From Kocuria rosea subsp. polaris (GTDB taxonomy: Bacteria > Actinomycetota > Actinomycetes > Actinomycetales > Micrococcaceae), in NCBI RefSeq assembly GCF_001483755.1, contig NZ_LQBK01000010.1, forward strand, positions 1-64,000: DNA of 64,000 nt, given 5' to 3'. The number at the start of each line of letters is the position of its first letter. The first letter of the stretch is position 1. Shown here piece by piece: positions 1 to 64,000 of this stretch. A program made the position numbers and the translations under genes. Under the pieces are notes generated by a model, which was not told the origin of the DNA, did no database searches, and saw only the letters and a list, made by a program, of their open reading frames with translations.

Positions 1-303
1 GAGCGCTTCCACGCCCACGACGCGCAGTTCCACATCCTGCTCGCGTCCCTGGCCGGCAACGTGGTGGTCGAGACGATCATGTCCTCGCTGCGCCAGGCCA
101 CCATCGGGTACGTCCAGGAGACGGTCGCCGGCCTCGACGACTGGCCGCAGGTCCGCCGCACGCTGCAGGAGCAGCACCGGGCCATCCTGCGCGCCACCCA
201 GGAGCGCCGCGGGGACGACGCCGCCGCCGCGCTGCGGCACCACATCACCTGGTTCTTCGGCCACAGTCCCGCCGCCCAGGAGGAGCACGGCCGGCAGCAC
301 TGA
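1..303 (+). CDS. GntR-family (FadR/FCD) transcriptional regulator, C-terminal part
   Basis: This is the end of a gene that begins before the window; the frame is open from base 1 to the TGA at 301-303. The visible 100 residues match the all-helical FCD ligand-binding domain of FadR-type GntR regulators: a FHAHDAQFH segment followed by LASLAGN, then helices ending in HRAILRATQERRGDDAAAALRHHI. His/Asp residues of this kind bind a metal or carboxylate effector in the family. The DNA-binding half is missing, so the target and ligand cannot be told. A strong terminator follows 74 bases later. Confidence 0.85.
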   Translation, partial: ERFHAHDAQFHILLASLAGNVVVETIMSSLRQATIGYVQETVAGLDDWPQVRRTLQEQHRAILRATQERRGDDAAAALRHHITWFFGHSPAAQEEHGRQH

Positions 304-376
304 ACGAACGGCCCCGGAACGCCATATCCCCGGCCCGGCCGGGGACGCCCCGGTGGACGCCCAGAAGGGCGCTGAA

Positions 377-422
377 CGCACGAGAGTGGCCGCACCGGTT
401 CCGGTGCGGCCGCTCTCGTGCG
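377..422 (+). terminator. Intrinsic terminator hairpin after the GntR gene
   Basis: A long inverted repeat with arms CGCACGAGAG and CTCTCGTGCG, plus an inner GGCCGCACCGG/CCGGTGCGGCC stem, lies 74 bases after the stop codon. There is no clear T-run, as is common in high-GC actinobacteria. Confidence 0.7.
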
Positions 423-745
423 TGGAGTCGCGGGGCAGAGGTTGCACGGTAGGGGGCCATCGGCCGAGGGGGGGTGCAAGGTGATCCAGGCCTTGCGCGG
501 CCGCATCCCGATCCAGGGGGGACTGTCCCGGGGCGGCCCCCTACCGTGAGCAGGTCGGTGGACCATCCGGTCCGGGGCTCGGCCTCATGGGGGGGGGGTT
601 GGGCCGTGCTCCGTGGGGATGTCTCTCACTCATCCACCGACTTTTCTTCTCTGCTCGCACTACTGATCATGCCGGGCTTGCCGATGCAGATGAATGCACT
701 TTCGTCTACAAGTGCGCTGGACTTCCGTCCGGATCCGGGGTGACG
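423..745. other. Gene-free stretch between convergent genes
   Basis: No convincing gene is seen here. It holds a run of ten G (589-598), a small GGACC/GGTCC hairpin (560-573) and a lower-GC segment at about 615-715. A weak hairpin GAGGTC/GACCTC at 746-762 overlaps the stop of the response regulator and may help end its transcript. Short open frames here lack a ribosome site and coding character. Confidence 0.5.
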
Positions 746-760
746 GAGGTCGGAGAGACC

Positions 761-1441
761 TCAGAGATCGCGCAGCTGCGGGTCCACGAGCCCGCTCTGG
801 TACGCCTTGATGAGCGCCTGGACGCGGTCGCGGACGCCGAACTTCTCACAGACCCGCCCGAGATAGGCCTTCACGCTGCCCTCGGAGACGTGCATCTGCT
901 CGGCGATCTCCCGGTTGCTCAACCCCTGCGCCAGGAGCGTCACGGTCTCCATCTCGCGGTCGGTCAGCAGGGAGCGCAGTCCGTCGTCGGCCGAGCGGGC
1001 CTGCTGCTGGTCCGGAACGGAGATGACGTTGTCCGCGAGCGCCCGCGCGATCGCCGGGGAGAGGGCGAGCTCGTCCTTGAGCACCTGGTTCACGGCGTCG
1101 ATGATCTCGTCCGGCCGGGCGTCCTTGACGAGGTAGCCGGCGGCACCGGCACGCAGTGCCGGCACCACGAACTCCAGAGTGGAGAACGTCGTGAGCGCCA
1201 GCACCTTGGACCGCGGGCTCCGCGAGGTGATCTCCCGGGTGGCCTCGATCCCGTCCATCACGGGCATCTTCATGTCCATCAGCACCACGTCCGGGTCGGC
1301 GGCCAGACATCGGTCGACGGCCTCGCGGCCGTTGGCCGCCGTCGCAATGACCTCGAACCCGGGCTCGGCCGAGAAGAAGGACTTCAGGGCCTCCAGCATC
1401 AACGGCTGGTCGTCCACGACAAGCACTCTGCAATCAGTCAC
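761..1441 (-). CDS. NarL/LuxR-family two-component response regulator
   Basis: A 226-residue regulator. Residues 1-120 form a receiver domain with the acidic pair D10/D11, phospho-acceptor D56 (VVLMDMKMP), a conserved Thr in ALTTF and Lys in VKDARP. Residues about 155-222 form a LuxR helix-turn-helix (LTDREMETVTLLAQGLSNRE). A GTG at 1447 is also in frame, but a TAGACT box at 1448-1453 sits exactly where a -10 element would put transcription start on the GTG at 1441, so I take the latter as a leaderless start; it also gives the usual length before the first acidic pair. The gene is divergent from the exported peptide and histidine kinase and is very probably the kinase's partner. The peptide promoter in the shared intergenic region is the obvious candidate target (inference). 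Confidence 0.93.
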   Translation of the reverse strand: MTDCRVLVVDDQPLMLEALKSFFSAEPGFEVIATAANGREAVDRCLAADPDVVLMDMKMPVMDGIEATREITSRSPRSKVLALTTFSTLEFVVPALRAGAAGYLVKDARPDEIIDAVNQVLKDELALSPAIARALADNVISVPDQQQARSADDGLRSLLTDREMETVTLLAQGLSNREIAEQMHVSEGSVKAYLGRVCEKFGVRDRVQALIKAYQSGLVDPQLRDL

Positions 1442-1447
1442 GCGCAC

Positions 1448-1453
1448 AGTCTA
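1448..1453 (-). promoter_or_regulatory. -10 box of the response regulator (leaderless start)
   Basis: TAGACT on the minus strand, six bases before the GTG at 1441, with a TTGCAC about 19 bases upstream. This is the usual geometry of actinobacterial leaderless transcripts and decides the start chosen for the regulator. Confidence 0.55.
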
Positions 1454-1661
1454 TTTTTCCGTGTCCCCCAAAGTGCAACACGTCATATTCGCCAAAAGTC
1501 ACAAATGGTCTGGACAAAGGTCGATAGGTTCGTTCGGTTAACGTTGGCAAAATGGAATGTACCAGGGCAGCACACCCCCCTCGCAGCCGGGACATCTCTC
1601 CCCCGCCCGGCTGCAATCCCCCCCGATCCGGTGCTGCTCTCGTGATCCAAGGAGCCCCCCC
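1454..1661. promoter_or_regulatory. Shared divergent regulatory region of the peptide/kinase/regulator locus
   Basis: A 208-base region of distinctly lower GC than its neighbours separates the regulator and the peptide gene. It contains CGTTCGGTTAACG (1531-1543, ends complementary, with a GTTAAC palindrome inside), AT-rich patches and no second gene. The peptide promoter could not be fixed: TAGGTT at 1526-1531 is the best -10-like match. The response regulator probably binds here (inference). Confidence 0.4.
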
Positions 1662-1817
1662 ATGTCCAAGAAGAAGCTGACCACCGCCATCGCCTCTGCC
1701 GCCCTCGCCGCGTCCTTCATCGTCGGCCCGGCAGCACCCGCCAACGCGTTGATGGTCCAGAAGCCCCAGGCCCCCGGTTACGTCATGTGCGGGTGGTTCC
1801 CGTTCCTCTGCCGATGA
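1662..1817 (+). CDS. Small secreted peptide precursor, candidate signalling peptide
   Basis: A 51-residue product starting at ATG 1662, eight bases after a CCAAGGAG ribosome site. Residues 1-29 are a textbook Sec signal peptide: basic KKK at 3-5, hydrophobic 8-22 and a PAAPANA cleavage motif. Predicted cleavage after Ala29 leaves 22 residues ending in a hydrophobic segment with two cysteines, C43-GWFPFL-C50, then Arg51. An eight-residue disulfide ring is therefore possible. No enzyme for lactone or thiolactone modification is nearby, so this is not a standard AgrD. The gene lies 24 bases before the histidine kinase and is divergent from its probable response regulator, which suggests an exported ligand sensed by that kinase. 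A small bacteriocin or an accessory kinase-binding peptide are alternatives. The gene call is well supported; the role is inference. Confidence 0.75.
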   Translation: MSKKKLTTAIASAALAASFIVGPAAPANALMVQKPQAPGYVMCGWFPFLCR

Positions 1818-1825
1818 TTTTTCCT

Positions 1826-1845
1826 CCAATGCGGTACATCATTGG
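1826..1845 (+). repeat. Inverted repeat between peptide stop and kinase start
   Basis: CCAATG at 1826-1831 and CATTGG at 1840-1845 form a six-pair stem with an eight-base loop; ATGAT/ATCAT just outside could form an alternative pairing. The right arm covers the TTG start of the kinase, which has no clear ribosome site, so the structure could set the peptide-to-kinase translation ratio. Confidence 0.4.
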
Positions 1846-3083
1846 GTGTGACTGACATAGCAACACTTTCAGAGCGACCACCGCGAACAGCTTCGAAGAC
1901 ATCGTTCTTCCAGGCCGAACCCATCGGCATGTGGCTGTCCGTGGTGGTCCTTCTGTATCCCGGCGTCATTCTGCTGACGCAGCTGCAGTACCTGTTCCAG
2001 CACTTTACGGGTGACGCCAACGCGGATCTGATGCTGGTTCTCGACGCGGTGCTCTCCTCTGCCGCCATCGGAATGGTCGCCTGGCGGTCCACCTACGCTT
2101 CGGCCGCCTCAGTGGCGTGCCTGGTCACGTCCCTCCTGGCGAACTATCAGGCCTCCGCCATCGTCACCGTCTTCGTGGTGACGGCCGCGGTGGCGGCCAC
2201 CGCGACCAGGAAGTTCCTCGTCGTTCACCTGTTCGTCTACTTCGCCTGGGCGGTCGCCGCCGCCACGTTCCACGGCCCGTTCGACTCCCCCCTCTTCTGG
2301 TTCACCTTCAACGGACTGCTCGTGGCCACCCTGGTGGGTTCCACGGTCAGGTACTTCCAGGGGCAGCGTCGCAAGAGCGAGGAGCGAGTCCGGGACCTGG
2401 AGGTCCTCAACGAGCGGCTCCGGGAGGACGAGCGGCAGGCGCTGGCCCGCGACCTGCACGACGTCGTCGCCCACGAGCTCACCCTCATCACGATGCAGAC
2501 CATGAGCCGGCGCCGATCAGGCAATGTCGGCGAGCTGCACCAGGTCCTCGAGACCGTCGAGGACGCCGCGCGCTCGGCCCTGCACGAGCTGCGGGTGATG
2601 CTGCGACTGCTGCGCAACGAGAACGAGGGCGAGCACCCGCGGGACGTCACGGGCGCCGGCCTGGCCATCGGCAGCCTGGAGCACGTGGTCACGTCGCTGG
2701 CGGCGAGCCTGCGGGACCTGCGCTTCGAACCGGGCGTGGTCCTCACCGGGGACCTCGAGGCCATGCCCACCACCGTGCGCGGCACGGCCGCCCGCATCCT
2801 GCAGGAGTCCGTCACCAACATCATCAAGTACGCCCCGCGTGGGTCCGGCTGCCGGATCGAGGTGGCGGCGGACGAGCACGAGCTGCGCCTGCGCGTGCTG
2901 AACCCCATGCCGCGCAGCCACCAGCGCACGGGCAACCACTCCTCGGAGCTGTCCTCGGGGCTCGGTCTGCGGGGCATCACGGAGCGCGTGTCTCTGCTCG
3001 GCGGCCGCGCCGAGAGCGGACAGCAGGACGGGCAGTGGGTCCTCGACGTGTGCCTGCCCGTGGACGGCCGGGACGCCCTGTGA
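1842..3083 (+). CDS. Two-component sensor histidine kinase, six membrane helices
   Basis: A 413-residue HisKA_3-type kinase. Residues about 31-170 form six hydrophobic segments (near 31-51, 62-82, 86-102, 104-122, 125-143, 150-170) joined by very short loops, so there is no sizeable external sensor domain; the ligand must be met within the membrane or at short loops, as in AgrC-like peptide receptors. A coiled linker follows, then the dimerisation/phospho-acceptor motif DLHDVVAHE with His206, then a HATPase_c domain (N-box TNIIKYA with Asn326; G-box SSGLGLRGI at 371-379). No ribosome site is seen: TTG 1842 gives this length, and GTG 1848 is an equally possible start two codons in. It lies just after the peptide gene and overlaps the next gene by GTGA. 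It is the likely partner of the regulator at 761-1441. Confidence 0.92.
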   Translation: MGVTDIATLSERPPRTASKTSFFQAEPIGMWLSVVVLLYPGVILLTQLQYLFQHFTGDANADLMLVLDAVLSSAAIGMVAWRSTYASAASVACLVTSLLANYQASAIVTVFVVTAAVAATATRKFLVVHLFVYFAWAVAAATFHGPFDSPLFWFTFNGLLVATLVGSTVRYFQGQRRKSEERVRDLEVLNERLREDERQALARDLHDVVAHELTLITMQTMSRRRSGNVGELHQVLETVEDAARSALHELRVMLRLLRNENEGEHPRDVTGAGLAIGSLEHVVTSLAASLRDLRFEPGVVLTGDLEAMPTTVRGTAARILQESVTNIIKYAPRGSGCRIEVAADEHELRLRVLNPMPRSHQRTGNHSSELSSGLGLRGITERVSLLGGRAESGQQDGQWVLDVCLPVDGRDAL

Positions 3084-3421
3084 CCCGGCGGGCCGAGCCG
3101 GACCCCGGCCTGGCGCGGCGCGTGGCGGACGTCGTCGCCGGGATCCCTCCGGGCCGGGTGCTGTCCTACCGGGACGTCGCGGAGCTGGCCGAGTGCCGCT
3201 CGCCGCGGGTGGTGGGCACCGTCATGGCGCGCAATCCGACCGGCCAGGAGCTGCCGTGGTGGCGGGTGGTCACCGTGAAGGGCACCCTCGCCGACCACCT
3301 CCAGGCCGAGGCCCGGGTCCGGTACCGGGACGAGGGCACGCCCCTGCGCGAGGACGACCGGCACCTCGTGCGCGTGGACATGGGTCGCGCGCTGTGGACC
3401 CCAGATCCCTCCGGCGGGTAG
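3080..3421 (+). CDS. Alkyltransferase-like (ATL) / MGMT DNA-binding domain protein
   Basis: A 113-residue protein starting at a GTG that overlaps the kinase stop (GTGA), so it is probably translationally coupled. It matches the C-terminal DNA-binding domain of O6-methylguanine methyltransferases: IPPGRVLSYRDVAELAE, then SPRVVGTVMARNP, then PWWRVV at 59-64. The usual methyl-acceptor motif is PCHRV. Here both Cys and His are Trp, whereas well-known ATL proteins keep PWHRV. It cannot be an alkyltransferase and, like other ATL proteins, may flag alkylated bases for nucleotide excision repair. Its place in the two-component operon is unexplained. Confidence 0.8.
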   Translation: MTRRAEPDPGLARRVADVVAGIPPGRVLSYRDVAELAECRSPRVVGTVMARNPTGQELPWWRVVTVKGTLADHLQAEARVRYRDEGTPLREDDRHLVRVDMGRALWTPDPSGG

Positions 3422-3502
3422 CTGCCGTTCCGCGCACCGGATCGGAGCCCAGGACCCGCACCCGAGGAACCAGTGCTCGCGCGCTGGGCCGCGCGCTCCG
3501 GC

Positions 3503-4483
3503 TCAGAAGTCCAGCGGGCCGGCCACCTCGAAGAACTTGCCGTCCGGGTCGAAGGTCCTGCCGGTGAGCCGCTCGAACGCCTCGACGTAGCGCGCGCGGG
3601 TCCGTTCCACCACCTGCTCCGGCAGCGGGGGCACGGGGCCGGTCCCGTTCCAGCCGGACTCGTCGGAGCGCAACCAGTCCCGCACGTACTGCTTGTCGAA
3701 GGAGGGCTGGGCCTGGCCCGGCTCGTAGGTCTCGGCGTCCCAGAAGCGGGAGGAGTCGGGGGTGAGCACCTCGTCCCCGAGGGTGATCGCGCCGCGGTAG
3801 GAGTCCAGTCCGAACTCCACCTTGGTGTCGGCCACGATGATCCCCCGCTCGCGGGCGATCCGCTCGGCGGCGCTGTAGATCTCCAGGGTCAGCTCGCGCA
3901 GCCGGTCGGCCACCGCGTGGCCGACCCCGTCGGCCATCTCCTGGAACGTGATGGGCAGGTCGTGCTCCCCCACCTCCGCCTTGCCGGTCGGGGTGAAGAT
4001 CGGCTGCTCCAGCCGGGAGCCGTCCACGAGCCCGGGCGGCAGCGCGATCCCGCACACCTCGCCGGTCTCCCGGTAGTCCTTGAGCCCGGATCCGGTCAGG
4101 TAGCCTCGGGCGATGCACTCGACGGGGAACATGGACAGGTTCTTGCACACGACGGCGCGCCCGCGCACGGACTCGTGCACGTCGGTCGACAGGACGTGGT
4201 TGGGCACGCCCGCGAGCTGCTCGAACCACCACAGGGACAGCTGCGTCAGGATCTTGCCCTTGTCCGGGATCTCCGTGGGGAGGATCTCGTCGAACGCGCT
4301 GATCCGGTCCGTGGCCAGCACCAGGACCGAGCCGGCCCGGTACTCGGCGTCGTCGTAGATGGCCACCCCCGTGGCCCGCAGCCGCGACTCGTCGGGAACG
4401 TAGAGCTCCCGGACCTTGCCGGAGTAGATGTGCGTCCACCCGGGGATCTCCGGAGGCGTGCTGACGGTGCCCTGCTCGGTCAT
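3503..4483 (-). CDS. purC: Phosphoribosylaminoimidazole-succinocarboxamide synthase
   Basis: SAICAR synthase, 326 residues: ATP-dependent condensation of CAIR with aspartate in purine synthesis, cytosolic. Recognised by IYSGKVRELY near residue 20, then ATDRISAFDEILPTEIPDKG, SRLEQPIFTPTGKAE and VLTPDSSRFW. It is slightly longer than the bacterial norm because of about 20 extra residues (about 31-52) before the ATDRISAF motif, a feature common in actinobacteria and fungi. ATG 4483 overlaps the purD stop (ATGA), so the two are one transcription and translation unit with purD first. Confidence 0.97.
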   Translation of the reverse strand: MTEQGTVSTPPEIPGWTHIYSGKVRELYVPDESRLRATGVAIYDDAEYRAGSVLVLATDRISAFDEILPTEIPDKGKILTQLSLWWFEQLAGVPNHVLSTDVHESVRGRAVVCKNLSMFPVECIARGYLTGSGLKDYRETGEVCGIALPPGLVDGSRLEQPIFTPTGKAEVGEHDLPITFQEMADGVGHAVADRLRELTLEIYSAAERIARERGIIVADTKVEFGLDSYRGAITLGDEVLTPDSSRFWDAETYEPGQAQPSFDKQYVRDWLRSDESGWNGTGPVPPLPEQVVERTRARYVEAFERLTGRTFDPDGKFFEVAGPLDF

Positions 4484-5802
4484 GCCTGCTCCTGACGGGG
4501 TCGGGGATCGGAGGCGCCGGGGACGGTGACGAGGCCCCGGGCTGCCTTCAGCGCGATGTCGGTGCGGTGCTGGGAGCCCTCGAGCGCCACGAGCCCCACG
4601 CCCCGGTACGCGCGCTCGCGGGCGTCGTGGAGGTCGGCCCCGAGGCCGACGACGGCGAGCACGCGCCCGCCGGCGGAGACGATCCGCCCGGCATGCTCGC
4701 CCTCGCGGGCCACGGCGGTGCCGGCGTGGACCACGTGCACGCCCTCGAGGGCCTCCGCCTCCTCCAGTCCGCCGATCGGATCGCCCTTCCGGGGGCTGTC
4801 CGGGTAGTCCTGCGCGGCGACCACCACGGCGACGGCCGTCTCGGGCCGCCAGCGCAGCCGCTCCGCCTCGTCGAGGCGACCGGCCGCGGCGTCCCGCAGG
4901 AGCCGTCCGAGCGGAGTGGTGAGCCGGGCCAGCACGGCCTGGGTCTCGGGATCCCCGAAACGGGCGTTGAACTCGATGACCCGCAGGCCGCGGGTGGTCA
5001 CGGCCAGCCCGCAGTACAGCACGCCCACGAACGGGGTGCCCCGGCGGCGCATCTCGTCGACCGTGGGGCGGGCCACCCGCTCCACGACCTCGTCCACGAA
5101 GCCCTGCGGCAGCCACGGCAGCGGCGTATAGGCGCCCATGCCGCCGGTGTTGGGGCCCTCGTCGTCGTCGTGGATCCGCTTGAAGTCCTGGGCGGGGCTC
5201 AGCGGGATCACGCGGGAGCCGTCGGTGAGCACGAACAGGGACACCTCGGGGCCGTCGAGGAACTCCTCGACCACCACGCTCCCGCCCGCGGCGAAGCACG
5301 CGGCGGCGTGCTCGAGCGCGGCCGCGCGGTCGGAGGTGACGACCACGCCCTTGCCGGCGGCGAGCCCGTCGTCCTTGACGACGTACGGGGCGCCGAAGGT
5401 GTCGAGGGCGTCGGCGGCCTCCTCCTCCGTGCCGGCGACCCGCGCCATCGCGGTGGGCACCCCGGCGGCGGCCATGACCTCCTTGGCGAACGCCTTGGAG
5501 CCCTCGAGCCGCGCGGCGGCCCGCGAGGGACCGAAGACGAGGAAGCCGGCCTCGCGCAGGGCGTCGGCCACGCCGGCCACCAGCGGGGCCTCGGGCCCGA
5601 CGACGACGAGGTCCACCGCGAGCTCGCGCGCGAGCGCGGTGGCCGAGGCGGGGTCGTCGGCGTCCACGGCGTGCACGGGGACGAGCTGGGCGATCCCGGC
5701 GTTGCCCGGCGCACAGTGCACCTGCGCGACCTCGGGGTCCGCCAGCAGTGCGCGGATGATTGCGTGTTCGCGGCCTCCGGGGCCCAGTACCAGAACCTTC
5801 AC
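4480..5802 (-). CDS. purD: Phosphoribosylamine-glycine ligase (GAR synthetase)
   Basis: A 440-residue ATP-grasp enzyme joining phosphoribosylamine and glycine. The N-domain begins with LVLGPGGREHAII; the ATP-grasp region carries PYVVKDDGLAAGKGVVV; the metal-binding FNARFGDPETQAVL follows. The GTG at 5802 is chosen because it sits at the first residues of the Rossmann strand and six bases after a TAGCCT box (5809-5814), consistent with a leaderless transcript. A second perfect TATAAT lies at 5869-5874. purD leads purC and shares their operon; purF and purM lie in a separate plus-strand cluster 2.4 kb away. Confidence 0.97.
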   Translation of the reverse strand: MKVLVLGPGGREHAIIRALLADPEVAQVHCAPGNAGIAQLVPVHAVDADDPASATALARELAVDLVVVGPEAPLVAGVADALREAGFLVFGPSRAAARLEGSKAFAKEVMAAAGVPTAMARVAGTEEEAADALDTFGAPYVVKDDGLAAGKGVVVTSDRAAALEHAAACFAAGGSVVVEEFLDGPEVSLFVLTDGSRVIPLSPAQDFKRIHDDDEGPNTGGMGAYTPLPWLPQGFVDEVVERVARPTVDEMRRRGTPFVGVLYCGLAVTTRGLRVIEFNARFGDPETQAVLARLTTPLGRLLRDAAAGRLDEAERLRWRPETAVAVVVAAQDYPDSPRKGDPIGGLEEAEALEGVHVVHAGTAVAREGEHAGRIVSAGGRVLAVVGLGADLHDARERAYRGVGLVALEGSQHRTDIALKAARGLVTVPGASDPRPRQEQA

Positions 5803-5808
5803 GCCCTC

Positions 5809-5814
5809 AGGCTA
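5809..5814 (-). promoter_or_regulatory. Proximal -10 box of purD
   Basis: TAGCCT on the minus strand, six bases before the purD GTG, the position expected of a leaderless transcript. No strong -35 is seen. Confidence 0.4.
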
Positions 5815-5868
5815 GTTGGCGGCAGCGGCTTCTGACACATCGATGCCCCCGCCGCAGGCCAACCCTCT

Positions 5869-5874
5869 ATTATA
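5869..5874 (-). promoter_or_regulatory. Consensus -10 hexamer upstream of purDC
   Basis: A perfect TATAAT on the minus strand, 67 bases before the purD start, in an otherwise high-GC gap. The -35 region is weak, so activation or an alternative spacing may apply. It offers a second, leadered purDC transcript. Confidence 0.45.
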
Positions 5875-5971
5875 GGTAAGCACCCTGACGATGTGCTCAC
5901 AGTTCCCGTGCCCCGCCGACGTCCTCGGACATCTTCGCTGGTGAGCCCGGCCACCGGCCTACCGTGGAGGA

Positions 5972-6280
5972 ATGAACAGGCAGCGACGACTCACAGCAGC
6001 ATCCGCCGCAGCGGTCCTGGGCCTCTTCCTGGCCGGCTGCGACAACACCGACAACTCCGGGACGGAGGCGCCGCCCGAGGCTCCGGCCGAGACGGCTCCC
6101 GCGACCATCCTGGACCAGTCCGGGCCGGCCTCCGCCCCCACCGCGGAGCAGACCGGCATGGGCGACGACGCCACGACCGACACGGGCGCCGAGGGCACTG
6201 CCCCCGAGGGCGACGCGGGCGACGCCGGCGGCGCGGGCACCGGGGCGGACACCGACGCCGAGGCCGGCACCGACAACTGA
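5972..6280 (+). CDS. Small acidic secreted lipoprotein
   Basis: 102 residues. A short lipoprotein signal peptide ends in the lipobox LAGC (Cys24); the remainder is low-complexity Glu/Ala/Thr/Gly/Asp with no fold I can name. GGAGG stands directly before ATG 5972 and TACCGT (5960-5965) could serve as a -10 box. It lies in the gap between the divergent pur clusters and reads towards the asparaginase gene. Its function is unknown; composition alone suggests a flexible surface-anchored tail. Confidence 0.75.
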   Translation: MNRQRRLTAASAAAVLGLFLAGCDNTDNSGTEAPPEAPAETAPATILDQSGPASAPTAEQTGMGDDATTDTGAEGTAPEGDAGDAGGAGTGADTDAEAGTDN

Positions 6281-6318
6281 GCCCGGGGCGGGCCCGGCCC
6301 GGCTGACATACTGGGGCG

Positions 6319-7350
6319 ATGCAGACCTTCACCTCGGACCGTGCCGTGGACCTCGCCGTCGTCGAGCGCAGCGGCTTCGTCGAGTCCCGCCACCGCGGCT
6401 CCGCCGTGGTCCTGGCCCCGGACGGGTCCGTGGCGGTGGAGCTGGGCGACATCGGCACCCCGATCTTCCCCCGCTCCACGCTCAAGCCGTTCCAGACCAT
6501 CGCCGCCATGAAGGCCGGCGTCCCGCTGCGCGGAGCCCAGGTGGCCATCGCCTCCGCGTCCCACATCGGCTCCTTCGAGCAGCTCGACGCCGTGAGCTCG
6601 ATCCTGACGGCCGCCGGCCTGACGGAGGAGGCGCTCCAGTGCCCGCCGGACTGGCCCGAGGACGAGGAGGTCCGCACCGAGCTCGTCCGGGCCGGACGCG
6701 GCCGGGCCCGGATCTGCATGAACTGCTCCGGCAAGCACGCCGCGTTCCTGTGGGCCTGCACGGAGAACGAGTGGCCCACGGACAGCTACCTGGACCCGGA
6801 GCACCCCCTGCAGCGGACCGTGCTGGAGACCGTCGCGGATTTCTCCGGCGAGCCCGTGGCCCACGTGGGCGTCGACGGGTGCGGCGCGCCCCTCGCGGCG
6901 ATCTCCCTGACCGGTCTCGCCCGGGCCTACTCGACCCTGGGCCGGGCCGCGGGCAACCTGGACGCCGACGCCCGCGCCGCCACGGTGGCCCAGTGCATGC
7001 TCGACTACCCCGAGCTCGTGCACGGTCCCGGCAAGTACAACACCGTGGTCATGGAGGAGCTGGACGTCGTGGCGAAGCTCGGGGCGGAGGGCGTGCTCGC
7101 GCTCGGCACCCGCAGCGGGTGGTCGGTGGCGCTCAAGGTCCTCGACGGCGGCTCCCGCGCCAACGCGCTCGTCGGCCTGAGCCTGCTCGCCCACGCCGGG
7201 GCCGTGCCCGCCCCGGCGGCCGCCGCGGTGATCGGCCGCGTGGTGCGCCCGGTCATGGGCGGCTCCCGCCCCGTCGGGCGGCTCCGCCTCGCCGAGCCCC
7301 TGCTGGAGCTGCTCGGGCCGGAGGCGGTCCGGGCCCTCGGGCAGGACTAG
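6319..7350 (+). CDS. L-asparaginase of the Rhizobium type (asparaginase II family)
   Basis: A 343-residue protein of the family of the Rhizobium etli inducible asparaginase, unrelated to the E. coli enzymes. Key features visible: the Ser-Lys pair in RSTLKPFQ (S53, K56), IASASH near residue 79, and CSGKHAAF with C136 and K139, plus DGCGAP further on. These correspond to the catalytic Ser-Lys tandems and the zinc-linked Cys/Lys site known in that family. It hydrolyses asparagine to aspartate and ammonia; aspartate is a PurC substrate, which may explain its place between pur genes (inference). CATACT six bases before the ATG suggests a leaderless start. Confidence 0.9.
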   Translation: MQTFTSDRAVDLAVVERSGFVESRHRGSAVVLAPDGSVAVELGDIGTPIFPRSTLKPFQTIAAMKAGVPLRGAQVAIASASHIGSFEQLDAVSSILTAAGLTEEALQCPPDWPEDEEVRTELVRAGRGRARICMNCSGKHAAFLWACTENEWPTDSYLDPEHPLQRTVLETVADFSGEPVAHVGVDGCGAPLAAISLTGLARAYSTLGRAAGNLDADARAATVAQCMLDYPELVHGPGKYNTVVMEELDVVAKLGAEGVLALGTRSGWSVALKVLDGGSRANALVGLSLLAHAGAVPAPAAAAVIGRVVRPVMGGSRPVGRLRLAEPLLELLGPEAVRALGQD

Positions 7351-7353
7351 GCC

Positions 7354-7719
7354 GTGGCCCGCCGCCGCGTCGACCCCGCGGACGGGACCCTGGCCCTGAG
7401 CGCCTGGCGTGCGGACCCGGACGGCGCCCCGCGCCGGACCGTGGCCACCGCCGTGCGCTACGCGCTCGAGGAGCTCGCCGAGCGGCTGCCCGGCAACAGC
7501 GTGGAGGTGCGCGTCCCGCCCTTCGGCGTGACCCAGTGCGTGGCCGGGCCCCGGCACACCCGCGGGACCCCGCCCAACGTCGTCGAGACCGACGCCCGCA
7601 CGTGGCTCGGCCTGGTCACGGGCGCCGTGACCTGGCCGGAGGCCGTCGCCTCCGGCGCGGCTGTGGCCTCGGGCACACGGACCGATCTCGCGGACGCCCT
7701 GCCCCTCTTTCCCCGGTAG
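7354..7719 (+). CDS. Sterol carrier family protein
   Basis: 121 residues, GTG start three bases after the asparaginase stop. It resembles the short SCP-2-like proteins common in actinobacteria next to purine genes: an N-terminal RRTVATAVRYALEELAERLPGNSVEVRVPPFG segment and a C-terminal TWLGLVTGAVTWPEAVASGAV-like helix region, the part that in SCP-2 folds lines a hydrophobic pocket. The ligand is unknown. Co-transcription with the preceding gene is likely from the spacing. Confidence 0.8.
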   Translation: MARRRVDPADGTLALSAWRADPDGAPRRTVATAVRYALEELAERLPGNSVEVRVPPFGVTQCVAGPRHTRGTPPNVVETDARTWLGLVTGAVTWPEAVASGAAVASGTRTDLADALPLFPR

Positions 7720-7729
7720 CCTTGAGGAC

Positions 7730-8164
7730 ATGAGCTCCACTCCCTCATCCCCCTCCGCGCGCCCGTCCCCGCGGAGGTTCCCGCGCCGGCGCCGCCGGGA
7801 ACGGGCCGTCGTGCCGCTGGCCGCCGCCGGCAACCAGCAGATGACCCTGCGCCGCGCCCCCAACATCTGGGCGTTCGTCCTGCTCGGCGGCGTCCTCGGC
7901 GCCGTCGTGGGCGTGCTCGTGGGGCTGGCCGGCGGGGGCAGCGCCGAGTTCACCCAGGGGGCCGTGACCCTGTTCATGGTCTCCGTCTGCACGGTCCTGG
8001 GCCTGGCCGCCGGCGCCGTCCTGGCCCTCGTGCTGGACCGGGTCTCCGTGGCCCTCGCACGGGCCGTCACCACCGAGGTCGTGGACGGGGACGGCGGCGC
8101 CCCCTCCGGCGCGCCGGCGGACGCTCCCCGGCCCACCGACCCCCGAAGCTCGAGAGAAGGCTGA
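7730..8164 (+). CDS. Small membrane protein upstream of purF
   Basis: 144 residues: a basic, Ser/Pro-rich N-terminus, a conserved-looking MTLRRAPNIWAF segment, two hydrophobic helices (about 44-66 and 78-104) and a Pro/Ala-rich tail. It is positioned like the uncharacterised small membrane proteins often found before purF in Micrococcaceae. ATG 7730 has GAGGA before it and TAGCCT (7717-7722, overlapping the previous stop) that could be a -10 box. No function can be assigned. Confidence 0.75.
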   Translation: MSSTPSSPSARPSPRRFPRRRRRERAVVPLAAAGNQQMTLRRAPNIWAFVLLGGVLGAVVGVLVGLAGGGSAEFTQGAVTLFMVSVCTVLGLAAGAVLALVLDRVSVALARAVTTEVVDGDGGAPSGAPADAPRPTDPRSSREG

Positions 8165-8169
8165 TCGAC

Positions 8170-9966
8170 GTGGTTCGCCCTGATGGACAACTCAGCCACG
8201 ACCTGCTCCCCGGAGAGAAGGGCCCCCAGGACGCGTGCGGCGTGTTCGGGGTCTGGGCCCCCGGCGAGGAGGTCGCGAAACTGGCCTACTACGGCCTCTA
8301 CGCCCTGCAGCACCGCGGCCAGGAGTCCGCCGGCATCGCCGCGAGCGACGGCAGCCGGATCGCGGTGTACAAGGACATGGGGCTCGTCTCGCAGGTCTTC
8401 GACGAGGCGACCCTCACCACCCTGACCGGGCACCTGGCCGTGGGCCACTGCCGGTACTCGACCACGGGCGGGTCCCACTGGGCCAACGCCCAGCCCACCC
8501 TGGGCGCCACCCCGCACGGCACCGTGGCGCTCGCGCACAACGGCAACCTGACCAACTCGGCCGAGCTGTACGAGAAGCTGATCGACAAGTCCGGGTTCCC
8601 CTCCCAGGGCGAGATGGCGCAGGGCAACACCACGGACACCGCGCTGGTCACCGCGCTGCTGGCCGAGCACCCGCACGGCTCCCTCGAGGACGCGGCCATG
8701 CACCTGCTCCCCCAGCTCGTGGGCTCCTTCTGCCTGGCCTTCATGGACGAGAACGCCCTCTACGCCGCCCGCGACCCGCAGGGCATCCGCCCGCTGGTGC
8801 TCGGCCGGCTCGAGCGCGGCTGGGTGGTGGCCTCGGAGACCGCCGCCCTGGACATCGTGGGCGCGTCCCTGGTCCGCGAGATCGAGCCCGGCGAGTTCGT
8901 GGTGATCGACGAGCACGGCCTGCGCTCCCAGCGCTTCGCCGAGACCCGCCGCGCCGCGTGCGTGTTCGAGTACGTCTACCTGGCCCGCCCGGACACCACC
9001 ATCAACGGCCGCTCCGTGTACGAGTCCCGCGTGGAGATGGGCCGCCGGCTCGCCCGGGAGCACGGGATCGACGCGGACCTCGTCATGCCGACCCCCGAGT
9101 CCGGGACCCCCGCCGCCATCGGCTACGCCGAGGAGTCCGGCATCCCGTTCGGCAACGGCCTGGTCAAGAACGCCTATGTGGGACGGACGTTCATCCAGCC
9201 CTCGGACACCATCCGCCAGCTCGGCATCCGGCTCAAGCTCAACCCGCTGAAGTCCGTGGTGGCGGGCAAGCGGCTCGTGGTCATCGACGACTCCATCGTG
9301 CGCGGCAACACCCAGCGCGCCCTCATCCGGATGCTCCGGGAGGCGGGGGCCGCCGAGATCCACGTGCGGATCTCCTCCCCGCCCATCAAGTGGCCGTGCT
9401 TCTACGGCATCGACTTCGCCTCCCGCGCCGAGCTGATCGCCAACGGCCTCGGGGTCGAGGAGATCAGGGCGTCCCTGGGCGCGGACTCCCTCGGCTACAT
9501 CTCCGAGGACGGGATGATCGCCGCCACCGCGCAGGAGCGCACCGAGCTGTGCACCGCGTGCTTCTCGGGGACCTATCCCACCCGGCTGCCGGACGCGGAC
9601 AAGCTCGGCAAGAACGTGTTCGAGACCCGCAGCACGCCCGTGGACTCCTCGCCCCGCCGCGCACCGGGCGGACCGTCCGTGGCGCAGCGGCCGGAGCACG
9701 CCTCCGCCGTGTCCATCGACACCCGCCCCTCGGCCACCGACGGCCGCTCCCCCCGGCCCGCCGAGCGCACCAGCATCTCCGACGAGGACCCGGGCGTGCA
9801 GGAGACCTCCACCGGGTGCGACCCCGGGCCCGACTCCGACCTCGAGGACCTGATCCTGCCCGAGGACCGCGTCCCCGCCGGACCCGCGGCCGGACCCGCC
9901 ACCGGGCCCGCCGCAGCCCCCGGATCCCAGCACGCCGCCCAGCACGAGACCGCGAAGGACGCCTGA
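8170..9966 (+). CDS. purF: Amidophosphoribosyltransferase
   Basis: First committed enzyme of purine synthesis, making phosphoribosylamine from PRPP and glutamine. The precursor has a 22-residue propeptide; cleavage would expose Cys23 (DACGVFGVW), the glutaminase nucleophile. HRGQESAGI and LVAHNGNL-like segments follow, then the PRPP motif VVIDDSIVRGNT. Cysteines in AACVFEYVYLARPD, KWPCFYGID and ELCTACFSG match the Fe-S cluster ligands of the Bacillus-type enzyme. At 598 residues it exceeds the usual ~500: from about residue 485 there is a Pro/Ser/Ala-rich tail without recognisable fold. GTG 8170 starts five bases after the previous stop; purM follows after one base. Confidence 0.96.
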   Translation: MVRPDGQLSHDLLPGEKGPQDACGVFGVWAPGEEVAKLAYYGLYALQHRGQESAGIAASDGSRIAVYKDMGLVSQVFDEATLTTLTGHLAVGHCRYSTTGGSHWANAQPTLGATPHGTVALAHNGNLTNSAELYEKLIDKSGFPSQGEMAQGNTTDTALVTALLAEHPHGSLEDAAMHLLPQLVGSFCLAFMDENALYAARDPQGIRPLVLGRLERGWVVASETAALDIVGASLVREIEPGEFVVIDEHGLRSQRFAETRRAACVFEYVYLARPDTTINGRSVYESRVEMGRRLAREHGIDADLVMPTPESGTPAAIGYAEESGIPFGNGLVKNAYVGRTFIQPSDTIRQLGIRLKLNPLKSVVAGKRLVVIDDSIVRGNTQRALIRMLREAGAAEIHVRISSPPIKWPCFYGIDFASRAELIANGLGVEEIRASLGADSLGYISEDGMIAATAQERTELCTACFSGTYPTRLPDADKLGKNVFETRSTPVDSSPRRAPGGPSVAQRPEHASAVSIDTRPSATDGRSPRPAERTSISDEDPGVQETSTGCDPGPDSDLEDLILPEDRVPAGPAAGPATGPAAAPGSQHAAQHETAKDA

Positions 9967-9967
9967 C

Positions 9968-11125
9968 ATGGCCCAGCCCCCCTCCACGAACCGCACCGTC
10001 ACCTACGCCAGCGCGGGCGTGGACGTCGAGGCGGGAGACCGCGCCGTCGAGCTCATGAAGAGCGCGGTCAAGGCCACGCACACCCCCCACGTGATCGGCG
10101 GGGTCGGCGGGTTCGCCGGGCTCTACGACGTCTCGGAGCTGCTCGCCTACCGCAAGCCCTACCTCGCCACCTCGACCGACGGCGTCGGCACGAAGGTCGC
10201 GATCGCCCAGACGCTCGACGTGCACGACACGATCGGCTTCGACCTCGTGGGCATGGTCGTCGACGACATCGTCGTGGTGGGCGCCAAGCCCCTGTTCATG
10301 ACCGACTACATCGCCACCGGCCGCGTGGTGCCCGAGCGGGTCGCGGACATCGTGCGCGGCATCGCCGCCGCCTGCGAGCAGGCCGGCACCGCCCTGGTCG
10401 GCGGGGAGACCGCCGAGCACCCGGGCCTGCTGCGCCCGGACGAGTACGACGTCGCGGGAGCCGCCACCGGCGTGGTCGAGGCCGACGAGCTGCTGGGCCC
10501 CGACCGCGTGCGCGCCGGCGACGTGGTCATCGGCATGGCCTCCTCCGGGCTGCACTCCAACGGGTACTCCCTGGTGCGCAAGGTCATCAACGTGGCCGGG
10601 TGGTCGCTGGACCGGCAGGTCTCCGAGCTCGGCCGCACTCTGGGCGAGGAGCTCCTGGAGCCCACGCGCGTCTACGCCGCGGACGTCCTGGACCTCGTCG
10701 CCGCCTTCCCCGTCAACGGACCCGAGCGGACCACGGGCCACGGTGTCCGCGGCTTCAGCCACGTGACCGGCGGCGGCCTGGCCGCGAACCTCGCCCGGGT
10801 GCTGCCCGGCGGGCTCGAGGCCACGGTGGACCGCAGCACCTGGGAGCTGCCCGCGATCTTCCAGCTCATCAGCCAGCTCGGCAACGTCCCGCTGCCCGAT
10901 CTCGAGCGCACCCTCAACCTCGGCGTGGGCATGGTCGCGATCGTCGACCCGGCGGTGGCCGACGACGCCGTCGCACACCTCACCGCCCGCGGCCTGCCCT
11001 CGTGGGTCATGGGCACCGTGGGCGAGCTCGACCCCGGCGCCGACCACGACGGGCCCGACTGGGTGCAGGGCGCGAAGGGCGTGGACGGCGGCGCGGTGCG
11101 CATGGTCAACGCCTACACGGGCTGA
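9968..11125 (+). CDS. purM: Phosphoribosylformylglycinamidine cyclo-ligase (AIR synthase)
   Basis: 385 residues, converting FGAM to AIR with ATP. Family features: TYASAGVDVEAGDRAVELMK at the start, VGGFAGLYD, the ATP-loop STDGVGTKV, DLVGMVVDDI, VGGETAEHPG, GLHSNGYSLVRKV and HVTGGGLAANLARVLP. Length is slightly over the ~345 of enteric enzymes owing to loops and a C-terminal extension. It starts one base after purF and ends in a strong terminator, closing the cluster. Confidence 0.97.
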   Translation: MAQPPSTNRTVTYASAGVDVEAGDRAVELMKSAVKATHTPHVIGGVGGFAGLYDVSELLAYRKPYLATSTDGVGTKVAIAQTLDVHDTIGFDLVGMVVDDIVVVGAKPLFMTDYIATGRVVPERVADIVRGIAAACEQAGTALVGGETAEHPGLLRPDEYDVAGAATGVVEADELLGPDRVRAGDVVIGMASSGLHSNGYSLVRKVINVAGWSLDRQVSELGRTLGEELLEPTRVYAADVLDLVAAFPVNGPERTTGHGVRGFSHVTGGGLAANLARVLPGGLEATVDRSTWELPAIFQLISQLGNVPLPDLERTLNLGVGMVAIVDPAVADDAVAHLTARGLPSWVMGTVGELDPGADHDGPDWVQGAKGVDGGAVRMVNAYTG

Positions 11126-11167
11126 TCCGGCGCGGCGGAGCGACAAGCAGCACAGGAGAGCAACCAG

Positions 11168-11213
11168 CAGCACAGGAAGAGCCCCGCCGGACGGCGGGGC
11201 TCTTCCTGTGCTG
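11168..11213 (+). terminator. Terminator of the purF-purM cluster
   Basis: A near-perfect hairpin with arms AGCACAGGAAGAGCCCCGCC and its complement, 43 bases after the purM stop. Copies of CAGCACAGGA precede it as short direct repeats. Confidence 0.8.
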
Positions 11214-11225
11214 CGGACACGCGAA

Positions 11226-11254
11226 GAAGGTGCTCGTCCTGGACGGGCACCTTG
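11226..11254. terminator. Second small hairpin between convergent genes
   Basis: AAGGTGC (11227-11233) and GCACCTT (11247-11253) flank a 13-base loop, close to the 3' end of the minus-strand DUF3073 gene. It may end that transcript or back up the purM terminator. Confidence 0.45.
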
Positions 11255-11288
11255 TTGCGTCGTGCGGTGGAGACGGGGTTCCCGGCGC

Positions 11289-11513
11289 TTACCGGCGGTA
11301 GTCCTCGTCGTAGTCGTCGGCGTACTTGTCGACGTAGGCCGAGTACTCGTCCTCGTCCTCCTCGACGGTCTCCTGGACCGGCTCCCGCAGCGGGGGCATC
11401 TGCTCACTGCCGCGCAGTTCCCGCTGGAGTGCTGTGAGGTCGGTCTGCGGGCTGAAGTACTTCATCTCCCGCGCCTGCCGTGTCGCCTTCGCCTTTTGAC
11501 GGCCGCGCCCCAT
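11289..11513 (-). CDS. DUF3073 family protein
   Basis: A 74-residue actinobacterial protein of unknown function. The start MGRGRQKAKATRQAREMKYF is diagnostic: a basic N-terminus, then SPQTDLTALQREL, then a very acidic tail rich in Glu, Asp and Tyr. ATG 11513 is preferred over an upstream in-frame start because a GAGGGGG ribosome site lies eight bases ahead of it and the family begins here. The charge pattern suggests nucleic-acid or protein binding, but this is unproven. Confidence 0.9.
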   Translation of the reverse strand: MGRGRQKAKATRQAREMKYFSPQTDLTALQRELRGSEQMPPLREPVQETVEEDEDEYSAYVDKYADDYDEDYRR

Positions 11514-11751
11514 GGCGTGACCCCCTCTGTCTCTTGGTCCGGACGGCGGCACTCAGGCACAGAGTACGGCCCCGGAAATGTCGTATGAATGGTTCGTGAG
11601 ACCAGGGTACATGGTTTGTCAGTCCGTTGCGCCCGCCCGGCGGCCCGTGCGGTGGACTGTCGGCAACCTCACGGGAGGCGGGCGGAACCGCGTCCGGGAG
11701 CGGCGGTGACGGGCCGGCGCCGGGCCCGGACCGAGCTTCGCCCCTGCCCTG

Positions 11752-11792
11752 CGGGGCCGTGCGCGCCGCCGCTCACGGCGCGCACGGCCCCG
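11752..11792 (-). terminator. clpB terminator
   Basis: Perfect 17-base arms (CGGGGCCGTGCGCGCCG and complement) around a seven-base loop, four bases after the clpB stop codon. Confidence 0.75.
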
Positions 11793-11796
11793 CGGC

Positions 11797-14412
<2,616 letters not shown>

Positions 14413-14494
14413 TGCGGCTCCTTGGGGTGGACGGTCGGGGACGAACCGACCCGGTCGCTGCTCCTCTGCGGGTGCGGCCGAGCAGTTCAGCTAA

Positions 14495-14515
14495 CCTGAG
14501 TCTATCCCACTCAAC
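14495..14515 (-). promoter_or_regulatory. HAIR operator (HspR site) upstream of clpB
   Basis: CCTGAGT-N7-ACTCAAC matches the HspR inverted repeat CTTGAGT-N7-ACTCAAG at 12 of 14 positions. On the minus strand a TAGACT -10-like hexamer lies inside it, so bound HspR would block clpB transcription. Confidence 0.8.
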
Positions 14516-14571
14516 CCTGGAGGAACAGAGCGTATTCCTTCCTCCGGGGTCGACACCCGCCGCACGCGAGC

Positions 14572-14614
14572 GGCCCCTGTCGGACGAGCTCGGGGAGCTC
14601 GTCCGACAGGGGCC
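14572..14614 (-). terminator. Terminator of the hemerythrin gene
   Basis: Perfect 20-base arms (GGCCCCTGTCGGACGAGCTC and complement) around a three-base loop, 31 bases after the hemerythrin stop. Confidence 0.75.
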
Positions 14615-14644
14615 GCCGGCGAACGGGCGGTGGGGCCCGGCGGC

Positions 14645-15214
14645 CTAGCCGGTGCTCCGCCCCGTCAGCTTGTCGCGGAGCCGGTCGACCATGCCGACGC
14701 CGGGTCCGATGGTCTTGTGGAACAGCTCCGAGTGCGGCGCGTGCGGGTGCGGCCGGGTCGGCGCGACCTTCTTGGCGGTCTCCACCTTCTCGCCCAGCTC
14801 CACCAGGTCCCCGGCGGGGATGTGCGCCCGCAGCTTCGGGAACTGGTCCGACTCCTCGTCCTCGATGTGGTGGCGCAGCTGCGACTGCATCTCCCGGATC
14901 AGCTCCAGGAACGCGGGCTCGGACGCGTCGACGCCCTCGATCTGCTTCATGACCTGCACGAGCTCGTCGTGCTCCTGCTTGTCGTGCTCGACCTCCTCGG
15001 CGCCGTCCGGCAGGTGCTTCGCCATGGCCGGGTAGACGTACATCTCCTCCGCGACGGCGTGGCGCATGACCTCCGCGATCACGGTGTCGGCCAGGTCCCT
15101 GCGCCGGCCGGCGTCCGCGGTGCCCTCGATCTGGCCGAGCAGCTCGAGCATCTCCCGGTGGTCGGTGGTGAGGATGTCGACGACATCCGTTCCCGCAGCG
15201 TGGGTGTCGGTCAT
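14645..15214 (-). CDS. Hemerythrin domain-containing protein
   Basis: 189 residues. The four-helix hemerythrin fold is shown by TTDHREMLELL (His about 19), HAVAEEMYVYPAMAKHL, HDKQEHDELVQVMKQIE and LRHHIEDEESDQFPKLR, which supply the His/Glu/Asp di-iron ligands. The C-terminal 50 residues are Pro/His-rich and less conserved. ATG 15214 is chosen over an earlier frame start because of the strong AAGGAGG ribosome site seven bases before it. Such proteins bind O2, NO or sense oxidative stress; a TAGAGT box at 15331-15336 (minus) may be its -10. Confidence 0.9.
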   Translation of the reverse strand: MTDTHAAGTDVVDILTTDHREMLELLGQIEGTADAGRRRDLADTVIAEVMRHAVAEEMYVYPAMAKHLPDGAEEVEHDKQEHDELVQVMKQIEGVDASEPAFLELIREMQSQLRHHIEDEESDQFPKLRAHIPAGDLVELGEKVETAKKVAPTRPHPHAPHSELFHKTIGPGVGMVDRLRDKLTGRSTG

Positions 15215-15386
15215 GGGACGTGCCTCCTTGACGTGGTGGTGCGCGGTTCCGCGGCCGACGGCGCGGGCGCCGTCGCCCGACCGCCGCACGGCCCCGTGCC
15301 GCCGTTCAGCAGTGTGCTGATCATCTTCGACTCTAGGTCACGGCGACGGCCGCGGACCAGACCTCGCCGGCGGATGACGCCCGGCA

Positions 15387-15409
15387 CGGGACGGTGGGCC
15401 GCCGTCCCG
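15387..15409 (-). terminator. Terminator of the lysine-catabolism operon
   Basis: CGGGACGG and CCGTCCCG flank a seven-base loop, 22 bases after the aldehyde dehydrogenase stop. Confidence 0.55.
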
Positions 15410-15430
15410 CGCCGGCCGTGCAACGGCGTC

Positions 15431-16957
15431 TCAGAGGAACTCCACGCCCTGGGCCAGGGGCAGCTGCCCGGAGTAGTTGACGGTGTTGGTGGCCTGGCGC
15501 ATGTAGGCCTTCCACGAGTCCGAGCCGGACTCCCGGCCGCCGCCGGTCTCCTTCTCCCCGCCGAACGCCCCGCCGATCTCCGCGCCCGAGGTGCCGATGT
15601 TGACGTTGGCGATGCCGCAGTCGGACCCGGCCGAGGAGAGGAACCGCTCGGCCTCGAGCTGGTCGTTGGTGAAGACGGCCGAGGACAGCCCCTGCGGCAC
15701 CCCGTTCTGCAGCTCGATGGCCTCGGCGAACTCGCTGTAGGTGAGCACGTAGAGGATCGGGGCGAAGGTCTCGTCCTGAACGATCGCGGTCTGGGCGGGC
15801 ATCCGCACGATGGCCGGCTCGACGTAGAAGGCCCCGGGGTGCTCCTCGGCCAGCACCCGGGTCCCGCCGGTGAGCACCGTGCCGCCCTGGTCCTGGGCGT
15901 CGCGCAGGGCCTGCTGCATGGCGTCGAAGCCGCCCTCGCCGACCAGCGGGCCCACCAGCGTGGCCGGATCGCGCGGGTCCCCGATGTTCAGGGTGCCGTA
16001 GGCCTGCACGAGCTTCTCGACGAGGGTCTCGACGACGGACTCGTGCACGATCAGCCGCCGCAGCGTGGTGCAGCGCTGCCCGGCGGTGCCCACGGCCGAG
16101 AACACGATCCCGCGCAGGGCGAGGTCGAGATCGGCGCTGGGCGCCACGATCGCGGCGTTGTTCCCGCCCAGCTCGAGCAGGGCCCGGCCGAAGCGGGCGG
16201 CCACGCGCGGGGCGACCTCCCGCCCCATCCGGACCGACCCGGTCGCCGAGACCAGCGCGACGCGGGGGTCGTCCACGAGGCGCTCGCCGCCCGCGCGGTC
16301 GGCGAGCACGAGCTGGTGGATCCCGTCCGGCGCCCCGCAGTCCTCGGCGGCACGGCGCAGCAGCGCGTCGGCGCCGAGGGCGCAGAGGACGGCCGTCTCG
16401 GAGGGCTTCCACACCACGGTGTCCCCGCAGACCAGGGCGAGCGCGGTGTTCCAGGAGTGGACGGCCACCGGGAAGTTGAAGGCGGAGATGACGCCCACCA
16501 CGCCCAGCGGGTGCCAGGTCTCCATGAGCCGGTGCCCGGGGCGCTCGGAGGGCATGGTCCTGCCGTAGAGCATGCGGGACTGCCCGACGGCGAAGTCGCA
16601 GATGTCGATCATCTCCTGGACCTCGCCGAGGGCCTCGGAGGTGATCTTGCCGGCCTCGGCCTGCACGAGCACGGCGAGGTCCTCCTTGTGCTCGGTAAGG
16701 AGCTCGCCCCACCGCTTGACCACGTTCCCGCGCACCGGCGCCGGGACGTCCCGCCAGTGCGGAAAGGCCTGGTGAGCCGCACCGACGGCCGCGGTGACGT
16801 CCTCCTCACCGGCCTGCGGCAGGGTCACGAGAACCTCGCCGGTCAGCGGGCTGCGGGCCTCGAGCGGGCCGGAGAGGGCGTCGGCATCGACGCCGCACGC
16901 CCGGAGGGCGCGGCGGACCTCGGCGGCGAGGGTGGTCTCCTGGACGGTCTGGGACAT
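15431..16957 (-). CDS. L-piperidine-6-carboxylate / aminoadipate-semialdehyde dehydrogenase (ALDH7-like)
   Basis: A 508-residue NAD-dependent aldehyde dehydrogenase closest to the ALDH7/AmaB group: WHPLGVVGVISAFNFPVAVHSWN, ELGGNNAAI with the general-base Glu (about 262), GQRCTTLRRL with the nucleophile Cys (about 293), and the C-terminal GGGRESGSDSWKAYMRQATNTVNYS characteristic of antiquitin-type enzymes. It would oxidise aminoadipate semialdehyde (or its cyclic form) to 2-aminoadipate. ATG 16957 is taken because of CAGGAGGAGC seven bases ahead and the conserved N-terminal region; an in-frame start 21 codons earlier has none. It is the last gene of the block with HglS and the FAD oxidase. Confidence 0.9.
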   Translation of the reverse strand: MSQTVQETTLAAEVRRALRACGVDADALSGPLEARSPLTGEVLVTLPQAGEEDVTAAVGAAHQAFPHWRDVPAPVRGNVVKRWGELLTEHKEDLAVLVQAEAGKITSEALGEVQEMIDICDFAVGQSRMLYGRTMPSERPGHRLMETWHPLGVVGVISAFNFPVAVHSWNTALALVCGDTVVWKPSETAVLCALGADALLRRAAEDCGAPDGIHQLVLADRAGGERLVDDPRVALVSATGSVRMGREVAPRVAARFGRALLELGGNNAAIVAPSADLDLALRGIVFSAVGTAGQRCTTLRRLIVHESVVETLVEKLVQAYGTLNIGDPRDPATLVGPLVGEGGFDAMQQALRDAQDQGGTVLTGGTRVLAEEHPGAFYVEPAIVRMPAQTAIVQDETFAPILYVLTYSEFAEAIELQNGVPQGLSSAVFTNDQLEAERFLSSAGSDCGIANVNIGTSGAEIGGAFGGEKETGGGRESGSDSWKAYMRQATNTVNYSGQLPLAQGVEFL

Positions 16958-17033
16958 GGTGCTCCTCCTGGTGCTGACGGGTGCTCGAACGGGCTGGGGT
17001 CCGGCGTCCGTGGCGGGCACGGGATCCGGGGCC

Positions 17034-17061
17034 GGGGTTCGGGGTTCGGGGTTCGGGGTCG
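17034..17061. repeat. Tandem heptamer repeat (GGGGTTC)n between two catabolic genes
   Basis: Three exact copies of GGGGTTC (17034-17054) and a partial fourth, in the 123-base gap between the dioxygenase and aldehyde dehydrogenase genes. On the transcript it reads GAACCCC, so the unit number sets the spacing and perhaps structure ahead of the dehydrogenase. Confidence 0.7.
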
Positions 17062-17080
17062 GGGGGCCGCCGCTGCGGGG

Positions 17081-18490
17081 TCAGCGCGCGACGACGGCGG
17101 AGAGCTGCTCGCGCAGCCGGACGATCGAGGCGTCCTGCTGGCGCCGGTAGAGGTCGTGGGGGTCGGCCACCGCCCGCCCGACGACCTCGGACATGACGGT
17201 GAGGTCGTAGGCGGTGCCGGTCTGGTCGTCGTCGCGGGAGCCCTCGTCGGTGAGGTTGGACCGGAAGATCCCGGCGGCCGAGCGCGGGAGGAAGTCCTCG
17301 TAGACGATCGGCTCCGGCACGGCGATGCCGGCCTCGACCAGGCTGTCCAGGCCGGCGTCCGGGTCGGGGACGGCGTGCCCGACCCGGGCCAGGGCCTCCT
17401 CGTCGAGGGTGTAGCTGAAGTACGCCAGGCCCTGCACGGCCAGCTCCTGCTCGGTGCGGGGCAGGTGCTCCTCCCACACGGTGCGGGCCACGTCCACCCG
17501 GATGCCGCTGCCCTCCCCGGCGGCCAGGCGCCGGTCGGTCTCGGCGACCATCCGGTCGTAGAGGTCGCGCCCGGTGGGGGTGAGGGCGATGCCGCGCTGC
17601 TCCACCTCCCCGAAGCGCACCCGCAGCGCACCGGGACCCACGGTGCCGTCGGCGAAGCGGAACACCCGCTCCTCGGCCAGGGCCCGGAAGGAGGTCTGGC
17701 GCAGCAGCACGTCCGGGCCGTCCCACCGGGGCGGGCCCTGGATCTCGTCGATCATCGTGATCCCGAGGTCCTCCATGCGGGCGTAGAGGTCGTCGATGTC
17801 GAGCACCCGCGGGGTGAGGTGGTTGATGTGGGTGGTGGTCACCCCGCCGATGTCGGCGGCCACCGCCGAGACCTTCTCGAGCTCCCGGTACCAGGCGTGG
17901 TCCACCGGGTCGCCGGAGAGCTCGAACGCGGCGGTGGCCAGGTCCAGCAGGCGCTCGGCGTCGGTCTCCCCGAGACCGCCGTGCTCCGTGGCGCGGTCGG
18001 CCAGCTCCAGCAGCTCGGGCGGGAAGAGGGTGCGGCGGTCGATGAACTCCTGCAGCCGCTGCCGGAGCTCTCGGTCGAAGAAGCGGGGGTCGTCGGCGGC
18101 CAGCATGGAGGTGAAGACCCGGAACGGGTTCCTCGCCAGCTCCTCGGGGTCGGTCGGGCGGAAGGCGGTGGAGACCACCGGCACGGAGGAGGCCGAGGCG
18201 TCGCGCAGGTCGTAGAAGCCCACCGGGTGCATTCCGAAGGCGGCGAAGACCCGGGCCACCTCTGCCATCTCGCGCGGGGAGCCCACCCGGATCGCGCCGT
18301 GCCGCTCGGCCGTGACGCGGTCGATGCTGCCCAGACGTTCCGCGTCCGCGCCGTGGCGGGCCAGGAAGTCCTCGTTCACGGCGGCCGAGACGTCCACCAG
18401 GGTGGTGTAGGCCGGCACCTCCTGGCCGTACATCGTCGACAGCCGGCGGGCGAACTCGGCCCGCAGCTGCCACAGCTGCTGGAAGGTCAT
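17081..18490 (-). CDS. hglS: 2-oxoadipate dioxygenase/decarboxylase (HglS/YdcJ family)
   Basis: 469 residues, DUF1338/YdcJ family. In Pseudomonas putida the Fe(II) enzyme HglS turns 2-oxoadipate into D-2-hydroxyglutarate in D-lysine breakdown. Its metal ligands (two His and a Glu) and substrate Arg are matched here: HGAIR with H64 and R68, THINHLTPR with H221/H224, and RFGEVEQRGIA with E295. ATG 18490 has a GAGAGG-like purine run ahead. It lies 33 bases after the FAD oxidase and upstream of the aldehyde dehydrogenase, the expected order for a lysine to 2-hydroxyglutarate route. Confidence 0.9.
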   Translation of the reverse strand: MTFQQLWQLRAEFARRLSTMYGQEVPAYTTLVDVSAAVNEDFLARHGADAERLGSIDRVTAERHGAIRVGSPREMAEVARVFAAFGMHPVGFYDLRDASASSVPVVSTAFRPTDPEELARNPFRVFTSMLAADDPRFFDRELRQRLQEFIDRRTLFPPELLELADRATEHGGLGETDAERLLDLATAAFELSGDPVDHAWYRELEKVSAVAADIGGVTTTHINHLTPRVLDIDDLYARMEDLGITMIDEIQGPPRWDGPDVLLRQTSFRALAEERVFRFADGTVGPGALRVRFGEVEQRGIALTPTGRDLYDRMVAETDRRLAAGEGSGIRVDVARTVWEEHLPRTEQELAVQGLAYFSYTLDEEALARVGHAVPDPDAGLDSLVEAGIAVPEPIVYEDFLPRSAAGIFRSNLTDEGSRDDDQTGTAYDLTVMSEVVGRAVADPHDLYRRQQDASIVRLREQLSAVVAR

Positions 18491-18523
18491 GGCGGGGGTT
18501 CCTCTCGTCGGGCGCGGGACGGA

Positions 18524-19714
18524 TCAGATGATGTTCACCTCGCGCAGCACGGACTCGGCGGCGCGGAAGCGGTCGGCGGAGAAGCGGCGCGGGTCCAGGA
18601 AGGACGGGCGGCCCAGGTAGAGGTCGGCCACCAGTTCGCCCACCGCCGGCCCCTGCAGGAAGCCGTGCCCGGAGAAACCGGTGGCGTAGAAGAAGCCGGG
18701 CAGCCCCCGTGCCTCGCCGATGAGCGCGTTGCGGTCCGGGGTGTTCTCGTAGAGACCCGCCCAGCCGCCCTCCAGGTCGGGGTGCTCGAGCTGCGGGGCG
18801 CAGACGGCGGCGGCGGCGTTGAGCTCCGGCAGCCAGCCGAAGTCGAACTCCCGGGCGAAGCCGGGTTCCTGCTCGTGGGAGATGCCCAGCAGCAGGCCGT
18901 TGCGGTAGTTGTGGTGGTAGAACGTGGTCGAGAGGTCCAGCGTGAAGGGCACCCGCGGGTACGGGACGGGCCGCTGGCGGGTCAGGCCGATGAGCCGCCG
19001 GACCGGGGTGACGGGCAGGTCCACCCCGGCCATGGCGCCGATCCCGGCGCTCCACGCCCCCGCGCAGCACACCACGGCACCCGTGCGGATCGTGCCCCGC
19101 TGGGTGGTCACCGACTCGACGGCGTCCCCGGTGCGCTGGATGCCCAGCACCTGGGTGCGGTCGAGCACCGCCACCCCGAGCTCGACGGCGGCGGCGGCGT
19201 AGGCGGCGACCACGGCCCCCGGAGCGGCGAACCCGTCCCCCGGGGAGAACGAGGCCCCCACCAGCGCGGCGGGGTCCAGCAGCGGATTGATCGCGGCGGC
19301 CTCGGCGGGCGACACCATGCGGCTGTCGACCCCCAGCGCGTTCTGGACCTCGGTGGCCCCCTCCAGGTCGGCCGCCTCCGCCCCGGACCGGCAGAGGAAG
19401 AGGTAGCCCACCTGCTGGAAGCCGATGTCCGCCCCGAACCGCTGGGGGAACCGGCGGAAGGCCTCCAGCGAGCGGCGGCCGAGCTCGATGTTGCCGGGAT
19501 CGGAGAAGTTGGCCCGGACACCGCCCAGGGGCTTGGCGGAGGACCCGCTGCCCAGTTCGGCGCGCTCCACCAGCACGATGTTGCGCACGCCCCGGGACGC
19601 GAGGTGCCAGGCGGCGCTCAAGCCCATGATCCCGCCGCCGACGACGACGACGTCGGCCGCCGACGGCTGGACCGTGGCGAAGCCCGGGTCCAGCGGGACG
19701 ATCTGGTCCGGCAC
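18524..19714 (-). CDS. FAD-dependent oxidoreductase (DAO family), probable L-pipecolate oxidase
   Basis: A 396-residue D-amino-acid-oxidase-superfamily flavoprotein: dinucleotide-binding VVVVGGGIMGLSAAWHLA near residue 25, GSGSSAKPLGGVRANF, CCAGAWSAGI and the C-terminal FAD contact GFFYATGFSGHGFLQGPAVGELVA. It resembles sarcosine oxidase beta-type enzymes. Beside an AmaB-like dehydrogenase and HglS, oxidation of pipecolate is the best guess (inference). A GTG at 19732 is also in frame, but the GGGAGG site five bases before the GTG at 19714 makes the latter the likely start. A palindromic operator lies 65 bases upstream. Confidence 0.85.
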   Translation of the reverse strand: MPDQIVPLDPGFATVQPSAADVVVVGGGIMGLSAAWHLASRGVRNIVLVERAELGSGSSAKPLGGVRANFSDPGNIELGRRSLEAFRRFPQRFGADIGFQQVGYLFLCRSGAEAADLEGATEVQNALGVDSRMVSPAEAAAINPLLDPAALVGASFSPGDGFAAPGAVVAAYAAAAVELGVAVLDRTQVLGIQRTGDAVESVTTQRGTIRTGAVVCCAGAWSAGIGAMAGVDLPVTPVRRLIGLTRQRPVPYPRVPFTLDLSTTFYHHNYRNGLLLGISHEQEPGFAREFDFGWLPELNAAAAVCAPQLEHPDLEGGWAGLYENTPDRNALIGEARGLPGFFYATGFSGHGFLQGPAVGELVADLYLGRPSFLDPRRFSADRFRAAESVLREVNII

Positions 19715-19778
19715 GGGGACCTCCCTCGGCACTGCTCCGCGCGGAGGGCGCCTTCGGCCCCGACCACTTCAGCTCATC

Positions 19779-19792
19779 GGTTATCGATAACC
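19779..19792. promoter_or_regulatory. Palindromic operator GGTTATCGATAACC
   Basis: A perfect 14-base palindrome, AT-rich against its surroundings, 65 bases upstream of the FAD oxidase start and 162 bases downstream of the GntR-family gene. Its size and symmetry fit a GntR/FCD dimer site; the adjacent regulator is the natural candidate (inference). Confidence 0.65.
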
Positions 19793-19879
19793 AGCATGAC
19801 CGGGAGGCACCGGCGGGTCAAGAGTTGGCGCCCCGCCCCCGCACGCCCTGCCGCAGGACCGCACCCCAGGCGGTCCGGG

Positions 19880-19910
19880 GCGAGCGTCCGGGTCCGCCCG
19901 GAACGCTCGC
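19880..19910 (-). terminator. Terminator after the GntR-family gene
   Basis: GCGAGCGT...ACGCTCGC with an inner CCGGG/CCCGG stem, 44 bases after the regulator stop. It separates the regulator transcript from the catabolic operon. Confidence 0.6.
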
Positions 19911-19936
19911 TGACTCCTGGAGCCCGCCCTGGGTGA

Positions 19937-19960
19937 TCAGGGAGCTCAGGGAGCTCAGGG
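19937..19960. repeat. Nine-base tandem repeat spanning a stop codon
   Basis: TCAGGGAGC twice plus TCAGGG (2.7 copies). On the minus strand each unit carries TGA in the reading frame of the GntR gene, so three in-frame stops follow one another; the first (19955-19957) ends the protein. Confidence 0.7.
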
Positions 19961-20620
19961 ACGGGCGTAGTCCAGGTGACGGATCATCCGCTGCGCCGCG
20001 AGCTCCGGGTCACCGGCGACGACGGCCTCGGTGATGCCCCTGTGCTCCTCGGCGCTGCTCCGGACCAGCCCTCGTTCCTGCAGACGGTAGGACCCGTTGA
20101 TGCGGGACTGGTCCCGCAGGTTCTCCACGATCGCCGTCCACCGGCTGTTGCCGAGCAGGTCCACGAGGGCCGCGTGGAAGCGCTGGTCGGCCTCGAGGTA
20201 CTCCAGCATGCCGTCCGCGGCGGCGGCCTCCACGGTCCGTTCGGTCAGCGTCCGCAGCAGCGCGGCCTGCTCGGCCGGGACGCCGGCCGCGGCCACGCGG
20301 CGGACCGCCTCCACCTCGATGAGGCGGCGGAGGTCGTAGACCTCCTGCTTGTCGCGGTCGGTGAGCTCCACCACGCGGAAGCCGCGGTTGCGCACGAGCT
20401 CGAGCAGTCCCCGGTTGGCCAGCGACATCATGGCCTCCCGGGCGGGGCTGTTGGACACCCCGAGGCGGGCGGCGAGGCCGTTGGCGGAGTAGATCTCCCC
20501 CGGCTTCATGGCCCCGCTGAGCAGGGCCCGGCGGATCAGGGCCTCGGTCGAGTCCTTGAGGGTGGCGCGGGAGAGCTCCGCGGGCCGGAGATCGTCGCCC
20601 CACGCGTGGTCTCGCCCCAT
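19955..20620 (-). CDS. GntR-family (FCD) transcriptional regulator
   Basis: 221 residues: winged helix-turn-helix at about 15-75 (ALIRRALLSGAMKPGEIYSANGLAARLGVSNSPAREAMMSL) and an FCD effector domain at about 85-210 with LRRLIEVEAVRR, RFHAALVDLLGNSRW and EHRGITEAVVAGD. ATG 20620 is used because GGGAGG lies four bases ahead and the family begins here. It precedes the catabolic genes on the same strand, separated by a terminator and a palindromic operator, and probably controls them in response to a lysine-pathway acid. TATGTT at 20683-20688 (minus strand) may be its -10 box. Confidence 0.9.
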   Translation of the reverse strand: MGRDHAWGDDLRPAELSRATLKDSTEALIRRALLSGAMKPGEIYSANGLAARLGVSNSPAREAMMSLANRGLLELVRNRGFRVVELTDRDKQEVYDLRRLIEVEAVRRVAAAGVPAEQAALLRTLTERTVEAAAADGMLEYLEADQRFHAALVDLLGNSRWTAIVENLRDQSRINGSYRLQERGLVRSSAEEHRGITEAVVAGDPELAAQRMIRHLDYARP

Positions 20621-20943
20621 CTGCCCTCCCGGCCGGTCCTGCGTCCCGAGCGGCCCCCGGTGGAGGCCTGTCGACTCCTGGGAAACATAGCAGTCGGCCC
20701 GGCGGGCACCGGCCCCGCTCCGTACGTCCGGGGCTCGGTGCGAGGACCGCGCACGCCCTGGCCCTCCCGGCCGGGCCACCGGAACGGAGCGCGATCCCTA
20801 TCACACGCGAGCCCGATCTGTCCAAGATCACACGCCCGAACCGTTGGATGCGCTCGACATCGCCCGTAGCATCGAGGTTTCCACCAGTTCGGCCCGACGA
20901 CGCGCCTTCCACACCCCCCTTGTTCCACACGGAAGGATCTGCC
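20621..20943. promoter_or_regulatory. Divergent control region of the GntR and MFS genes
   Basis: No gene is seen in these 323 bases. They contain a candidate -10 box for the regulator (TATGTT, minus strand, 20683-20688) and two direct copies of ATCACACGC (20800-20808 and 20827-20835), 27 bases apart, on the MFS side. Confidence 0.4.
20800..20835 (+). repeat. Direct repeat ATCACACGC x2 upstream of the MFS gene
   Basis: Two exact nine-base copies with starts 27 bases apart, about 110-145 bases before the MFS start. Repeated half-sites on one face of the helix suggest an activator or repressor site; no partner is known. Confidence 0.4.
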
Positions 20944-22296
20944 ATGTCCGCACCCCGCACTGCCGTGCTCCAGGTGCTCAACGCACCGGACCGCACCGGC
21001 ACCCGATTCGCCCTCTTCGCCCTCGCCCTCGGCGGCTTCGGCGTGGGCACCACCGAGTTCGCCTCGATGGGCCTGCTGCCGTTCATCGCCGAGGACCTCC
21101 ACGCCTCGATCCCCTCCCTCGGGCACGCCATCTCCCTCTACGCCCTCGGCGTGGTCGTCGGCGCACCCCTCATCACGTCCCTGACCGCCCGGGTGGAGCG
21201 CAAGCGGCTCCTGCTCGGCCTGATGGTCGCGTTCACCGCCGGCAACGTGCTGTCGGCGACCGCCCCGACCCTCGAGTGGCTGTACGTGGCGCGCTTCCTC
21301 TCCGGCCTGCCGCACGGCGCCTACTTCGGGGTCGCCGCGGTGGTGGCCTCCTCGCTGGTGCCGCGGGAGCGGCGCGGCACGGCCGTGGCCCGGGTGGCCC
21401 TCGGGCTCACGGTCGCCAACATCGTGGGCGTTCCCCTGGCCGCCGTGCTCGGCGGGACCCTGGGCTGGCGGGCCGGGTACGGGCTCGTGGTGGTCATCGG
21501 CCTGCTCACCGTCACCGCGCTGGCCCTCTGGATCCCCCGCACCCGCAACGGCGGCGGCGTCTCCGTGGCCCAGGAGGTCCGTGCCCTGGGCCGGCCCCAG
21601 GTGGCCCTGACCCTGCTGGCCGGGGCCGTCGGCTTCGGCGGCATGTTCGCCGTCTACACGTTCGTCTCCCCGATCCTGACCGAGCTCAGCGGCCTCGACA
21701 TCTCGGCGGTGCCGTGGGTGCTGGCCGTGTACGGCGTGGGCATGACCGCGGGCTCCCTGCTGGCGGGCCCGCTGCTGGACCGCTCCATCGAGCGGACGGC
21801 CCTGGGCGCGGGGGCCGTGTCCGGCGTGGCCCTCGCCTTCTTCGGGCTCTTCGCCCACTCCGCGGTCGCGGCCGTGCTCGGCGTGCTGTGGATCGGCCTC
21901 ATGGGCGCCCTCTTCAGCACGGCGCTGCAGATGCGCCTGCTGCGCGAGGCGAAGGACGCCCCCTCCCTGACCGCCGCCATGAACCACGCGGCGTTCAACC
22001 TGGCCAACGCCATGGGCGCCTTCCTCGGCGGCGCCGTCATCACCGCGGGCTGGGGCTACCGCTCCCCCGCCTGGGTGGGCGTGGGCCTGGCCGTGGCCGG
22101 CCTGCTCATCCTGGGCTACGCGACCCGTCTGCACCGGACGGGGGACGCGCCCGCGTCCGTCCCCGGCCGCACCGGATCCTCCTGGGCCGCCCGCGCCGTC
22201 GCCGACCTGGACGTGCTGCTGCCGGAGCGCGCGCTCCCGCGCCCGGTCCTCGCGAGCGGCGCCCGGATGACCGACTGGGCCGACCTGGGCCGGTGA
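20944..22296 (+). CDS. MFS transporter, DHA1 family (AraJ/YdhP-like)
   Basis: 450 residues with about 12 membrane helices. The opening GTTEFASMGLLPFIAEDL is typical of the AraJ/YdhP/Cmr group of drug and sugar exporters, and the loop motif TARVERKRLLLGLM follows helix 2. After the last helix there is a hydrophilic tail of about 55 residues (from about 398) not usual in the family. ATG 20944 has GGAAGGA seven bases ahead. The substrate cannot be told from sequence. Confidence 0.88.
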   Translation: MSAPRTAVLQVLNAPDRTGTRFALFALALGGFGVGTTEFASMGLLPFIAEDLHASIPSLGHAISLYALGVVVGAPLITSLTARVERKRLLLGLMVAFTAGNVLSATAPTLEWLYVARFLSGLPHGAYFGVAAVVASSLVPRERRGTAVARVALGLTVANIVGVPLAAVLGGTLGWRAGYGLVVVIGLLTVTALALWIPRTRNGGGVSVAQEVRALGRPQVALTLLAGAVGFGGMFAVYTFVSPILTELSGLDISAVPWVLAVYGVGMTAGSLLAGPLLDRSIERTALGAGAVSGVALAFFGLFAHSAVAAVLGVLWIGLMGALFSTALQMRLLREAKDAPSLTAAMNHAAFNLANAMGAFLGGAVITAGWGYRSPAWVGVGLAVAGLLILGYATRLHRTGDAPASVPGRTGSSWAARAVADLDVLLPERALPRPVLASGARMTDWADLGR

Positions 22297-22432
22297 CCCG
22301 GTCCGCCGGTGCCGTCGCCCGCCCAGGACGCGGGCGGCGGCACCGGCGGAGCGGCCGCTCCGGACCGTCCTGTGCTTGTTCCTGCCGCGGGCCGTGGGCC
22401 ACGATGGGAGGATCGGGACAGGGGGTCGGCCC

Positions 22433-23404
22433 ATGAGAATCGCACTGGTCGGCGACGTGATGCTCGGCCGGCTGGTCAACGAGCGGCTGCGGCGCGAGGC
22501 TCCGGACCGCCCGTGGGGCGACGTCCTCCCCCTGCTCGGGCAGGCGGACCTGCGGTTCGCGAACCTCGAGTGCGTGCTCGCCGACCACGGCGCTCCCTGG
22601 CCCGGCAAGCGGTTCCACTTCCGCTCGGACCGCAAGAACGTCGCGAGCCTCGGGGCGGCCCGGATCGACGTCGTCTCGCTGGCCAACAACCACGTGCTCG
22701 ACCACGGCGCCGAGGCGCTGCGGGAGATGCTCCCGGTGCTCGACGAGCACGGCATCCTGCACACCGGCGCCGGACCGGACGCCGAGTCGGCCCGGCGTCC
22801 CGCGGTCTGCACCCGGGCGGGGACCGCGGTCGGCTTCCTGGCCTTCACGGACAACGAGCCGGGCTGGGCGGCAGGTCCCGCGTCCCCCGGCGTCCACCAC
22901 GTGCCCGTCCGTCTCGCGGACGGGCGCGCGCAGGACCTCCTCGAGCTCGTCCGCCGGACCCGGGACCGCACCGACCTCCTCGTCGTCTCCGCCCACTGGG
23001 GCCCCAACTGGGGCGAGGACGTGCCGGAGGACCACCGCGCGTTCGCGCACGCGCTGGTGGAGGCCGGGGCGGACGTGGTCTTCGGCCACTCCGCCCACAT
23101 CTTCCGGGGCGTCGAGGTGCACCGCGGCAGGCCGGTGGTCTACAGCGCCGGGGACTTCGTCGACGACTACGCCGTCCACCCCGTGGCGCGCAACGACCAG
23201 TCGTTCGTCTTCCTGCTCGACGTCCGGGACGGCCTGCCGCACCGCCTGCGCCTGCACCCCACGGTGATCGAGGACCTCCGGGCGAGAACGGCCACGGCCG
23301 AGGCCCGGCCCATCGCCCGGCGGATGGAGCGGCTCAGCGCCGAGCTGGGCACGCCGTGCACCTGGCGCGACGACGAGCAGTGCCTCGACATCCCGCTGGG
23401 CTGA
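22433..23404 (+). CDS. CapA family (PGA_cap) metallophosphoesterase-like protein
   Basis: 323 residues matching the CapA/PGA_cap fold: GDVMLGR at 6-12, LANNHVLDHG, a SAHWGPNWGED segment, and GHSAHIFRGVEVHRGRPVVYSAGDFVDD near the end, which provide the metal-ligand Asp/Asn/His set. Bona fide CapA proteins anchor polyglutamate capsule; this one lacks a signal peptide or membrane helix and no other capsule genes are present, so a cytosolic phosphoesterase role is more likely. ATG 22433 follows an AGGGGG site. Confidence 0.85.
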   Translation: MRIALVGDVMLGRLVNERLRREAPDRPWGDVLPLLGQADLRFANLECVLADHGAPWPGKRFHFRSDRKNVASLGAARIDVVSLANNHVLDHGAEALREMLPVLDEHGILHTGAGPDAESARRPAVCTRAGTAVGFLAFTDNEPGWAAGPASPGVHHVPVRLADGRAQDLLELVRRTRDRTDLLVVSAHWGPNWGEDVPEDHRAFAHALVEAGADVVFGHSAHIFRGVEVHRGRPVVYSAGDFVDDYAVHPVARNDQSFVFLLDVRDGLPHRLRLHPTVIEDLRARTATAEARPIARRMERLSAELGTPCTWRDDEQCLDIPLG

Positions 23405-23539
23405 CGCCCACCGCGGCCGCCGCCGAGCGGCGCACGGGCTCCGGCGCCCGTCCGGGACCGTCTCCTGCGCGCCGGCTCCCTGGCCGTCTCCCGCACAGGG
23501 CTCCGAGCGGATCCGACCGGGGATGGCACACTCGGTCCC

Positions 23540-24421
23540 ATGCGTGAGCTCGTCGTCCTCGGCACCGCCTCCCAGGTCCCGACACGGACCCGCAACCACA
23601 ACGGGTACCTGCTGCAGTGGGACGGCGAGGGCCTGCTCTTCGACCCGGGCGAGGGAACGCAGCGGCAGATGACGCACGCGGGCGTCCCCTCCCGCCGGAT
23701 CACGCGCATCTGCCTCACCCACGTCCACGGCGACCACTGCTACGGGCTGCCCGGCGTGCTCTCGCGCATGGTCCTCGACGACGTGCCGCACCCCGTCCAC
23801 CTGCACTATCCGGCCTCCGGCGAGGACGTGGTCCGGGCCCTCGTCTCCCTCGCGACTCCCGGCACGGACCTCCGGCTGCATCCGCACGGCAGCGGCGGAA
23901 CCGTGGCGCCGGCCCTGGAGGTGCGGCCGCTGGACCACCGCGTGGAGACCTACGGCTACCGGCTCGTGGAGCCGGACGGCCGCACGTTGCTGCCGGACCG
24001 GCTCGCGGCGGCCGGGATCACGGGCCCGGACGTCGGCCGGCTGCAGCGGGAGGGACGGCTGGGCGGGGTGCGTCTCGAGGACGTGAGCCGGCCGCGGGCG
24101 GGCCGGCGCTTCGCCTTCGTCATGGACACGGCGCCGTGCCCGGGCGCCGAGGAGCTCGCCGACGGGGCCGACCTGCTCGTGGCCGAGTCCACGTTCGCCG
24201 ACGACGACGCCGGCCTCGCCGCGCGGTACCGCCACCTCACCGCCGGCCAGGCGGGCGCGCTGGCCGGCGGTGGTGGCGTGGGCATCCTGGTCCTCACCCA
24301 CTTCTCGTCCCGGTACACCGACGTCTCCCCGCTGGTCGCACAGGCCCGCGACCGCGCCGGCGGAGCCACCGTGCTGGCCGCGGAGGACCTGGACCGGGTG
24401 CCGTTCCCGCGCGGACGGTGA
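23540..24421 (+). CDS. rnz: Ribonuclease Z-like metallo-beta-lactamase fold protein
   Basis: 293 residues. The MBL signature THVHGDH (60-66) follows a short N-domain with DPGEGTQRQM, both typical of tRNase Z, which trims the 3' trailers of tRNA precursors. The later metal ligands are plausible in FVMDTAP (Asp about 205) and LTHFSSRY (His about 263), also conserved in RNase Z. It is somewhat divergent in the middle (extra segment about 150-190). RNase J lies next on the same strand, 389 bases on. Confidence 0.85.
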   Translation: MRELVVLGTASQVPTRTRNHNGYLLQWDGEGLLFDPGEGTQRQMTHAGVPSRRITRICLTHVHGDHCYGLPGVLSRMVLDDVPHPVHLHYPASGEDVVRALVSLATPGTDLRLHPHGSGGTVAPALEVRPLDHRVETYGYRLVEPDGRTLLPDRLAAAGITGPDVGRLQREGRLGGVRLEDVSRPRAGRRFAFVMDTAPCPGAEELADGADLLVAESTFADDDAGLAARYRHLTAGQAGALAGGGGVGILVLTHFSSRYTDVSPLVAQARDRAGGATVLAAEDLDRVPFPRGR

Positions 24422-24810
24422 CGGGGCGCCCCGTCCCAGCGTCCCCTTCGCACCGCCCCCTTCCCACCGTCCTCGCCGGCAGCTCGCCTGCACGTCACCG
24501 GCGCCCGTCCGGGAACGCGCCGACGTCGTACCGGCAGCGAACCGACGCCCCACCGGCCCCGGCCGGGAACCTTCCGACGCCGTGCCGGAAGCTCACCCGC
24601 CGCACCCCACGGACACTCCGCCGGGACCCCGCTGGAGGCGTCCGGGAGCGGTCCTCGCCCCGTCCGTGCCGCCCGGCGGTCTCCGTCGACCCTGACACGA
24701 CGTTAGAGTTGTCCCAGACTTCTCGGGGCAATCCGGCCCCGCACGCGGCCCGAGCTCGACGAGAGCCGGCCGCGCCACCTCGCACGACCCCACGACGAAA
24801 GCGGAATCCT
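24422..24810 (+). promoter_or_regulatory. Leader and promoter region of RNase J
   Basis: No credible gene is present. TTAGAGT, with a -10-like TAGAGT at 24704-24709, would give an mRNA leader of about 90 bases before the TTG start of rnj. The upstream 280 bases are GC-rich and feature-poor. Confidence 0.35.
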
Positions 24811-26496
24811 TTGACCAATTCCTCCCGCAAGCTCAAGTCCCCGCCCTCGCTGCCCTCCGGGGGCCTGCGGATCACCCCGCTGGGCGGCCTGGGGGAGATC
24901 GGGCGCAACATGACCGTGTTCGAGCACGCCGGCAAGCTGCTGGTGGTGGACTGCGGGGTGCTGTTCCCGGAGGAGCACCAGCCGGGCATCGACGTGATCC
25001 TGCCCGACTTCACCTCGATCCGGGACCGGCTGGGCGACATCGTCGGGATCGTGCTCACGCACGGCCACGAGGACCACATCGGGGGCGTGCCCTACCTGCT
25101 CAAGGAGCGCCCGGACATCCCGGTGATCGGCTCGGAGCTGACCCTGGCGTTCATCACGTCCAAGCTCAAGGAGCACCGGATCACCCCGAAGACGGTCCAT
25201 GTCGAGGCCGGCGACACCCACAAGGCGGGCCCGTTCGAGTGCGAGTTCGTCGCGGTCAACCACTCCATCCCGGACAGCCTGGCCGTGGCGATCCGCACCG
25301 ACGCCGGGCTGGTGCTGCACACCGGTGACTTCCGGATGGACCAGTTCCCGCTGGACGACCGGATCACCGATCTGCGCCACTTCGCGCGACTGGGCGAGGA
25401 GGGGGTGGACCTGTTCCTCACCGACTCCACCAACGCCGAGGTCCCCGGGTTCACCACCTCGGAGCAGGAGCTGACCCCGGCGATCGACCACGTCTTCGCC
25501 ACCGCCCCGAAGCGGATCATCGTCTCCAGCTTCGCTTCTCACGTCCACCGGATCCAGCAGGTCCTCGACGCCGCCCACGCGCACGGGCGCAAGGTCGCCT
25601 TCGTGGGCCGGTCCATGGTCAAGAACATGGGCATCGCCCGGGACCTGGGCTACCTGAAGATCCCGCGCGGGCTGGTGGTCGACTTCAAGAAGCTCGCGTC
25701 CATGCCCGACGCCAAGGTCACCCTGGTGTGCACCGGCTCCCAGGGCGAGCCGCTGGCCGCGCTCTCGCGGATGGCCAACGAGACCCACCAGATCCAGCTC
25801 AACCCCGGGGACACGGTGCTCATGGCGAGCTCGCTGATCCCGGGCAACGAGAACGCGATCTACGGGATCATCAACAAGCTCACCGACCTCGGGGTGAAGG
25901 TCGTGCACAAGGGCAACGCCAAGGTTCACGTCTCCGGTCACGCCTCGGCCGGGGAGCTGGTCTACTGCTACAACATCGTCCGGCCCACCCACGTGCTGCC
26001 CGTGCACGGGGAGTCCAAGCACCTGCACGCCAACGCCGAGCTCGCCATCCGCACCGGTGTCGATCCCGAGCGGGTGCTGATCGGCCGGGACGGCACCGTG
26101 ATCGACCTCGTGGACGGCCGGGCGCGGATCTCCGGGCAGGTCGAGGCCGGCCTCGTCTACGTGGACGGCCACACCGTGGGCAAGGTCACCGAGGAGACCC
26201 TGGTGGAGCGCCGGCTGCTGCAGGAGGGCGGGGTGGTCACGGTCGTGGCGATCGTCGACGCCGACACCAACGCCCTGGCCGAGCCGCTGGAGTTCATCGC
26301 CAAGGGCTTCGTGCACGACGAGCACATCTTCGACGGGGCCGCCGACAAGGTGAAGAACGCCCTGGCGCGTCCGGCCACCGCCAAGGTCAGCGATCTCGAC
26401 AAGCTGGAGTCGATCATCGCCGAGACGGTCTCCCGCCACCTCGAGCGCGCCTACCGGCGGGCCCCGCTGGTGACGGTCGTCGTCGTCGACGCCTGA
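24811..26496 (+). CDS. rnj: Ribonuclease J
   Basis: 561 residues, the usual RNase J length. Beta-lactamase core with GGLGEIGRNM, VDCGVLFPEE and the metal motif THGHEDHIGG (from 83), beta-CASP segment with FASHVHRIQQ and KVAFVGRSMVKN, and VHVSGHAS near 370, then the C-terminal oligomerisation domain. It carries 5'-3' exo- and endonuclease activity in mRNA and rRNA processing. TTG 24811 is taken as start: the protein would otherwise run into the unrelated upstream frame, and NSSRKLKSPPSLPSGGLR is a normal N-terminus for actinobacterial RNase J. Confidence 0.96.
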   Translation: MTNSSRKLKSPPSLPSGGLRITPLGGLGEIGRNMTVFEHAGKLLVVDCGVLFPEEHQPGIDVILPDFTSIRDRLGDIVGIVLTHGHEDHIGGVPYLLKERPDIPVIGSELTLAFITSKLKEHRITPKTVHVEAGDTHKAGPFECEFVAVNHSIPDSLAVAIRTDAGLVLHTGDFRMDQFPLDDRITDLRHFARLGEEGVDLFLTDSTNAEVPGFTTSEQELTPAIDHVFATAPKRIIVSSFASHVHRIQQVLDAAHAHGRKVAFVGRSMVKNMGIARDLGYLKIPRGLVVDFKKLASMPDAKVTLVCTGSQGEPLAALSRMANETHQIQLNPGDTVLMASSLIPGNENAIYGIINKLTDLGVKVVHKGNAKVHVSGHASAGELVYCYNIVRPTHVLPVHGESKHLHANAELAIRTGVDPERVLIGRDGTVIDLVDGRARISGQVEAGLVYVDGHTVGKVTEETLVERRLLQEGGVVTVVAIVDADTNALAEPLEFIAKGFVHDEHIFDGAADKVKNALARPATAKVSDLDKLESIIAETVSRHLERAYRRAPLVTVVVVDA

Positions 26497-26502
26497 CCCA
26501 CG

Positions 26503-26540
26503 CGTCCCGCCCGGCACCCGCCCCGGGGCCGGGCGGGACG
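26503..26540 (+). terminator. RNase J terminator
   Basis: CGTCCCGCCCGGC and its complement form a 13-pair stem seven bases after the rnj stop. A second hairpin (GCCGGTGCC/GGCACCGGC, 26547-26577) follows directly. Confidence 0.75.
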
Positions 26541-26620
26541 TGCGGAGCCGGTGCCGCGCCCCGAGGCCGGCACCGGCCGATTGGTAGACTCGGGGTCCCC
26601 TGATCTCTGGAGGTCGTTCG

Positions 26621-26989
26621 ATGCCGCAGCGCGTCCGCGGAGGCACCATGCAGATCGGCGAGCTCGCCGAGCGGACCGAGCTGTCCCTGCGCACCATCCG
26701 CCACTACGACGAGGTGGGCCTGCTGCCCGCCTCGCGCACCGAGGGCGGCTTCCGCGTGTACACCGAGCGCGACGTCGAACGGCTCACGCACATCAAGCGG
26801 ATGAAGCCGCTGGGCTTCTCCCTCGAGGAGATGGCCGAGGTGCTCGACCTGCTCGGCGCCGACGAGCCCGCCGAGGCGCGACTGGCCGACTACCTCGAGC
26901 GCGCGCACCCGGAACGGGACCGGCTGGCCAGGAAACTGGCCCAGGCGGACGAGTTCATCGCGATGCTGGAGCAGCGGCTCGGCCGCTGA
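26621..26989 (+). CDS. MerR-family transcriptional regulator
   Basis: 122 residues: an N-terminal MerR helix-turn-helix (IGELAERTELSLRTIRHYDEVGLLP) with wing RTEGGFRVY, then a dimerisation coil ending in AQADEFIAMLEQRLGR. There is no cysteine or long effector domain, so it is not a metal sensor of the MerR/CueR kind. GGAGG is found before both ATG 26621 (spacing 7) and ATG 26648 (spacing 4); the first fits better. TAGACT at 26585-26590 is a plausible -10 box giving a 25-30 base leader. The target is unknown. Confidence 0.88.
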   Translation: MPQRVRGGTMQIGELAERTELSLRTIRHYDEVGLLPASRTEGGFRVYTERDVERLTHIKRMKPLGFSLEEMAEVLDLLGADEPAEARLADYLERAHPERDRLARKLAQADEFIAMLEQRLGR

Positions 26990-27214
26990 CCGGCCGCCCG
27001 GCACGGGGCACCGGCCGCGCGCGAGCCGGCACCCCGCGGCCGGCGCACGCAGGAGACCTCCAGGCAGCCGTGATCGACTGCTCGGGCCCCCACCGGGGGA
27101 CGCGCCCGCCGGGACCGCCCCGTTCCGGTGGGTGACGCGCCCGGCGGCAGCGACGCGCCGGACGCAGGACTCCACCAGGCCGCCCGACACCGACCCGGAC
27201 AGGCACCGCATCCC

Positions 27215-29413
27215 ATGACGTTCCCCACCGCGACCGCCCCGGCCTCCCCCGGAACCGTGCCGGCCGCGCCGGCGCCGCGGGTGCAGCACCGCGCGGACCT
27301 GCAGGGGCTGCGGGGCGTGGCGGTACTGCTGGTGGTGGTCTTCCACGTGTGGACCGAGAAGGTCTCCGGCGGGGTGGACGTGTTCTTCGTGCTCTCGGCG
27401 TTCCTGCTCACCGGGTCCTTCCTGCGCCGGATCGAGCACGGCCGCCCGCTGGGACTGCCGGCCTACTGGGCCCGGACCTTCGCCCGGCTGCTGGGGCCGG
27501 TGGCGGTGATGCTGCTGGCCGTGCTCGCGGGAATGCTCGCCGTCTTCCCGCCCAGCCGGTGGGCGGAGCTGCTGAGCCAGGCCTGGGGATCGCTGTTCTA
27601 CGTCGTGAACTGGGTGCTGGCGGCCCAGGCCGTGGACTACTACGCCGGCAACACCGCGGCCACCACCCCGCTGCAGCACATGTGGTCGCTGTCGGTGCAG
27701 GGCCAGGTGTTCCTGGTGTGGCCGCTGCTGCTGGCCGGAGCCGCGTGGGCGGGGCGGCGGACCGGTGCGGGCGTGCGCCCGGTGGCCTGGGCTGTGTTCG
27801 GCGCGGTGTGCGCCGGTTCCCTGGCCTGGTCGGTGGCTGCCACCGCGTCCGGGCCCGAGGCCGCCTACTTCAGCACCCTCACCCGTCTGTGGGAGTTCGC
27901 CCTGGGCTCGCTCACCGCCCTGGCCCTTACCCGCCCGGCCCGCCGGCAGGACGCCCCGGCGCCCGCCGCTCCGTCGTCCGCTGCCCGCACGGTGGCGCCC
28001 CCGTCCGCAGGCACGGCCCCGGGGACTCCTCAGCAGGGCCTGGGGACGCTCCCGCAGGCCCCCGGGGCGGCTCCGGAGGCCCTGCGGGTGGGCCTGGGCG
28101 TGGTCCTGGGATGGACCGGACTGGCCGCGATCCTGGCCACCCCGTTCCTCATCGGTCCCGAGGCCCGTTTCCCCGGCACCGTGGCCCTGGCACCCACCCT
28201 CGGAGCCGCGGCCGTGCTGGCCGGCGGAGCCCTGGCCCCCGAGGCCCGGGCGGGGGCCGGGCGGGTGCTCTCCCTGGCCCCGCTGCAGTGGTTCGGGGAC
28301 CGTGCCTACGGGATCTACCTGTGGCACTGGCCGCTGCTGATCACCTACCTGCTGGTCACGGCCCGCGACAGCGTCCCGGTCACGCACGGCCTGGGGATCC
28401 TGGCCGCCTCGGTGGCCCTGACCCGGGTCACCGCGCTGCTGCTGGCCGGCTGGCGGGCCCTGCCCGGGATCCGGGCCGGCCACGGGGTGCGCCTGGCCGC
28501 GACCGGTCTGGTCGTGGCGGTCCCGCTCACCGGCGCCCACTCCTACACCACCCTGCGCGACCCTGCCGCCGGGGTCGAGCGCACTGCGGCGAACTATCCG
28601 GGGGCCGCCGTGCTGCGCGGGGACGTGACCGAGGTCCCGGACGTGCCGATCATCCCCACCGGCGCCGAGCGCGAGCAGCAGTGGGGCGACACCGGGACGC
28701 GCTGCGACACCGGGGAGGTCCCGGCCGGGATCGGCGAGCTGGGCAACTGCTGGGTGATCGCCCCGGAGGACGGCACTGCCCCGGACCGGACCCTGGTGGT
28801 GCTCGGGGACTCCCACGCCCAGCAGCTGCTCACCCCGATCCACCGCGCCGCCGACGCCCAGGGCTGGCGGGTGGTCTCCTACCTGCGGATGGCCTGCCGC
28901 TACACCGCCGCCTCGACGAGCCCGGACGAGGAGTGCAGCGAGTTCAACGCCGCCGCCCGGGACGCGGCCCTGGCGGCCGACCCGGACGCGGTGGTCACCA
29001 TCGGCACCCTGTCCCTGCCCGAGGCCCCGCACGAGCAGCTCGTCGAGGGCTACGAGGACGGCGTCCGGCCCTTCCTGGACGCCGGGATCCCGGTGCTCGG
29101 CTTCCGCGACAACCCGCGCTTCCCCTTCAGCATGTTCGCCTGCGTGGAGACCTACGGCCCCGACCACGACCGCTGCAACCCGCCCCGGTCCGAGTCCCTG
29201 CTGCCGGCCAACCCCCTGGAGGCCCTCGCCGCCCGGCACGAGGAGCTGCACAGCATCGACCTCACCGACCGGCTGTGCACCGAGGACGTCTGCCCCGGCG
29301 TGATCGGCAACATCCAGGTCTACATGGACCTCGACCACGTCACCTCCGCCTACGGCGAGACCCTCGCCCCGGACGTCGAGCAGCGCATGACAGACACCCT
29401 CGGCTGGGCGTGA
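27215..29413 (+). CDS. Membrane O-acyltransferase with C-terminal SGNH hydrolase domain
   Basis: 732 residues of the OafA/YrhL type that acetylates cell-envelope glycans. N-terminal acyltransferase-3 domain: RADLQGLRGVAVLLVVVFH (Arg33, His44), VDVFFVLSAFLLTG, and the helix motif GIYLWHWPLL, with about ten membrane segments and a Pro/Ala-rich loop at about 245-290. The outer SGNH part carries GDSHAQQ (Ser about 531) and DLDHVTS (Asp/His about 704-707). ATG 27215 places the family motif at the normal distance; a GTG at 27128 is an alternative. No strong ribosome site is seen for either. Confidence 0.9.
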   Translation: MTFPTATAPASPGTVPAAPAPRVQHRADLQGLRGVAVLLVVVFHVWTEKVSGGVDVFFVLSAFLLTGSFLRRIEHGRPLGLPAYWARTFARLLGPVAVMLLAVLAGMLAVFPPSRWAELLSQAWGSLFYVVNWVLAAQAVDYYAGNTAATTPLQHMWSLSVQGQVFLVWPLLLAGAAWAGRRTGAGVRPVAWAVFGAVCAGSLAWSVAATASGPEAAYFSTLTRLWEFALGSLTALALTRPARRQDAPAPAAPSSAARTVAPPSAGTAPGTPQQGLGTLPQAPGAAPEALRVGLGVVLGWTGLAAILATPFLIGPEARFPGTVALAPTLGAAAVLAGGALAPEARAGAGRVLSLAPLQWFGDRAYGIYLWHWPLLITYLLVTARDSVPVTHGLGILAASVALTRVTALLLAGWRALPGIRAGHGVRLAATGLVVAVPLTGAHSYTTLRDPAAGVERTAANYPGAAVLRGDVTEVPDVPIIPTGAEREQQWGDTGTRCDTGEVPAGIGELGNCWVIAPEDGTAPDRTLVVLGDSHAQQLLTPIHRAADAQGWRVVSYLRMACRYTAASTSPDEECSEFNAAARDAALAADPDAVVTIGTLSLPEAPHEQLVEGYEDGVRPFLDAGIPVLGFRDNPRFPFSMFACVETYGPDHDRCNPPRSESLLPANPLEALAARHEELHSIDLTDRLCTEDVCPGVIGNIQVYMDLDHVTSAYGETLAPDVEQRMTDTLGWA

Positions 29414-29442
29414 TGTCCGTCTCGTCCGCGCCGCAGCCGCAG

Positions 29443-29468
29443 ACTCTACCCTGACGCCAGGGTAGAGT
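29443..29468. repeat. Perfect inverted repeat ACTCTACCCT-N6-AGGGTAGAGT
   Basis: Ten-base perfect arms with a six-base spacer, 29 bases after the acyltransferase stop and 139 bases before SulP. Lower in GC than local terminators and without a T-run, it could be either a terminator or an operator of the SulP gene. Confidence 0.5.
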
Positions 29469-29606
29469 TGCGGTGCGGCCGCGCCGGCGCGCTCCCGCGC
29501 CCGCCCGCCGCACCTCTCGCGCGACGCCGCGCCCACCTGCCCGCACACCACCCGGCGTGCCCCTGCCCTTTCCGCCCCGCCCTCCCCTCCTGCGAACGGA
29601 GCCTCC

Positions 29607-31130
29607 TTGGCCACCACGACAGCCGGCCCCGCAGCCGATCCGACGCCCGAGCAGCGCCAGTCGGTGCGCCTGACCCTCCGCTCCCCCCGCCACCTCAAGA
29701 CCGAGGTGCTGGCCGGGCTCGTGGTCGCCCTGGCGCTCATCCCCGAGGCGATCGCGTTCTCGATCATCGCCGGGGTGGATCCCCGGCTCGGCCTGTTCGC
29801 GTCCTTCACCATGGCGGTCACCACCTCCGTCCTGGGCGGCCGGCCGGCGATGGTCTCCGCGGCCACCGGTGCGGTGGCCCTGGTGATCGCCCCACTGGTG
29901 GCCTCCCACGGGCTGGACCACTTCATCGCCGCCGTGATCCTGGCCGGGGTGTTCCAGGTGGTCCTGGCCCTGATCGGGGCGGCACGGCTGATGCGCTTCA
30001 TCCCCCGGTCGGTCATGGTGGGCTTCGTCAACGCCCTCGCCATCCTGATCTTCAGCTCCCAGATCCCCGAGCTGATCGGCGTGCCCTGGGCCGTCTACCC
30101 GCTCACGGCCCTGGGCCTGGCCATCGTGTTCCTGTTCCCCAGGCTCACCGGGGTGGTCCCGGCCCCGCTGGTGGCCATCGTCGTGATCACGGCGATCGTG
30201 GTGCCCATGGGCATGGACGTGCCCAGCGTCGGCGACAAGGGCGAGCTGCCGGAGTCCCTGCCCTCGCTCTTCTTCCCCGACGTCCCGCTCGACCTGGAGA
30301 CCTTCCGGATCATCGCCCCGTACGCGCTGACCATGGCGCTCGTGGGCCTGCTCGAGTCGCTGATGACGGCCAAGCTGGTCGACGACATCACCGACACGCG
30401 CTCCGACAAGACCCGCGAGTCCTGGGCCCAGGGCGCGGCCAACATCGTGACCGGCTTCTTCGGCGGGATGGGCGGCTGCGCGATGATCGGCCAGACCATG
30501 ATCAACGTGCGCGCCTCCGGAGCCCGCACCCGCATCTCCACCTTCCTGGCCGGGGTCTTCCTGCTGATCCTCGTGGTCACCCTCGGCGAGGTCGTGGCGG
30601 TCATCCCGATGGCCGCGCTGGTGGCGATCATGATCTTCGTGTCCTGGGCGACCTTCGACTGGCACTCCGTCCGCCCCTCGACCCTGTCGCGGATGCCGGT
30701 CCCGGAGACCCTGGTGATGCTCTCCACCGTGGCCGTGACCGTGTGGACGCACAACCTCGCCCTGGGCGTGATCGTGGGCGTGCTCGTGGCGATGGTCGCC
30801 TTCGCCCGCCGGGTGGCCCACTTCGTCACCGTCGACCGCGCGCTCGAGCAGCGCGACGGTGAGGAGACGGTGGTCTACACCGTGCACGGGGAGCTGTTCT
30901 TCGCCTCCTCCAACGACCTCTACACGATGTTCGACTACGCCGGGGACCCCCAGCGGGTCGTCATCGACCTCTCCGACTCGCACCTGTGGGACGCCTCCAC
31001 CGTGGCGGCCCTCGACTCGGTCACCGACAAGTACGCGCACTACGGCAAGGACGTCCGGGTCGCCGGCCTCAACCAGGCGAGCCGCCGGATGCGGGTGCGC
31101 CTGGGCGGGATGCTCAGCGGCGAGCACTGA
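29607..31130 (+). CDS. SulP family inorganic anion transporter with STAS domain
   Basis: 507 residues: membrane SulP domain (about 30-400) with LVVALALIPEAIAFSIIAGVDP, RFIPRSVMVGFVNALAI and GFFGGMGGCAMIGQT, then a cytosolic STAS domain (about 415-505) with VVIDLSDSHLWDASTVAALD. Family members move sulfate, bicarbonate or other anions. TTG 29607 has GGAG six bases ahead and starts just before the first conserved segment. No sulfate-assimilation or carbonic-anhydrase gene lies close by, so the ion is undecided. Confidence 0.93.
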   Translation: MATTTAGPAADPTPEQRQSVRLTLRSPRHLKTEVLAGLVVALALIPEAIAFSIIAGVDPRLGLFASFTMAVTTSVLGGRPAMVSAATGAVALVIAPLVASHGLDHFIAAVILAGVFQVVLALIGAARLMRFIPRSVMVGFVNALAILIFSSQIPELIGVPWAVYPLTALGLAIVFLFPRLTGVVPAPLVAIVVITAIVVPMGMDVPSVGDKGELPESLPSLFFPDVPLDLETFRIIAPYALTMALVGLLESLMTAKLVDDITDTRSDKTRESWAQGAANIVTGFFGGMGGCAMIGQTMINVRASGARTRISTFLAGVFLLILVVTLGEVVAVIPMAALVAIMIFVSWATFDWHSVRPSTLSRMPVPETLVMLSTVAVTVWTHNLALGVIVGVLVAMVAFARRVAHFVTVDRALEQRDGEETVVYTVHGELFFASSNDLYTMFDYAGDPQRVVIDLSDSHLWDASTVAALDSVTDKYAHYGKDVRVAGLNQASRRMRVRLGGMLSGEH

Positions 31131-31157
31131 TCCCGGAGCGCCCTGCGCGGAGTGCAT

Positions 31158-31169
31158 TTGTGATCACAA
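31158..31169. repeat. Perfect 12-base palindrome TTGTGATCACAA
   Basis: A symmetrical AT-rich site 28 bases after the SulP stop and 16 bases before the CRP box at 31185. It reads as two abutted TGTGA/TCACA half-sites without spacer and may be a second regulator site for the RNA promoter. Confidence 0.45.
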
Positions 31170-31184
31170 CCGTTTGTGTCTGCA

Positions 31185-31200
31185 TGTGAACTGGGTCACA
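31185..31200 (+). promoter_or_regulatory. CRP/GlxR-type cAMP receptor binding site
   Basis: TGTGAACTGGGTCACA matches the consensus TGTGA-N6-TCACA at all ten fixed positions. Actinobacterial CRP/GlxR proteins use this site. No protein gene starts within 500 bases downstream on the plus strand; a chain of stem-loops does. Confidence 0.75.
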
Positions 31201-31244
31201 CCGAGGGTCTTGCCGATCCTCGCGGGATCGACCATTCTTGCTTC

Positions 31245-31405
31245 TCACCAGGGGATTCTGTGGTCGGATGAGGACCATCCCCCGGCTCCCGCACCGTCGA
31301 CCGGCAGTGCGCCGGCTCCGGATTCACGGAGCGCCGCACGGACACGGTCCGTGCGTGGGAGCAGCAAGGAGCGGGGCCGGCTGGGGGGGCCGCCCCGCTC
31401 CTTTT
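31245..31405 (+). ncRNA. Candidate structured small RNA (five stem-loops)
   Basis: Five consecutive perfect hairpins: TGGTC/GACCA (31261-31277), CCGGC/GCCGG (31301-31315), CTCCG/CGGAG (31316-31331), GCACGGA/TCCGTGC (31336-31354) and the terminator AAGGAGCGGGG/CCCCGCTCCTT (31366-31403), which ends in TTTT, rare in this genome. No frame is convincingly coding here. A perfect CRP/GlxR box lies about 45-60 bases before the inferred 5' end; CATTCT at 31231-31236 is only a weak -10. It lacks the marks of tmRNA, SRP RNA or tRNA. The boundaries are approximate; existence as a transcript is inference. Confidence 0.5.
31366..31405 (+). terminator. Intrinsic terminator with T-run
   Basis: An 11-pair stem AAGGAGCGGGG/CCCCGCTCCTT, with an inner CGGC/GCCG pairing and a G-rich loop, followed by T residues (31402-31405). 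It is the most canonical terminator in the window, although the nearest upstream stop codon is 236 bases away. Confidence 0.75.
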
Positions 31406-31594
31406 CTGCGTGTCCGGGAGGTCCGGCCCTCCCGTCCCCCCTGGTCGTCCGGCCCCGGCTCTTCCCGCACCCCTTCCTCGGGCATTCCGGGCACCACCAC
31501 GGGGCCGGGCCGCCGCGCCACCCCGGTGCGGGTGTCCGGGGGAAGCACCGACGGTCCGAAAAACGCACCGGCCGGGGCCGCGAATGGTGTCCCC

Positions 31595-31694
31595 GGGACC
31601 GTCCCGGAACCATGGTGGGGGCGGCGGTGCGATCGCACCGCCACGGACGGTCCCGGACCGCTGCGCAGCGTCGCGCCCGGTCCGGGACCGTCCC
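31595..31694. repeat. Three GGGACCGTCCC-type motifs and a 20-base palindrome
   Basis: GGGACCGTCCC at 31595-31605, its inverted near-copy CGGACGGTCCC at 31644-31654, and GGGACCGTCCC again at 31684-31694; between the first two lies the perfect palindrome GGCGGTGCGATCGCACCGCC (31623-31642). The cluster ends 29 bases before the GTG of the 106-residue protein, so it may be its operator array. Confidence 0.5.
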
Positions 31695-31722
31695 CGGACA
31701 GCAGCACCACAGTGGGGGATCC

Positions 31723-32043
31723 GTGGACGACGACAGGATCGGAGCCGTGCAGGCACGCCTCGCCCGGCACGCGGTCGAGCGCGCCGAGCTGGAGCTGACC
31801 CGGGTGTGGTGGGAGTACTTCCAGCTCGGCGGCGAGGCCGGGGTGCTGGAGGTCGACGCGTACCTGTACGGGTGCATGGGGCTGCCCGCCGCGCACCGCA
31901 ACCTGCTCGCGCGCGCGGTCAACGGGCTCGTCCGGGGGGCACCCGTCGCCCGGGTCCCGTTCTCCTGGGAGATCGAGGGCTCCCCGAACGACGCCGGGCC
32001 GCAGGGCCGCGGCAGCACGCCGGGCACCGGGCCGCGCGCCTGA
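31723..32043 (+). CDS. Hypothetical small protein
   Basis: 106 residues, GTG start after a GGGGGAT site. The first 75 residues look like a small helical domain: RIGAVQARLARHAVERAELELTRVWWEYFQLGG, EVDAYLYGCMGLPAAHRNLLARAVNGL; the rest is Pro/Gly-rich. No family is recognised with confidence, but the composition is clearly protein-like, resembling short conserved actinobacterial proteins. Its stop codon lies inside an 18-base tandem repeat, and a motif cluster lies just before the gene. Confidence 0.65.
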   Translation: MDDDRIGAVQARLARHAVERAELELTRVWWEYFQLGGEAGVLEVDAYLYGCMGLPAAHRNLLARAVNGLVRGAPVARVPFSWEIEGSPNDAGPQGRGSTPGTGPRA

Positions 32044-32080
32044 GCCGGGCCGCGCGCCTGAGCCGGGCCGCGCGCCTGAG
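32027..32080 (+). repeat. 18-base tandem repeat x3 across a stop codon
   Basis: Three exact copies of CCGGGCCGCGCGCCTGAG. The unit is a multiple of three and contains the TGA that ends the preceding 106-residue protein, so three in-frame stops occur 18 bases apart. Confidence 0.9.
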
Positions 32081-32284
32081 CCGGCCCGCCGCCCGGAGCG
32101 CCTCCCCGCCCCGGTTCCTCCGTGAGGCCTGCGCCGCGGCGTCCGCTCCGCGGCTGCGGCGCCCGCGATGGCAGAATGGGCCGGGGTGCCGGTCCCGACG
32201 TCGGCCCGCACCCGGTCGTGCGCGCCGAGCCGGCCGCAGCGCCCGTCGTCGTCGCCGTACCCCACCTCGACCCTAGGATGTCGG

Positions 32285-33121
32285 ATGGCCCACCCCTCGC
32301 CCCGCACCACCCCGCCGCCCGCACCGACCGGGTGGTCGACCCTGCACCGCCACCACATCGGGGTGGACGTCGGCGGGACGCTCATCAAGTACGCGGCCGT
32401 GGACATGGCCGACGGCACGCTCACCACCCCGGTCCTCCAGCGCCCCACCCCCGTGCCCGCCACTCCGGAGGCCCTCGCGGAGCAGCTCCGGCTCCTCGTG
32501 CAGGAGCTCTCCGCCGCCCCGGGGGCACCGCACCCGGAGGCGAGCGTCGGAGTCGCGCTCCCGGCGATCATCCGGCACGGCGTGGCGCGCTCCGCCGCGA
32601 ACATCGACGACGCCTGGATCGGTCTGGACGTCCACCGCTTCCTCACCCAGCGGCTGGGGCGCACCGTCCACGTCCTCAACGACGCCGACGCCGCGGGCCT
32701 GGCCGAGCTCCGCTACGGCGCCGGGCGCGGGAGCAGCGGCACCGTGCTGGTCATCACCCTGGGCACCGGCATCGGCTCGGCGCTGTTCGTGGACGGGAAG
32801 CTCGTGCCCAACCTCGAGCTGGGCCACCTGGAGCTCGGCGGGGTCGACGCCGAGGTGCGGGCCTCGGCGGTGGCCAGGGAGCGGGAGGGGCTGGACTGGC
32901 CGGAGTACGCCGAGCGCCTCCAGCAGTACTTCGCGCACCTGGAGTTCCTCTTCTCCCCCGACCTGATCGTGGTCGGCGGCGGGATCTCCGCCCGGCACGA
33001 GGACTTCCTGCCCCGTCTGCGCCTGGACACGAGGGTCGTCCCCGCCGAGCTGCGCAACGCGGCGGGCATCATCGGCGCCGCCCGGCACGCCTACCTCGCC
33101 GTGCCCCCCGCGGAGGCCTGA
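32285..33121 (+). CDS. ppgK: Polyphosphate glucokinase (ROK family)
   Basis: 278 residues. Phosphorylates glucose with polyphosphate (or ATP). Features: phosphate-1 loop GVDVGGTLIK (26-35), VALPAIIRHGVARSAANID, the catalytic VLNDADAAGLAE, ITLGTGIGSALF, NLELGHLELGG with DAE, LQQYFAHLEFLFSPDLIVVGGGIS; the ELGHLE and LEFLFSPDL segments match actinobacterial PPGK rather than ordinary ROK glucokinases. ATG 32285 follows TAGGAT (32274-32279) by five bases, so the mRNA may be leaderless; a short Pro-rich N-terminus precedes the fold. The 3' end overlaps the convergent next gene by 31 bases. Confidence 0.93.
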   Translation: MAHPSPRTTPPPAPTGWSTLHRHHIGVDVGGTLIKYAAVDMADGTLTTPVLQRPTPVPATPEALAEQLRLLVQELSAAPGAPHPEASVGVALPAIIRHGVARSAANIDDAWIGLDVHRFLTQRLGRTVHVLNDADAAGLAELRYGAGRGSSGTVLVITLGTGIGSALFVDGKLVPNLELGHLELGGVDAEVRASAVAREREGLDWPEYAERLQQYFAHLEFLFSPDLIVVGGGISARHEDFLPRLRLDTRVVPAELRNAAGIIGAARHAYLAVPPAEA

Positions 33122-33696
33122 CCCCGGAGGGCCTGGCGGAAGTACTGCACGCCCGCCACCACGTGCAGGACGGCCGCCGCCTGGACCATCACCCGGCCGA
33201 CGTCCGTCACCTCCGGGCTGGACCACGCGGGTCCCGCCAGGACGAGCACGGTCCCCACCATGAGCAGGGCGGTCTTCGCCTTGCCGACCACGGTGACCCG
33301 CAGCACGCCGAGGGAGCGCCGGACGAGGGTGGCGATCCCCACCACGACGTCGACGACCGCGATGACGATCAGGACCCACCAGGGGAACAGCCCGACGATG
33401 CTCGCGGCCACGGCGATCGCCACGGTCCCCAGCCGGTCGGCGATGGGGTCCATGACCTCGCCGATCCGGCTGCGCTGCTGCAGCGCCCGGGCCAGGGTGC
33501 CGTCGACCCAGTCCGTCAGGGAGAAGAGGGCGACGAGGACCAGCGCGCGCACCGGCCGCTCGTCGATGTCGAGGACGGCCAGCACGGCCGGGACGATGAG
33601 CGCGAAGCGCACCACCGAGACGACGTTGGGCACCGTGAGCACGCGGTGGTAGTACGGCGACTCCGCCGGCTCGACCGCGTCCTGGTGCTGTGTCAT
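33091..33696 (-). CDS. CDP-alcohol phosphatidyltransferase family protein
   Basis: 201 residues with about five membrane helices. The family motif D-x2-DG-x2-AR-x8-G-x3-D-x3-D is complete: D62, D65, G66, A69, R70, G79, D83, D87. It resembles PgsA-type enzymes making phosphatidylglycerophosphate or related phospholipids, but the acceptor alcohol cannot be decided. The C-terminal 10 codons overlap the 3' end of the polyphosphate glucokinase on the other strand. Confidence 0.9.
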
Positions 33697-33950
33697 CTGG
33701 CCTTCCCGCTCTCCTGGCGCCCGGTGCGGGCGGTCCCGGGACCACCCCTGCTGCTTCCGAGGGTAGCCCGTCGGCGCTCCGCACGACGGACGTGCGGCCG
33801 TCGGTGATCGGCAGGGGCGTCGTCCACCGGGACCTCGACCACGTCCCCGGGTCGCGGAGCCACGCTGCCCTGACGTCGAGGAGCGCCGGACGCCTACGCT
33901 GGGCAGGTGAGGCGGGAACGCCCCCGCCCCGGGAGCTCCAGGAGGCCGTC

Positions 33951-34379
33951 GTGGACCCTCGCGTGCACTTCTTCACCCTGTCCACGCCGGACCTCGACGC
34001 CGCCCGGGAGTTCTACGTGCGGGGTCTCGGCTGGGAGCCGCTGCTCGACGTCCCGGGCGAGATCCTCTTCTTCCGGATCGCCCCCGGGACGGTGCTGGGC
34101 CTGTTCGACGCCGGAAAGTTCGCCGAGGACCTCGGCCTCCCGGCGGCGACCCCGGCGCAGGGCCTGACGCTCGCGCACAACGTGGCGGACGGGGCCTCCG
34201 TCACGGCGGTGGTCGAGGCCATGGCCGCGGCGGGCGGCACCGTCCTCACCGGCCCGCGGCCGGGCGCCTTCGGGGGCGTCTTCCACGCCCACGTCGCGGA
34301 TCCCAACGGCGTGGTGTGGGAGATCGCGCACAACCCGGGCTGGCGGGTCGACGACGACGGGACCGTGCACCTGGACTGA
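33951..34379 (+). CDS. VOC family (glyoxalase-like) protein
   Basis: 142 residues: two beta-alpha-beta-beta-beta units of the vicinal oxygen chelate fold: [26 protein letters not shown], then [14 protein letters not shown], and [24 protein letters not shown] with the usual metal-site Glu. GTG 33951 has GGAGG five bases ahead; the open frame continues upstream but without coding character. Typical roles are bleomycin resistance or glyoxalase-type chemistry; the substrate is unknown. Confidence 0.87.
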
Positions 34380-34430
34380 ACGGCTCGGGCCGGCGCCGGG
34401 CTCGGCCGGACGGGCTCGACAGCGGCGGGC

Positions 34431-34982
34431 TCAGCCGCGGACGTCGAAGCGCAGGTGGTGCTCGACGTCGTGCAGGAAGTACGCCGCGAAGCTCGCCACG
34501 GTGAAGTCCTTGCCGTCCCCGCGCCGGCCGGGCCGGGCCCACTGCTCCCCGGTCACGGCGTCGAAGACGTCCGCGGTGGCGCGGACCTCCTGCGCGAGCT
34601 CCCCCGAGACCTCGTAGGGGTCCTGCCGGTTGTACTGCTCCCCCACCGCGGCGGCGTCCTGGTCCCAGTCCGGGAAGACGGGGTTCTCCTCGTCGAGCAT
34701 GAGCCGCAGGCGCTCGCGGAAGACCCGGCAGAGGTCCCGGACGTGGCACGCGTACTCCAGCGGGGACCACGTCCCCGGACGGGGCCGGTCCGTCATGCCG
34801 AGCCGGTCGAGGACCGTCGCCCAGCGCTCGATCGTGTCCCGCGCGCGCTCGCCCGTGGTCGTGACGTCGTAGTGCGGATCGAACCCGCAGTCGGGGCAGC
34901 CCCGCTCGAGCACCACGGTCCAGTCCTTGGTCTCCGGAGGGACGGGCGAGGTGTCGGGCAGGTCGGCGCGCTCGGTGGTCAT
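34431..34982 (-). CDS. DinB family protein
   Basis: 183 residues of the DinB four-helix metal-binding fold: WSPLEYACHVRDLCRVFRERLRLML with the first His, and FAAYFLHDVEHHLRFDVRG with the paired His near the end, the usual metal ligands. An N-terminal GCPDCGFDPHYDV segment carries two Cys in a CxxC. ATG 34982 lies six bases after TAGATT (34989-34994, minus), a probable leaderless start. Family members include thiol-dependent transferases; the role here is not known. Confidence 0.87.
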   Translation of the reverse strand: MTTERADLPDTSPVPPETKDWTVVLERGCPDCGFDPHYDVTTTGERARDTIERWATVLDRLGMTDRPRPGTWSPLEYACHVRDLCRVFRERLRLMLDEENPVFPDWDQDAAAVGEQYNRQDPYEVSGELAQEVRATADVFDAVTGEQWARPGRRGDGKDFTVASFAAYFLHDVEHHLRFDVRG

Positions 34983-34991
34983 GCGGTCAAT

Positions 34992-35573
34992 CTACCGGGG
35001 CCCACCGGGCGCGGCGAGACCCGTGGCGGCCCGGGCGGGTCGCAGCCCCTGCAGGTCCAGGATCTCGTCCTCGCTGAGCGGCTCCCCGCGCTGGATCCGG
35101 CGGGTCCGGCGCAGGTCGGACGCGGCGAGCACCACGGTGGTGCTCGCCAGGACGAACGAGAGGATGCCCAGGGTGTTGGCGAACCCCGCGGACAGGCCCA
35201 GGTGGACGGGGTCGGTGGCCCGCGTCAGGACGGAGGCGCCCGCGCCGTCCACGCGGTCGGGGAGGACGGCGCCGAAGCCGAGGAGGACGGCCCACGCCGC
35301 GGGCATCGTCAGCGCGGAGCGCAGGGACGCCCCCCGCGGGACGTGGGCCCGGGCGTCCCGGACCAGCAGCGCGCTCGCCACCACGAGCAGCCCGGTCAGC
35401 GGCAGGGCGAGCGTCAGGGTGTAGAGCAGCACCAGCTCCCCGGCGGCTCCGGCGAGACCGCGGCCCACCGCGATCCACGTCCCGAGGAGCAGGGCCACCG
35501 GGAGACCGAGGACGGGCACGGCACGCTGCAGGAGGGTGGGGTGGTGCGGCACGCGGTCGAGGGCTGTTTCCAC
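34992..35573 (-). CDS. Hypothetical membrane protein
   Basis: 193 residues with four likely membrane helices (about 20-45, 50-75, 90-110, 125-150) and a cytoplasmic tail RRTRRIQRGEPLSEDEILDLQGLRP. No family is recognised. GTG 35573 is the best start available; the ribosome site is weak and the gene is divergent from the HAD pair with 58 bases between, so both promoters must lie there. Confidence 0.65.
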   Translation of the reverse strand: METALDRVPHHPTLLQRAVPVLGLPVALLLGTWIAVGRGLAGAAGELVLLYTLTLALPLTGLLVVASALLVRDARAHVPRGASLRSALTMPAAWAVLLGFGAVLPDRVDGAGASVLTRATDPVHLGLSAGFANTLGILSFVLASTTVVLAASDLRRTRRIQRGEPLSEDEILDLQGLRPARAATGLAAPGGPR

Positions 35574-35618
35574 GCCCGCCAGTCTATCGGCGGGGCTCCC
35601 GGCGCCCGGGCGCCCCGG

Positions 35619-35624
35619 TAGGCT
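35619..35624 (+). promoter_or_regulatory. -10 box of the HAD gene pair
   Basis: TAGGCT seven bases before ATG 35632, the spacing of a leaderless transcript; a GGAG also lies between. Confidence 0.4.
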
Positions 35625-35631
35625 GGAGCGC

Positions 35632-36345
35632 ATGCCATCGACCGGATTTCCCCACGCCGTCCTCTTCGACCACGACGGGACCCTCGTCGACACCGAGCCG
35701 CTGTGGGACCGGGCCAAGCAGAACCTCGCCGCCGAGCACGGTCTGCTCTGGACCCCCGAGGACTCGCTCGCCACGCTGGGCCGGCCGGTCGCCGCGACGA
35801 TCGCCCGGATGCAGCAGGTGGGCGTGCCGCTCGGCGAGGACGAGCTGTTCCGGGCGGTCTTCGAGCACAGTGTCCGCGTCCTGGAGGGCACGGAGCTGAC
35901 GTTCATCGACGGGATCGAGGAGCTCCTCGAGGACCTGGCGGCCGCGGGGATCCCGGCGGCGATCGTCACCAACGCGAGCTCGGCGATGGGCCGGCACACC
36001 GCGTCCACGGCGCCGGAGGACCTGTTCCGGGTGGTCATCGGCACGGACGAGTACGCGCAGGGGGTGCGCCCCAAGCCCGACCCGGACGCCTACCTCACGG
36101 CGGCCCGCCGCCTCGGGGTGGACCCCGCCGGCTGCGTCGTGGTCGAGGACTCCCCCGCCGGGGCCGCCGCGGGCGTCGCGGCCGGCATCCCCACGGTGGT
36201 CGTCCCCGGCGAGATGGCAGTGGAGCGCGGCCCCGGGCTGCTGCACCTGGAATCCCACCGGGAGCTGACCCTCGAGCTGCTGCGCTCGCTGGACCCGCAG
36301 TCCCCGTCGTCGCCCTTCCACACCGTGCAGGAGACCCGCCCGTGA
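35632..36345 (+). CDS. HAD superfamily hydrolase (first of a tandem pair)
   Basis: 237 residues, HAD subfamily IA. Motif I is DHDGT (nucleophile Asp in VLFDHDGTLVDTEP), motif II VTNAS, motif III the Lys of RPKPDPDAYL, motif IV VVVEDSPAGAAAG. It resembles beta-phosphoglucomutase/phosphatase-type enzymes acting on small sugar phosphates. Its stop overlaps the start of a close paralogue by GTGA, so both are translated together. Confidence 0.9.
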   Translation: MPSTGFPHAVLFDHDGTLVDTEPLWDRAKQNLAAEHGLLWTPEDSLATLGRPVAATIARMQQVGVPLGEDELFRAVFEHSVRVLEGTELTFIDGIEELLEDLAAAGIPAAIVTNASSAMGRHTASTAPEDLFRVVIGTDEYAQGVRPKPDPDAYLTAARRLGVDPAGCVVVEDSPAGAAAGVAAGIPTVVVPGEMAVERGPGLLHLESHRELTLELLRSLDPQSPSSPFHTVQETRP

Positions 36346-37016
36346 GCTCCCCCGACTTCCCCGCCGCCGTCCTGTTCGACCACGACGGCACCCTCGTGAA
36401 CTCCGAGCCCCAGTGGGCCGTGGCCAAGCGCGCGGTGGCCGGCCGCTACGGCGTCGGCTGGAGCACCGAGGACGACCTCGCCACGCTGGGGCGGACGGTG
36501 CCCACGTCGGCGCGGCTGATGGTCGAGCGCGGCGCCGAGGGAACCGTCGAGGCCATCACCGCGGAGCTCGGCCGGGAGGTCGCGGCCTCACTCACGGGCG
36601 AGGTGCCGTTCCTGCCCGGCATGCGCGACCTGCTGACCGAGCTGGAGCGGGCCGGCATCCCCGGGGCCGTCGTGACGAACGCCCCGACCGTGGTCGCGGA
36701 GGGCACCGCATCCGGGGCGCCCGAGGTGCTGCGGGTCGTGGTCTCCCAGGAGGACGTGGAGCAGGCCAAGCCGCACCCGGAGCCCTATCTGCTCGCGGCG
36801 CGGCGGCTGGGCGTGGACCCGGCACGGTGCGTGGCGGTCGAGGACTCGCAGACGGGGGCGGCGAGCGCGGCGGCCGCCGGGATGCCGGTGGTGGTGGTCC
36901 CCGGTGAGCTGCCGGTCGAGCCCGCGCCCGGCTTCGTGCTCGTGGCCGCCCACACGGACGTCACCCTGGAGTTCCTGCGCGGGCTCGCGCCCTCCCGGCC
37001 GGCGACCTCCGGCTGA
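36342..37016 (+). CDS. HAD superfamily hydrolase (second of a tandem pair)
   Basis: 224 residues, GTG start overlapping the previous stop. Motif I DHDGT (VLFDHDGTLVNSEP), motif II VVTNAP, motif III Lys in QAKPHPEPYL, motif IV VAVEDSQTGAASA. It aligns with its neighbour along its length, including EDDLATLGR against EDSLATLGR, which marks a tandem duplication followed by divergence. The substrate is unknown. Confidence 0.9.
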   Translation: MSSPDFPAAVLFDHDGTLVNSEPQWAVAKRAVAGRYGVGWSTEDDLATLGRTVPTSARLMVERGAEGTVEAITAELGREVAASLTGEVPFLPGMRDLLTELERAGIPGAVVTNAPTVVAEGTASGAPEVLRVVVSQEDVEQAKPHPEPYLLAARRLGVDPARCVAVEDSQTGAASAAAAGMPVVVVPGELPVEPAPGFVLVAAHTDVTLEFLRGLAPSRPATSG

Positions 37017-37021
37017 CGACG

Positions 37022-37080
37022 ACGAGGGCCCGCCCCCGGCCGTTCCGCGGAATGCGGTGCGGCCGGGGGCGGGCCCTCGT
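37022..37080. terminator. Bidirectional terminator between HAD and helicase genes
   Basis: Perfect 20-base arms ACGAGGGCCCGCCCCCGGCC and complement around a 19-base loop, between convergent genes that stop at 37016 and 37095. Confidence 0.8.
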
Positions 37081-37094
37081 GGGTGGTGCCTGAC

Positions 37095-38651
37095 TCAGCG
37101 GGTCGCGGTGCCCTGGGGGGAGGACGCGCGGCGCGGGCTCCGGGTGCGGCGGCGCGCCGCGGCCTGGGTGGAGCGGTCCGGCGCGGACTCGGTCGAGTAC
37201 GCGGGTGCCGCGGAGCGGGTGGGCGCCGCGGAGCGCGCCGGCGCCGCCGAGCGGGAGGCCGAGCCGTTGCCGGGGCGGGAGCCGGCGCGGTTGCCGGTCT
37301 CGGTGCGCTGGTCGCGGGAGGCGTTGCGCGGCTGCTCGGAACGGGCCTGGCCGCCACGGCCGCGGCTGCCGCCGGAGCGGGCGCCCGAACGGCCGCCGGA
37401 GCGGCCGCCGCCGGAGCGCTGACCGCTTGCCGGACGCCCCTGGTCCTGGACGGGCTGCGGGACGTAGGCGACCTTCTCGGCGGTCTCGCCCACGAGCGCC
37501 GTGACGGCCGGGGAGCCGACGGTCACGGTGTCGAAGTTCGCGGTGACGCCGGCGGCCTTCATGAGCTGGGTGACCTCGCGGCGCTCCTCCTTCGTGGCGA
37601 CCGTCACGACGGAGCCGGAGGCGCCGGCGCGCGCGGTGCGCCCGGAGCGGTGCAGGTAGGACTTGTGCTCGGTGGGCGGGTCGATGTGCACGACCAGCTC
37701 GACCTCGTCCACGTGCACGCCGCGGGCGGCCACGTCGGTGGCCACGAGCACGCGCACGTCACCGGCGGAGAACTGGGCCAGGTTGCGGTCGCGGGCGTTC
37801 TGGGACAGGTTGCCGTGCAGGTCCACGGCGGGGATGCCCATCTGGCTGAGCTTGCGGGCCATCTTCTTGGCGCGGTGCTTGGTGCGCGTGAACATCACGC
37901 GGCGGCCCGTGCCGGAGGCCAGGGCCTCGATGAGCTCCTGCTTCTCGTCCGCGTCCACGACGAGCACGTGGTGGTCCATGGTGGACACGGACGCCTGCGG
38001 GGCGTCCACGGAGTGCTTGACGGGGTTGGACAGGAACTGCTTGACGAGCTTGTCCACGCCGCCGTCGAGCGTCGCGGAGAACAGCAGCCGCTGGCCGCCC
38101 TGGGGGGTGCGCTTGAGGATGCGGGTGACCACGGGCAGGAAGCCCATGTCGGCCATGTGGTCGGCCTCGTCGATGACCGTCACGCGGACGTCGTCGAGCG
38201 TGAGGACGTTCTGCTTCAGCAGGTCCTCGAGCCGGCCGGGGCAGGCGATGACGATGTCGGCGCCCTTGGCGAGCGCCTTCTCCTGGTTGCGCTGGGAGAC
38301 CCCGCCGAAGATGACGGTGGTGGTCTGACCGGCGGCCTCGGCCAGCGGGGCGATCGCGCGGTCGATCTGGGTGGCCAGCTCGCGGGTGGGTGCCAGCACC
38401 AGGCCGGTGGGCCGGTTGGCGCGGCGGGCGGCGCGGGCGCCGTTGCCCGTCAGCCCGGCGAGCCGGGACACGAGCGGCAGCGCGAACGCCACGGTCTTGC
38501 CCGAGCCGGTCTTGCCGCGGCCGAGCACGTCGCGGCCGGCCAGCGAGTCGGGGAGGGTCTTCTCCTGGATGGGGAACGCCTGCTCGATGCCCTGCTGGGC
38601 GAGGACGGCGGAAAGGGCCTTGGGCACGCCAAGGTCGGTGAAAGTAGCCAA
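37095..38651 (-). CDS. DEAD/DEAH-box RNA helicase (RhlE-like)
   Basis: 518 residues. All DEAD-box motifs are present: Q motif AFPIQEKTLPDSL, Walker A GKTGSGKT (46-53), PTRELA, VIDEADHM, LFSATL, DVAARGVH and HRSGRTARAG. From about residue 405 the tail is Arg/Gly/Ser-rich with RSGGGRSGGRS repeats, an RNA-binding feature of cold-shock and ribosome-assembly helicases. TTG 38651 is preferred because homologues begin with TFTDLGVP; TTG 38687 would add 12 unusual residues. No ribosome site is strong at either. Confidence 0.94.
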   Translation of the reverse strand: MATFTDLGVPKALSAVLAQQGIEQAFPIQEKTLPDSLAGRDVLGRGKTGSGKTVAFALPLVSRLAGLTGNGARAARRANRPTGLVLAPTRELATQIDRAIAPLAEAAGQTTTVIFGGVSQRNQEKALAKGADIVIACPGRLEDLLKQNVLTLDDVRVTVIDEADHMADMGFLPVVTRILKRTPQGGQRLLFSATLDGGVDKLVKQFLSNPVKHSVDAPQASVSTMDHHVLVVDADEKQELIEALASGTGRRVMFTRTKHRAKKMARKLSQMGIPAVDLHGNLSQNARDRNLAQFSAGDVRVLVATDVAARGVHVDEVELVVHIDPPTEHKSYLHRSGRTARAGASGSVVTVATKEERREVTQLMKAAGVTANFDTVTVGSPAVTALVGETAEKVAYVPQPVQDQGRPASGQRSGGGRSGGRSGARSGGSRGRGGQARSEQPRNASRDQRTETGNRAGSRPGNGSASRSAAPARSAAPTRSAAPAYSTESAPDRSTQAAARRRTRSPRRASSPQGTATR

Positions 38652-39070
38652 AACTGGGATACGTCTTTCGATCGGATGTCCCGGCAAGGGGGTAGCGCGC
38701 CGGGTTGCGCCGAATGACTCCTGGAGCCCCTGCGAGCGGGCTGAAACCGTCTGGAACGGTGCCGCGCTGGAAGAAGAAAGGGGTGCTCGACGCCTGCCTG
38801 CTCACCCGGGAACGGGGAGCAGTGCCATGTGCAATACCGACCACCCTACAGCACCGGGCGTCCGGCACGACCGGGATGTGGTGCAGCACACGGCGGTGCC
38901 GCCACGCTGCTCCGCCCGCCCCCACGCCCGGGGCGCCGAACTCACCGCACCGGCGCGAGAGGCGGGCACCTGTGCGGGCGTCTCGCGCCGGTGCGGTGAG
39001 TTCGCGGCCGGTGCCGGGCCGGGGCCGCCCGGCGCCGGACCCGGCGGCGGGGCCCGGCGGCCGGGGCCGG
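38652..39070. other. Gene-free gap upstream of the helicase
   Basis: These 419 bases hold no convincing gene. The helicase promoter must lie at the left end. The right half contains a very long inverted repeat (38937-39004), probably the terminator of the minus-strand SDR gene. Confidence 0.5.
38937..39004 (-). repeat. 24-base perfect inverted repeat
   Basis: Arms at 38937-38960 and 38981-39004 are perfect complements (beginning CGAACTCACCGCACCGGCGC) with a 20-base loop, 66 bases after the SDR stop. No T-run follows; a strong transcription barrier is the simplest reading. Confidence 0.7.
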
Positions 39071-39823
39071 CTACAGCGCCGTGTAGCCGCCGTCGACGAG
39101 GTAGTACCCGCCCGTCATGAAGGACGCCCTGTCCGAGAGCAGGAACGTGGTCAGGGCGGCGACCTCCTCGGCGCGGCCCAACCGGCCGAGCGGGTGCTTG
39201 GCGGCGAGTCCCTCGAGGACGGCCGCGGGAGCGGTCCGCAGCAGCGGGGTGTCGATGTAGGCGGGGCCGACGGCGTTGATCCGCACCCCACGCTGCCCGT
39301 ACTCCACCCCGGCCTGCTTGGTGAGGCCGACCACCCCGTGCTTCGCGGCGGTGTAGGCGCTGTTGCCCGCGGCCACCGCCACGGTGCCGTGGACGGAGGA
39401 CATGTTGACGATCGCCCCGCCGCCGGCCTGCTCGATCGCGGGCAGCTGGTAGCGCATGCCGAACATGACGGCGTGCAGGTCGATCTGCACGGTGCGCACC
39501 CACGCGTCGAGGTCCGACTCGCCGACGGCGTCCGCGGTGCCCCCGATCCCGGCGTTGTTCACCGCGAGGTGCAGCCCGCCGTAGGTCTGCTGGGCGAACT
39601 CGACCGCGGCCTCGCAGTCCTCGGGCTTCGCCACGTCCTGGCGGAAGCCGGCCGCGTCGCCGCCGGCGGCCATGATCGCCTGGACGACGTCGTCGATCCG
39701 CCGCGTGTCGATGTCCGTGACGACGACCTTGGCGCCCTGCGCCGCGAGGTCCTTGGCGCAGGCCTCGCCGATGCCGGAGGCGGCGCCGGTGACGAGCGCG
39801 ACCTTGTCCTTGAGGTCAGCCAT
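39071..39823 (-). CDS. Short-chain dehydrogenase/reductase
   Basis: 250-residue classical SDR: NAD(P) motif TGAASGIG (12-19), an acidic D37 after the second strand suggesting NAD, NNAG at 89-92, catalytic Ser about 142-143, Y157 and K161 (SAYTAAK), and a C-terminal GGYYLVDGGYTAL. ATG 39823 has AGGAG seven bases ahead. It lies downstream of the DJ-1-like gene on the same strand; the substrate is unknown. Confidence 0.9.
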   Translation of the reverse strand: MADLKDKVALVTGAASGIGEACAKDLAAQGAKVVVTDIDTRRIDDVVQAIMAAGGDAAGFRQDVAKPEDCEAAVEFAQQTYGGLHLAVNNAGIGGTADAVGESDLDAWVRTVQIDLHAVMFGMRYQLPAIEQAGGGAIVNMSSVHGTVAVAAGNSAYTAAKHGVVGLTKQAGVEYGQRGVRINAVGPAYIDTPLLRTAPAAVLEGLAAKHPLGRLGRAEEVAALTTFLLSDRASFMTGGYYLVDGGYTAL

Positions 39824-39960
39824 GTGGTTCTCCTGCCGTGTGTCCGCTGGGCCGGACCGGGTGGCCCGGCACTCCCAGTCTGTCCGGAAACGCCGGGACC
39901 CGCGAGGACCGCGCGGGGGTTTCCGCCCGCGTCGCTCCTCGCACCCGGGCCGGCCGGGGC

Positions 39961-40737
39961 TCAGCCCTCGTCGTCCTCGGCCTTCTCGGCGTCGTGCGCC
40001 CGGCGCAGCGCGGCGGAGTCCGCCTCCTGGGCGGCCTTCTGCCCGCGCACCACCTCGGTCAGGAGCTTGGTCATCTCCTTGGCCACGCCGGCCGCGGACT
40101 GCGGGTTCTGGCCGGTGACGAGGCGGTCGTCGACGACGACGTTCTCGGTCCAGTTCGGCGCCGTCCGCACGTCCGCGCCCTGCTCGACGAGCTTGTCCTC
40201 GAGAAGGAAGGGGACGACGCCCGACTTGCCGACCTCGTCCTCCTCGGCGTTCGTGAACGCGGCCACCTTGCGGCCCTCGACGATGCGCAGCCCGGTGGAG
40301 AGCTCGACGTCGACGAGCCCGGCCGGCCCGTGGCAGACGGCGCCGACGACTCCCCCGGCGTCGTGCACGGCGGCCACCAGCGACTGCAGGTCGGCGTTGC
40401 CGGCGAAGTCCCACATGGTGCCGTGCCCGCCCACGAGGTAGACGGCGTCGTACTGACCGGGGTCGACCACGCTGATCCGCGGGGTGTTGTACAGGGAGGC
40501 CCGCACGGTCTCGTCCTCGAGGTACTGCCGCTGCACCTCGTCCTCCTCGTCCTTGCCGTCCTGCGGGGGCTGCCCGCCGGCGATCGAGGCGAAGTCGACG
40601 AAGTACCCGGCGTCCCGGAACACCTTCCACGGGTGGGCCGCCTCGCCGACGAAGTACCCCGTGGGCTCCCCGGTGTCGCCGAGGGTGTCGTGGCTGGTGA
40701 GAACGAGCAGAACCTTCTTCATGGTCTCGATGTCCAT
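39961..40737 (-). CDS. DJ-1/PfpI (Hsp31-like) family protein
   Basis: 258 residues. The nucleophile elbow is VCHGPAGL with C135 and H136; the supporting Glu is E32 in GEAAHPW; YLVGGHGTMWDF is the oxyanion loop. This arrangement is that of Hsp31/YajL-type glyoxalase III or deglycase and chaperone proteins rather than PfpI proteases. A charged tail (about 225-258) rich in Lys/Glu/Asp is additional. ATG 40737 has GGAAGGA ahead. Confidence 0.9.
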   Translation of the reverse strand: MDIETMKKVLLVLTSHDTLGDTGEPTGYFVGEAAHPWKVFRDAGYFVDFASIAGGQPPQDGKDEEDEVQRQYLEDETVRASLYNTPRISVVDPGQYDAVYLVGGHGTMWDFAGNADLQSLVAAVHDAGGVVGAVCHGPAGLVDVELSTGLRIVEGRKVAAFTNAEEDEVGKSGVVPFLLEDKLVEQGADVRTAPNWTENVVVDDRLVTGQNPQSAAGVAKEMTKLLTEVVRGQKAAQEADSAALRRAHDAEKAEDDEG

Positions 40738-40874
40738 GTCTGTCCTTCCGTCGGGTGGCGGGACGCGGAGGGCGTCCCGCGAGCGGGTGGCCAGCCTAGG
40801 CGCCAGGGGCCTCCGCCGGGACGGGTGTTCGCTCCGGGCCCGTCCTGCAGGATGCGGGCGGGAGCTCCCCTGAT

Positions 40875-40900
40875 AGGGTCATTGACGATTCAATGACCCT
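40875..40900 (+). promoter_or_regulatory. Perfect inverted repeat AGGGTCATTG-N6-CAATGACCCT, probable operator
   Basis: Ten-base perfect arms, ending 25 bases before the start of the DoxX-like gene, with a TGATAG stretch overlapping its left side. The size and AT content fit a dimeric repressor such as TetR or MarR. No regulator gene lies beside it. Confidence 0.6.
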
Positions 40901-40925
40901 GTTCGACCTCCTGAAAGGACCGACC

Positions 40926-41321
40926 ATGAGCCTCTCCAACGCGATCCTGCGCGGCGTCTCCGGCGCCTACCTGCTGCAGTCCGGCTACGGCAAGAAGGAC
41001 CTCCCCACCGAGGCCGCCGCGGGTCTCCAGCAGTTCGCCGCCACCGGCGTCCCCCAGTTCAAGGAGTGGGACGCCGACACCTTCGGCAAGTTCGTGGCGT
41101 ACTCGGAGATGGGCATCGGCGCCGCCCTGCTGACGCCGTTCGTCAACAAGCGCCTCGCCGGCCTGGCCCTCGGCGCGTTCTCCGCCGGGCTGCTCTCGAT
41201 GTACTTCCGCAACCCCGAGATGACGCAGGAGGACGGTGTCCGCCCGACCGAGGCCGGCACGGGCCTCTCGAAGGACGCCTTCCTGGCCGCGATCGCCGCG
41301 GCCCTGGTGGTCTCCAAGTAG
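40926..41321 (+). CDS. DoxX-like membrane protein
   Basis: 131 residues. The start ILRGVSGAYLLQSGYGK, a FAATGVPQF segment, and SEMGIGAALLTPFVNKRLAGLALGAFSAGLL resemble the short DoxX/SURF4-type membrane proteins, with three likely helices and a C-terminal helix DAFLAAIAAALVVSK. ATG 40926 follows AAAGGA. A perfect inverted repeat lies at its promoter, suggesting single-gene control by a stress or substrate sensor. The assignment is by general resemblance. Confidence 0.6.
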   Translation: MSLSNAILRGVSGAYLLQSGYGKKDLPTEAAAGLQQFAATGVPQFKEWDADTFGKFVAYSEMGIGAALLTPFVNKRLAGLALGAFSAGLLSMYFRNPEMTQEDGVRPTEAGTGLSKDAFLAAIAAALVVSK

Positions 41322-41342
41322 GCACGGCCTCCGAAGGGTCCC

Positions 41343-41380
41343 ACGGGGGCCGCCCGTCCGCACGGACGGGCGGCCCCCGT
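41343..41380 (+). terminator. Terminator of the DoxX-like gene
   Basis: Perfect 18-base arms starting ACGGGGGCCGCCCGTCCG, 21 bases after the stop codon. Confidence 0.8.
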
Positions 41381-41470
41381 TCCCCGTTCCCGGCCGGGCA
41401 CCGCGCACGGCGCTCCTGAGGGGCGCCCGCTCCCCTTAGGACGTCCGGGCCACCGGGGAGAATGGGACCC

Positions 41471-43186
41471 ATGACGACGACGGCGCACCGCCGGGCCCGT
41501 CCGGCTCCGGGTCCGCACCGAGCCGCTCCCGCCGGGGAGCGGGTCCTGGACCCCGGTGTCCGGGCAGAGGTGCGGGCGGTCGTCGGGGAGCTCGTGGACT
41601 CGGCGGCCGCGCAGGCGCAGGAGGCCGGACGCCAGCTGCGCTGCATCCACCGACTGTGGCTGCTGGCCTGGGAGGACCGCGAGATCGACTGGGTCTCCAC
41701 CGCCGGGCTGATGCCGTACGAGGCCGACGAGCTCGTGTGCTCCCTGCTGGAGACGGACGAGCAGCTGGTGCGCGACCTCGCCGACGAGATCGGCCCGGCG
41801 CTGCACCTGCCCGCCGGCACGGCCCTGGAGCGCGTCCGCGAGGCCCTGGTCCTCGGCCTGCACCTGCCGGAGACCCTCGAGGCCCTGGAGGCGGGCCGCT
41901 TCAGCGCCCGGCACGCCTCGGTGATCGCCGATCAGTGGCGCGAGCTCGTCGAGGACGCCCCGGCGGACCAGGAGGCCCCGCACGACGTCGCGCAGCAGCT
42001 CGCCGCGGAACTGACGGAGCGGGCGCCGCACTGCACGGTGGCGCAGCTGCGCGCGTGGGCCCGGCGGCGGCGCGCCGCGCTGCTGGCCGAGACGCAGGAG
42101 GCCAGGCACCGGGCGGCCCGCGCCGGACGCCGCGTGTGGGTCGAGCACGGCGAGGACGGCATGGCGTGGGTGCACGCCCTGCTGGACGCGCCCACCGCGC
42201 TCGCGGTGCAGGACCGGCTCGACGCGCTCGTGGCGCTCCTCGCGCCCGCGGAGGCGGCCGCCCGCGCGTGCCCCGGTGATGGGACGGACGCGCCCGTTCA
42301 CGGGGATCCGGCAGGAGCCGCGGACCTCAGCGCGCGGCCCGATCCCGGGCCGGACGGCCGCCCCGTGGCCGTCCGGACCGAGGCGCAGCTGCGGGCCGAC
42401 GTCCTCGCCGACCTCCTGCTCGCCGGGGAGGTCCCCGACGACCCGGCGTTCCCGCAGGGGGTGCGGGGGCAGGTCTGCGTGACGGTCCCGGTGCTCACGC
42501 TGCTGGAGTGCCGTCCCGGCGGCCCGGCGGGCGGGGTGCCCGCGGACGCCCCGGTGCTCGTCGGTCACGGTCCGATCAGCGCGGAGGCCGCCCGGGAGCT
42601 GGCCGCCGGCGCCCCGTCGTGGCAGCGCGTCCTGACGCATCCCGTCACCGGCGCCGTCCTCGACCACGACCGCAGCACCTACGCCGTGCCCGCCGATCTG
42701 CGGCGCCGGCTGCGGCTCCGGGACGGAACCTGCCGTTTCCCCGGATGTCGCCGGCGGGTCGAGCGCTGCGATCTCGACCACACGGTGGCGTGGCAGGACG
42801 GTGGTCGCACCGCCGCGGACAACCTGGCCCACCTGTGCCGCCACCACCATCTCGTCAAGCACCGCCGGGGTGCTCTCGGACGCTGGTCGGTGCGGCAGCT
42901 CGGCCCGGCCCCCTTCGGAGGAGCGCTCGAGTGGACGTCACCGGCAGGGCTGACCCACCGGACGGAGCCGGACCCCTCGGCCGGCATGCCACCGGACCGG
43001 ACGGCATCGGTCTGGGACGTGCTGGACGGCGCTGTCCAGAACTGGGCCGTGCCCGCTCGGACCGTGCCGCTCGGGGCCGTGCCCGATGAAGCTGTACCGG
43101 ACCGTGCCGCACCGCCCCGGGTCGTACCGGACCGTGCCGCACCGGGCCGTGCCGCGCCCGAGGACGCGGACCCTCCCCCGTTCTGA
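41471..43186 (+). CDS. DUF222 / HNH endonuclease domain protein (13E12-repeat family)
   Basis: 571 residues of the actinobacterial DUF222-HNH family known from REP13E12 elements. The helical DUF222 part spans about 30-330; the HNH nuclease region (about 405-455) has CRFPGCRRRVERCDLDHTV, NLAHLCRHHHLVKH, giving the zinc Cys and catalytic His residues. The tail from about 515 repeats AVPD/VVPDRAAPGRAAP-like units. ATG 41471 is chosen because GGGGAG is 11 bases away; ATG 41462 is too close to it. Many copies usually exist per genome; the function is uncertain. Confidence 0.9.
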   Translation: MTTTAHRRARPAPGPHRAAPAGERVLDPGVRAEVRAVVGELVDSAAAQAQEAGRQLRCIHRLWLLAWEDREIDWVSTAGLMPYEADELVCSLLETDEQLVRDLADEIGPALHLPAGTALERVREALVLGLHLPETLEALEAGRFSARHASVIADQWRELVEDAPADQEAPHDVAQQLAAELTERAPHCTVAQLRAWARRRRAALLAETQEARHRAARAGRRVWVEHGEDGMAWVHALLDAPTALAVQDRLDALVALLAPAEAAARACPGDGTDAPVHGDPAGAADLSARPDPGPDGRPVAVRTEAQLRADVLADLLLAGEVPDDPAFPQGVRGQVCVTVPVLTLLECRPGGPAGGVPADAPVLVGHGPISAEAARELAAGAPSWQRVLTHPVTGAVLDHDRSTYAVPADLRRRLRLRDGTCRFPGCRRRVERCDLDHTVAWQDGGRTAADNLAHLCRHHHLVKHRRGALGRWSVRQLGPAPFGGALEWTSPAGLTHRTEPDPSAGMPPDRTASVWDVLDGAVQNWAVPARTVPLGAVPDEAVPDRAAPPRVVPDRAAPGRAAPEDADPPPF

Positions 43187-43202
43187 CCGTCGGCCGGTCC
43201 GG

Positions 43203-44078
43203 TCAGGCGGGGGACCGGCCCGGGTCCTCAGCCGTCGTCTCCACCGAGACCCGGTAGCCCATGCTGTGGGTCTCCTCCGGTTCCAGGTGCACCGCGGCGG
43301 CGTGGGTGTTGGCACCCTCCACGCACACGAAGTCCGTCCAGCCGTCCGGCCCCACGTCGGGCAGCGCGGCCGCCTTCTCCGCCCCCGGGTTCCACACCAC
43401 GGTGGTGTCGGAGTTCTTCTTGCGGATCCGGAGCACCCGTCCGAGCACGGGGTCCACGACGGCCACGTCGTCGCTGGAGCGGTACACCCGGTCGGTCTCG
43501 CCGTCGAACCGGACGTCCCCCTTCTGCACGCAGTCCTCCTGGTCCAGGACCTTGTCACGGTAGGAGGCGCCGTCCAGGCCCTCGACGCGGACCTTCCGCA
43601 CGTCCCCCACCACCAGGTACGCGTGCAGGGCCTCCTCGAAGTCGAACGGCTGCTCGCCGGTGTTCGTGATGCTCAGCTCGAGGGACAGCTCGGTGCCGAA
43701 GCGCACCACGAAGTAGGCCTCGAACGGGTACGGGAACTGCTCCCGGTGCGCGGGGTCGGTGACGTCCGCGTCCGAGAGCCGGTAGACGACCATCGCCTCG
43801 TGGTCGGAGGACTCGCGCGACTCGACGTGCCACGGGAGCGTGCGGGCGAAACCGTGCTTGGGCTCGCGCCCGCCGTCCGCCCCGTCGGCGAACCACGGGA
43901 AGCAGATCGGGACACCACCGCGCACGGGCCTGCCCGTCTCGAGCGCCGTGCTGGGGGACAGCCACAGCACCGGGGCGTGGCCCGTGGGGATCCAGTCGGT
44001 CACGTGCGCGCCCTGGTCGTAGACGGCACCGGTGGCGTCCGCGCAGGAGAACGGGCGGGGATCTGGGAGTTCGCTCAT
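43203..44078 (-). CDS. D-hexose-6-phosphate mutarotase (YeaD-like)
   Basis: 291 residues, aldose-1-epimerase superfamily, glucose-6-phosphate 1-epimerase branch. Diagnostic parts are HVTDW, RGGVPICFPWF, KHGFARTLPW, the catalytic His in EALHAYLVVGDV, and VWNPGAEKA with VCVEGAN near the end. ATG 44078 lies seven bases after TAGCCT (44086-44091, minus), a probable leaderless start. It would speed anomer exchange for phosphosugars; the polyphosphate glucokinase elsewhere in the window is a functional companion. Confidence 0.92.
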   Translation of the reverse strand: MSELPDPRPFSCADATGAVYDQGAHVTDWIPTGHAPVLWLSPSTALETGRPVRGGVPICFPWFADGADGGREPKHGFARTLPWHVESRESSDHEAMVVYRLSDADVTDPAHREQFPYPFEAYFVVRFGTELSLELSITNTGEQPFDFEEALHAYLVVGDVRKVRVEGLDGASYRDKVLDQEDCVQKGDVRFDGETDRVYRSSDDVAVVDPVLGRVLRIRKKNSDTTVVWNPGAEKAAALPDVGPDGWTDFVCVEGANTHAAAVHLEPEETHSMGYRVSVETTAEDPGRSPA

Positions 44079-44085
44079 GCCCCTC

Positions 44086-44091
44086 AGGCTA
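44086..44091 (-). promoter_or_regulatory. -10 box of the mutarotase gene
   Basis: TAGCCT on the minus strand seven bases before the ATG. It lies directly beside the terminator of the preceding symporter gene. Confidence 0.4.
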
Positions 44092-44095
44092 GACG

Positions 44096-44129
44096 GAGGG
44101 CCCGGCCCCCGTCAGGAGGCCGGGCCCTC
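44096..44129 (-). terminator. Terminator of the AGCS symporter gene
   Basis: GAGGGCCCGGCC and GGCCGGGCCCTC arms around a ten-base loop, 62 bases after the symporter stop, with the tandem repeats lying in between. Confidence 0.7.
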
Positions 44130-44144
44130 GTGCGCCGACGGCGG

Positions 44145-44209
44145 TCAGACGCCGGTGCGCTCGGCTGTCAGACGCCGGTGCGCTCGGCTGTCAGACGCCG
44201 GTGCGCTCG
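44145..44209 (-). repeat. 23-base tandem repeat x2.8 across a stop codon
   Basis: Two full copies (44145-44167, 44168-44190) and 19 bases of a third (44191-44209), identical where they overlap, beginning TCAGACGCCGGTGCGCTCGG. The TCA at 44191 is the stop codon of the symporter on the minus strand, and the extra copies lie beyond it. Confidence 0.9.
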
Positions 44210-45636
44210 TAGGAGTCGATGGCTCCGGGACGGCCCTCCATGAACCCCTCGATCGTCCGGCGGTCCGCCCGCAGCGTGGGGTCGTGGTCCAGGTAGTGCT
44301 TCGTCTCCCGGACGATCAGCCCGGAGAGGATCAGCAGCCCGAGGAGGTTGGGCAACGCCATCAGGCCGTTCATCACGTCGGCGAAGTTCCACACGACGGC
44401 CAGCGGGACGGTGGCGCCCACGAACACCACGAGGGAGAAGACCACCCGGTAGGGCATCACCGCCGGGCGCCCGAAGAGGCGCTCCATGCAGCGCTCCCCG
44501 TAGTACGCCCAGCCCAGGATCGTCGAGTACGCGAAGAGCACGAGCCCCACCGTCACCACGACGTGCCCCCACTCACCGGGCAGGCCCCGGCTGAAGGCGT
44601 CGCCGGTCATGGTGGCGGCGAAGTCGGCGCCCTGCTCCCAGACGCCGGTGGTGATGAGGACGAGGCCCGTGAAGCTCACCACGATGATCGTGTCGATGAA
44701 GGTCTGGGTCATGGAGACCAGCCCCTGCCGGACCGGGTGGGTGGTCTGGGCCGCCGCGGCCGCGATGGCCGCCGAGCCCATGCCCGACTCGTTGGAGAAC
44801 AGTCCCCGGGCCACGCCCATCTGCACCGCGAGCATGATGGCCGAGCCCGCGAACCCGCCGACGGCCGCGGTGCCCGTGAAGGCGTCGGTGAAGATGAGGG
44901 CGATCGCCTGCGGCAGCGCCGCCACGTTGACGAGCAGGATGAACAGCGCGCCCAGGACGTAGAAGAGGATCATGAACGGCACGAGCGCCGCCGTGACCCG
45001 GCCGATCGCCCGGATGCCGCCGACGAGCACGGCGAGCGTCAGCACCGCGAGGACGATGCCGGTGATCCACGTCGGCACCCCGAAGGACCCCTCGACGTTC
45101 GAGGCGATCGCGTTGCCCTGGGTCATGTTGCCGATGCCGAACGCGGCCAGTGCGGCGGCGATCGCGAAGAAGATCGCCAGGAACTTCCCGAACCCGTTGC
45201 GGATGCCGCGCTCGAGGTAGTACTGCGGTCCGCCGGAGATCTCGCCCTTGGCGTCCGTGGTGCGGAACCGCACCGCCAGGAACGCCTCGGAGTACTTGGA
45301 GGCCATGCCGAGCAGGCCGGTGACCCACATCCAGAACAGGGCGCCCGGCCCACCGATCGAGATCGCGGTGGCCACGCCCACGATGTTGCCGGTGCCGACC
45401 GTCGCGGCGAGCGCCGTGGTCAGTGCCTGGAACTGGGAGACGTCGCCGCCCTGGGCCTCGGCGTCCTTGCGCTCGAACAGTGCGAGCCGCAGCGCGGAGC
45501 CCAGCTTGCGGAACTGCAGCCCGCCCAGCCGGACGGTCAGGTACAGGCCGGTGAGCAGCAGCAGGGGGATGAGGACGTAGGGCCCCCAGATGATGCCGCC
45601 CAGCTCGCCGAGGGCGGTCTCGATGGTTTGGAGCAT
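44191..45636 (-). CDS. Alanine/glycine:cation symporter (AGCS family)
   Basis: 481 residues, about 11 membrane helices. Family features are GGLQFRKLGSALRL, ALTTALAATVGTGNIVGVATAI, WMWVTGLLGMASKYSEAFLAV, GPQYYLERG and FSNESGMGSAAIAAAAAQT. It takes up alanine or glycine with Na+ or H+. ATG 45636 precedes the first helix directly. The extreme C-terminus YERTGV is encoded by the first unit of a tandem repeat that continues after the stop codon. Confidence 0.95.
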   Translation of the reverse strand: MLQTIETALGELGGIIWGPYVLIPLLLLTGLYLTVRLGGLQFRKLGSALRLALFERKDAEAQGGDVSQFQALTTALAATVGTGNIVGVATAISIGGPGALFWMWVTGLLGMASKYSEAFLAVRFRTTDAKGEISGGPQYYLERGIRNGFGKFLAIFFAIAAALAAFGIGNMTQGNAIASNVEGSFGVPTWITGIVLAVLTLAVLVGGIRAIGRVTAALVPFMILFYVLGALFILLVNVAALPQAIALIFTDAFTGTAAVGGFAGSAIMLAVQMGVARGLFSNESGMGSAAIAAAAAQTTHPVRQGLVSMTQTFIDTIIVVSFTGLVLITTGVWEQGADFAATMTGDAFSRGLPGEWGHVVVTVGLVLFAYSTILGWAYYGERCMERLFGRPAVMPYRVVFSLVVFVGATVPLAVVWNFADVMNGLMALPNLLGLLILSGLIVRETKHYLDHDPTLRADRRTIEGFMEGRPGAIDSYERTGV

Positions 45637-45791
45637 GTGTTCTCCCGTGGGTGTCGGGTGGGTCAGGGAAGAGACCGTGACGAGGCTGTGACCTCCGTCT
45701 CGGCCGAAGGCATCTAATCACAGGTCCGGAGGTCCGCCCGCCATTGACCGGTGGACCGGCCACAGTCTCGTCCCGGCCCGTTTCTGCGCTG

Positions 45792-47054
45792 TTACGGCCC
45801 GGGAAGACCGGGGTCCTCCCGGGGCTGCCGCGAGAGCCGGCGCGCGAGCAGCACGGTCCCGGTGGCGAGCAGCGAGCACACCGCCATGGACACGGCCATG
45901 GGCACGGCGGTGTGCTGCCCGGCCAGACCGGTCAGCGGGCTCACGAGCCCGCCCAGGAGGAACTGGACCAGCCCGAGCACGGCCGACCCGGCACCGGCCC
46001 GGCCCGGCACCCGGCTCTGGGCGAGAGCCACGGCGTTGCCCATGACGAAGCCGATGCAGGTCTGGCTCACGAAGAGGTGCGCCAGAGTGGTCCATCCGGT
46101 GATCCCGGCGAGGATCAGCCCCAGTCCCACCACGTTGACGGTGGCCATGACCACGATCGCGGTGCGCAGGATGGTGCCGGGCTCGACCCGGTCGACGAGG
46201 CGGGTGTTGACGACCGCGCCCAGGATCGAGCCCCCCGCGTTGACGGCGAAGACCACGGAGTAGCCAAGGGCCGAGTAGCCGAGCACGTTCTGCACCACGA
46301 AGGAGGACGCGGAGATGTAGGAGAACAGGGCAGCGAACGCGAGGCCGAAGGCCAGGGCGTAGGCCATGAAGGACGGGGTGCGCAGCACGCGCCAGGACCC
46401 GGTCACGACCGCGCCGACCCCGCCGCGGTGCCGCCGGTGCGGGGGCAGGGTCTCGGGGACCACGAGCACGGAGCACGCCAGCATCAGCAGCCCGAACGCC
46501 GCGAGCACCCAGAACACGGTCTGCCACGGGGCCACCGTGGCGATCACCCCGCCCAGCAGCGGGGCCACCACCGGGGCCAGCGAGGTGATGGTCGCGAGGA
46601 TCGAGAACAGCTTGGCGGCCCCGCGCCCCGTGGCGATGTCCGAGACCACGGCGCGGGCGATCACCACGCCCGCCGCCCCGGCGAGGCCCTGGACCGCCCG
46701 CAGGACCAGCACCACCCCGATGCTCGGGGCCAGGACCACGGCGACGGAGCTGAGCAGGAACAGCGCGTTGCCGGCCACCATGAGCCGGTGCCGCCCGAGC
46801 ACGTCGGACACCGGGCCGAGCAGGAACTGCCCCACGGCCATGCCGACCATGTAGGTGGTCAGCGTCAGCTGCACCGCGGAGGCCGACGCCCCGAAGTGCT
46901 CCGCCATGGCCGGCATCGAGGCCAGGTACATGTCCGTGGCCATCGGGCTCACCGCGCTGAGGATCCCCAGCGCCGCCACCAGCACCACCCGGTCCCTGCC
47001 GCCGGAGAGGCGCAAGCGGGAGCGCACGGGGTGGTCGGGCGGCGGTGAGCTCAC
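45792..47054 (-). CDS. MFS transporter, Bcr/CflA drug-resistance type
   Basis: 420 residues, 12 helices. The opening ATDMYLASMPAMAEHFGASASAVQLTLTTYMVGMAVGQFLLGPVSD with LGRHRLM is typical of Bcr/CflA exporters (bicyclomycin, chloramphenicol, sulfonamides), and RAVQGLAGAAGVVIARAVVSD gives the antiporter motif C region. GTG 47054 has GAAGGA six bases ahead. The gene is divergent from the LOG-family gene; no regulator is adjacent. Confidence 0.9.
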   Translation of the reverse strand: MSSPPPDHPVRSRLRLSGGRDRVVLVAALGILSAVSPMATDMYLASMPAMAEHFGASASAVQLTLTTYMVGMAVGQFLLGPVSDVLGRHRLMVAGNALFLLSSVAVVLAPSIGVVLVLRAVQGLAGAAGVVIARAVVSDIATGRGAAKLFSILATITSLAPVVAPLLGGVIATVAPWQTVFWVLAAFGLLMLACSVLVVPETLPPHRRHRGGVGAVVTGSWRVLRTPSFMAYALAFGLAFAALFSYISASSFVVQNVLGYSALGYSVVFAVNAGGSILGAVVNTRLVDRVEPGTILRTAIVVMATVNVVGLGLILAGITGWTTLAHLFVSQTCIGFVMGNAVALAQSRVPGRAGAGSAVLGLVQFLLGGLVSPLTGLAGQHTAVPMAVSMAVCSLLATGTVLLARRLSRQPREDPGLPGP

Positions 47055-47148
47055 GGCGGGTCCTTCGGCACGGGTGCTGGGCGGGACTCATGCTATCGAC
47101 GCCCCGCGCGGGGAGCTGACGGCGGCCACGAGCGGCGACAATGTCCTC

Positions 47149-47946
47149 ATGAGACTCGCCGTGTACACCGGGGCCTCCCTCGGCTCCGACCCCCTGTTCC
47201 CCGAGGCCGCCCGGGCCTTCGCCACCGCTCTCGCCCGCCGCGGCGTGGGCGTCGTCTACGGCGGCGGCCACGTGGGGCTGATGGGCGTCGTCGCCGACGC
47301 CGCCCTGGCCGCCGGGGGCGAGGTGGTCGGGGTCATGCCGCAGTCCCTGGTCGACGACGAGACCGCCCACCCGGGGCTGACCGAGCTGCGCATCGTCGGG
47401 ACGATGCACGAGCGCAAGGCCGAGATGGCCGCTCTCGCGGACGGGTTCGTGGCCCTGCCCGGCGGCCTGGGCACCCTCGAGGAGATCTTCGAGGCCTGGA
47501 CGTGGCTGCAGCTGGGGGTGCACGCGAAGCCGGTCGGCTTCCTCGACGTGGCCGGCTACTGGCGACCCCTGCTGGACGCGGTGGCCTCGATGTCCGCGGC
47601 CGGCCTCGTGCACCCCGAGTACCGGGACGCGGCCGTGGTCGCCCAGGACGCGGACGAGCTGCTGGCGCGGTTCGCGGCGTGGGAGGCGCCGCCCCGCCGC
47701 TGGTCCGAGCCGCCCGCCGTGGGCGGCGGGCCGGTGCCCACCGGGACTGCACATGGTGGGCCTGCACCCGGCGGGACTGCAGCCGGCCGGCCGGCGCCCG
47801 GCGGGTCCACGCCTGACGAGCCGGCACCCAGTGGGTCCACGCCCGACGGGTCCGCGACCACCAGGCCAGCCACCGACGGGTCCGCGACCACCCGCCCTGC
47901 GCCTAGGATGGTGGGCGATGAGCGAGCAGACCCCTTCCCCCGCTGA
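47149..47946 (+). CDS. LOG family protein (TIGR00730), possible cytokinin-activating phosphoribohydrolase
   Basis: 265 residues. The Rossmann core (1-180) has VYGGGHVGLMGVVAD and PGGLGTLEEIFEAWTW, the two LOG motifs that bind the nucleotide and carry the catalytic Arg/Glu (HERKAEM, TLEE). From about 185 the tail is built of repeats such as TPDGSATTRPA and lacks a fold. ATG 47149 lies six bases after GACAAT, a possible -10. The last 29 bases overlap trmB. Bacterial members act on AMP-type nucleotides; a true cytokinin role is unproven. Confidence 0.88.
   Translation: MRLAVYTGASLGSDPLFPEAARAFATALARRGVGVVYGGGHVGLMGVVADAALAAGGEVVGVMPQSLVDDETAHPGLTELRIVGTMHERKAEMAALADGFVALPGGLGTLEEIFEAWTWLQLGVHAKPVGFLDVAGYWRPLLDAVASMSAAGLVHPEYRDAAVVAQDADELLARFAAWEAPPRRWSEPPAVGGGPVPTGTAHGGPAPGGTAAGRPAPGGSTPDEPAPSGSTPDGSATTRPATDGSATTRPAPRMVGDERADPFPR
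47844..47892 (+). repeat. Direct repeat encoding the LOG-protein tail
   Basis: CGACGGGTCCGCGACCACC occurs at 47844-47862 and 47874-47892, 30 bases (ten codons) apart; shorter related copies of GGGTCCACGCC lie before it. The array ends just upstream of trmB. Confidence 0.8.
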
Positions 47947-48709
47947 GGGCCCCGTGCAGGGCCCCGTTCCCGAGGAGTTCCACCGCCGGCCGTACTCCTT
48001 CGTGCGCCGCGGCGACCGCCTCACCGCCCGCCGCCAGAAGGCCTGGGACGACTGGGCGCCCACCCGGGTGATCGACGTCCCGCGCGTGCGCACGGACACC
48101 TCCGTGCACCCCGACCACGAGTTCGACGCGACCGCGGCCTTCGGACGCGAGGCGCCGCTGGTCGTGGAGGTCGGCTCGGGGCTCGGCGAGGCCGTCGTGC
48201 ACGCCGCCGCCCAGGATCCCGCGCGGAACTTCCTCGCCGTCGAGGTGTACAAGCCCGGGATCGCGGACCTGCTGCTCAAGGCGGGCCAGGCCGGCGTGGA
48301 CAACGTTCGCGTGGTGCAGGCCAACGCGCCCGAGGTCCTGGAGCACCTGCTCGCCCCGGCCTCGGTCGACGAGCTGTGGGTGTTCTTCCCGGACCCCTGG
48401 CACAAGACCCGCCACCACAAGCGGCGCCTGGTCTCCCCCGCGTTCGCCGAGCTCGCCGCCCGGGTGCTCGCGCCGGGCGGGCTGTGGCGGCTCGCCACGG
48501 ACTGGCAGGAGTACGCGCTGGTGATGCGCGAGGTCCTCGACGCGTCCCCGCACTTCGAGAACGTCCACCCGGGCCCGATCGCCGACGACGAGCACCCGGA
48601 CACGGGCTGGGCCCCCCGCTGGGAAGGCCGGATCCTCACGAGCTTCGAGCGCAAGGCGCGGGAGGCGGGCCGAGTCCCGCGCGACCTCGTCTACCGCCGG
48701 ACGGAGTGA
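47918..48709 (+). CDS. trmB: tRNA (guanine-N7-)-methyltransferase
   Basis: 263 residues making m7G46 in tRNA. The AdoMet site is VVEVGSGLGEAV; LWVFFPDPWHKTRHHKRR is the family signature, followed by LAPGGLWRLATDW and TSFERKAREAGR. ATG 47918 starts within the tail of the LOG gene in another frame, eight bases after TAGGAT, so it may have its own promoter. The GNAT gene overlaps its stop by GTGA. Confidence 0.95.
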   Translation: MSEQTPSPAEGPVQGPVPEEFHRRPYSFVRRGDRLTARRQKAWDDWAPTRVIDVPRVRTDTSVHPDHEFDATAAFGREAPLVVEVGSGLGEAVVHAAAQDPARNFLAVEVYKPGIADLLLKAGQAGVDNVRVVQANAPEVLEHLLAPASVDELWVFFPDPWHKTRHHKRRLVSPAFAELAARVLAPGGLWRLATDWQEYALVMREVLDASPHFENVHPGPIADDEHPDTGWAPRWEGRILTSFERKAREAGRVPRDLVYRRTE

Positions 48710-49200
48710 GCGCAGCCTCCGGCCCGGAGCGGGACGGCTTCGTCGTGGTGCGCCCGGGTGATCCCCGCACGCGGCCGCTGCTCGAGGGACTGCACCTCGA
48801 GTACGTGGTGCGCTACGGCCCCGAGATCGGGGCGGAGGAGATGGCGCACCACCCGGTGGACGACTTCACCGCCCCCACCGGGGCGCTCCTGCTCCTCCTC
48901 GAGGACGGCGTGACAGTGGGCGGGGGCGCGTTCCGCCGGCACGACGACGCCACCGCCGAGCTCAAGCGGGTGTGGACCGCTCCGGCGCACCGCCGGCGCG
49001 GGATCTCCCGGCGGGTCCTGGGCGAGCTCGAGCGGCTCGCCGCCGCGGCGGGGTATCGGCGCATCTACCTCACCACCGGCAGCCGCCAGCCCGAGGCGTT
49101 CGCCCTCTACCGCCGCAGCGGCTACGTCCTGCTGCCCGGGACCGCGCAGGTCTATCCGGGTGGCGTGTACGACGTGGGCTTCGAGAAGCACCTGCGCTGA
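48706..49200 (+). CDS. GNAT family N-acetyltransferase
   Basis: 164 residues. The GNAT acetyl-CoA loop is VWTAPAHRRRGISRRVLGELE; the C-terminal strand-helix YRRIYLTTGSRQPEAFALYRRSGY completes the fold. It resembles short stand-alone acetyltransferases of unknown substrate. GTG 48706 overlaps the trmB stop, so expression is coupled to trmB. Confidence 0.9.
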   Translation: MSAASGPERDGFVVVRPGDPRTRPLLEGLHLEYVVRYGPEIGAEEMAHHPVDDFTAPTGALLLLLEDGVTVGGGAFRRHDDATAELKRVWTAPAHRRRGISRRVLGELERLAAAAGYRRIYLTTGSRQPEAFALYRRSGYVLLPGTAQVYPGGVYDVGFEKHLR

Positions 49201-49257
49201 CGCGCACCGGTCCGGGTCCGGCCGTTCCGGGATCCGGCCGGCGCGGTAACCGGCCGG

Positions 49258-49698
49258 TCAGCGCTCCTGCTGGCGCGGGGGCCGGTACAGCACCACGGCC
49301 TGCGAGATCTTGCGGGCGCGGGGACGGGCGCCGCGGGCCATGCGCACCACGTCCCCGCCGACACCGGCAGCGAAGATCCGCGAGGACTCCTCGGCCCGCT
49401 CCCGGGCGTCCTCGAGCTCCTGGGACAGCTCCGCCACCCTCGCGCGCAGGGCCGCGACCTGGTTCTCCAGCTGGAGGATGCGCCGGATGCCCTCGAGGGA
49501 CACGCCCTCCTGGGACAGCACCTGGATCTGCTGCAGCTTCTCGATGTCACGCTGGGAGTAGCGCCGGGCCCGGCCCGGGGCGCGGGACGGCCTGACGAGG
49601 CCGAGCCGGTCGTACTGGCGCAGCGTCTGCGGGTGCATCTCCGCGATCTCCGCGGCCACGGAGATCACGAACAGCGGCTGGTCTGCGTCCAGTGCCAT
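49258..49698 (-). CDS. hspR: Heat shock transcriptional repressor HspR (MerR family)
   Basis: 146 residues: MerR-type helix-turn-helix FVISVAAEIAEMHPQTLRQYDRLGLVRPSR with wing RARRYSQRD, then a coiled-coil dimer region and a basic tail. HspR binds HAIR sequences together with DnaK and represses dnaK and clpB. Two HAIRs lie before dnaK and one before clpB in this window. It is the last gene of dnaK-grpE-dnaJ-hspR, two bases after dnaJ, so it is autoregulated. Confidence 0.96.
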   Translation of the reverse strand: MALDADQPLFVISVAAEIAEMHPQTLRQYDRLGLVRPSRAPGRARRYSQRDIEKLQQIQVLSQEGVSLEGIRRILQLENQVAALRARVAELSQELEDARERAEESSRIFAAGVGGDVVRMARGARPRARKISQAVVLYRPPRQQER

Positions 49699-49699
49699 C

Positions 49700-50716
49700 T
49701 CACACCCGCGCCTTCACGGCCAGGCCGGCCCGGGGGTCCTGGGCCGCGGTCGCCTCGGCGAACGCCCGGACGGCCTCCTGCGCCTGCTCGTCGAGCTCGG
49801 CCGGCACGTGCACCTCGACCGTCACGATCAGGTTGCCCGAGCCCTTGGCCGTGCTGAACCCGCGCCCCTTGACGCGGAAGCGCCGGCCCGAGGACGTGCC
49901 CGCCGGCACCTTCAGCCGCACGGTGCCGCCGTCCAGCACGGGCACCTCGATCGTGGCGCCCAGAGCCGCCTCGGGGAACGAGATCGGCACGGTGACCTCG
50001 ACGTCGTCCGTGCCCTCGACCCGCCGGAAGAACGGGTGCGGCGTCACGTGGACGGTGACGTAGAGGTCCCCGGCCCCGCCGGGCCCGGAGTGGCCCTTGC
50101 CGGCGAGCTTGAGCTTCTGCCCGTCCCGCACGCCGGCGGGGATCCGCACCGTGGTCTCCTGGCCGTTGCCGCGGCGCAGCTTGATCGTGGTGCCGTGCAC
50201 GGAGGAGCGGAACGGGATGGTCGTCTCCGTCCGGATGTCCTCCCCGCGCGCCGGCGGGGCCTGGTACCCGCCGTAGCCGCCGGGCGCGCCGTAGCCGGTC
50301 TGACCGCCGAACTGCGCGAACAGGTCCTCGAACCCGCCCGGGCCCCCCGCGCCGCCGGTGGAGTAGGTCGTGCGCCGGCGGCGCCCTCCGCCGCCTCCGC
50401 CGAAGATGTCACCGAAGAGGTCCTCGAAGTTCGCCGAGCCGCCCGCGCCGCCGGCGCCGCCCGCGGTGAAGCGCGCGCCGGAGCCCATCGCGCGGATCGC
50501 GTCGTACTGCTTGCGCTCCTCGGGGTCGGAGAGCACGGAGTTCGCCTCCGTGATGTCCTTGAACCGCTGCTCGGCCTCCGCGTCGCCCGGGTTCTGGTCC
50601 GGGTGGTACTCGCGGGCGAGCTTGCGGTAGGCCTTCTTGACGTCGGCTGCGGACGCGTCCTTGGAGACGCCGAGAATGCTGTAGAAGTCCTTGTCGATCC
50701 AGTCCTGGCTGGCCAT
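49700..50716 (-). CDS. dnaJ: DnaJ-family co-chaperone without zinc finger (type II)
   Basis: 338 residues. J domain 10-75 with HPD at 38-40, a Gly-rich linker (about 80-155), then two DnaJ_C beta domains from about 160. The four CxxCxGxG zinc-finger repeats of classical DnaJ are absent, as in CbpA-type proteins. It stimulates DnaK ATPase and delivers clients. It follows grpE after 164 bases that hold a perfect hairpin, so its level may be lower than that of dnaK-grpE. Confidence 0.95.
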   Translation of the reverse strand: MASQDWIDKDFYSILGVSKDASAADVKKAYRKLAREYHPDQNPGDAEAEQRFKDITEANSVLSDPEERKQYDAIRAMGSGARFTAGGAGGAGGSANFEDLFGDIFGGGGGGRRRRTTYSTGGAGGPGGFEDLFAQFGGQTGYGAPGGYGGYQAPPARGEDIRTETTIPFRSSVHGTTIKLRRGNGQETTVRIPAGVRDGQKLKLAGKGHSGPGGAGDLYVTVHVTPHPFFRRVEGTDDVEVTVPISFPEAALGATIEVPVLDGGTVRLKVPAGTSSGRRFRVKGRGFSTAKGSGNLIVTVEVHVPAELDEQAQEAVRAFAEATAAQDPRAGLAVKARV

Positions 50717-50820
50717 GACGCCTCCTTTCTGTGGGGCCGGTCGGGGTCCTGTCGAGCAGGGCCCGGTGGTGGTGCTGGGGTGGTCCCCGGTGCCGCGGCG
50801 CCGGGGACGGGTGGACGGGT

Positions 50821-50851
50821 CAGGGGAGGCCCGCGGGGCGGGCCTCCCCTG
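50821..50851 (-). terminator. Hairpin between grpE and dnaJ (attenuator or processing site)
   Basis: CAGGGGAGGCCCG and complement, 13-base perfect arms around five bases, 29 bases after the grpE stop inside the dnaK operon. It should reduce read-through to dnaJ-hspR or serve as an mRNA processing end. Confidence 0.6.
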
Positions 50852-50880
50852 CCGTCGCTCGGATCAGGCCGGGACCGGCC

Positions 50881-53488
<2,608 letters not shown>

Positions 53489-53491
<3 letters not shown>

Positions 53492-53517
53492 TCTGCCACG
53501 TGAGCCGCCGATGTCAA
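53489..53517 (-). promoter_or_regulatory. dnaK promoter
   Basis: On the minus strand TTGACA (53512-53517), a 17-base spacer and AGACTT (53489-53494). The consensus -35 lies between the two HAIR operators. Confidence 0.6.
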
Positions 53518-53522
53518 GCCAA

Positions 53523-53543
53523 GTTGAGTCCTATCGACTCAAC
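53523..53543 (-). promoter_or_regulatory. HAIR operator 2 of dnaK
   Basis: GTTGAGT-N7-ACTCAAC, a symmetrical HspR site with 12 of 14 consensus positions, just upstream of the -35. Confidence 0.85.
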
Positions 53544-53723
53544 CTATCTGCGGTGCCGGGTGTGAGAACGCGCTCACCGCTCTGCTGCCGTGGGAGCTCT
53601 CCGGTAGACTGGACTGTTGCGCCCGGACCGCCGGGCGCCCATCGAGATCACCGGGTCCGCCCCGCACGCCCACGCACGCACTTCGACACGACACCGCACG
53701 CCCCCGACACCGCAGGAGCCTCC
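53544..53723 (+). promoter_or_regulatory. BCCT transporter promoter region
   Basis: TAGACT in CCGGTAGACTGG (about 53604-53609) is a plausible -10 with a leader of just over 100 bases. The upstream HAIR sites at the divergent dnaK promoter lie only 60 bases away, so HspR could affect both sides. Confidence 0.35.
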
Positions 53724-55706
53724 GTGAGCACCACACCACCCCATTCGCCGCAACCACCGAACCCGAACGGGTCCTCCCACCGGCCGAAGCCGCGCGAGGT
53801 GCTGCGGGAGATCAACTACCCCCACGGCATCCACCCCGCCCTCGTCCCCGGCATCGCCGTGGAGGACCAGAAGCTGCACTACGGCACGGACAAGGTGGTC
53901 TTCCTCGTCACCGCCGCGCTGATCGTGGGGTTCATCGCGTGGGGCGTGCTCTCCACCGAGTCCCTGACCGCCGCCTCCACCGCGGCCCTGGGATGGGTCA
54001 CCGGCAACGCCGGCTGGTTCTTCACCGCGCTGTCCACGGCCGCCGTGCTGTTCATGCTCGTCGTCGGCTTCAGCCGCACCGGCCGCATCCCGCTGGGCAT
54101 GGACGACGAGAAGCCCGAGTACTCCTTCTTCTCGTGGCTCGCCATGCTCTTCGCCGCCGGCATGGGCATCGGCCTGATGTTCTACGGCGCCTCCGAGCCC
54201 ATGAGCCACTTCGGCGCGGGCGTCCCCGGCTTCGGGGCGGAGCCCGGTTCCGAGGAGATGACCGTCTACGCCCTCGTCCAGACGGCCTTCCACTGGGGCC
54301 TCAACCCCTGGGCCATGTACGCCGTGGTCGGCTCCGCCGTCGCCTACGGCGCCTACCGCCGCGGGCGCCCCCCGCTGATCAGCCGGATCTTCGTGCCGCT
54401 GATCGGCCAGCAGCGCGCCGAGGGCGGCCTGGGCCGGCTCATCGACGTGTTCGCCATCTTCGCGACCCTCTTCGGCACCGCCGCCTCCCTGGGGATCGGC
54501 GCACTGCAGATCTCCCGGGGCCTCGAGATCGTGGCCGGCTGGGGCCCGCTCGGCAACGGGGGCCTCATCGCCGTCATCGCCGTGCTCACGGCCGCCTTCG
54601 TGGTCTCCGCCGTCTCCGGCGTGGCCCGCGGCATCCGCTACCTCTCCAACACGAACCTGCTGCTGGCCTTCCTGCTGGCCCTGTTCGTGTTCGTGGCCGG
54701 GCCCACCGTCCTGATCCTGGACCTCGTTCCCGCCGTGTTCAGCACGTACCTGCAGGAGTACCTGTGGATGACCGGGCAGACCGGCGGCTGGGGCGAGGAC
54801 TCGACCGCCTTCGCCGGCGGCTGGACCGTCTTCTACTGGGCGTGGTGGCTGTCCTGGTCCCCGTTCGTCGGGATGTTCATCGCCAAGATCTCCCGCGGCC
54901 GCACGCTGCGCCAGTTCGTGACCGTGGTGCTCATCGTGCCCTCCTCGATGTGCGTGCTCTGGTTCGTGGTCATCGGCGGCACCGCCATGTACCTGCAGCG
55001 CACAGGGACCGACCTCGCGGCCGCCGGCGGGCAGGAGGCCGTGCTGTTCGGGATGCTCGACGCCCTGCCCTTCGGCGCAATCACGTCGGTGCTCGCCATG
55101 GTCATCATCGGCATCTTCTTCGTGACCAGCGCGGACTCCGCGTCCATCGTCATGGGCACCCTGTCCCAGCGCGGGCGGCCCGAGCCCAGCCGCTTCATCG
55201 TGGTGTTCTGGGGCCTGTGCCTCGGCGGCATCGCGACGGTCATGATGCTCGTGGGCGGCGACGACGCCCTGACCGGCATGCAGAACCTGGTCACCGTCTC
55301 GGCCCTGCCGTTCGCGGTCATCGTCGCCCTCCTGATGGTCTCCTTCTACAAGGACCTGCGCAGCGACCCGGCCACGATCCGGCACGCGTTCGCCCTCACG
55401 GCCGTGCGCAAGGCCGTGATCCACGGCATCGAGGAGCACGGCGACGACTTCGCCCTCCAGGTGGAGCACGCCCCGGGCGCCCGCGCCGCGGGCGAGACGT
55501 TCGACTCGCACGACCCGGCCGTGACCGACTGGTACCGGCGCGTCGACGAGCACGGCCGGGAGATCGACCTCGCCGCGGAGACCGGATCGCGCTCGGCCCC
55601 CGACGGATCGGTCCTGAACCCGGACGGTTCGCGCCAGGACCCGGACCGCTCGCACCTGGACCCGGACGAGGATCTTCCCCTCCGGCAGGACCGCGACCGG
55701 ACCTGA
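53724..55706 (+). CDS. BCCT family betaine/carnitine/choline transporter
   Basis: 660 residues, 12 helices. Diagnostic are GMGIGLMFYGASEPMSHF (the Na+/betaine helix), ALVQTAFHWGLNPWAMYAVVGSAVAY, and the aromatic WWLSWSPFVGMFIAKISRGRT. It imports compatible solutes in osmotic stress. About 120 C-terminal residues form a charged tail with repeated PDGS/DPDRSHLDPDE units, suited to osmosensing as in BetP. GTG 53724 has AGGAG five bases ahead. It is divergent from the heat-shock operon. Confidence 0.95.
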   Translation: MSTTPPHSPQPPNPNGSSHRPKPREVLREINYPHGIHPALVPGIAVEDQKLHYGTDKVVFLVTAALIVGFIAWGVLSTESLTAASTAALGWVTGNAGWFFTALSTAAVLFMLVVGFSRTGRIPLGMDDEKPEYSFFSWLAMLFAAGMGIGLMFYGASEPMSHFGAGVPGFGAEPGSEEMTVYALVQTAFHWGLNPWAMYAVVGSAVAYGAYRRGRPPLISRIFVPLIGQQRAEGGLGRLIDVFAIFATLFGTAASLGIGALQISRGLEIVAGWGPLGNGGLIAVIAVLTAAFVVSAVSGVARGIRYLSNTNLLLAFLLALFVFVAGPTVLILDLVPAVFSTYLQEYLWMTGQTGGWGEDSTAFAGGWTVFYWAWWLSWSPFVGMFIAKISRGRTLRQFVTVVLIVPSSMCVLWFVVIGGTAMYLQRTGTDLAAAGGQEAVLFGMLDALPFGAITSVLAMVIIGIFFVTSADSASIVMGTLSQRGRPEPSRFIVVFWGLCLGGIATVMMLVGGDDALTGMQNLVTVSALPFAVIVALLMVSFYKDLRSDPATIRHAFALTAVRKAVIHGIEEHGDDFALQVEHAPGARAAGETFDSHDPAVTDWYRRVDEHGREIDLAAETGSRSAPDGSVLNPDGSRQDPDRSHLDPDEDLPLRQDRDRT

Positions 55707-55711
55707 CCTCA

Positions 55712-55765
55712 CGGCACGAGACGTGCGGCCGCAGCCTCCGGGCGGCGGCCGCACTTCTCGTGCCG
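55712..55765 (+). terminator. BCCT transporter terminator
   Basis: CGGCACGAG...GTGCGGCCGC pairs with the complementary right arm, with a few mismatches, around a 12-base loop. It begins six bases after the stop. Confidence 0.7.
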
Positions 55766-55778
55766 GGACCGGACGGCT

Positions 55779-55784
55779 TAGACT
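55779..55784 (+). promoter_or_regulatory. -10 box of the tyrosine phosphatase gene
   Basis: TAGACT seven bases before ATG 55792, with no ribosome site between: leaderless geometry. Confidence 0.5.
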
Positions 55785-55791
55785 GCCCGCT

Positions 55792-56319
55792 ATGTATTCG
55801 ATCGTGGCCGTGTGCACGGGCAACATCTGCCGCTCGCCCATGGCGGAGCTCGCCCTGCGCCGCGCCTTCGAGGCCGCAGGACTGGCCGAGCGCGTGCGGA
55901 TCGACTCGGCGGGCGTCAGCGACGAGGAGCTGGGCAACCCCGTGGATCCCCGCGCCGGCGAGCTCATGCGCCGCGAGGGACTCGACGCCTCCCGGCACGA
56001 GGCCCGGGTCTTCGACCCCGTCCGCTTCGACGACCGCGACCTCGTGCTCGCCCTCGACGTCGTGCACTGGCGGCGCCTGCGGGAGCTCGCACCGGACGAG
56101 GCCGCCGCGGCCAAGGTGCGCCTGCTGCGCGAGTTCGACCCCGACGCCGAGGCCCTCGAGCCCGAGGAGCTGGGGATCTACGACCCCTGGTACGGGGGCC
56201 CGGAGGACTTCGAGACCACCTACGGCATGATCGCCGCCGCCGTGCCGGGCGTCGTCCGCGCCGTCGCCCGGGAGCTCGGCGCCGGCCGGGGCTCCGCGCA
56301 GGACGCCGGCCGCGCGTGA
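55792..56319 (+). CDS. Low molecular weight protein-tyrosine phosphatase
   Basis: 175 residues. The P-loop CTGNICRS (C8, R14) is at the N-terminus, as the family requires, followed by DSAGVSDEELGNPVDPRAGELM; the general acid lies in IYDPWYGG. It resembles PtpA-type enzymes. ATG 55792 is chosen because it gives the exact start before the catalytic loop and follows a leaderless -10 box. Its stop overlaps the next gene by GTGA. Confidence 0.94.
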   Translation: MYSIVAVCTGNICRSPMAELALRRAFEAAGLAERVRIDSAGVSDEELGNPVDPRAGELMRREGLDASRHEARVFDPVRFDDRDLVLALDVVHWRRLRELAPDEAAAAKVRLLREFDPDAEALEPEELGIYDPWYGGPEDFETTYGMIAAAVPGVVRAVARELGAGRGSAQDAGRA

Positions 56320-56909
56320 TCGACATCGAGCTCGAGCTGAATCCGTCGCTCGCCGCGGCCAACCCCGCCGGCACCAACCTGGCGCGGCTGCTCCCCTCCC
56401 CCACCCGCCGCCCGTACCTCATCGGCATCGACGGGCGCTCGGGCGCCGGCAAGACCAGCCTCGCAGAACAGCTCGTCGAAGTGCTGCGCCCGGTGCGGGA
56501 CGTGACGCTCTTCCACCTCGAGGACCTCTATCCGGGCTGGGACGGCCTCGGGCCCGGCCGGCGGACCTACGTGGACGAGGTCCTCACCCCCCTGGACCAG
56601 GGCCGGGACGCGGAGTGGAGCGCGTGGGACTGGGTCACCGACTCCCCGGGCACCCCGCGGCTGACCCGGGTGGCGGAGGTCGTGGTCCTGGAGGGCGTCG
56701 GCGCCTGCAGCGCCGAGGCCCGGCAGCTGCTGGACGTCTCCGTGTGGGTCGAGCTGCCCACCGCGCTGCGCTACGACCGTGCGCTGAGCCGTGACGGCTC
56801 GTACTACGCCGAGCACTGGGACCGCTGGGCCGCCCAGGAGGACGCCTACCTGGCGGAGGACCACGTCTGGGAACAGGTGGACATCCTGCACCCCGGCCCG
56901 GTCTGCTGA
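56316..56909 (+). CDS. P-loop kinase, uridine-kinase-like
   Basis: 197 residues. Walker A is GIDGRSGAGKTS (Lys46), then FHLEDLYPGWDG, which matches the substrate region of uridine kinase-like ATPases, and VVVLEGVGACSAEARQLLDVSVWVE. A C-terminal DRWAAQEDAYLAEDHVWEQVD segment replaces the usual lid. GTG 56316 overlaps the phosphatase stop. Nucleoside phosphorylation is likely but the substrate is unproven. Confidence 0.85.
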   Translation: MIDIELELNPSLAAANPAGTNLARLLPSPTRRPYLIGIDGRSGAGKTSLAEQLVEVLRPVRDVTLFHLEDLYPGWDGLGPGRRTYVDEVLTPLDQGRDAEWSAWDWVTDSPGTPRLTRVAEVVVLEGVGACSAEARQLLDVSVWVELPTALRYDRALSRDGSYYAEHWDRWAAQEDAYLAEDHVWEQVDILHPGPVC

Positions 56910-56937
56910 GACCCCGGACGCACCCACAGGAGGATCC

Positions 56938-57819
56938 GTGACCAGCACCGTCGTCGTCCTCGACGCCGCCCACCCCGGGGGCGCCCTCGCCGATCCCTCC
57001 GTCCCGCTCGTGCGGATCGACGACCAGGGCCTGACCCGCGGGGACGGCGTCTTCGAGACCATGCGCGCCGTCGACGGCGTCGTGCAGAAGTTCGAGGCCC
57101 ACCACCAGCGACTGTCGGCCTCCGCGCGGCTGGCCCAGCTGCCCGTGCCGTCCGCACGGGACACCCGCGGGGCGGTGGAGCTGGCGCTGGCCCACGCGGC
57201 CCCCGGCGGGGACGGCGGCCTGGGCGCCGAGCACAGCGTCAAGGTCGTGATCAGCCGCGGCACGCCGGAGGACGGCCCGTGGTCCTGGGTCGTGGTGAGC
57301 CCCGTGCCCGGGACCACGTTCCGGCAGCGGCGTGAGGGCGTGACCGCGGTGCTGCTGCCGCGCGGCCACGACCCCGCCCTGGACGCCGGGTACCCGTGGC
57401 TGCTGCCGGGGGCCAAGACGCTCTCCTACGCGATCAACATGGCCGCCCTGCGCCACGCCCGCTCCCTCGGGGCGGACGAGGCGGTCTTCACCACGGAGGG
57501 CCGCAGGGTCCTGGAGGGCGCGACGTCCTCCGTGGTCTGCGCCCGTGTGCGCGGCGACCGCCGCACCCTGCTGACGCCGGAGCCCTCGCACGGGATCCTG
57601 CCGGGCACCACGCAGGCCAAGATCTTCGCCGCCGCCCGCCGGGACGGCTGGGAGCTCGGCTACGGCCCGCTGTACCCGGCGGACCTCATGGAGGCCGACG
57701 CCGTGTGGCTGGTCTCCAGCGTGCGGCTCGCGGTGCCGGTGCGCCGGCTCGACCACCAGCCGCTGCCGGTGGACCCGGACCTGACCTGGCTCGTCACGAG
57801 CTGGGTCTCGCAGGCCTGA
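56938..57819 (+). CDS. pabC: Aminodeoxychorismate lyase / class IV aminotransferase
   Basis: 293 residues, PLP fold type IV. RIDDQGLTRGDGVFETMR and the PLP lysine in LLPGAKTLSYAINMAALR (about 161), then FTTEGRRVLEGATSSVV with the Glu that contacts the cofactor, and SHGILPGTTQAKIF. These favour aminodeoxychorismate lyase (4-aminobenzoate for folate) over branched-chain aminotransferase. GTG 56938 has AGGAGG four bases ahead. It converges on ecfT with eight bases between. Confidence 0.87.
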   Translation: MTSTVVVLDAAHPGGALADPSVPLVRIDDQGLTRGDGVFETMRAVDGVVQKFEAHHQRLSASARLAQLPVPSARDTRGAVELALAHAAPGGDGGLGAEHSVKVVISRGTPEDGPWSWVVVSPVPGTTFRQRREGVTAVLLPRGHDPALDAGYPWLLPGAKTLSYAINMAALRHARSLGADEAVFTTEGRRVLEGATSSVVCARVRGDRRTLLTPEPSHGILPGTTQAKIFAAARRDGWELGYGPLYPADLMEADAVWLVSSVRLAVPVRRLDHQPLPVDPDLTWLVTSWVSQA

Positions 57820-57827
57820 TCCTTCGC

Positions 57828-58625
57828 TCAGGCCCAGATGAACCGGTGCGTCCCGAGCAGGACCGACACCGCGGGGCCCGCCGCGGCGGCCGCCGCGCAG
57901 CCCGTGAGGACCACGGCGTCCCGCCAGGAGTGCTCCGGGACGCGGGCCCACGTGCGCGGTCCCGCGCCGAAGCCGCGCGCCTCCATGGTGACCGACAGCC
58001 GGGTGGCCCGGCGCAGGGACTGCACAAGCAGCGTGAACGCCTGACCGCCGAACTCCCGCAGTGCGCCCACCGGTCCGTGCCCGGCCCCCGCGCCGCGCGC
58101 CCGCCGGGCCATCGCGAGGGTGGCCCACTCGGAGGCCATCACGCCCACCAGCCGCAGCGCGGCCAGGGACGCCAGCACGAAGCGGGCCGGGAGGCGGAGT
58201 GTCTGCGCGAGGCCGTCGGCGAGGTCCGTGGGGTCCGTGGTGAGCACCAGGATCAGCCCGGGCAGTGCCAGTGCCAGCCCGCGGAGGGCGATCGCCGCGC
58301 CTGCGGCCAGCGCGCCGGCCGAGATCCCGGTGACGCCCAGATCCAGGAGCACCGGTCCGGAGTCCTCGGCGAGCAGCGCCGTGCCCCACCCGCTCACGAG
58401 GGCCGCCACGACCACGGGCCACGCCCGGCGCAGCAGCGCGAGCGGGTGCTGCCCCGCCAGCGCCAGGAGGAGCAGCTCGCCCAGCAGCACGGTCCCCGAC
58501 GTCACGGGGTCCGCGCTGAGCACGAGCACCACGGTCAGCAGCAGCGCCCCGGCCAGTTTGACCACCGCGTTCGTCCGTCCCAGCAGGGAGGTCCGGGACG
58601 ACGGCGCGATCGCGGGAGCGCTCAT
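57828..58625 (-). CDS. ECF transporter T component (YkoC-like)
   Basis: 265 residues with about five membrane helices; the coupling motif is TMEARGFG (about 198-205), the Ala-Arg-Gly contact with the ATPase, with a first copy in MARRARGAG. Together with the fused ATPase and S-subunit it forms an ECF importer. ATG 58625 overlaps the ATPase stop by ATGA. By the TPP riboswitch at the head of the operon, its cargo is thiamine or its pyrimidine HMP. Confidence 0.92.
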   Translation of the reverse strand: MSAPAIAPSSRTSLLGRTNAVVKLAGALLLTVVLVLSADPVTSGTVLLGELLLLALAGQHPLALLRRAWPVVVAALVSGWGTALLAEDSGPVLLDLGVTGISAGALAAGAAIALRGLALALPGLILVLTTDPTDLADGLAQTLRLPARFVLASLAALRLVGVMASEWATLAMARRARGAGAGHGPVGALREFGGQAFTLLVQSLRRATRLSVTMEARGFGAGPRTWARVPEHSWRDAVVLTGCAAAAAAGPAVSVLLGTHRFIWA

Positions 58626-60646
58626 CGGACCGGCTCCCCCGCCGGCCGGGACCGGGGCGGCGGACGGTGGGGCGGCCCCGGACGGCCATCCTGCGGGCTG
58701 CGGGGACCGGGGACGTGCGGCTCAGGGGCGGGCTGCTCCGGAGTGCGGGCCTCGAGGACACCGGATCCGGAGGTGCGAGGCCCCGGCACGTGCGGCTTCG
58801 GTGCGGAGATCCCGAGGACACCGGACTCTGCCGTGCGGGAACCGGGGACGCGCGGCTCCGGGGCGGGCTGCTCCGGACCGGGCTGCTCCGGAGTGCGGGC
58901 CTCGAGGACACGGCTCACGGGAGTGCGGGGTCCGGGCGTCCCGAGCTCGAGCACCTCGGCGCCGAGGGCCCGCACGAAGTCCTCGTCGTGCGTCACGGCC
59001 AGGACCGAGGTGCCGGCGTCGAGCAGCTCCACGAGCAGGTCCACGAGCTCTGCCCACGTCAGGGCGTCCTGGCCGAACGTGGGTTCGTCGAGGACCAGCA
59101 CGTCCGGGTCCGTGGCGAGCACCGTGGCCACCGACAGCCGCCGCTTCTCTCCGCCGGAGAGGGTGAACGGGTTGGCGTCGGCCAGGTGGGCGAGCCGCAG
59201 CCGGCGGAGCAGCTCGTCCGTGCGCCGCTGCCGCTCGGCCGCCGGGGTGCCCGCCAGCCGGGGGCCGTGCTCGAGCTCGGCGCGCACCGTGGCGCGCAGG
59301 AACTGGTGCTCGGGCTCCTGGAAGACGGTTCCGATCCGGGCCACGAGCTCTCGGCCGCTCCAGTCGAGAGGATCCGGACCCGCCCCGCGGTCGAGGCGCG
59401 GGTGCGCGGTGACAGTGCCGCGCACGGGGGCCAGCAAGCCCGCGAGCGTCAGCGCCAGCGTGGACTTCCCGGCGCCGTTGGGCCCGGTGAGGGCCAGCGC
59501 GCGGCCACGGTGCAGGCTCAGGCGGACGTCCTCGACCGCCGTGGGCAGGTCCCGTCCCACGGCGGCGTCGTCCGGGGTGCGTCCGCGCCGCCGCGCCCGG
59601 CGGCGGGCGCGCAGCTGGCGTGCCGAGGGCTGGCTGCGGGAGACGCACAGACCGGTGGCGCTCAGCAGCCGACCGTCCTGCGCGGGACGCTCCTGACCGG
59701 CACGCTCCCGCTCGGGATGCTCCTGCTCAGGACAGGACTGCCCGGCACCCTCCCGTCCAGGGCGCTCGGGCCCGGCACGCTCCTGCTCAGGACAGGACAG
59801 CCCGGCACGCTCCCGTTCCGGACGCTCCTGCTCGGACCGGCGCGCCGGCGAGCGCGTGGCCGGCACCCGGCCGGGGACCCACACCCCCGCCCGGCTGAGC
59901 TCGTCGGCCGCCGCGCCGAGCACCTGCTCCGGGGACCCGTCGTGGGCGATGCCCCCGTCGTGGCCGAGCACCAGGACACGGTCCACGACCTCGGCCCACA
60001 CGGCCACGCGGTGCTCCACGACCACGAGCGTGGCACCGCTGCGGTCCAGGCAGGCCACCACGGCGTCGCGGACCTGCCGCACGCCGGCAGGATCCAGATT
60101 GGCGGTCGGCTCGTCGAGCAGCAGCAGCCCGGGGCTCATGGCCACGGCGCCGGCGAGCGCGAGGCGCTGCTTTTGCCCGCCCGACAGGGCCGCGGTGGAG
60201 TGCCCGAGCGGGAGGTCGAGGCCCACGTCGTCGAGCGCCGCCCGCACCCGCGGCCAGATCTGTTCCCGGGGCACCGCGAGGTTCTCGAGGCCGAAGGCGG
60301 TGTCGTCACCGATCCGGGACAGCACCACCTGGGACTCGGGGTCCTGCTGCACGAGTCCGGCGCGGCCCCGAGCCTGATGCGGCGGCATGCCGTCGAGCAG
60401 CAGCTCGCCGGACCCGGACTGCCCGTCGTCGTCGTGGAGGACCCCGGCCAGGGCGTGCAGGAGGGTGGACTTGCCCGCCCCGCTGGGTCCCAGCAGGAGC
60501 ACCCGCTCCCCAGGCTCCACCACGAGGTCGAGGCCGCGCAGCGCCGCCGTGTCCCGCCCGGGGTGGTGCCAGCCGAAGCCGCGGGCCTCGACGCGCGCGC
60601 CGCGGGCGGCGGGCACCGCACGGCGCTGGGCCGTGGGCGCCGTCAT
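58622..60646 (-). CDS. ECF transporter ATPase, two fused ABC domains (YkoD-like)
   Basis: 674 residues. ABC domain 1: Walker A GPSGAGKST (about 53-61), signature LSGGQKQRL, Walker B LLLLDEPT. ABC domain 2: Walker A GPNGAGKST (about 387), LSGGEKRRL, LVLDEPT. A linker at about 270-345 is made of Glu/Arg/Pro repeats such as CPEQERAGPERPG, and about 100 C-terminal residues repeat VLEARTPEQPxPEPHVPGPR; both are encoded by DNA repeats. It powers uptake with the S and T components. ATG 60646 overlaps the S-subunit stop. Confidence 0.93.
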   Translation of the reverse strand: MTAPTAQRRAVPAARGARVEARGFGWHHPGRDTAALRGLDLVVEPGERVLLLGPSGAGKSTLLHALAGVLHDDDGQSGSGELLLDGMPPHQARGRAGLVQQDPESQVVLSRIGDDTAFGLENLAVPREQIWPRVRAALDDVGLDLPLGHSTAALSGGQKQRLALAGAVAMSPGLLLLDEPTANLDPAGVRQVRDAVVACLDRSGATLVVVEHRVAVWAEVVDRVLVLGHDGGIAHDGSPEQVLGAAADELSRAGVWVPGRVPATRSPARRSEQERPERERAGLSCPEQERAGPERPGREGAGQSCPEQEHPERERAGQERPAQDGRLLSATGLCVSRSQPSARQLRARRRARRRGRTPDDAAVGRDLPTAVEDVRLSLHRGRALALTGPNGAGKSTLALTLAGLLAPVRGTVTAHPRLDRGAGPDPLDWSGRELVARIGTVFQEPEHQFLRATVRAELEHGPRLAGTPAAERQRRTDELLRRLRLAHLADANPFTLSGGEKRRLSVATVLATDPDVLVLDEPTFGQDALTWAELVDLLVELLDAGTSVLAVTHDEDFVRALGAEVLELGTPGPRTPVSRVLEARTPEQPGPEQPAPEPRVPGSRTAESGVLGISAPKPHVPGPRTSGSGVLEARTPEQPAPEPHVPGPRSPQDGRPGPPHRPPPRSRPAGEPVR
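58731..58911 (-). repeat. Direct repeat in the ATPase C-terminus
   Basis: An identical 31-base stretch occurs at 58731-58761 and 58881-58911 (150 bases apart, in frame), with further degenerate copies between. It encodes VLEARTPEQPx-type units. Confidence 0.85.
59719..59798 (-). repeat. Direct repeat in the inter-ATPase linker
   Basis: GCTCCTGCTCAGGACAGGAC at 59719-59738 and again at 59779-59798, exactly 60 bases apart and in frame, inside a wider degenerate array encoding the Glu/Arg/Pro linker. Confidence 0.85.
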
Positions 60647-61263
60647 CGCCGCACGGCCCGCCCGGAGGCGAGGCCCTGCAGGACGCCGGTGCCCGCGAGC
60701 GCCCGCACCACGGCGTGCATGAGGAGGCCGGCGAGCACCGCCCCGGAGACGGCCGTCAGGAGCACGTAGACCATCTGGTGGCCGAGCGCCCACTCGTAGT
60801 TGTAGAGGATGTTCTCGTGCACGCCCAGGAAGATCCCGCTCACGGCGCCTGCGACGGCCGCCGCGAGGGCGTCGAAGCGGCGGTACCGGAAGGCGGCGAA
60901 GGCCAGCTCGGCGCCGACGCCCTGGACGAGGCCGGAGAGGACCACGAGCAGGCCGAAGTGGGTTCCCAGGAAGCTCTCGATCACGGCGGCGAGCAGCTCG
61001 CAGAACAGCGCGGCACCGGGCTTGCGGATGATCAGTCCGCCGAGCACGCCGGCCACGAGCCAGCCGCCGGCGATCAGGCCCACGGCGGGCGGGTAGGCGA
61101 CCGCGGCCGTGCCGACCACGGGGTAGAGCAGGTTCGACCACGCCCAGAAGACGACCGCACACACGGCGGCGAGGACGGCGGCCACGACGATGTCGACGAC
61201 GCGCCAGGACGAGGCGCCGGACGTGCCGGGGCGGCGGGCGGGGCGGTGGGTGGTGGTGTTCAC
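60643..61263 (-). CDS. ECF transporter S component (YkoE-like, thiamine/HMP)
   Basis: 206 residues, six likely membrane helices. VVFWAWSNLLYPVVG, IIRKPGAALFCELLAAVIESFLGTHFGLLVVLSGLVQGVGAELAFA match YkoE of the ykoFEDC thiamine/HMP transporter. The GTG at 61263 is eight bases after CCAGGAGG, whose bases can pair with CCTCCTGG upstream. The preceding TPP riboswitch supports thiamine-related cargo. Confidence 0.92.
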   Translation of the reverse strand: MNTTTHRPARRPGTSGASSWRVVDIVVAAVLAAVCAVVFWAWSNLLYPVVGTAAVAYPPAVGLIAGGWLVAGVLGGLIIRKPGAALFCELLAAVIESFLGTHFGLLVVLSGLVQGVGAELAFAAFRYRRFDALAAAVAGAVSGIFLGVHENILYNYEWALGHQMVYVLLTAVSGAVLAGLLMHAVVRALAGTGVLQGLASGRAVRR

Positions 61264-61271
61264 GGTGGGTT

Positions 61272-61306
61272 CCTCCTGGGCTCAGCGAGCCGTCGGTGCC
61301 AGGAGG
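61272..61306 (-). promoter_or_regulatory. Ribosome-site sequestering hairpin of the TPP riboswitch
   Basis: On the minus strand CCTCCTGG pairs with CCAGGAGG, the ribosome site of the S-component gene, around a 19-base loop. This indicates translational control of the operon. Confidence 0.65.
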
Positions 61307-61361
61307 GGACGGGATTCCTCCGGGCCGCGCCGGTGGCGCGCTCCCGGGGAACACCCCTGAG

Positions 61362-61470
61362 ATGCTCGACTCCCTTCGCCGGTGCTAACCGGAGCAGGTT
61401 CGAGGGTCTGCGGCGATCCGCACTCTCAGCGCCACGCCGGTGTCCCGGGCGGGGCGCTCCCCTGTCGTTC
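61362..61470 (-). ncRNA. TPP (THI element) riboswitch
   Basis: Read on the minus strand: GGAGCGCC ... GGCGCTGAGAGTG, then GACCCTCGAACCTG, then CTCCGGTTAGCACCGGCG AAGGGAGTC, the conserved CUGAGA and ACCUG...GGGA cores of TPP aptamers in the correct order. It lies about 100 bases before the ykoE-type gene. TPP binding should lock the ribosome-site hairpin and stop uptake. Boundaries are set to the conserved core within about ten bases. Confidence 0.93.
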
Positions 61471-61490
61471 AGTGCCATCGAGTCTACCCC

Positions 61491-61496
61491 GCCGCC
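61491..61496 (-). promoter_or_regulatory. -10 box of the riboswitch-ECF transporter operon
   Basis: TAGACT on the minus strand, placing transcription start near 61483, about 13 bases before the aptamer core. The -35 is weak. Confidence 0.45.
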
Positions 61497-61628
61497 CGGC
61501 CGCCCGTGCACGTCCGCAGGCACCAGCATCCCGCCGCGACGCTGCGGCGCCCCTTCCGCACGCCGCCGTGCTGGTTCCGGATGCCCCCGCTGTGCGGGGG
61601 CCGCACGACGAAGGGGTCAGCACGACGA

Positions 61629-61679
61629 AGGGGCCCGTCCGGTCGCGCACCGCAGCGGTGTGCGACCGGACGGGCCCCT
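61629..61679 (-). terminator. Terminator of the DUF4235 gene
   Basis: AGGGGCCCGTCCGGTCGC and complement with one mismatch-containing CACCGC/GCGGTG top, 20 bases after the stop. A GCACGACGAAGGGG direct repeat (61602-61615, 61619-61632) overlaps its edge. Confidence 0.75.
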
Positions 61680-61698
61680 CACGAGGTGCGCCCTGCGC

Positions 61699-61977
61699 TC
61701 AGACCTCGGCCTGGCTCGAGGCCTTGGGGTTCTCCTGGGACTTGTTCTCCATCTTCGCGACCTGCCGGTGCACGGCGACCTTGATGATGGTGCCGACGAG
61801 GCCGGTGATGACGGACCAGATGATGATGGCCGTCCAGGTCTCGCTGGGGTCCGGGTTCTTGGCCGGCGGCGGGTTGCCCGTGACGCGCGTCCAGACCGAG
61901 CCGAGCACCTTGTGCGAGAGGACCACGCCGCCCAGCGAGGCGCCGGTGCCGAGGAGTTCGATGACCTTGTCGTTCAT
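61699..61977 (-). CDS. DUF4235 domain membrane protein
   Basis: 92 residues. MNDKVIELLGTGASLGGVVLSHKVLGSVWTRVTG and WTAIIIWSVITGLVGTIIKVAVHRQ are typical of DUF4235, a small actinobacterial protein with two helices and a charged tail. ATG 61977 is used because GGAG lies eight to ten bases ahead and the family starts here. Its function is not known. Confidence 0.88.
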   Translation of the reverse strand: MNDKVIELLGTGASLGGVVLSHKVLGSVWTRVTGNPPPAKNPDPSETWTAIIIWSVITGLVGTIIKVAVHRQVAKMENKSQENPKASSQAEV

Positions 61978-62035
61978 GGAGTGCTGCTCCTTGTCGTCCG
62001 GGGGACGCGAGTGCGCCCTGTCGATCCCGACCAGC

Positions 62036-62575
62036 CTAACGCGTCCCCGCCGATCCGTCAGTCTGCTGTCCGTCCGCTCGCCGGCCGTCCGCGCTCGGCG
62101 CCGGAGTCCCCGCGGCGGCGCGCCCGGCGGCATCCCCGGCGGCGCTCCCCGCGGCATCCTCTCCGTGGCTCTCCCCGGCGCTCTCCGTGGCCCTCTCCAT
62201 GGCGCTCTCTGTGGCGCTCTTCCCTGCCCGGTTGAGCACCTCCTGCAGGTCGTCCTGCGTGAGCGTGTTCCGATTGAGGTGCTTGGAACGGTACGTGGAC
62301 CGTCCCACCATGTGCGCCGAGACGGGCACGGTGAGCAGCTGGAAGATCCAGCCGAGGACGATGAGCGGGATCATGACGGGATCACGGTTCTCCAGCGCGA
62401 CCGCCGTGAGCATCAGGAGCAGCCCGAAGACCTGCGGCTTGGTGCCGGCGTGCATGCGCGTCAGCAGGTCCGGGAAGCGGACCAGGCCGATCGCGGCCGC
62501 GAGGGACATCAGCGCGCCGACCACGAGGCACACGGCCGCGGCGGCGTCCAGGACGGTGTCCAGCACGGGGCTCAC
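62036..62575 (-). CDS. mnhG: Mrp/Mnh Na+/H+ antiporter subunit G
   Basis: 179 residues. The MnhG core (about 1-100) has three helices with IGLVRFPDLLTRMHAGTKPQVFGLLLML, the family signature. After about 115 there is a low-complexity Ala/Glu/Ser/Gly tail with repeats of ESAMERATESAG type, absent from most MnhG proteins. GTG 62575 overlaps the mnhF stop by GTGA. It acts in the multi-subunit antiporter that exports Na+ for pH and salt homeostasis. Confidence 0.93.
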   Translation of the reverse strand: MSPVLDTVLDAAAAVCLVVGALMSLAAAIGLVRFPDLLTRMHAGTKPQVFGLLLMLTAVALENRDPVMIPLIVLGWIFQLLTVPVSAHMVGRSTYRSKHLNRNTLTQDDLQEVLNRAGKSATESAMERATESAGESHGEDAAGSAAGDAAGRAAAGTPAPSADGRRADGQQTDGSAGTR

Positions 62576-62844
62576 CGCCCGTGCTCGGCGGTCTGGGTGG
62601 CGAAGCGGGCCACCGTCACCGAGCCGATGAAGCCGACCAGGGAGACGATCACCATGAGGATCAGGTTGTTGAGGTGCCCGTGGTAGGCCATCTCCACGGC
62701 GAGGGCGGCCGCGACGACGGCCAGCAGCACGTCGGTGGCCACCACCCGGTCCAGCAGGGAGGGACCCTTGGCGAGGCGGTACAGGGTGCCCGCCGCGGCC
62801 GCGCTGAGCAGCACGGCCGCGACGGCCACGGCGATCTCCATCAC
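62572..62844 (-). CDS. mnhF: Mrp/Mnh Na+/H+ antiporter subunit F
   Basis: 90 residues, three helices. LYRLAKGPSLLDRVVATDVLLAVVAAALA is the MnhF signature, followed by FIGSVTVARF. GTG 62844 overlaps the mnhE stop; the ATG directly after it (62841) is an equal possibility. GGAGG lies about eight bases ahead. Confidence 0.93.
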   Translation of the reverse strand: MMEIAVAVAAVLLSAAAAGTLYRLAKGPSLLDRVVATDVLLAVVAAALAVEMAYHGHLNNLILMVIVSLVGFIGSVTVARFATQTAEHGR

Positions 62845-63584
62845 GGGCGGTCCTCCTCGGGGGCATCGGTCGGGGCATCGGTCGGGGCGTCGGCCCGGGC
62901 GTCGGTCGGGCCTTGGGCCGTCGGATCGGCCGCCGGATCGGCCGGGGCGTCGTCGCGGCGGCCGCCCACGATCTGCTGGCTCGCGGTGACCGGGGAGCCG
63001 ATCGCGGCGCTGTCCCGGTGGTCCGTGCCGGCGGGTCCTCCTCCGCGGCGCTCGGCCCGCAGTGCGGCGAGCTCCTCCGGCGTGCCCATGATCCTGATCC
63101 AGGCGGCCTCCACCCGCAGCGCGGAGCGGCGGAACCGTTCGGCCTCCCCGGCGTTGCGGACGTTGAGCGCGTGGAAGTACAGCGTCCCGGCGGCACGGTC
63201 CACCTCCACGACGAATGAGCCGGGGATCAGGGTCATGGTGTGACCGGTCGCCGTCAGGAGCAGGTCCGAGCGGGTGCGCAGGCGCACGCCGACCACGGCG
63301 TTGCGCGCGCGCGGCCCCACGAGGATCGCGATCAGCATCACCTCGAAGCTCGCCTTGGCGACCTGCCACACGAAGGTCACGGCGAAGACCACGAACTGGA
63401 ACGGGTTGAACCGGCCGGACAGCTGCACGGGCGGGAGATAGAGCACCCACGTCACGAGCAGGGCCAGGACCAGGCCGACCAGCAGGTTGCCGAGGCCGAA
63501 GTCCCCCCACAGGGCGCCCCACACGACCACGAGCCACACCAGCAGCGGCAGCTCGACGAGCAGGGAGTTCCTGGGCCGGGTCAC
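62841..63584 (-). CDS. mnhE: Mrp/Mnh Na+/H+ antiporter subunit E
   Basis: 247 residues. Two to three N-terminal helices (LLVELPLLVWLVVVWGALWG, LVGLVLALLVTWVLYLPP) and the soluble MnhE domain with GTLYFHALNV and GHTMTLIPGSFVVEVD. From about 190 a tail carries ADAPTDAPTDAPEED-type repeats (12-base DNA units near 62865-62915). GTG 63584 overlaps the mnhD stop by GTGA. Confidence 0.93.
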   Translation of the reverse strand: MTRPRNSLLVELPLLVWLVVVWGALWGDFGLGNLLVGLVLALLVTWVLYLPPVQLSGRFNPFQFVVFAVTFVWQVAKASFEVMLIAILVGPRARNAVVGVRLRTRSDLLLTATGHTMTLIPGSFVVEVDRAAGTLYFHALNVRNAGEAERFRRSALRVEAAWIRIMGTPEELAALRAERRGGGPAGTDHRDSAAIGSPVTASQQIVGGRRDDAPADPAADPTAQGPTDARADAPTDAPTDAPEEDRP

Positions 63585-64000
63585 GGGGTCTCCTCCACCA
63601 CGGGCCGCGGCGCAGACCCGGGGTCCAGCACGGCCTCGACGTAGCGCTCGGGGCGGGAGAGGTTCTCCGCGGCGTTGTCCGCGAGCTGGAACAGCGGCCC
63701 GGCGAACACCGTCAGGGCCACGCCCACCGCGACGAGGGCCGAGGCCCCGCCGAGCATCGAGGGGGACATCAGGCGCACATCTCCCTTGCCAGCGAACCGG
63801 CCCGCCTGGTGGTCCACGGCTCCCGAGGTGAGCAGGAACCGGGAGCCTGCGGGCACGGGGGCCAGCAGGATCGGGTCCGGGTACTCGGCGTCCTCGGGGG
63901 CGCGCAGGAACACGCGGTTCCACACCCGCATCAGGGCCAGCAGGGTCAGCAGGGACACCGCCACGGACCCCGCCACCAGGGCGTAGGCCAGCCCGTCCCC
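63581..64000 (-). CDS. mnhD: Mrp/Mnh Na+/H+ antiporter subunit D, C-terminal part
   Basis: The gene continues past the end of the window; 139 C-terminal codons are present. GDGLAYALVAGSVAVSLLTLLALMRVWNRVFLR is the end of the proton-pumping MnhD/NuoN-like domain, followed by a loop, a further helix (LVAVGVALTVFAGPLFQLA) and a short tail. It is translationally coupled to mnhE. Confidence 0.88.
   Translation of the reverse strand, partial: GDGLAYALVAGSVAVSLLTLLALMRVWNRVFLRAPEDAEYPDPILLAPVPAGSRFLLTSGAVDHQAGRFAGKGDVRLMSPSMLGGASALVAVGVALTVFAGPLFQLADNAAENLSRPERYVEAVLDPGSAPRPVVEETP

Follow-up and report, generated by a model that had tools for sequence, protein, structure and literature searches.

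The 64,000-nucleotide stretch of Kocuria rosea subsp. polaris DNA analysed here (the window) carries a gene for a small two-cysteine peptide between a divergently transcribed response regulator gene and a sensor kinase gene. The peptide gene (1662..1817, + strand) consists of 51 codons and a stop and is translated as MSKKKLTTAIASAALAASFIVGPAAPANALMVQKPQAPGYVMCGWFPFLCR; a ribosome-binding site, AAGGAG (1649..1654, +), stands 7 nt 5' of its ATG. The predicted Sec-type signal peptide (1662..1748, +) ends in PANA, with cleavage predicted after residue 29, and leaves 22 residues with the C terminus C-GWFPFL-C-R, of which the C-GWFPFL-C core (1788..1811, +) is predicted to form an 8-residue disulfide loop. 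A sequence-only reading of the locus had described the 51-codon gene, its strong ribosome site, the Sec-type leader and the 22-residue remainder, and we saw all of these again. The window peptide matched no Pfam or NCBIfam family, and ten diverse relative peptides gave only weak listings in these collections, every one below the curated cut-offs. A strict scan for such ORFs in 464 kb of the genome (the window together with 20 segments of 20 kb from one contig) returned two, the window peptide and one judged spurious. A second peptide copy in the genome was considered and rejected, since the sole other match (contig C15) had an E value of 0.73 in a frame without leader or cysteines.

The kinase P0002 (1848..3083, +, GTG start) has a polytopic N-terminal sensor region, followed by the HisKA_3 and ATPase domains that define its class (HisKA_3, E 4.9e-12; HATPase_c, E 1.6e-5, at 25.7 bits slightly under the 26.4 cut-off). 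Matches to solved structures were to DesK-type kinases only and covered the H-box region, and no match to the kinase was found on plasmids at E <= 1e-20. It had been read as a six-helix kinase lying 24 nt behind the peptide gene. Simple hydropathy gives five clear membrane segments in P0002, not six (among 65 peptide-bearing kinases, five in 34, six in 28 and four in 3); the kinase start is ambiguous by two codons, and the 24-nt gap holds with the alternative TTG start at 1842 but not with the GTG at 1848. The divergent gene P0003 (761..1447, -) encodes, as previously proposed, a NarL/LuxR-type regulator, with a receiver (Response_reg, 3.9e-30) and a LuxR-type helix-turn-helix domain (GerE, 7.3e-17), the pairing expected of a HisKA_3/NarL two-component system.

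Between the divergent genes lies an AT-rich intergenic region (1448..1661), presumed to hold divergent promoters and the 5' leader of the peptide gene. The AT-richness noted before is borne out by a GC fraction of 0.53 in 1401-1600; of the other 200-base intervals in 1-6000, 1801-2000 alone comes near (0.55), the remainder ranging from 0.60 to 0.81. A search of 1400-1900 by simple consensus found no sigma-70-like promoters or terminators. The block CTGGACAAAGGT (1510..1521, +), a candidate regulator or promoter element, is identical in seven Kocuria loci and in Citricoccus, and comparison of the eight loci gave a second conserved block similar to it, TTGGCAAAAT (1544..1553, +). The exact 12-base block occurs in this genome at the peptide locus only; a wider regulon defined by it was discarded, as the genome held one exact and six one-mismatch matches against five for the reversed control. 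Alignment of eight leaders further suggested a possible hairpin (1565..1639, +) pairing GGGCAGCAC (1565-1573) with GTGCTGCTC (1631-1639), in which two pairs of the 9-pair outer stem are changed on both sides; the covariation term for the fold overall is unfavourable (+0.16).

Small signal-peptide genes beside HisKA_3 kinases proved recurrent in the Micrococcaceae. An orthologous kinase is present in 19 of 27 Kocuria genomes, each time with a two-cysteine peptide directly upstream (19/19); 23 of the 27 carry some cassette, and seven carry two cassettes with unlike rings. Peptides also lie beside other Kocuria kinase groups, in other Micrococcaceae genera and in five further families. In the main table, a two-cysteine ORF with a hydrophobic leader lies just upstream in 65 of 102 distinct kinase loci, a proportion that is no natural frequency, because the kinases were collected for their resemblance to the window kinase or to a profile built from kinases with a peptide, and close relatives are numerous among the loci. 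Control windows of equal size gave 5/1070 in this genome and 3/680 around the relatives' cassettes. One more peptide, outside this table, was recognised by eye, and the named relatives account for nine loci, four of them close relatives. Some of the loci lacking a peptide (L055 and others) were re-read under looser rules, and no two-cysteine leader peptide was found. Outside the order, six additional weak kinase loci showed no two-cysteine ORF by pattern search; at one of them, L159, listing the ORFs revealed such a gene, which the pattern had missed because of its 9-residue tail. L016 from the genus search was dropped as a longer, unrelated protein.

Substitution patterns indicate that the peptide is under purifying selection. 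The dN/dS ratio was 0.02-0.60, below 1 in all 17 chosen peptide pairs, and the pooled core gave pS 0.30 and pN 0.06; by count, nonsynonymous differences in the core exceeded synonymous ones in five of the 17 pairs. The closest pair differs at nine nucleotides and encodes an identical protein. Neutral change or loss of the peptide in relatives that keep the kinase had been named as an outcome that would speak against the proposed peptide circuit; the peptide was kept in 19/19, with no pair reaching a ratio of 1. Of 66 peptides, 53 carry six residues between their cysteines, and 47 of these 53 have Pro or Gly as the fourth ring residue; several families share this ring pattern. An AxA/VxA motif is present in 59/66 peptides, as judged with a simple rule that is prone to choosing a neighbouring site, and many leaders terminate in PAQA, PANA or PAHA.

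Peptide presence tracks gene order. The regulator is divergent at 61 of the 65 peptide-bearing loci, and a peptide is found in 60 of 64 loci that combine a divergent regulator with a gap of 230 nt or more, a threshold chosen post hoc with the data already seen. Classical kinase-regulator operons, with the regulator downstream on the same strand, have none (0/22). Among the loci with a divergent regulator, no such peptide was seen at four whose gap is wide and at nine whose gap is narrow.

The rings differ strongly between groups, and the sensor region of the kinase evolves faster than its catalytic half (0.53 versus 0.92 for the pair L017/L019). The partial rank correlation of ring distance with sensor distance, given catalytic distance, was 0.32 for 65 loci and 0.47 for 30 Kocuria loci, a value reached by none of 2000 permutations in either set, although the covariation also reflects shared ancestry, which the permutations leave in. 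The reverse partial correlation, ring with catalytic distance given sensor distance, was 0.11 and 0.23, respectively. The match is imperfect: the L020 and L021 sensors are 0.65 alike, yet their rings are GWFPVF and KWWPVF, and L017 and L020 have similar rings with sensors 0.54 alike. As judged from these comparisons, the peptide is conserved and co-diverges with the sensor, imperfectly and with ancestry only partly removed.

Within 20-kb surroundings of 21 regions, nothing but the kinase and the regulator recurs in more than five, and no immunity- or transport-like genes recur between clades near the cassettes. A search of the window's own genome for AgrB (PF04647) at E <= 0.001 gave no match, but its power is undemonstrated, as none of 14 control genomes gave one either; Peptidase_C39 (PF03412) also had no match in the window's genome, with matches in 8/14 control genomes. 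By gene neighbourhood, no ComQ-like gene recurs beside the cassettes or lies among the window's first neighbours (an FCD-domain gene and, downstream, a methylguanine methyltransferase gene, purC and purD).

The linkage to a divergent regulator, the ring-sensor covariation and the absence of any processing gene that recurs together favour a peptide-sensing circuit, and the best reading of the locus is probably a self-contained three-gene cassette for a disulfide-ring pheromone. From these patterns we infer export, cleavage, disulfide formation, ligand-kinase binding, the sign of activation, autoregulation and intercellular communication. The pre-peptide would leave by the Sec pathway and be cut by ordinary signal peptidase, and its two C-terminal cysteines would close the 8-residue loop in the oxidising exterior; a VKOR-type disulfide catalyst is encoded in the genome. 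Where relatives have long linkers, the loop would probably be shortened further. It would be recognised by the sensor region, embedded in the membrane, of the downstream HisKA_3 kinase, and the kinase would pass the signal to the divergent NarL-type regulator. For this regulator the most likely sites of action are the shared intergenic promoter and further targets.

The main rival, which we consider unlikely though worth keeping in mind, is that the peptide carries no signal between cells but remains at the membrane or cell surface, either as an accessory regulator of the kinase or as a redox probe whose cysteine pair reports envelope oxidation to it. Wherever found, the peptide adjoins its kinase, and no exporter or effector gene recurs widely; the two cysteines are the constant feature, though they were also a search criterion, and the genome encodes a VKOR-type disulfide catalyst (E 7e-39). 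There are precedents for a small exported or membrane protein acting on a sensor kinase: MgrB of MgrB-PhoQ is a membrane-held inhibitor, and HbpS is a larger redox-stress protein, whereas the peptide here is short, variable and two-cysteine. Secreted HbpS of Streptomyces has been described together with kinase SenS and regulator SenR (PMC4991794). The many PAQA, PANA and PAHA leader ends argue instead for cleavage and release, a plain redox probe would have no need of rings that differ strongly between groups and covary with the sensor region, and the presence of two unlike rings in each of seven Kocuria genomes also speaks against a cell-bound regulator.

Bacteriocin induction peptides have a double-glycine leader and a C39-type ABC exporter; the window peptide has a Sec-type leader ending in PANA, in a genome that lacks a Peptidase_C39 match. 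Three-component induction systems such as SppIP-SppK-SppR resemble the cassette in that peptide, kinase and regulator are encoded together, but their loci include an ABC transporter (PMC3546714). That our peptide is itself a small bacteriocin or other effector, its production controlled by the neighbouring two-component system, appears improbable. It is small, hydrophobic, probably exported and two-cysteine, and class IIa bacteriocin loci can contain genes for a peptide, a kinase and a regulator (PMC3546714). Here, however, immunity- and transport-like genes do not recur between clades, the downstream neighbours are the methyltransferase gene, purC and purD, and covariation with a sensor region is unexpected for a mere output. 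A chance ORF without product is barely credible: small ORFs are common at such GC content, but the contrast between 65/102 loci and 5/1070 control windows, the dN/dS values and the unchanged protein of the closest pair strongly disfavour it.

Taking the pheromone reading further, we lean towards a class of peptide quorum sensing in Actinomycetota that has yet to be described, composed of a regulator (usually a divergent NarL type), a Sec-exported pre-peptide and a polytopic HisKA_3 kinase. Its signal would be a disulfide loop, usually of the form C-x-x-hydrophobic-(Pro/Gly)-x-hydrophobic-C, that requires neither an enzyme nor an exporter of its own and occurs in many ring types, sometimes as two separate channels per genome. 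Searches of the open-access literature returned no description of such a cassette. ComQXPA of Bacillus, in which ComX needs the prenyl transferase ComQ and is modified on Trp, a residue also present in the window ring, resembles it in the small peptide gene, polytopic HisKA_3-type kinase, NarL/LuxR-type regulator and peptide-sensor co-divergence; the Kocuria-type cassette differs in having no widely recurring third gene, a Sec-type leader, two constant cysteines and a usually divergent regulator. In Agr systems, AgrB serves to make a thiolactone or lactone, the kinase is of another class (AgrC) and the regulator is of the LytTR type. Agr and Fsr share with the cassette a short ring peptide, a polytopic kinase and a fast-evolving sensor region, whereas here HisKA_3 and GerE domains, a two-cysteine core and a Sec-type leader are found in a genome with no AgrB match.

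Descriptions of peptide signalling in Actinomycetota seem sparse, and the same three-gene layout with differing peptides in relatives suggests a little-studied route of bacterial communication. If the interpretation is correct, a compact cassette using housekeeping secretion only would provide a density-sensing channel. As genome sequence gives the ligands and chemical synthesis can supply them, the idea is directly testable, and the seven two-cassette Kocuria genomes would permit tests of channel insulation.

The sequence-only reading had placed a gene for a putatively secreted two-cysteine peptide between a divergent response regulator and a HisKA_3 kinase, downstream of an AT-rich intergenic region, and all of these features were recovered. 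The peptide gene (ORF 1662-1817, forward strand) runs from an ATG at 1662 to a TGA at 1815-1817 and encodes 51 residues, with a ribosome site, AAGGAG, 7 nt before the start codon. Its product begins with a basic stretch, continues through a hydrophobic core to PANA, and closes with 22 residues that terminate in C-GWFPFL-C-R. The receiver-GerE regulator lies upstream at 761-1447 and the kinase downstream, from 1848 or 1842 to 3083. The kinase is polytopic, as claimed, but simple hydropathy gave five clear membrane segments rather than the six helices proposed, a number that is still plausible.

Conservation of the peptide ORF in relatives that keep the kinase had been set as a test of the proposed circuit. 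A kinase orthologue is found in 19 of 27 Kocuria genomes (E ≤ 7.7e-66, the next place being at 5e-40), and a Sec-type ORF with C-x6-C lies directly upstream of it in all 19. This kinase search gave 67 places, 44 of which were examined. Searching the same genomes with the peptide gave matches at E ≤ 0.1 in 14 (the window's genome counted) at 15 places, 14 of them flanked by a kinase and a regulator; the fifteenth (L016) was ruled out as an unrelated protein. At least one cassette of peptide, kinase and regulator is present in 23/27 genomes, and in G003, G009, G010 and G015 no two-Cys peptide was found at the best kinase place, the sole place examined in each. Four genomes beyond the 19 (G017, G019, G020 and G022) pair other kinases with other two-Cys peptides, and two cassettes with unlike rings (the residues between the cysteines) occur in seven genomes (G001, G004, G005, G013, G017, G018 and G022), for example CKWWPVFC and CGFLFLRWC in G004. 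Among relatives with a name, the locus is present in Kocuria dechangensis, K. rosea and an uncultured Kocuria, and in a Citricoccus MAG, where the peptide terminates in VVCHWWSFFC. Two kinase matches, L032 (G011:C22) and G027:C1:580537-581667, have one in-frame TGA apiece and are perhaps decayed copies or sequencing errors.

Outside the genus, a kinase match was found at E ≤ 1e-36 in 57 of 395 family genomes (Kocuria counted in), and all listed places except G185 were examined. A profile of 34 kinases (A2) matched 21 of 396 order genomes at E ≤ 1e-60 (24 places) and 10 of 394 class genomes at E ≤ 1e-55, adding six new places. Two-Cys peptides were found in order families f3, f11, f13 and f17, and outside the order in f57; the f17 case (L142) is weak, with a leader in which no cleavage motif was detected. 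Removal of seven duplicates (L134, L058, L059, L060, L047, L136, L137) reduced the table from 109 to 102 loci, L159 standing outside it. One relaxed rule, applied throughout, detected a peptide at 65/102 loci, which is not a natural frequency as retrieval was biased to peptide-bearing kinases; many loci are close relatives rather than independent events, since a single genus supplies 13 and the Kocuria orthologue group another 19. The rule fired in 5/1070 control windows of the Kocuria rosea subsp. polaris genome (the window and 400 kb from one contig, read on both strands with the window's peptide excluded) and in 3/680 windows surrounding the relatives' cassettes.

Using a gap cut-off of 230 nt, picked after the gaps had been seen, loci with a divergent regulator carried a peptide in 60/64 cases at or above the cut-off (the exceptions being L041, L151, L153 and L154) and in 1/10 below it. 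With the regulator upstream on the same strand the counts were 3/3 and 0/2, respectively; with the regulator downstream on the same strand, 0/22; and the one stretch without a regulator (L025, at a contig start) had a peptide. On a tree of catalytic halves from 98 of the 102 kinases (four peptide-less rows were too short), the peptide label requires 7 changes versus 27.7 in shuffles, and at least four changes are forced by well-supported branches. By this count the kinase-peptide pairing is ancient and has undergone more than one gain or loss; several long branches leave parts of the tree unsure.

We compared the peptides for signs of selection. The window's genome and G021 encode identical proteins despite 9 nucleotide differences, and dN/dS was 0.02-0.60 in 17 hand-chosen pairs of close relatives, with some ORFs taken from the earliest start. 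In the pooled core (four residues before the first Cys through the end) pS was 0.30 and pN 0.06; by count, nonsynonymous core differences exceeded synonymous ones in L024/L027, L033/L034, L069/L071, L051/L053 and L049/L050. Mean identity in g22 peptides was 0.85 for leader and core and 0.58 for the linker between them, and the window's own group gave 0.73 (leader), 0.34 (linker) and 0.51 (core). Judged from sequence, the gene pairing is real, under selection and recurrent.

Among 66 peptides (65 of the main table and L159; four to ten residues between cysteines accepted), the ring has six residues in 53, five in 7, seven in 3 and nine in 3, and 24 of the six-residue rings have Gly at position 4 while 23 have Pro there. 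The loops are short, aromatic and aliphatic, with a turn residue, which would fit a closed ring. Among the eight loci of the window group the polytopic sensor half of the kinase diverges far faster than the catalytic half (identity 0.53 vs 0.92 for L017/L019). Sensor identity was 0.94 for L017/L018 and 0.68 (catalytic 0.82) for L022/L023, both pairs with identical rings, 0.65 for L020/L021 (GWFPVF and KWWPVF) and 0.40-0.56 for remaining pairs; the correspondence is thus a loose one, as L017 and L020 have similar rings and a sensor identity of 0.54. Ring and sensor distances correlated at 0.32 (65 loci) and 0.47 (30 Kocuria loci) given catalytic distance, with 0/2000 permutations equally high, and ring and catalytic distances more weakly, at 0.11 and 0.23, given sensor distance. 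Median sensor-to-catalytic divergence was 2.31 in 171 peptide-bearing pairs versus 1.39 in 36 peptide-less pairs; pairs are non-independent, and shared ancestry is still contained in both correlations and medians. The cassette most likely represents disulfide-ring peptide signalling.

Clustering of ORFs of at least 90 aa from twenty 20-kb regions and the window's first 12 kb recovered the kinase in 21/21 and the regulator in 19/21 regions, and no further family in more than five. Families in four or five regions, purD among them, are chromosomal neighbours of a single Kocuria site. Some families with three regions each cross clades, presumably one SDR-like and one glycine-decarboxylase-like, with one of unclear kind. 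Processing genes may lie at single loci, the regions being unannotated. In the window, the cassette has as neighbours an FCD-domain gene, truncated where the contig begins, and genes for a methylguanine methyltransferase, PurC and PurD. The window's genome encodes a VKOR-family catalyst and gave no match to Peptidase_C39, versus 8/14 control genomes matching, or to AgrB, for which control genomes likewise had no match over the cut-off. Kinase and regulator are members of ordinary families; what seems new is their combination with a two-Cys peptide that apparently needs no enzyme of its own, and we found no description of such a cassette in the open-access literature, although one may exist elsewhere (subscription papers mostly, and bioRxiv preprints wholly, fell outside this scope).

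The block CTGGACAAAGGT is common to eight loci, as is a second, similar block. CTGGACAAAGGT has one exact copy in the window's genome, and exact matches there yielded no regulon; a conserved intergenic block, single in the genome, would fit autoregulation. The same loci share a possible leader hairpin ending just before the ribosome site, whose outer stem of 9 pairs (1565-1573 with 1631-1639 in the window) is kept in most of them, and two pairs show changes on both sides. In a second Kocuria group (L024-L035) a mere dozen bases or so separate the outermost possible starts of regulator and peptide, so that the genuine starts or promoters are probably further inside.

Nine loci in g12 (L055, L072, L076-L078, L082, L083, L097 and L098) have kinases related to peptide-bearing ones and a divergent regulator at a gap of about 130-225 nt; no two-Cys peptide was found at them, the peptide having been lost or never gained. 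In two species of f19, g59 (L151 and L154), a common Cys-free stretch, NRFETLQEVNLMGIFY(V/I)FGKMIGIFR, precedes the kinase on the same strand, at the usual position of the two-Cys peptide and with the regulator divergent, and is possibly another ligand type.
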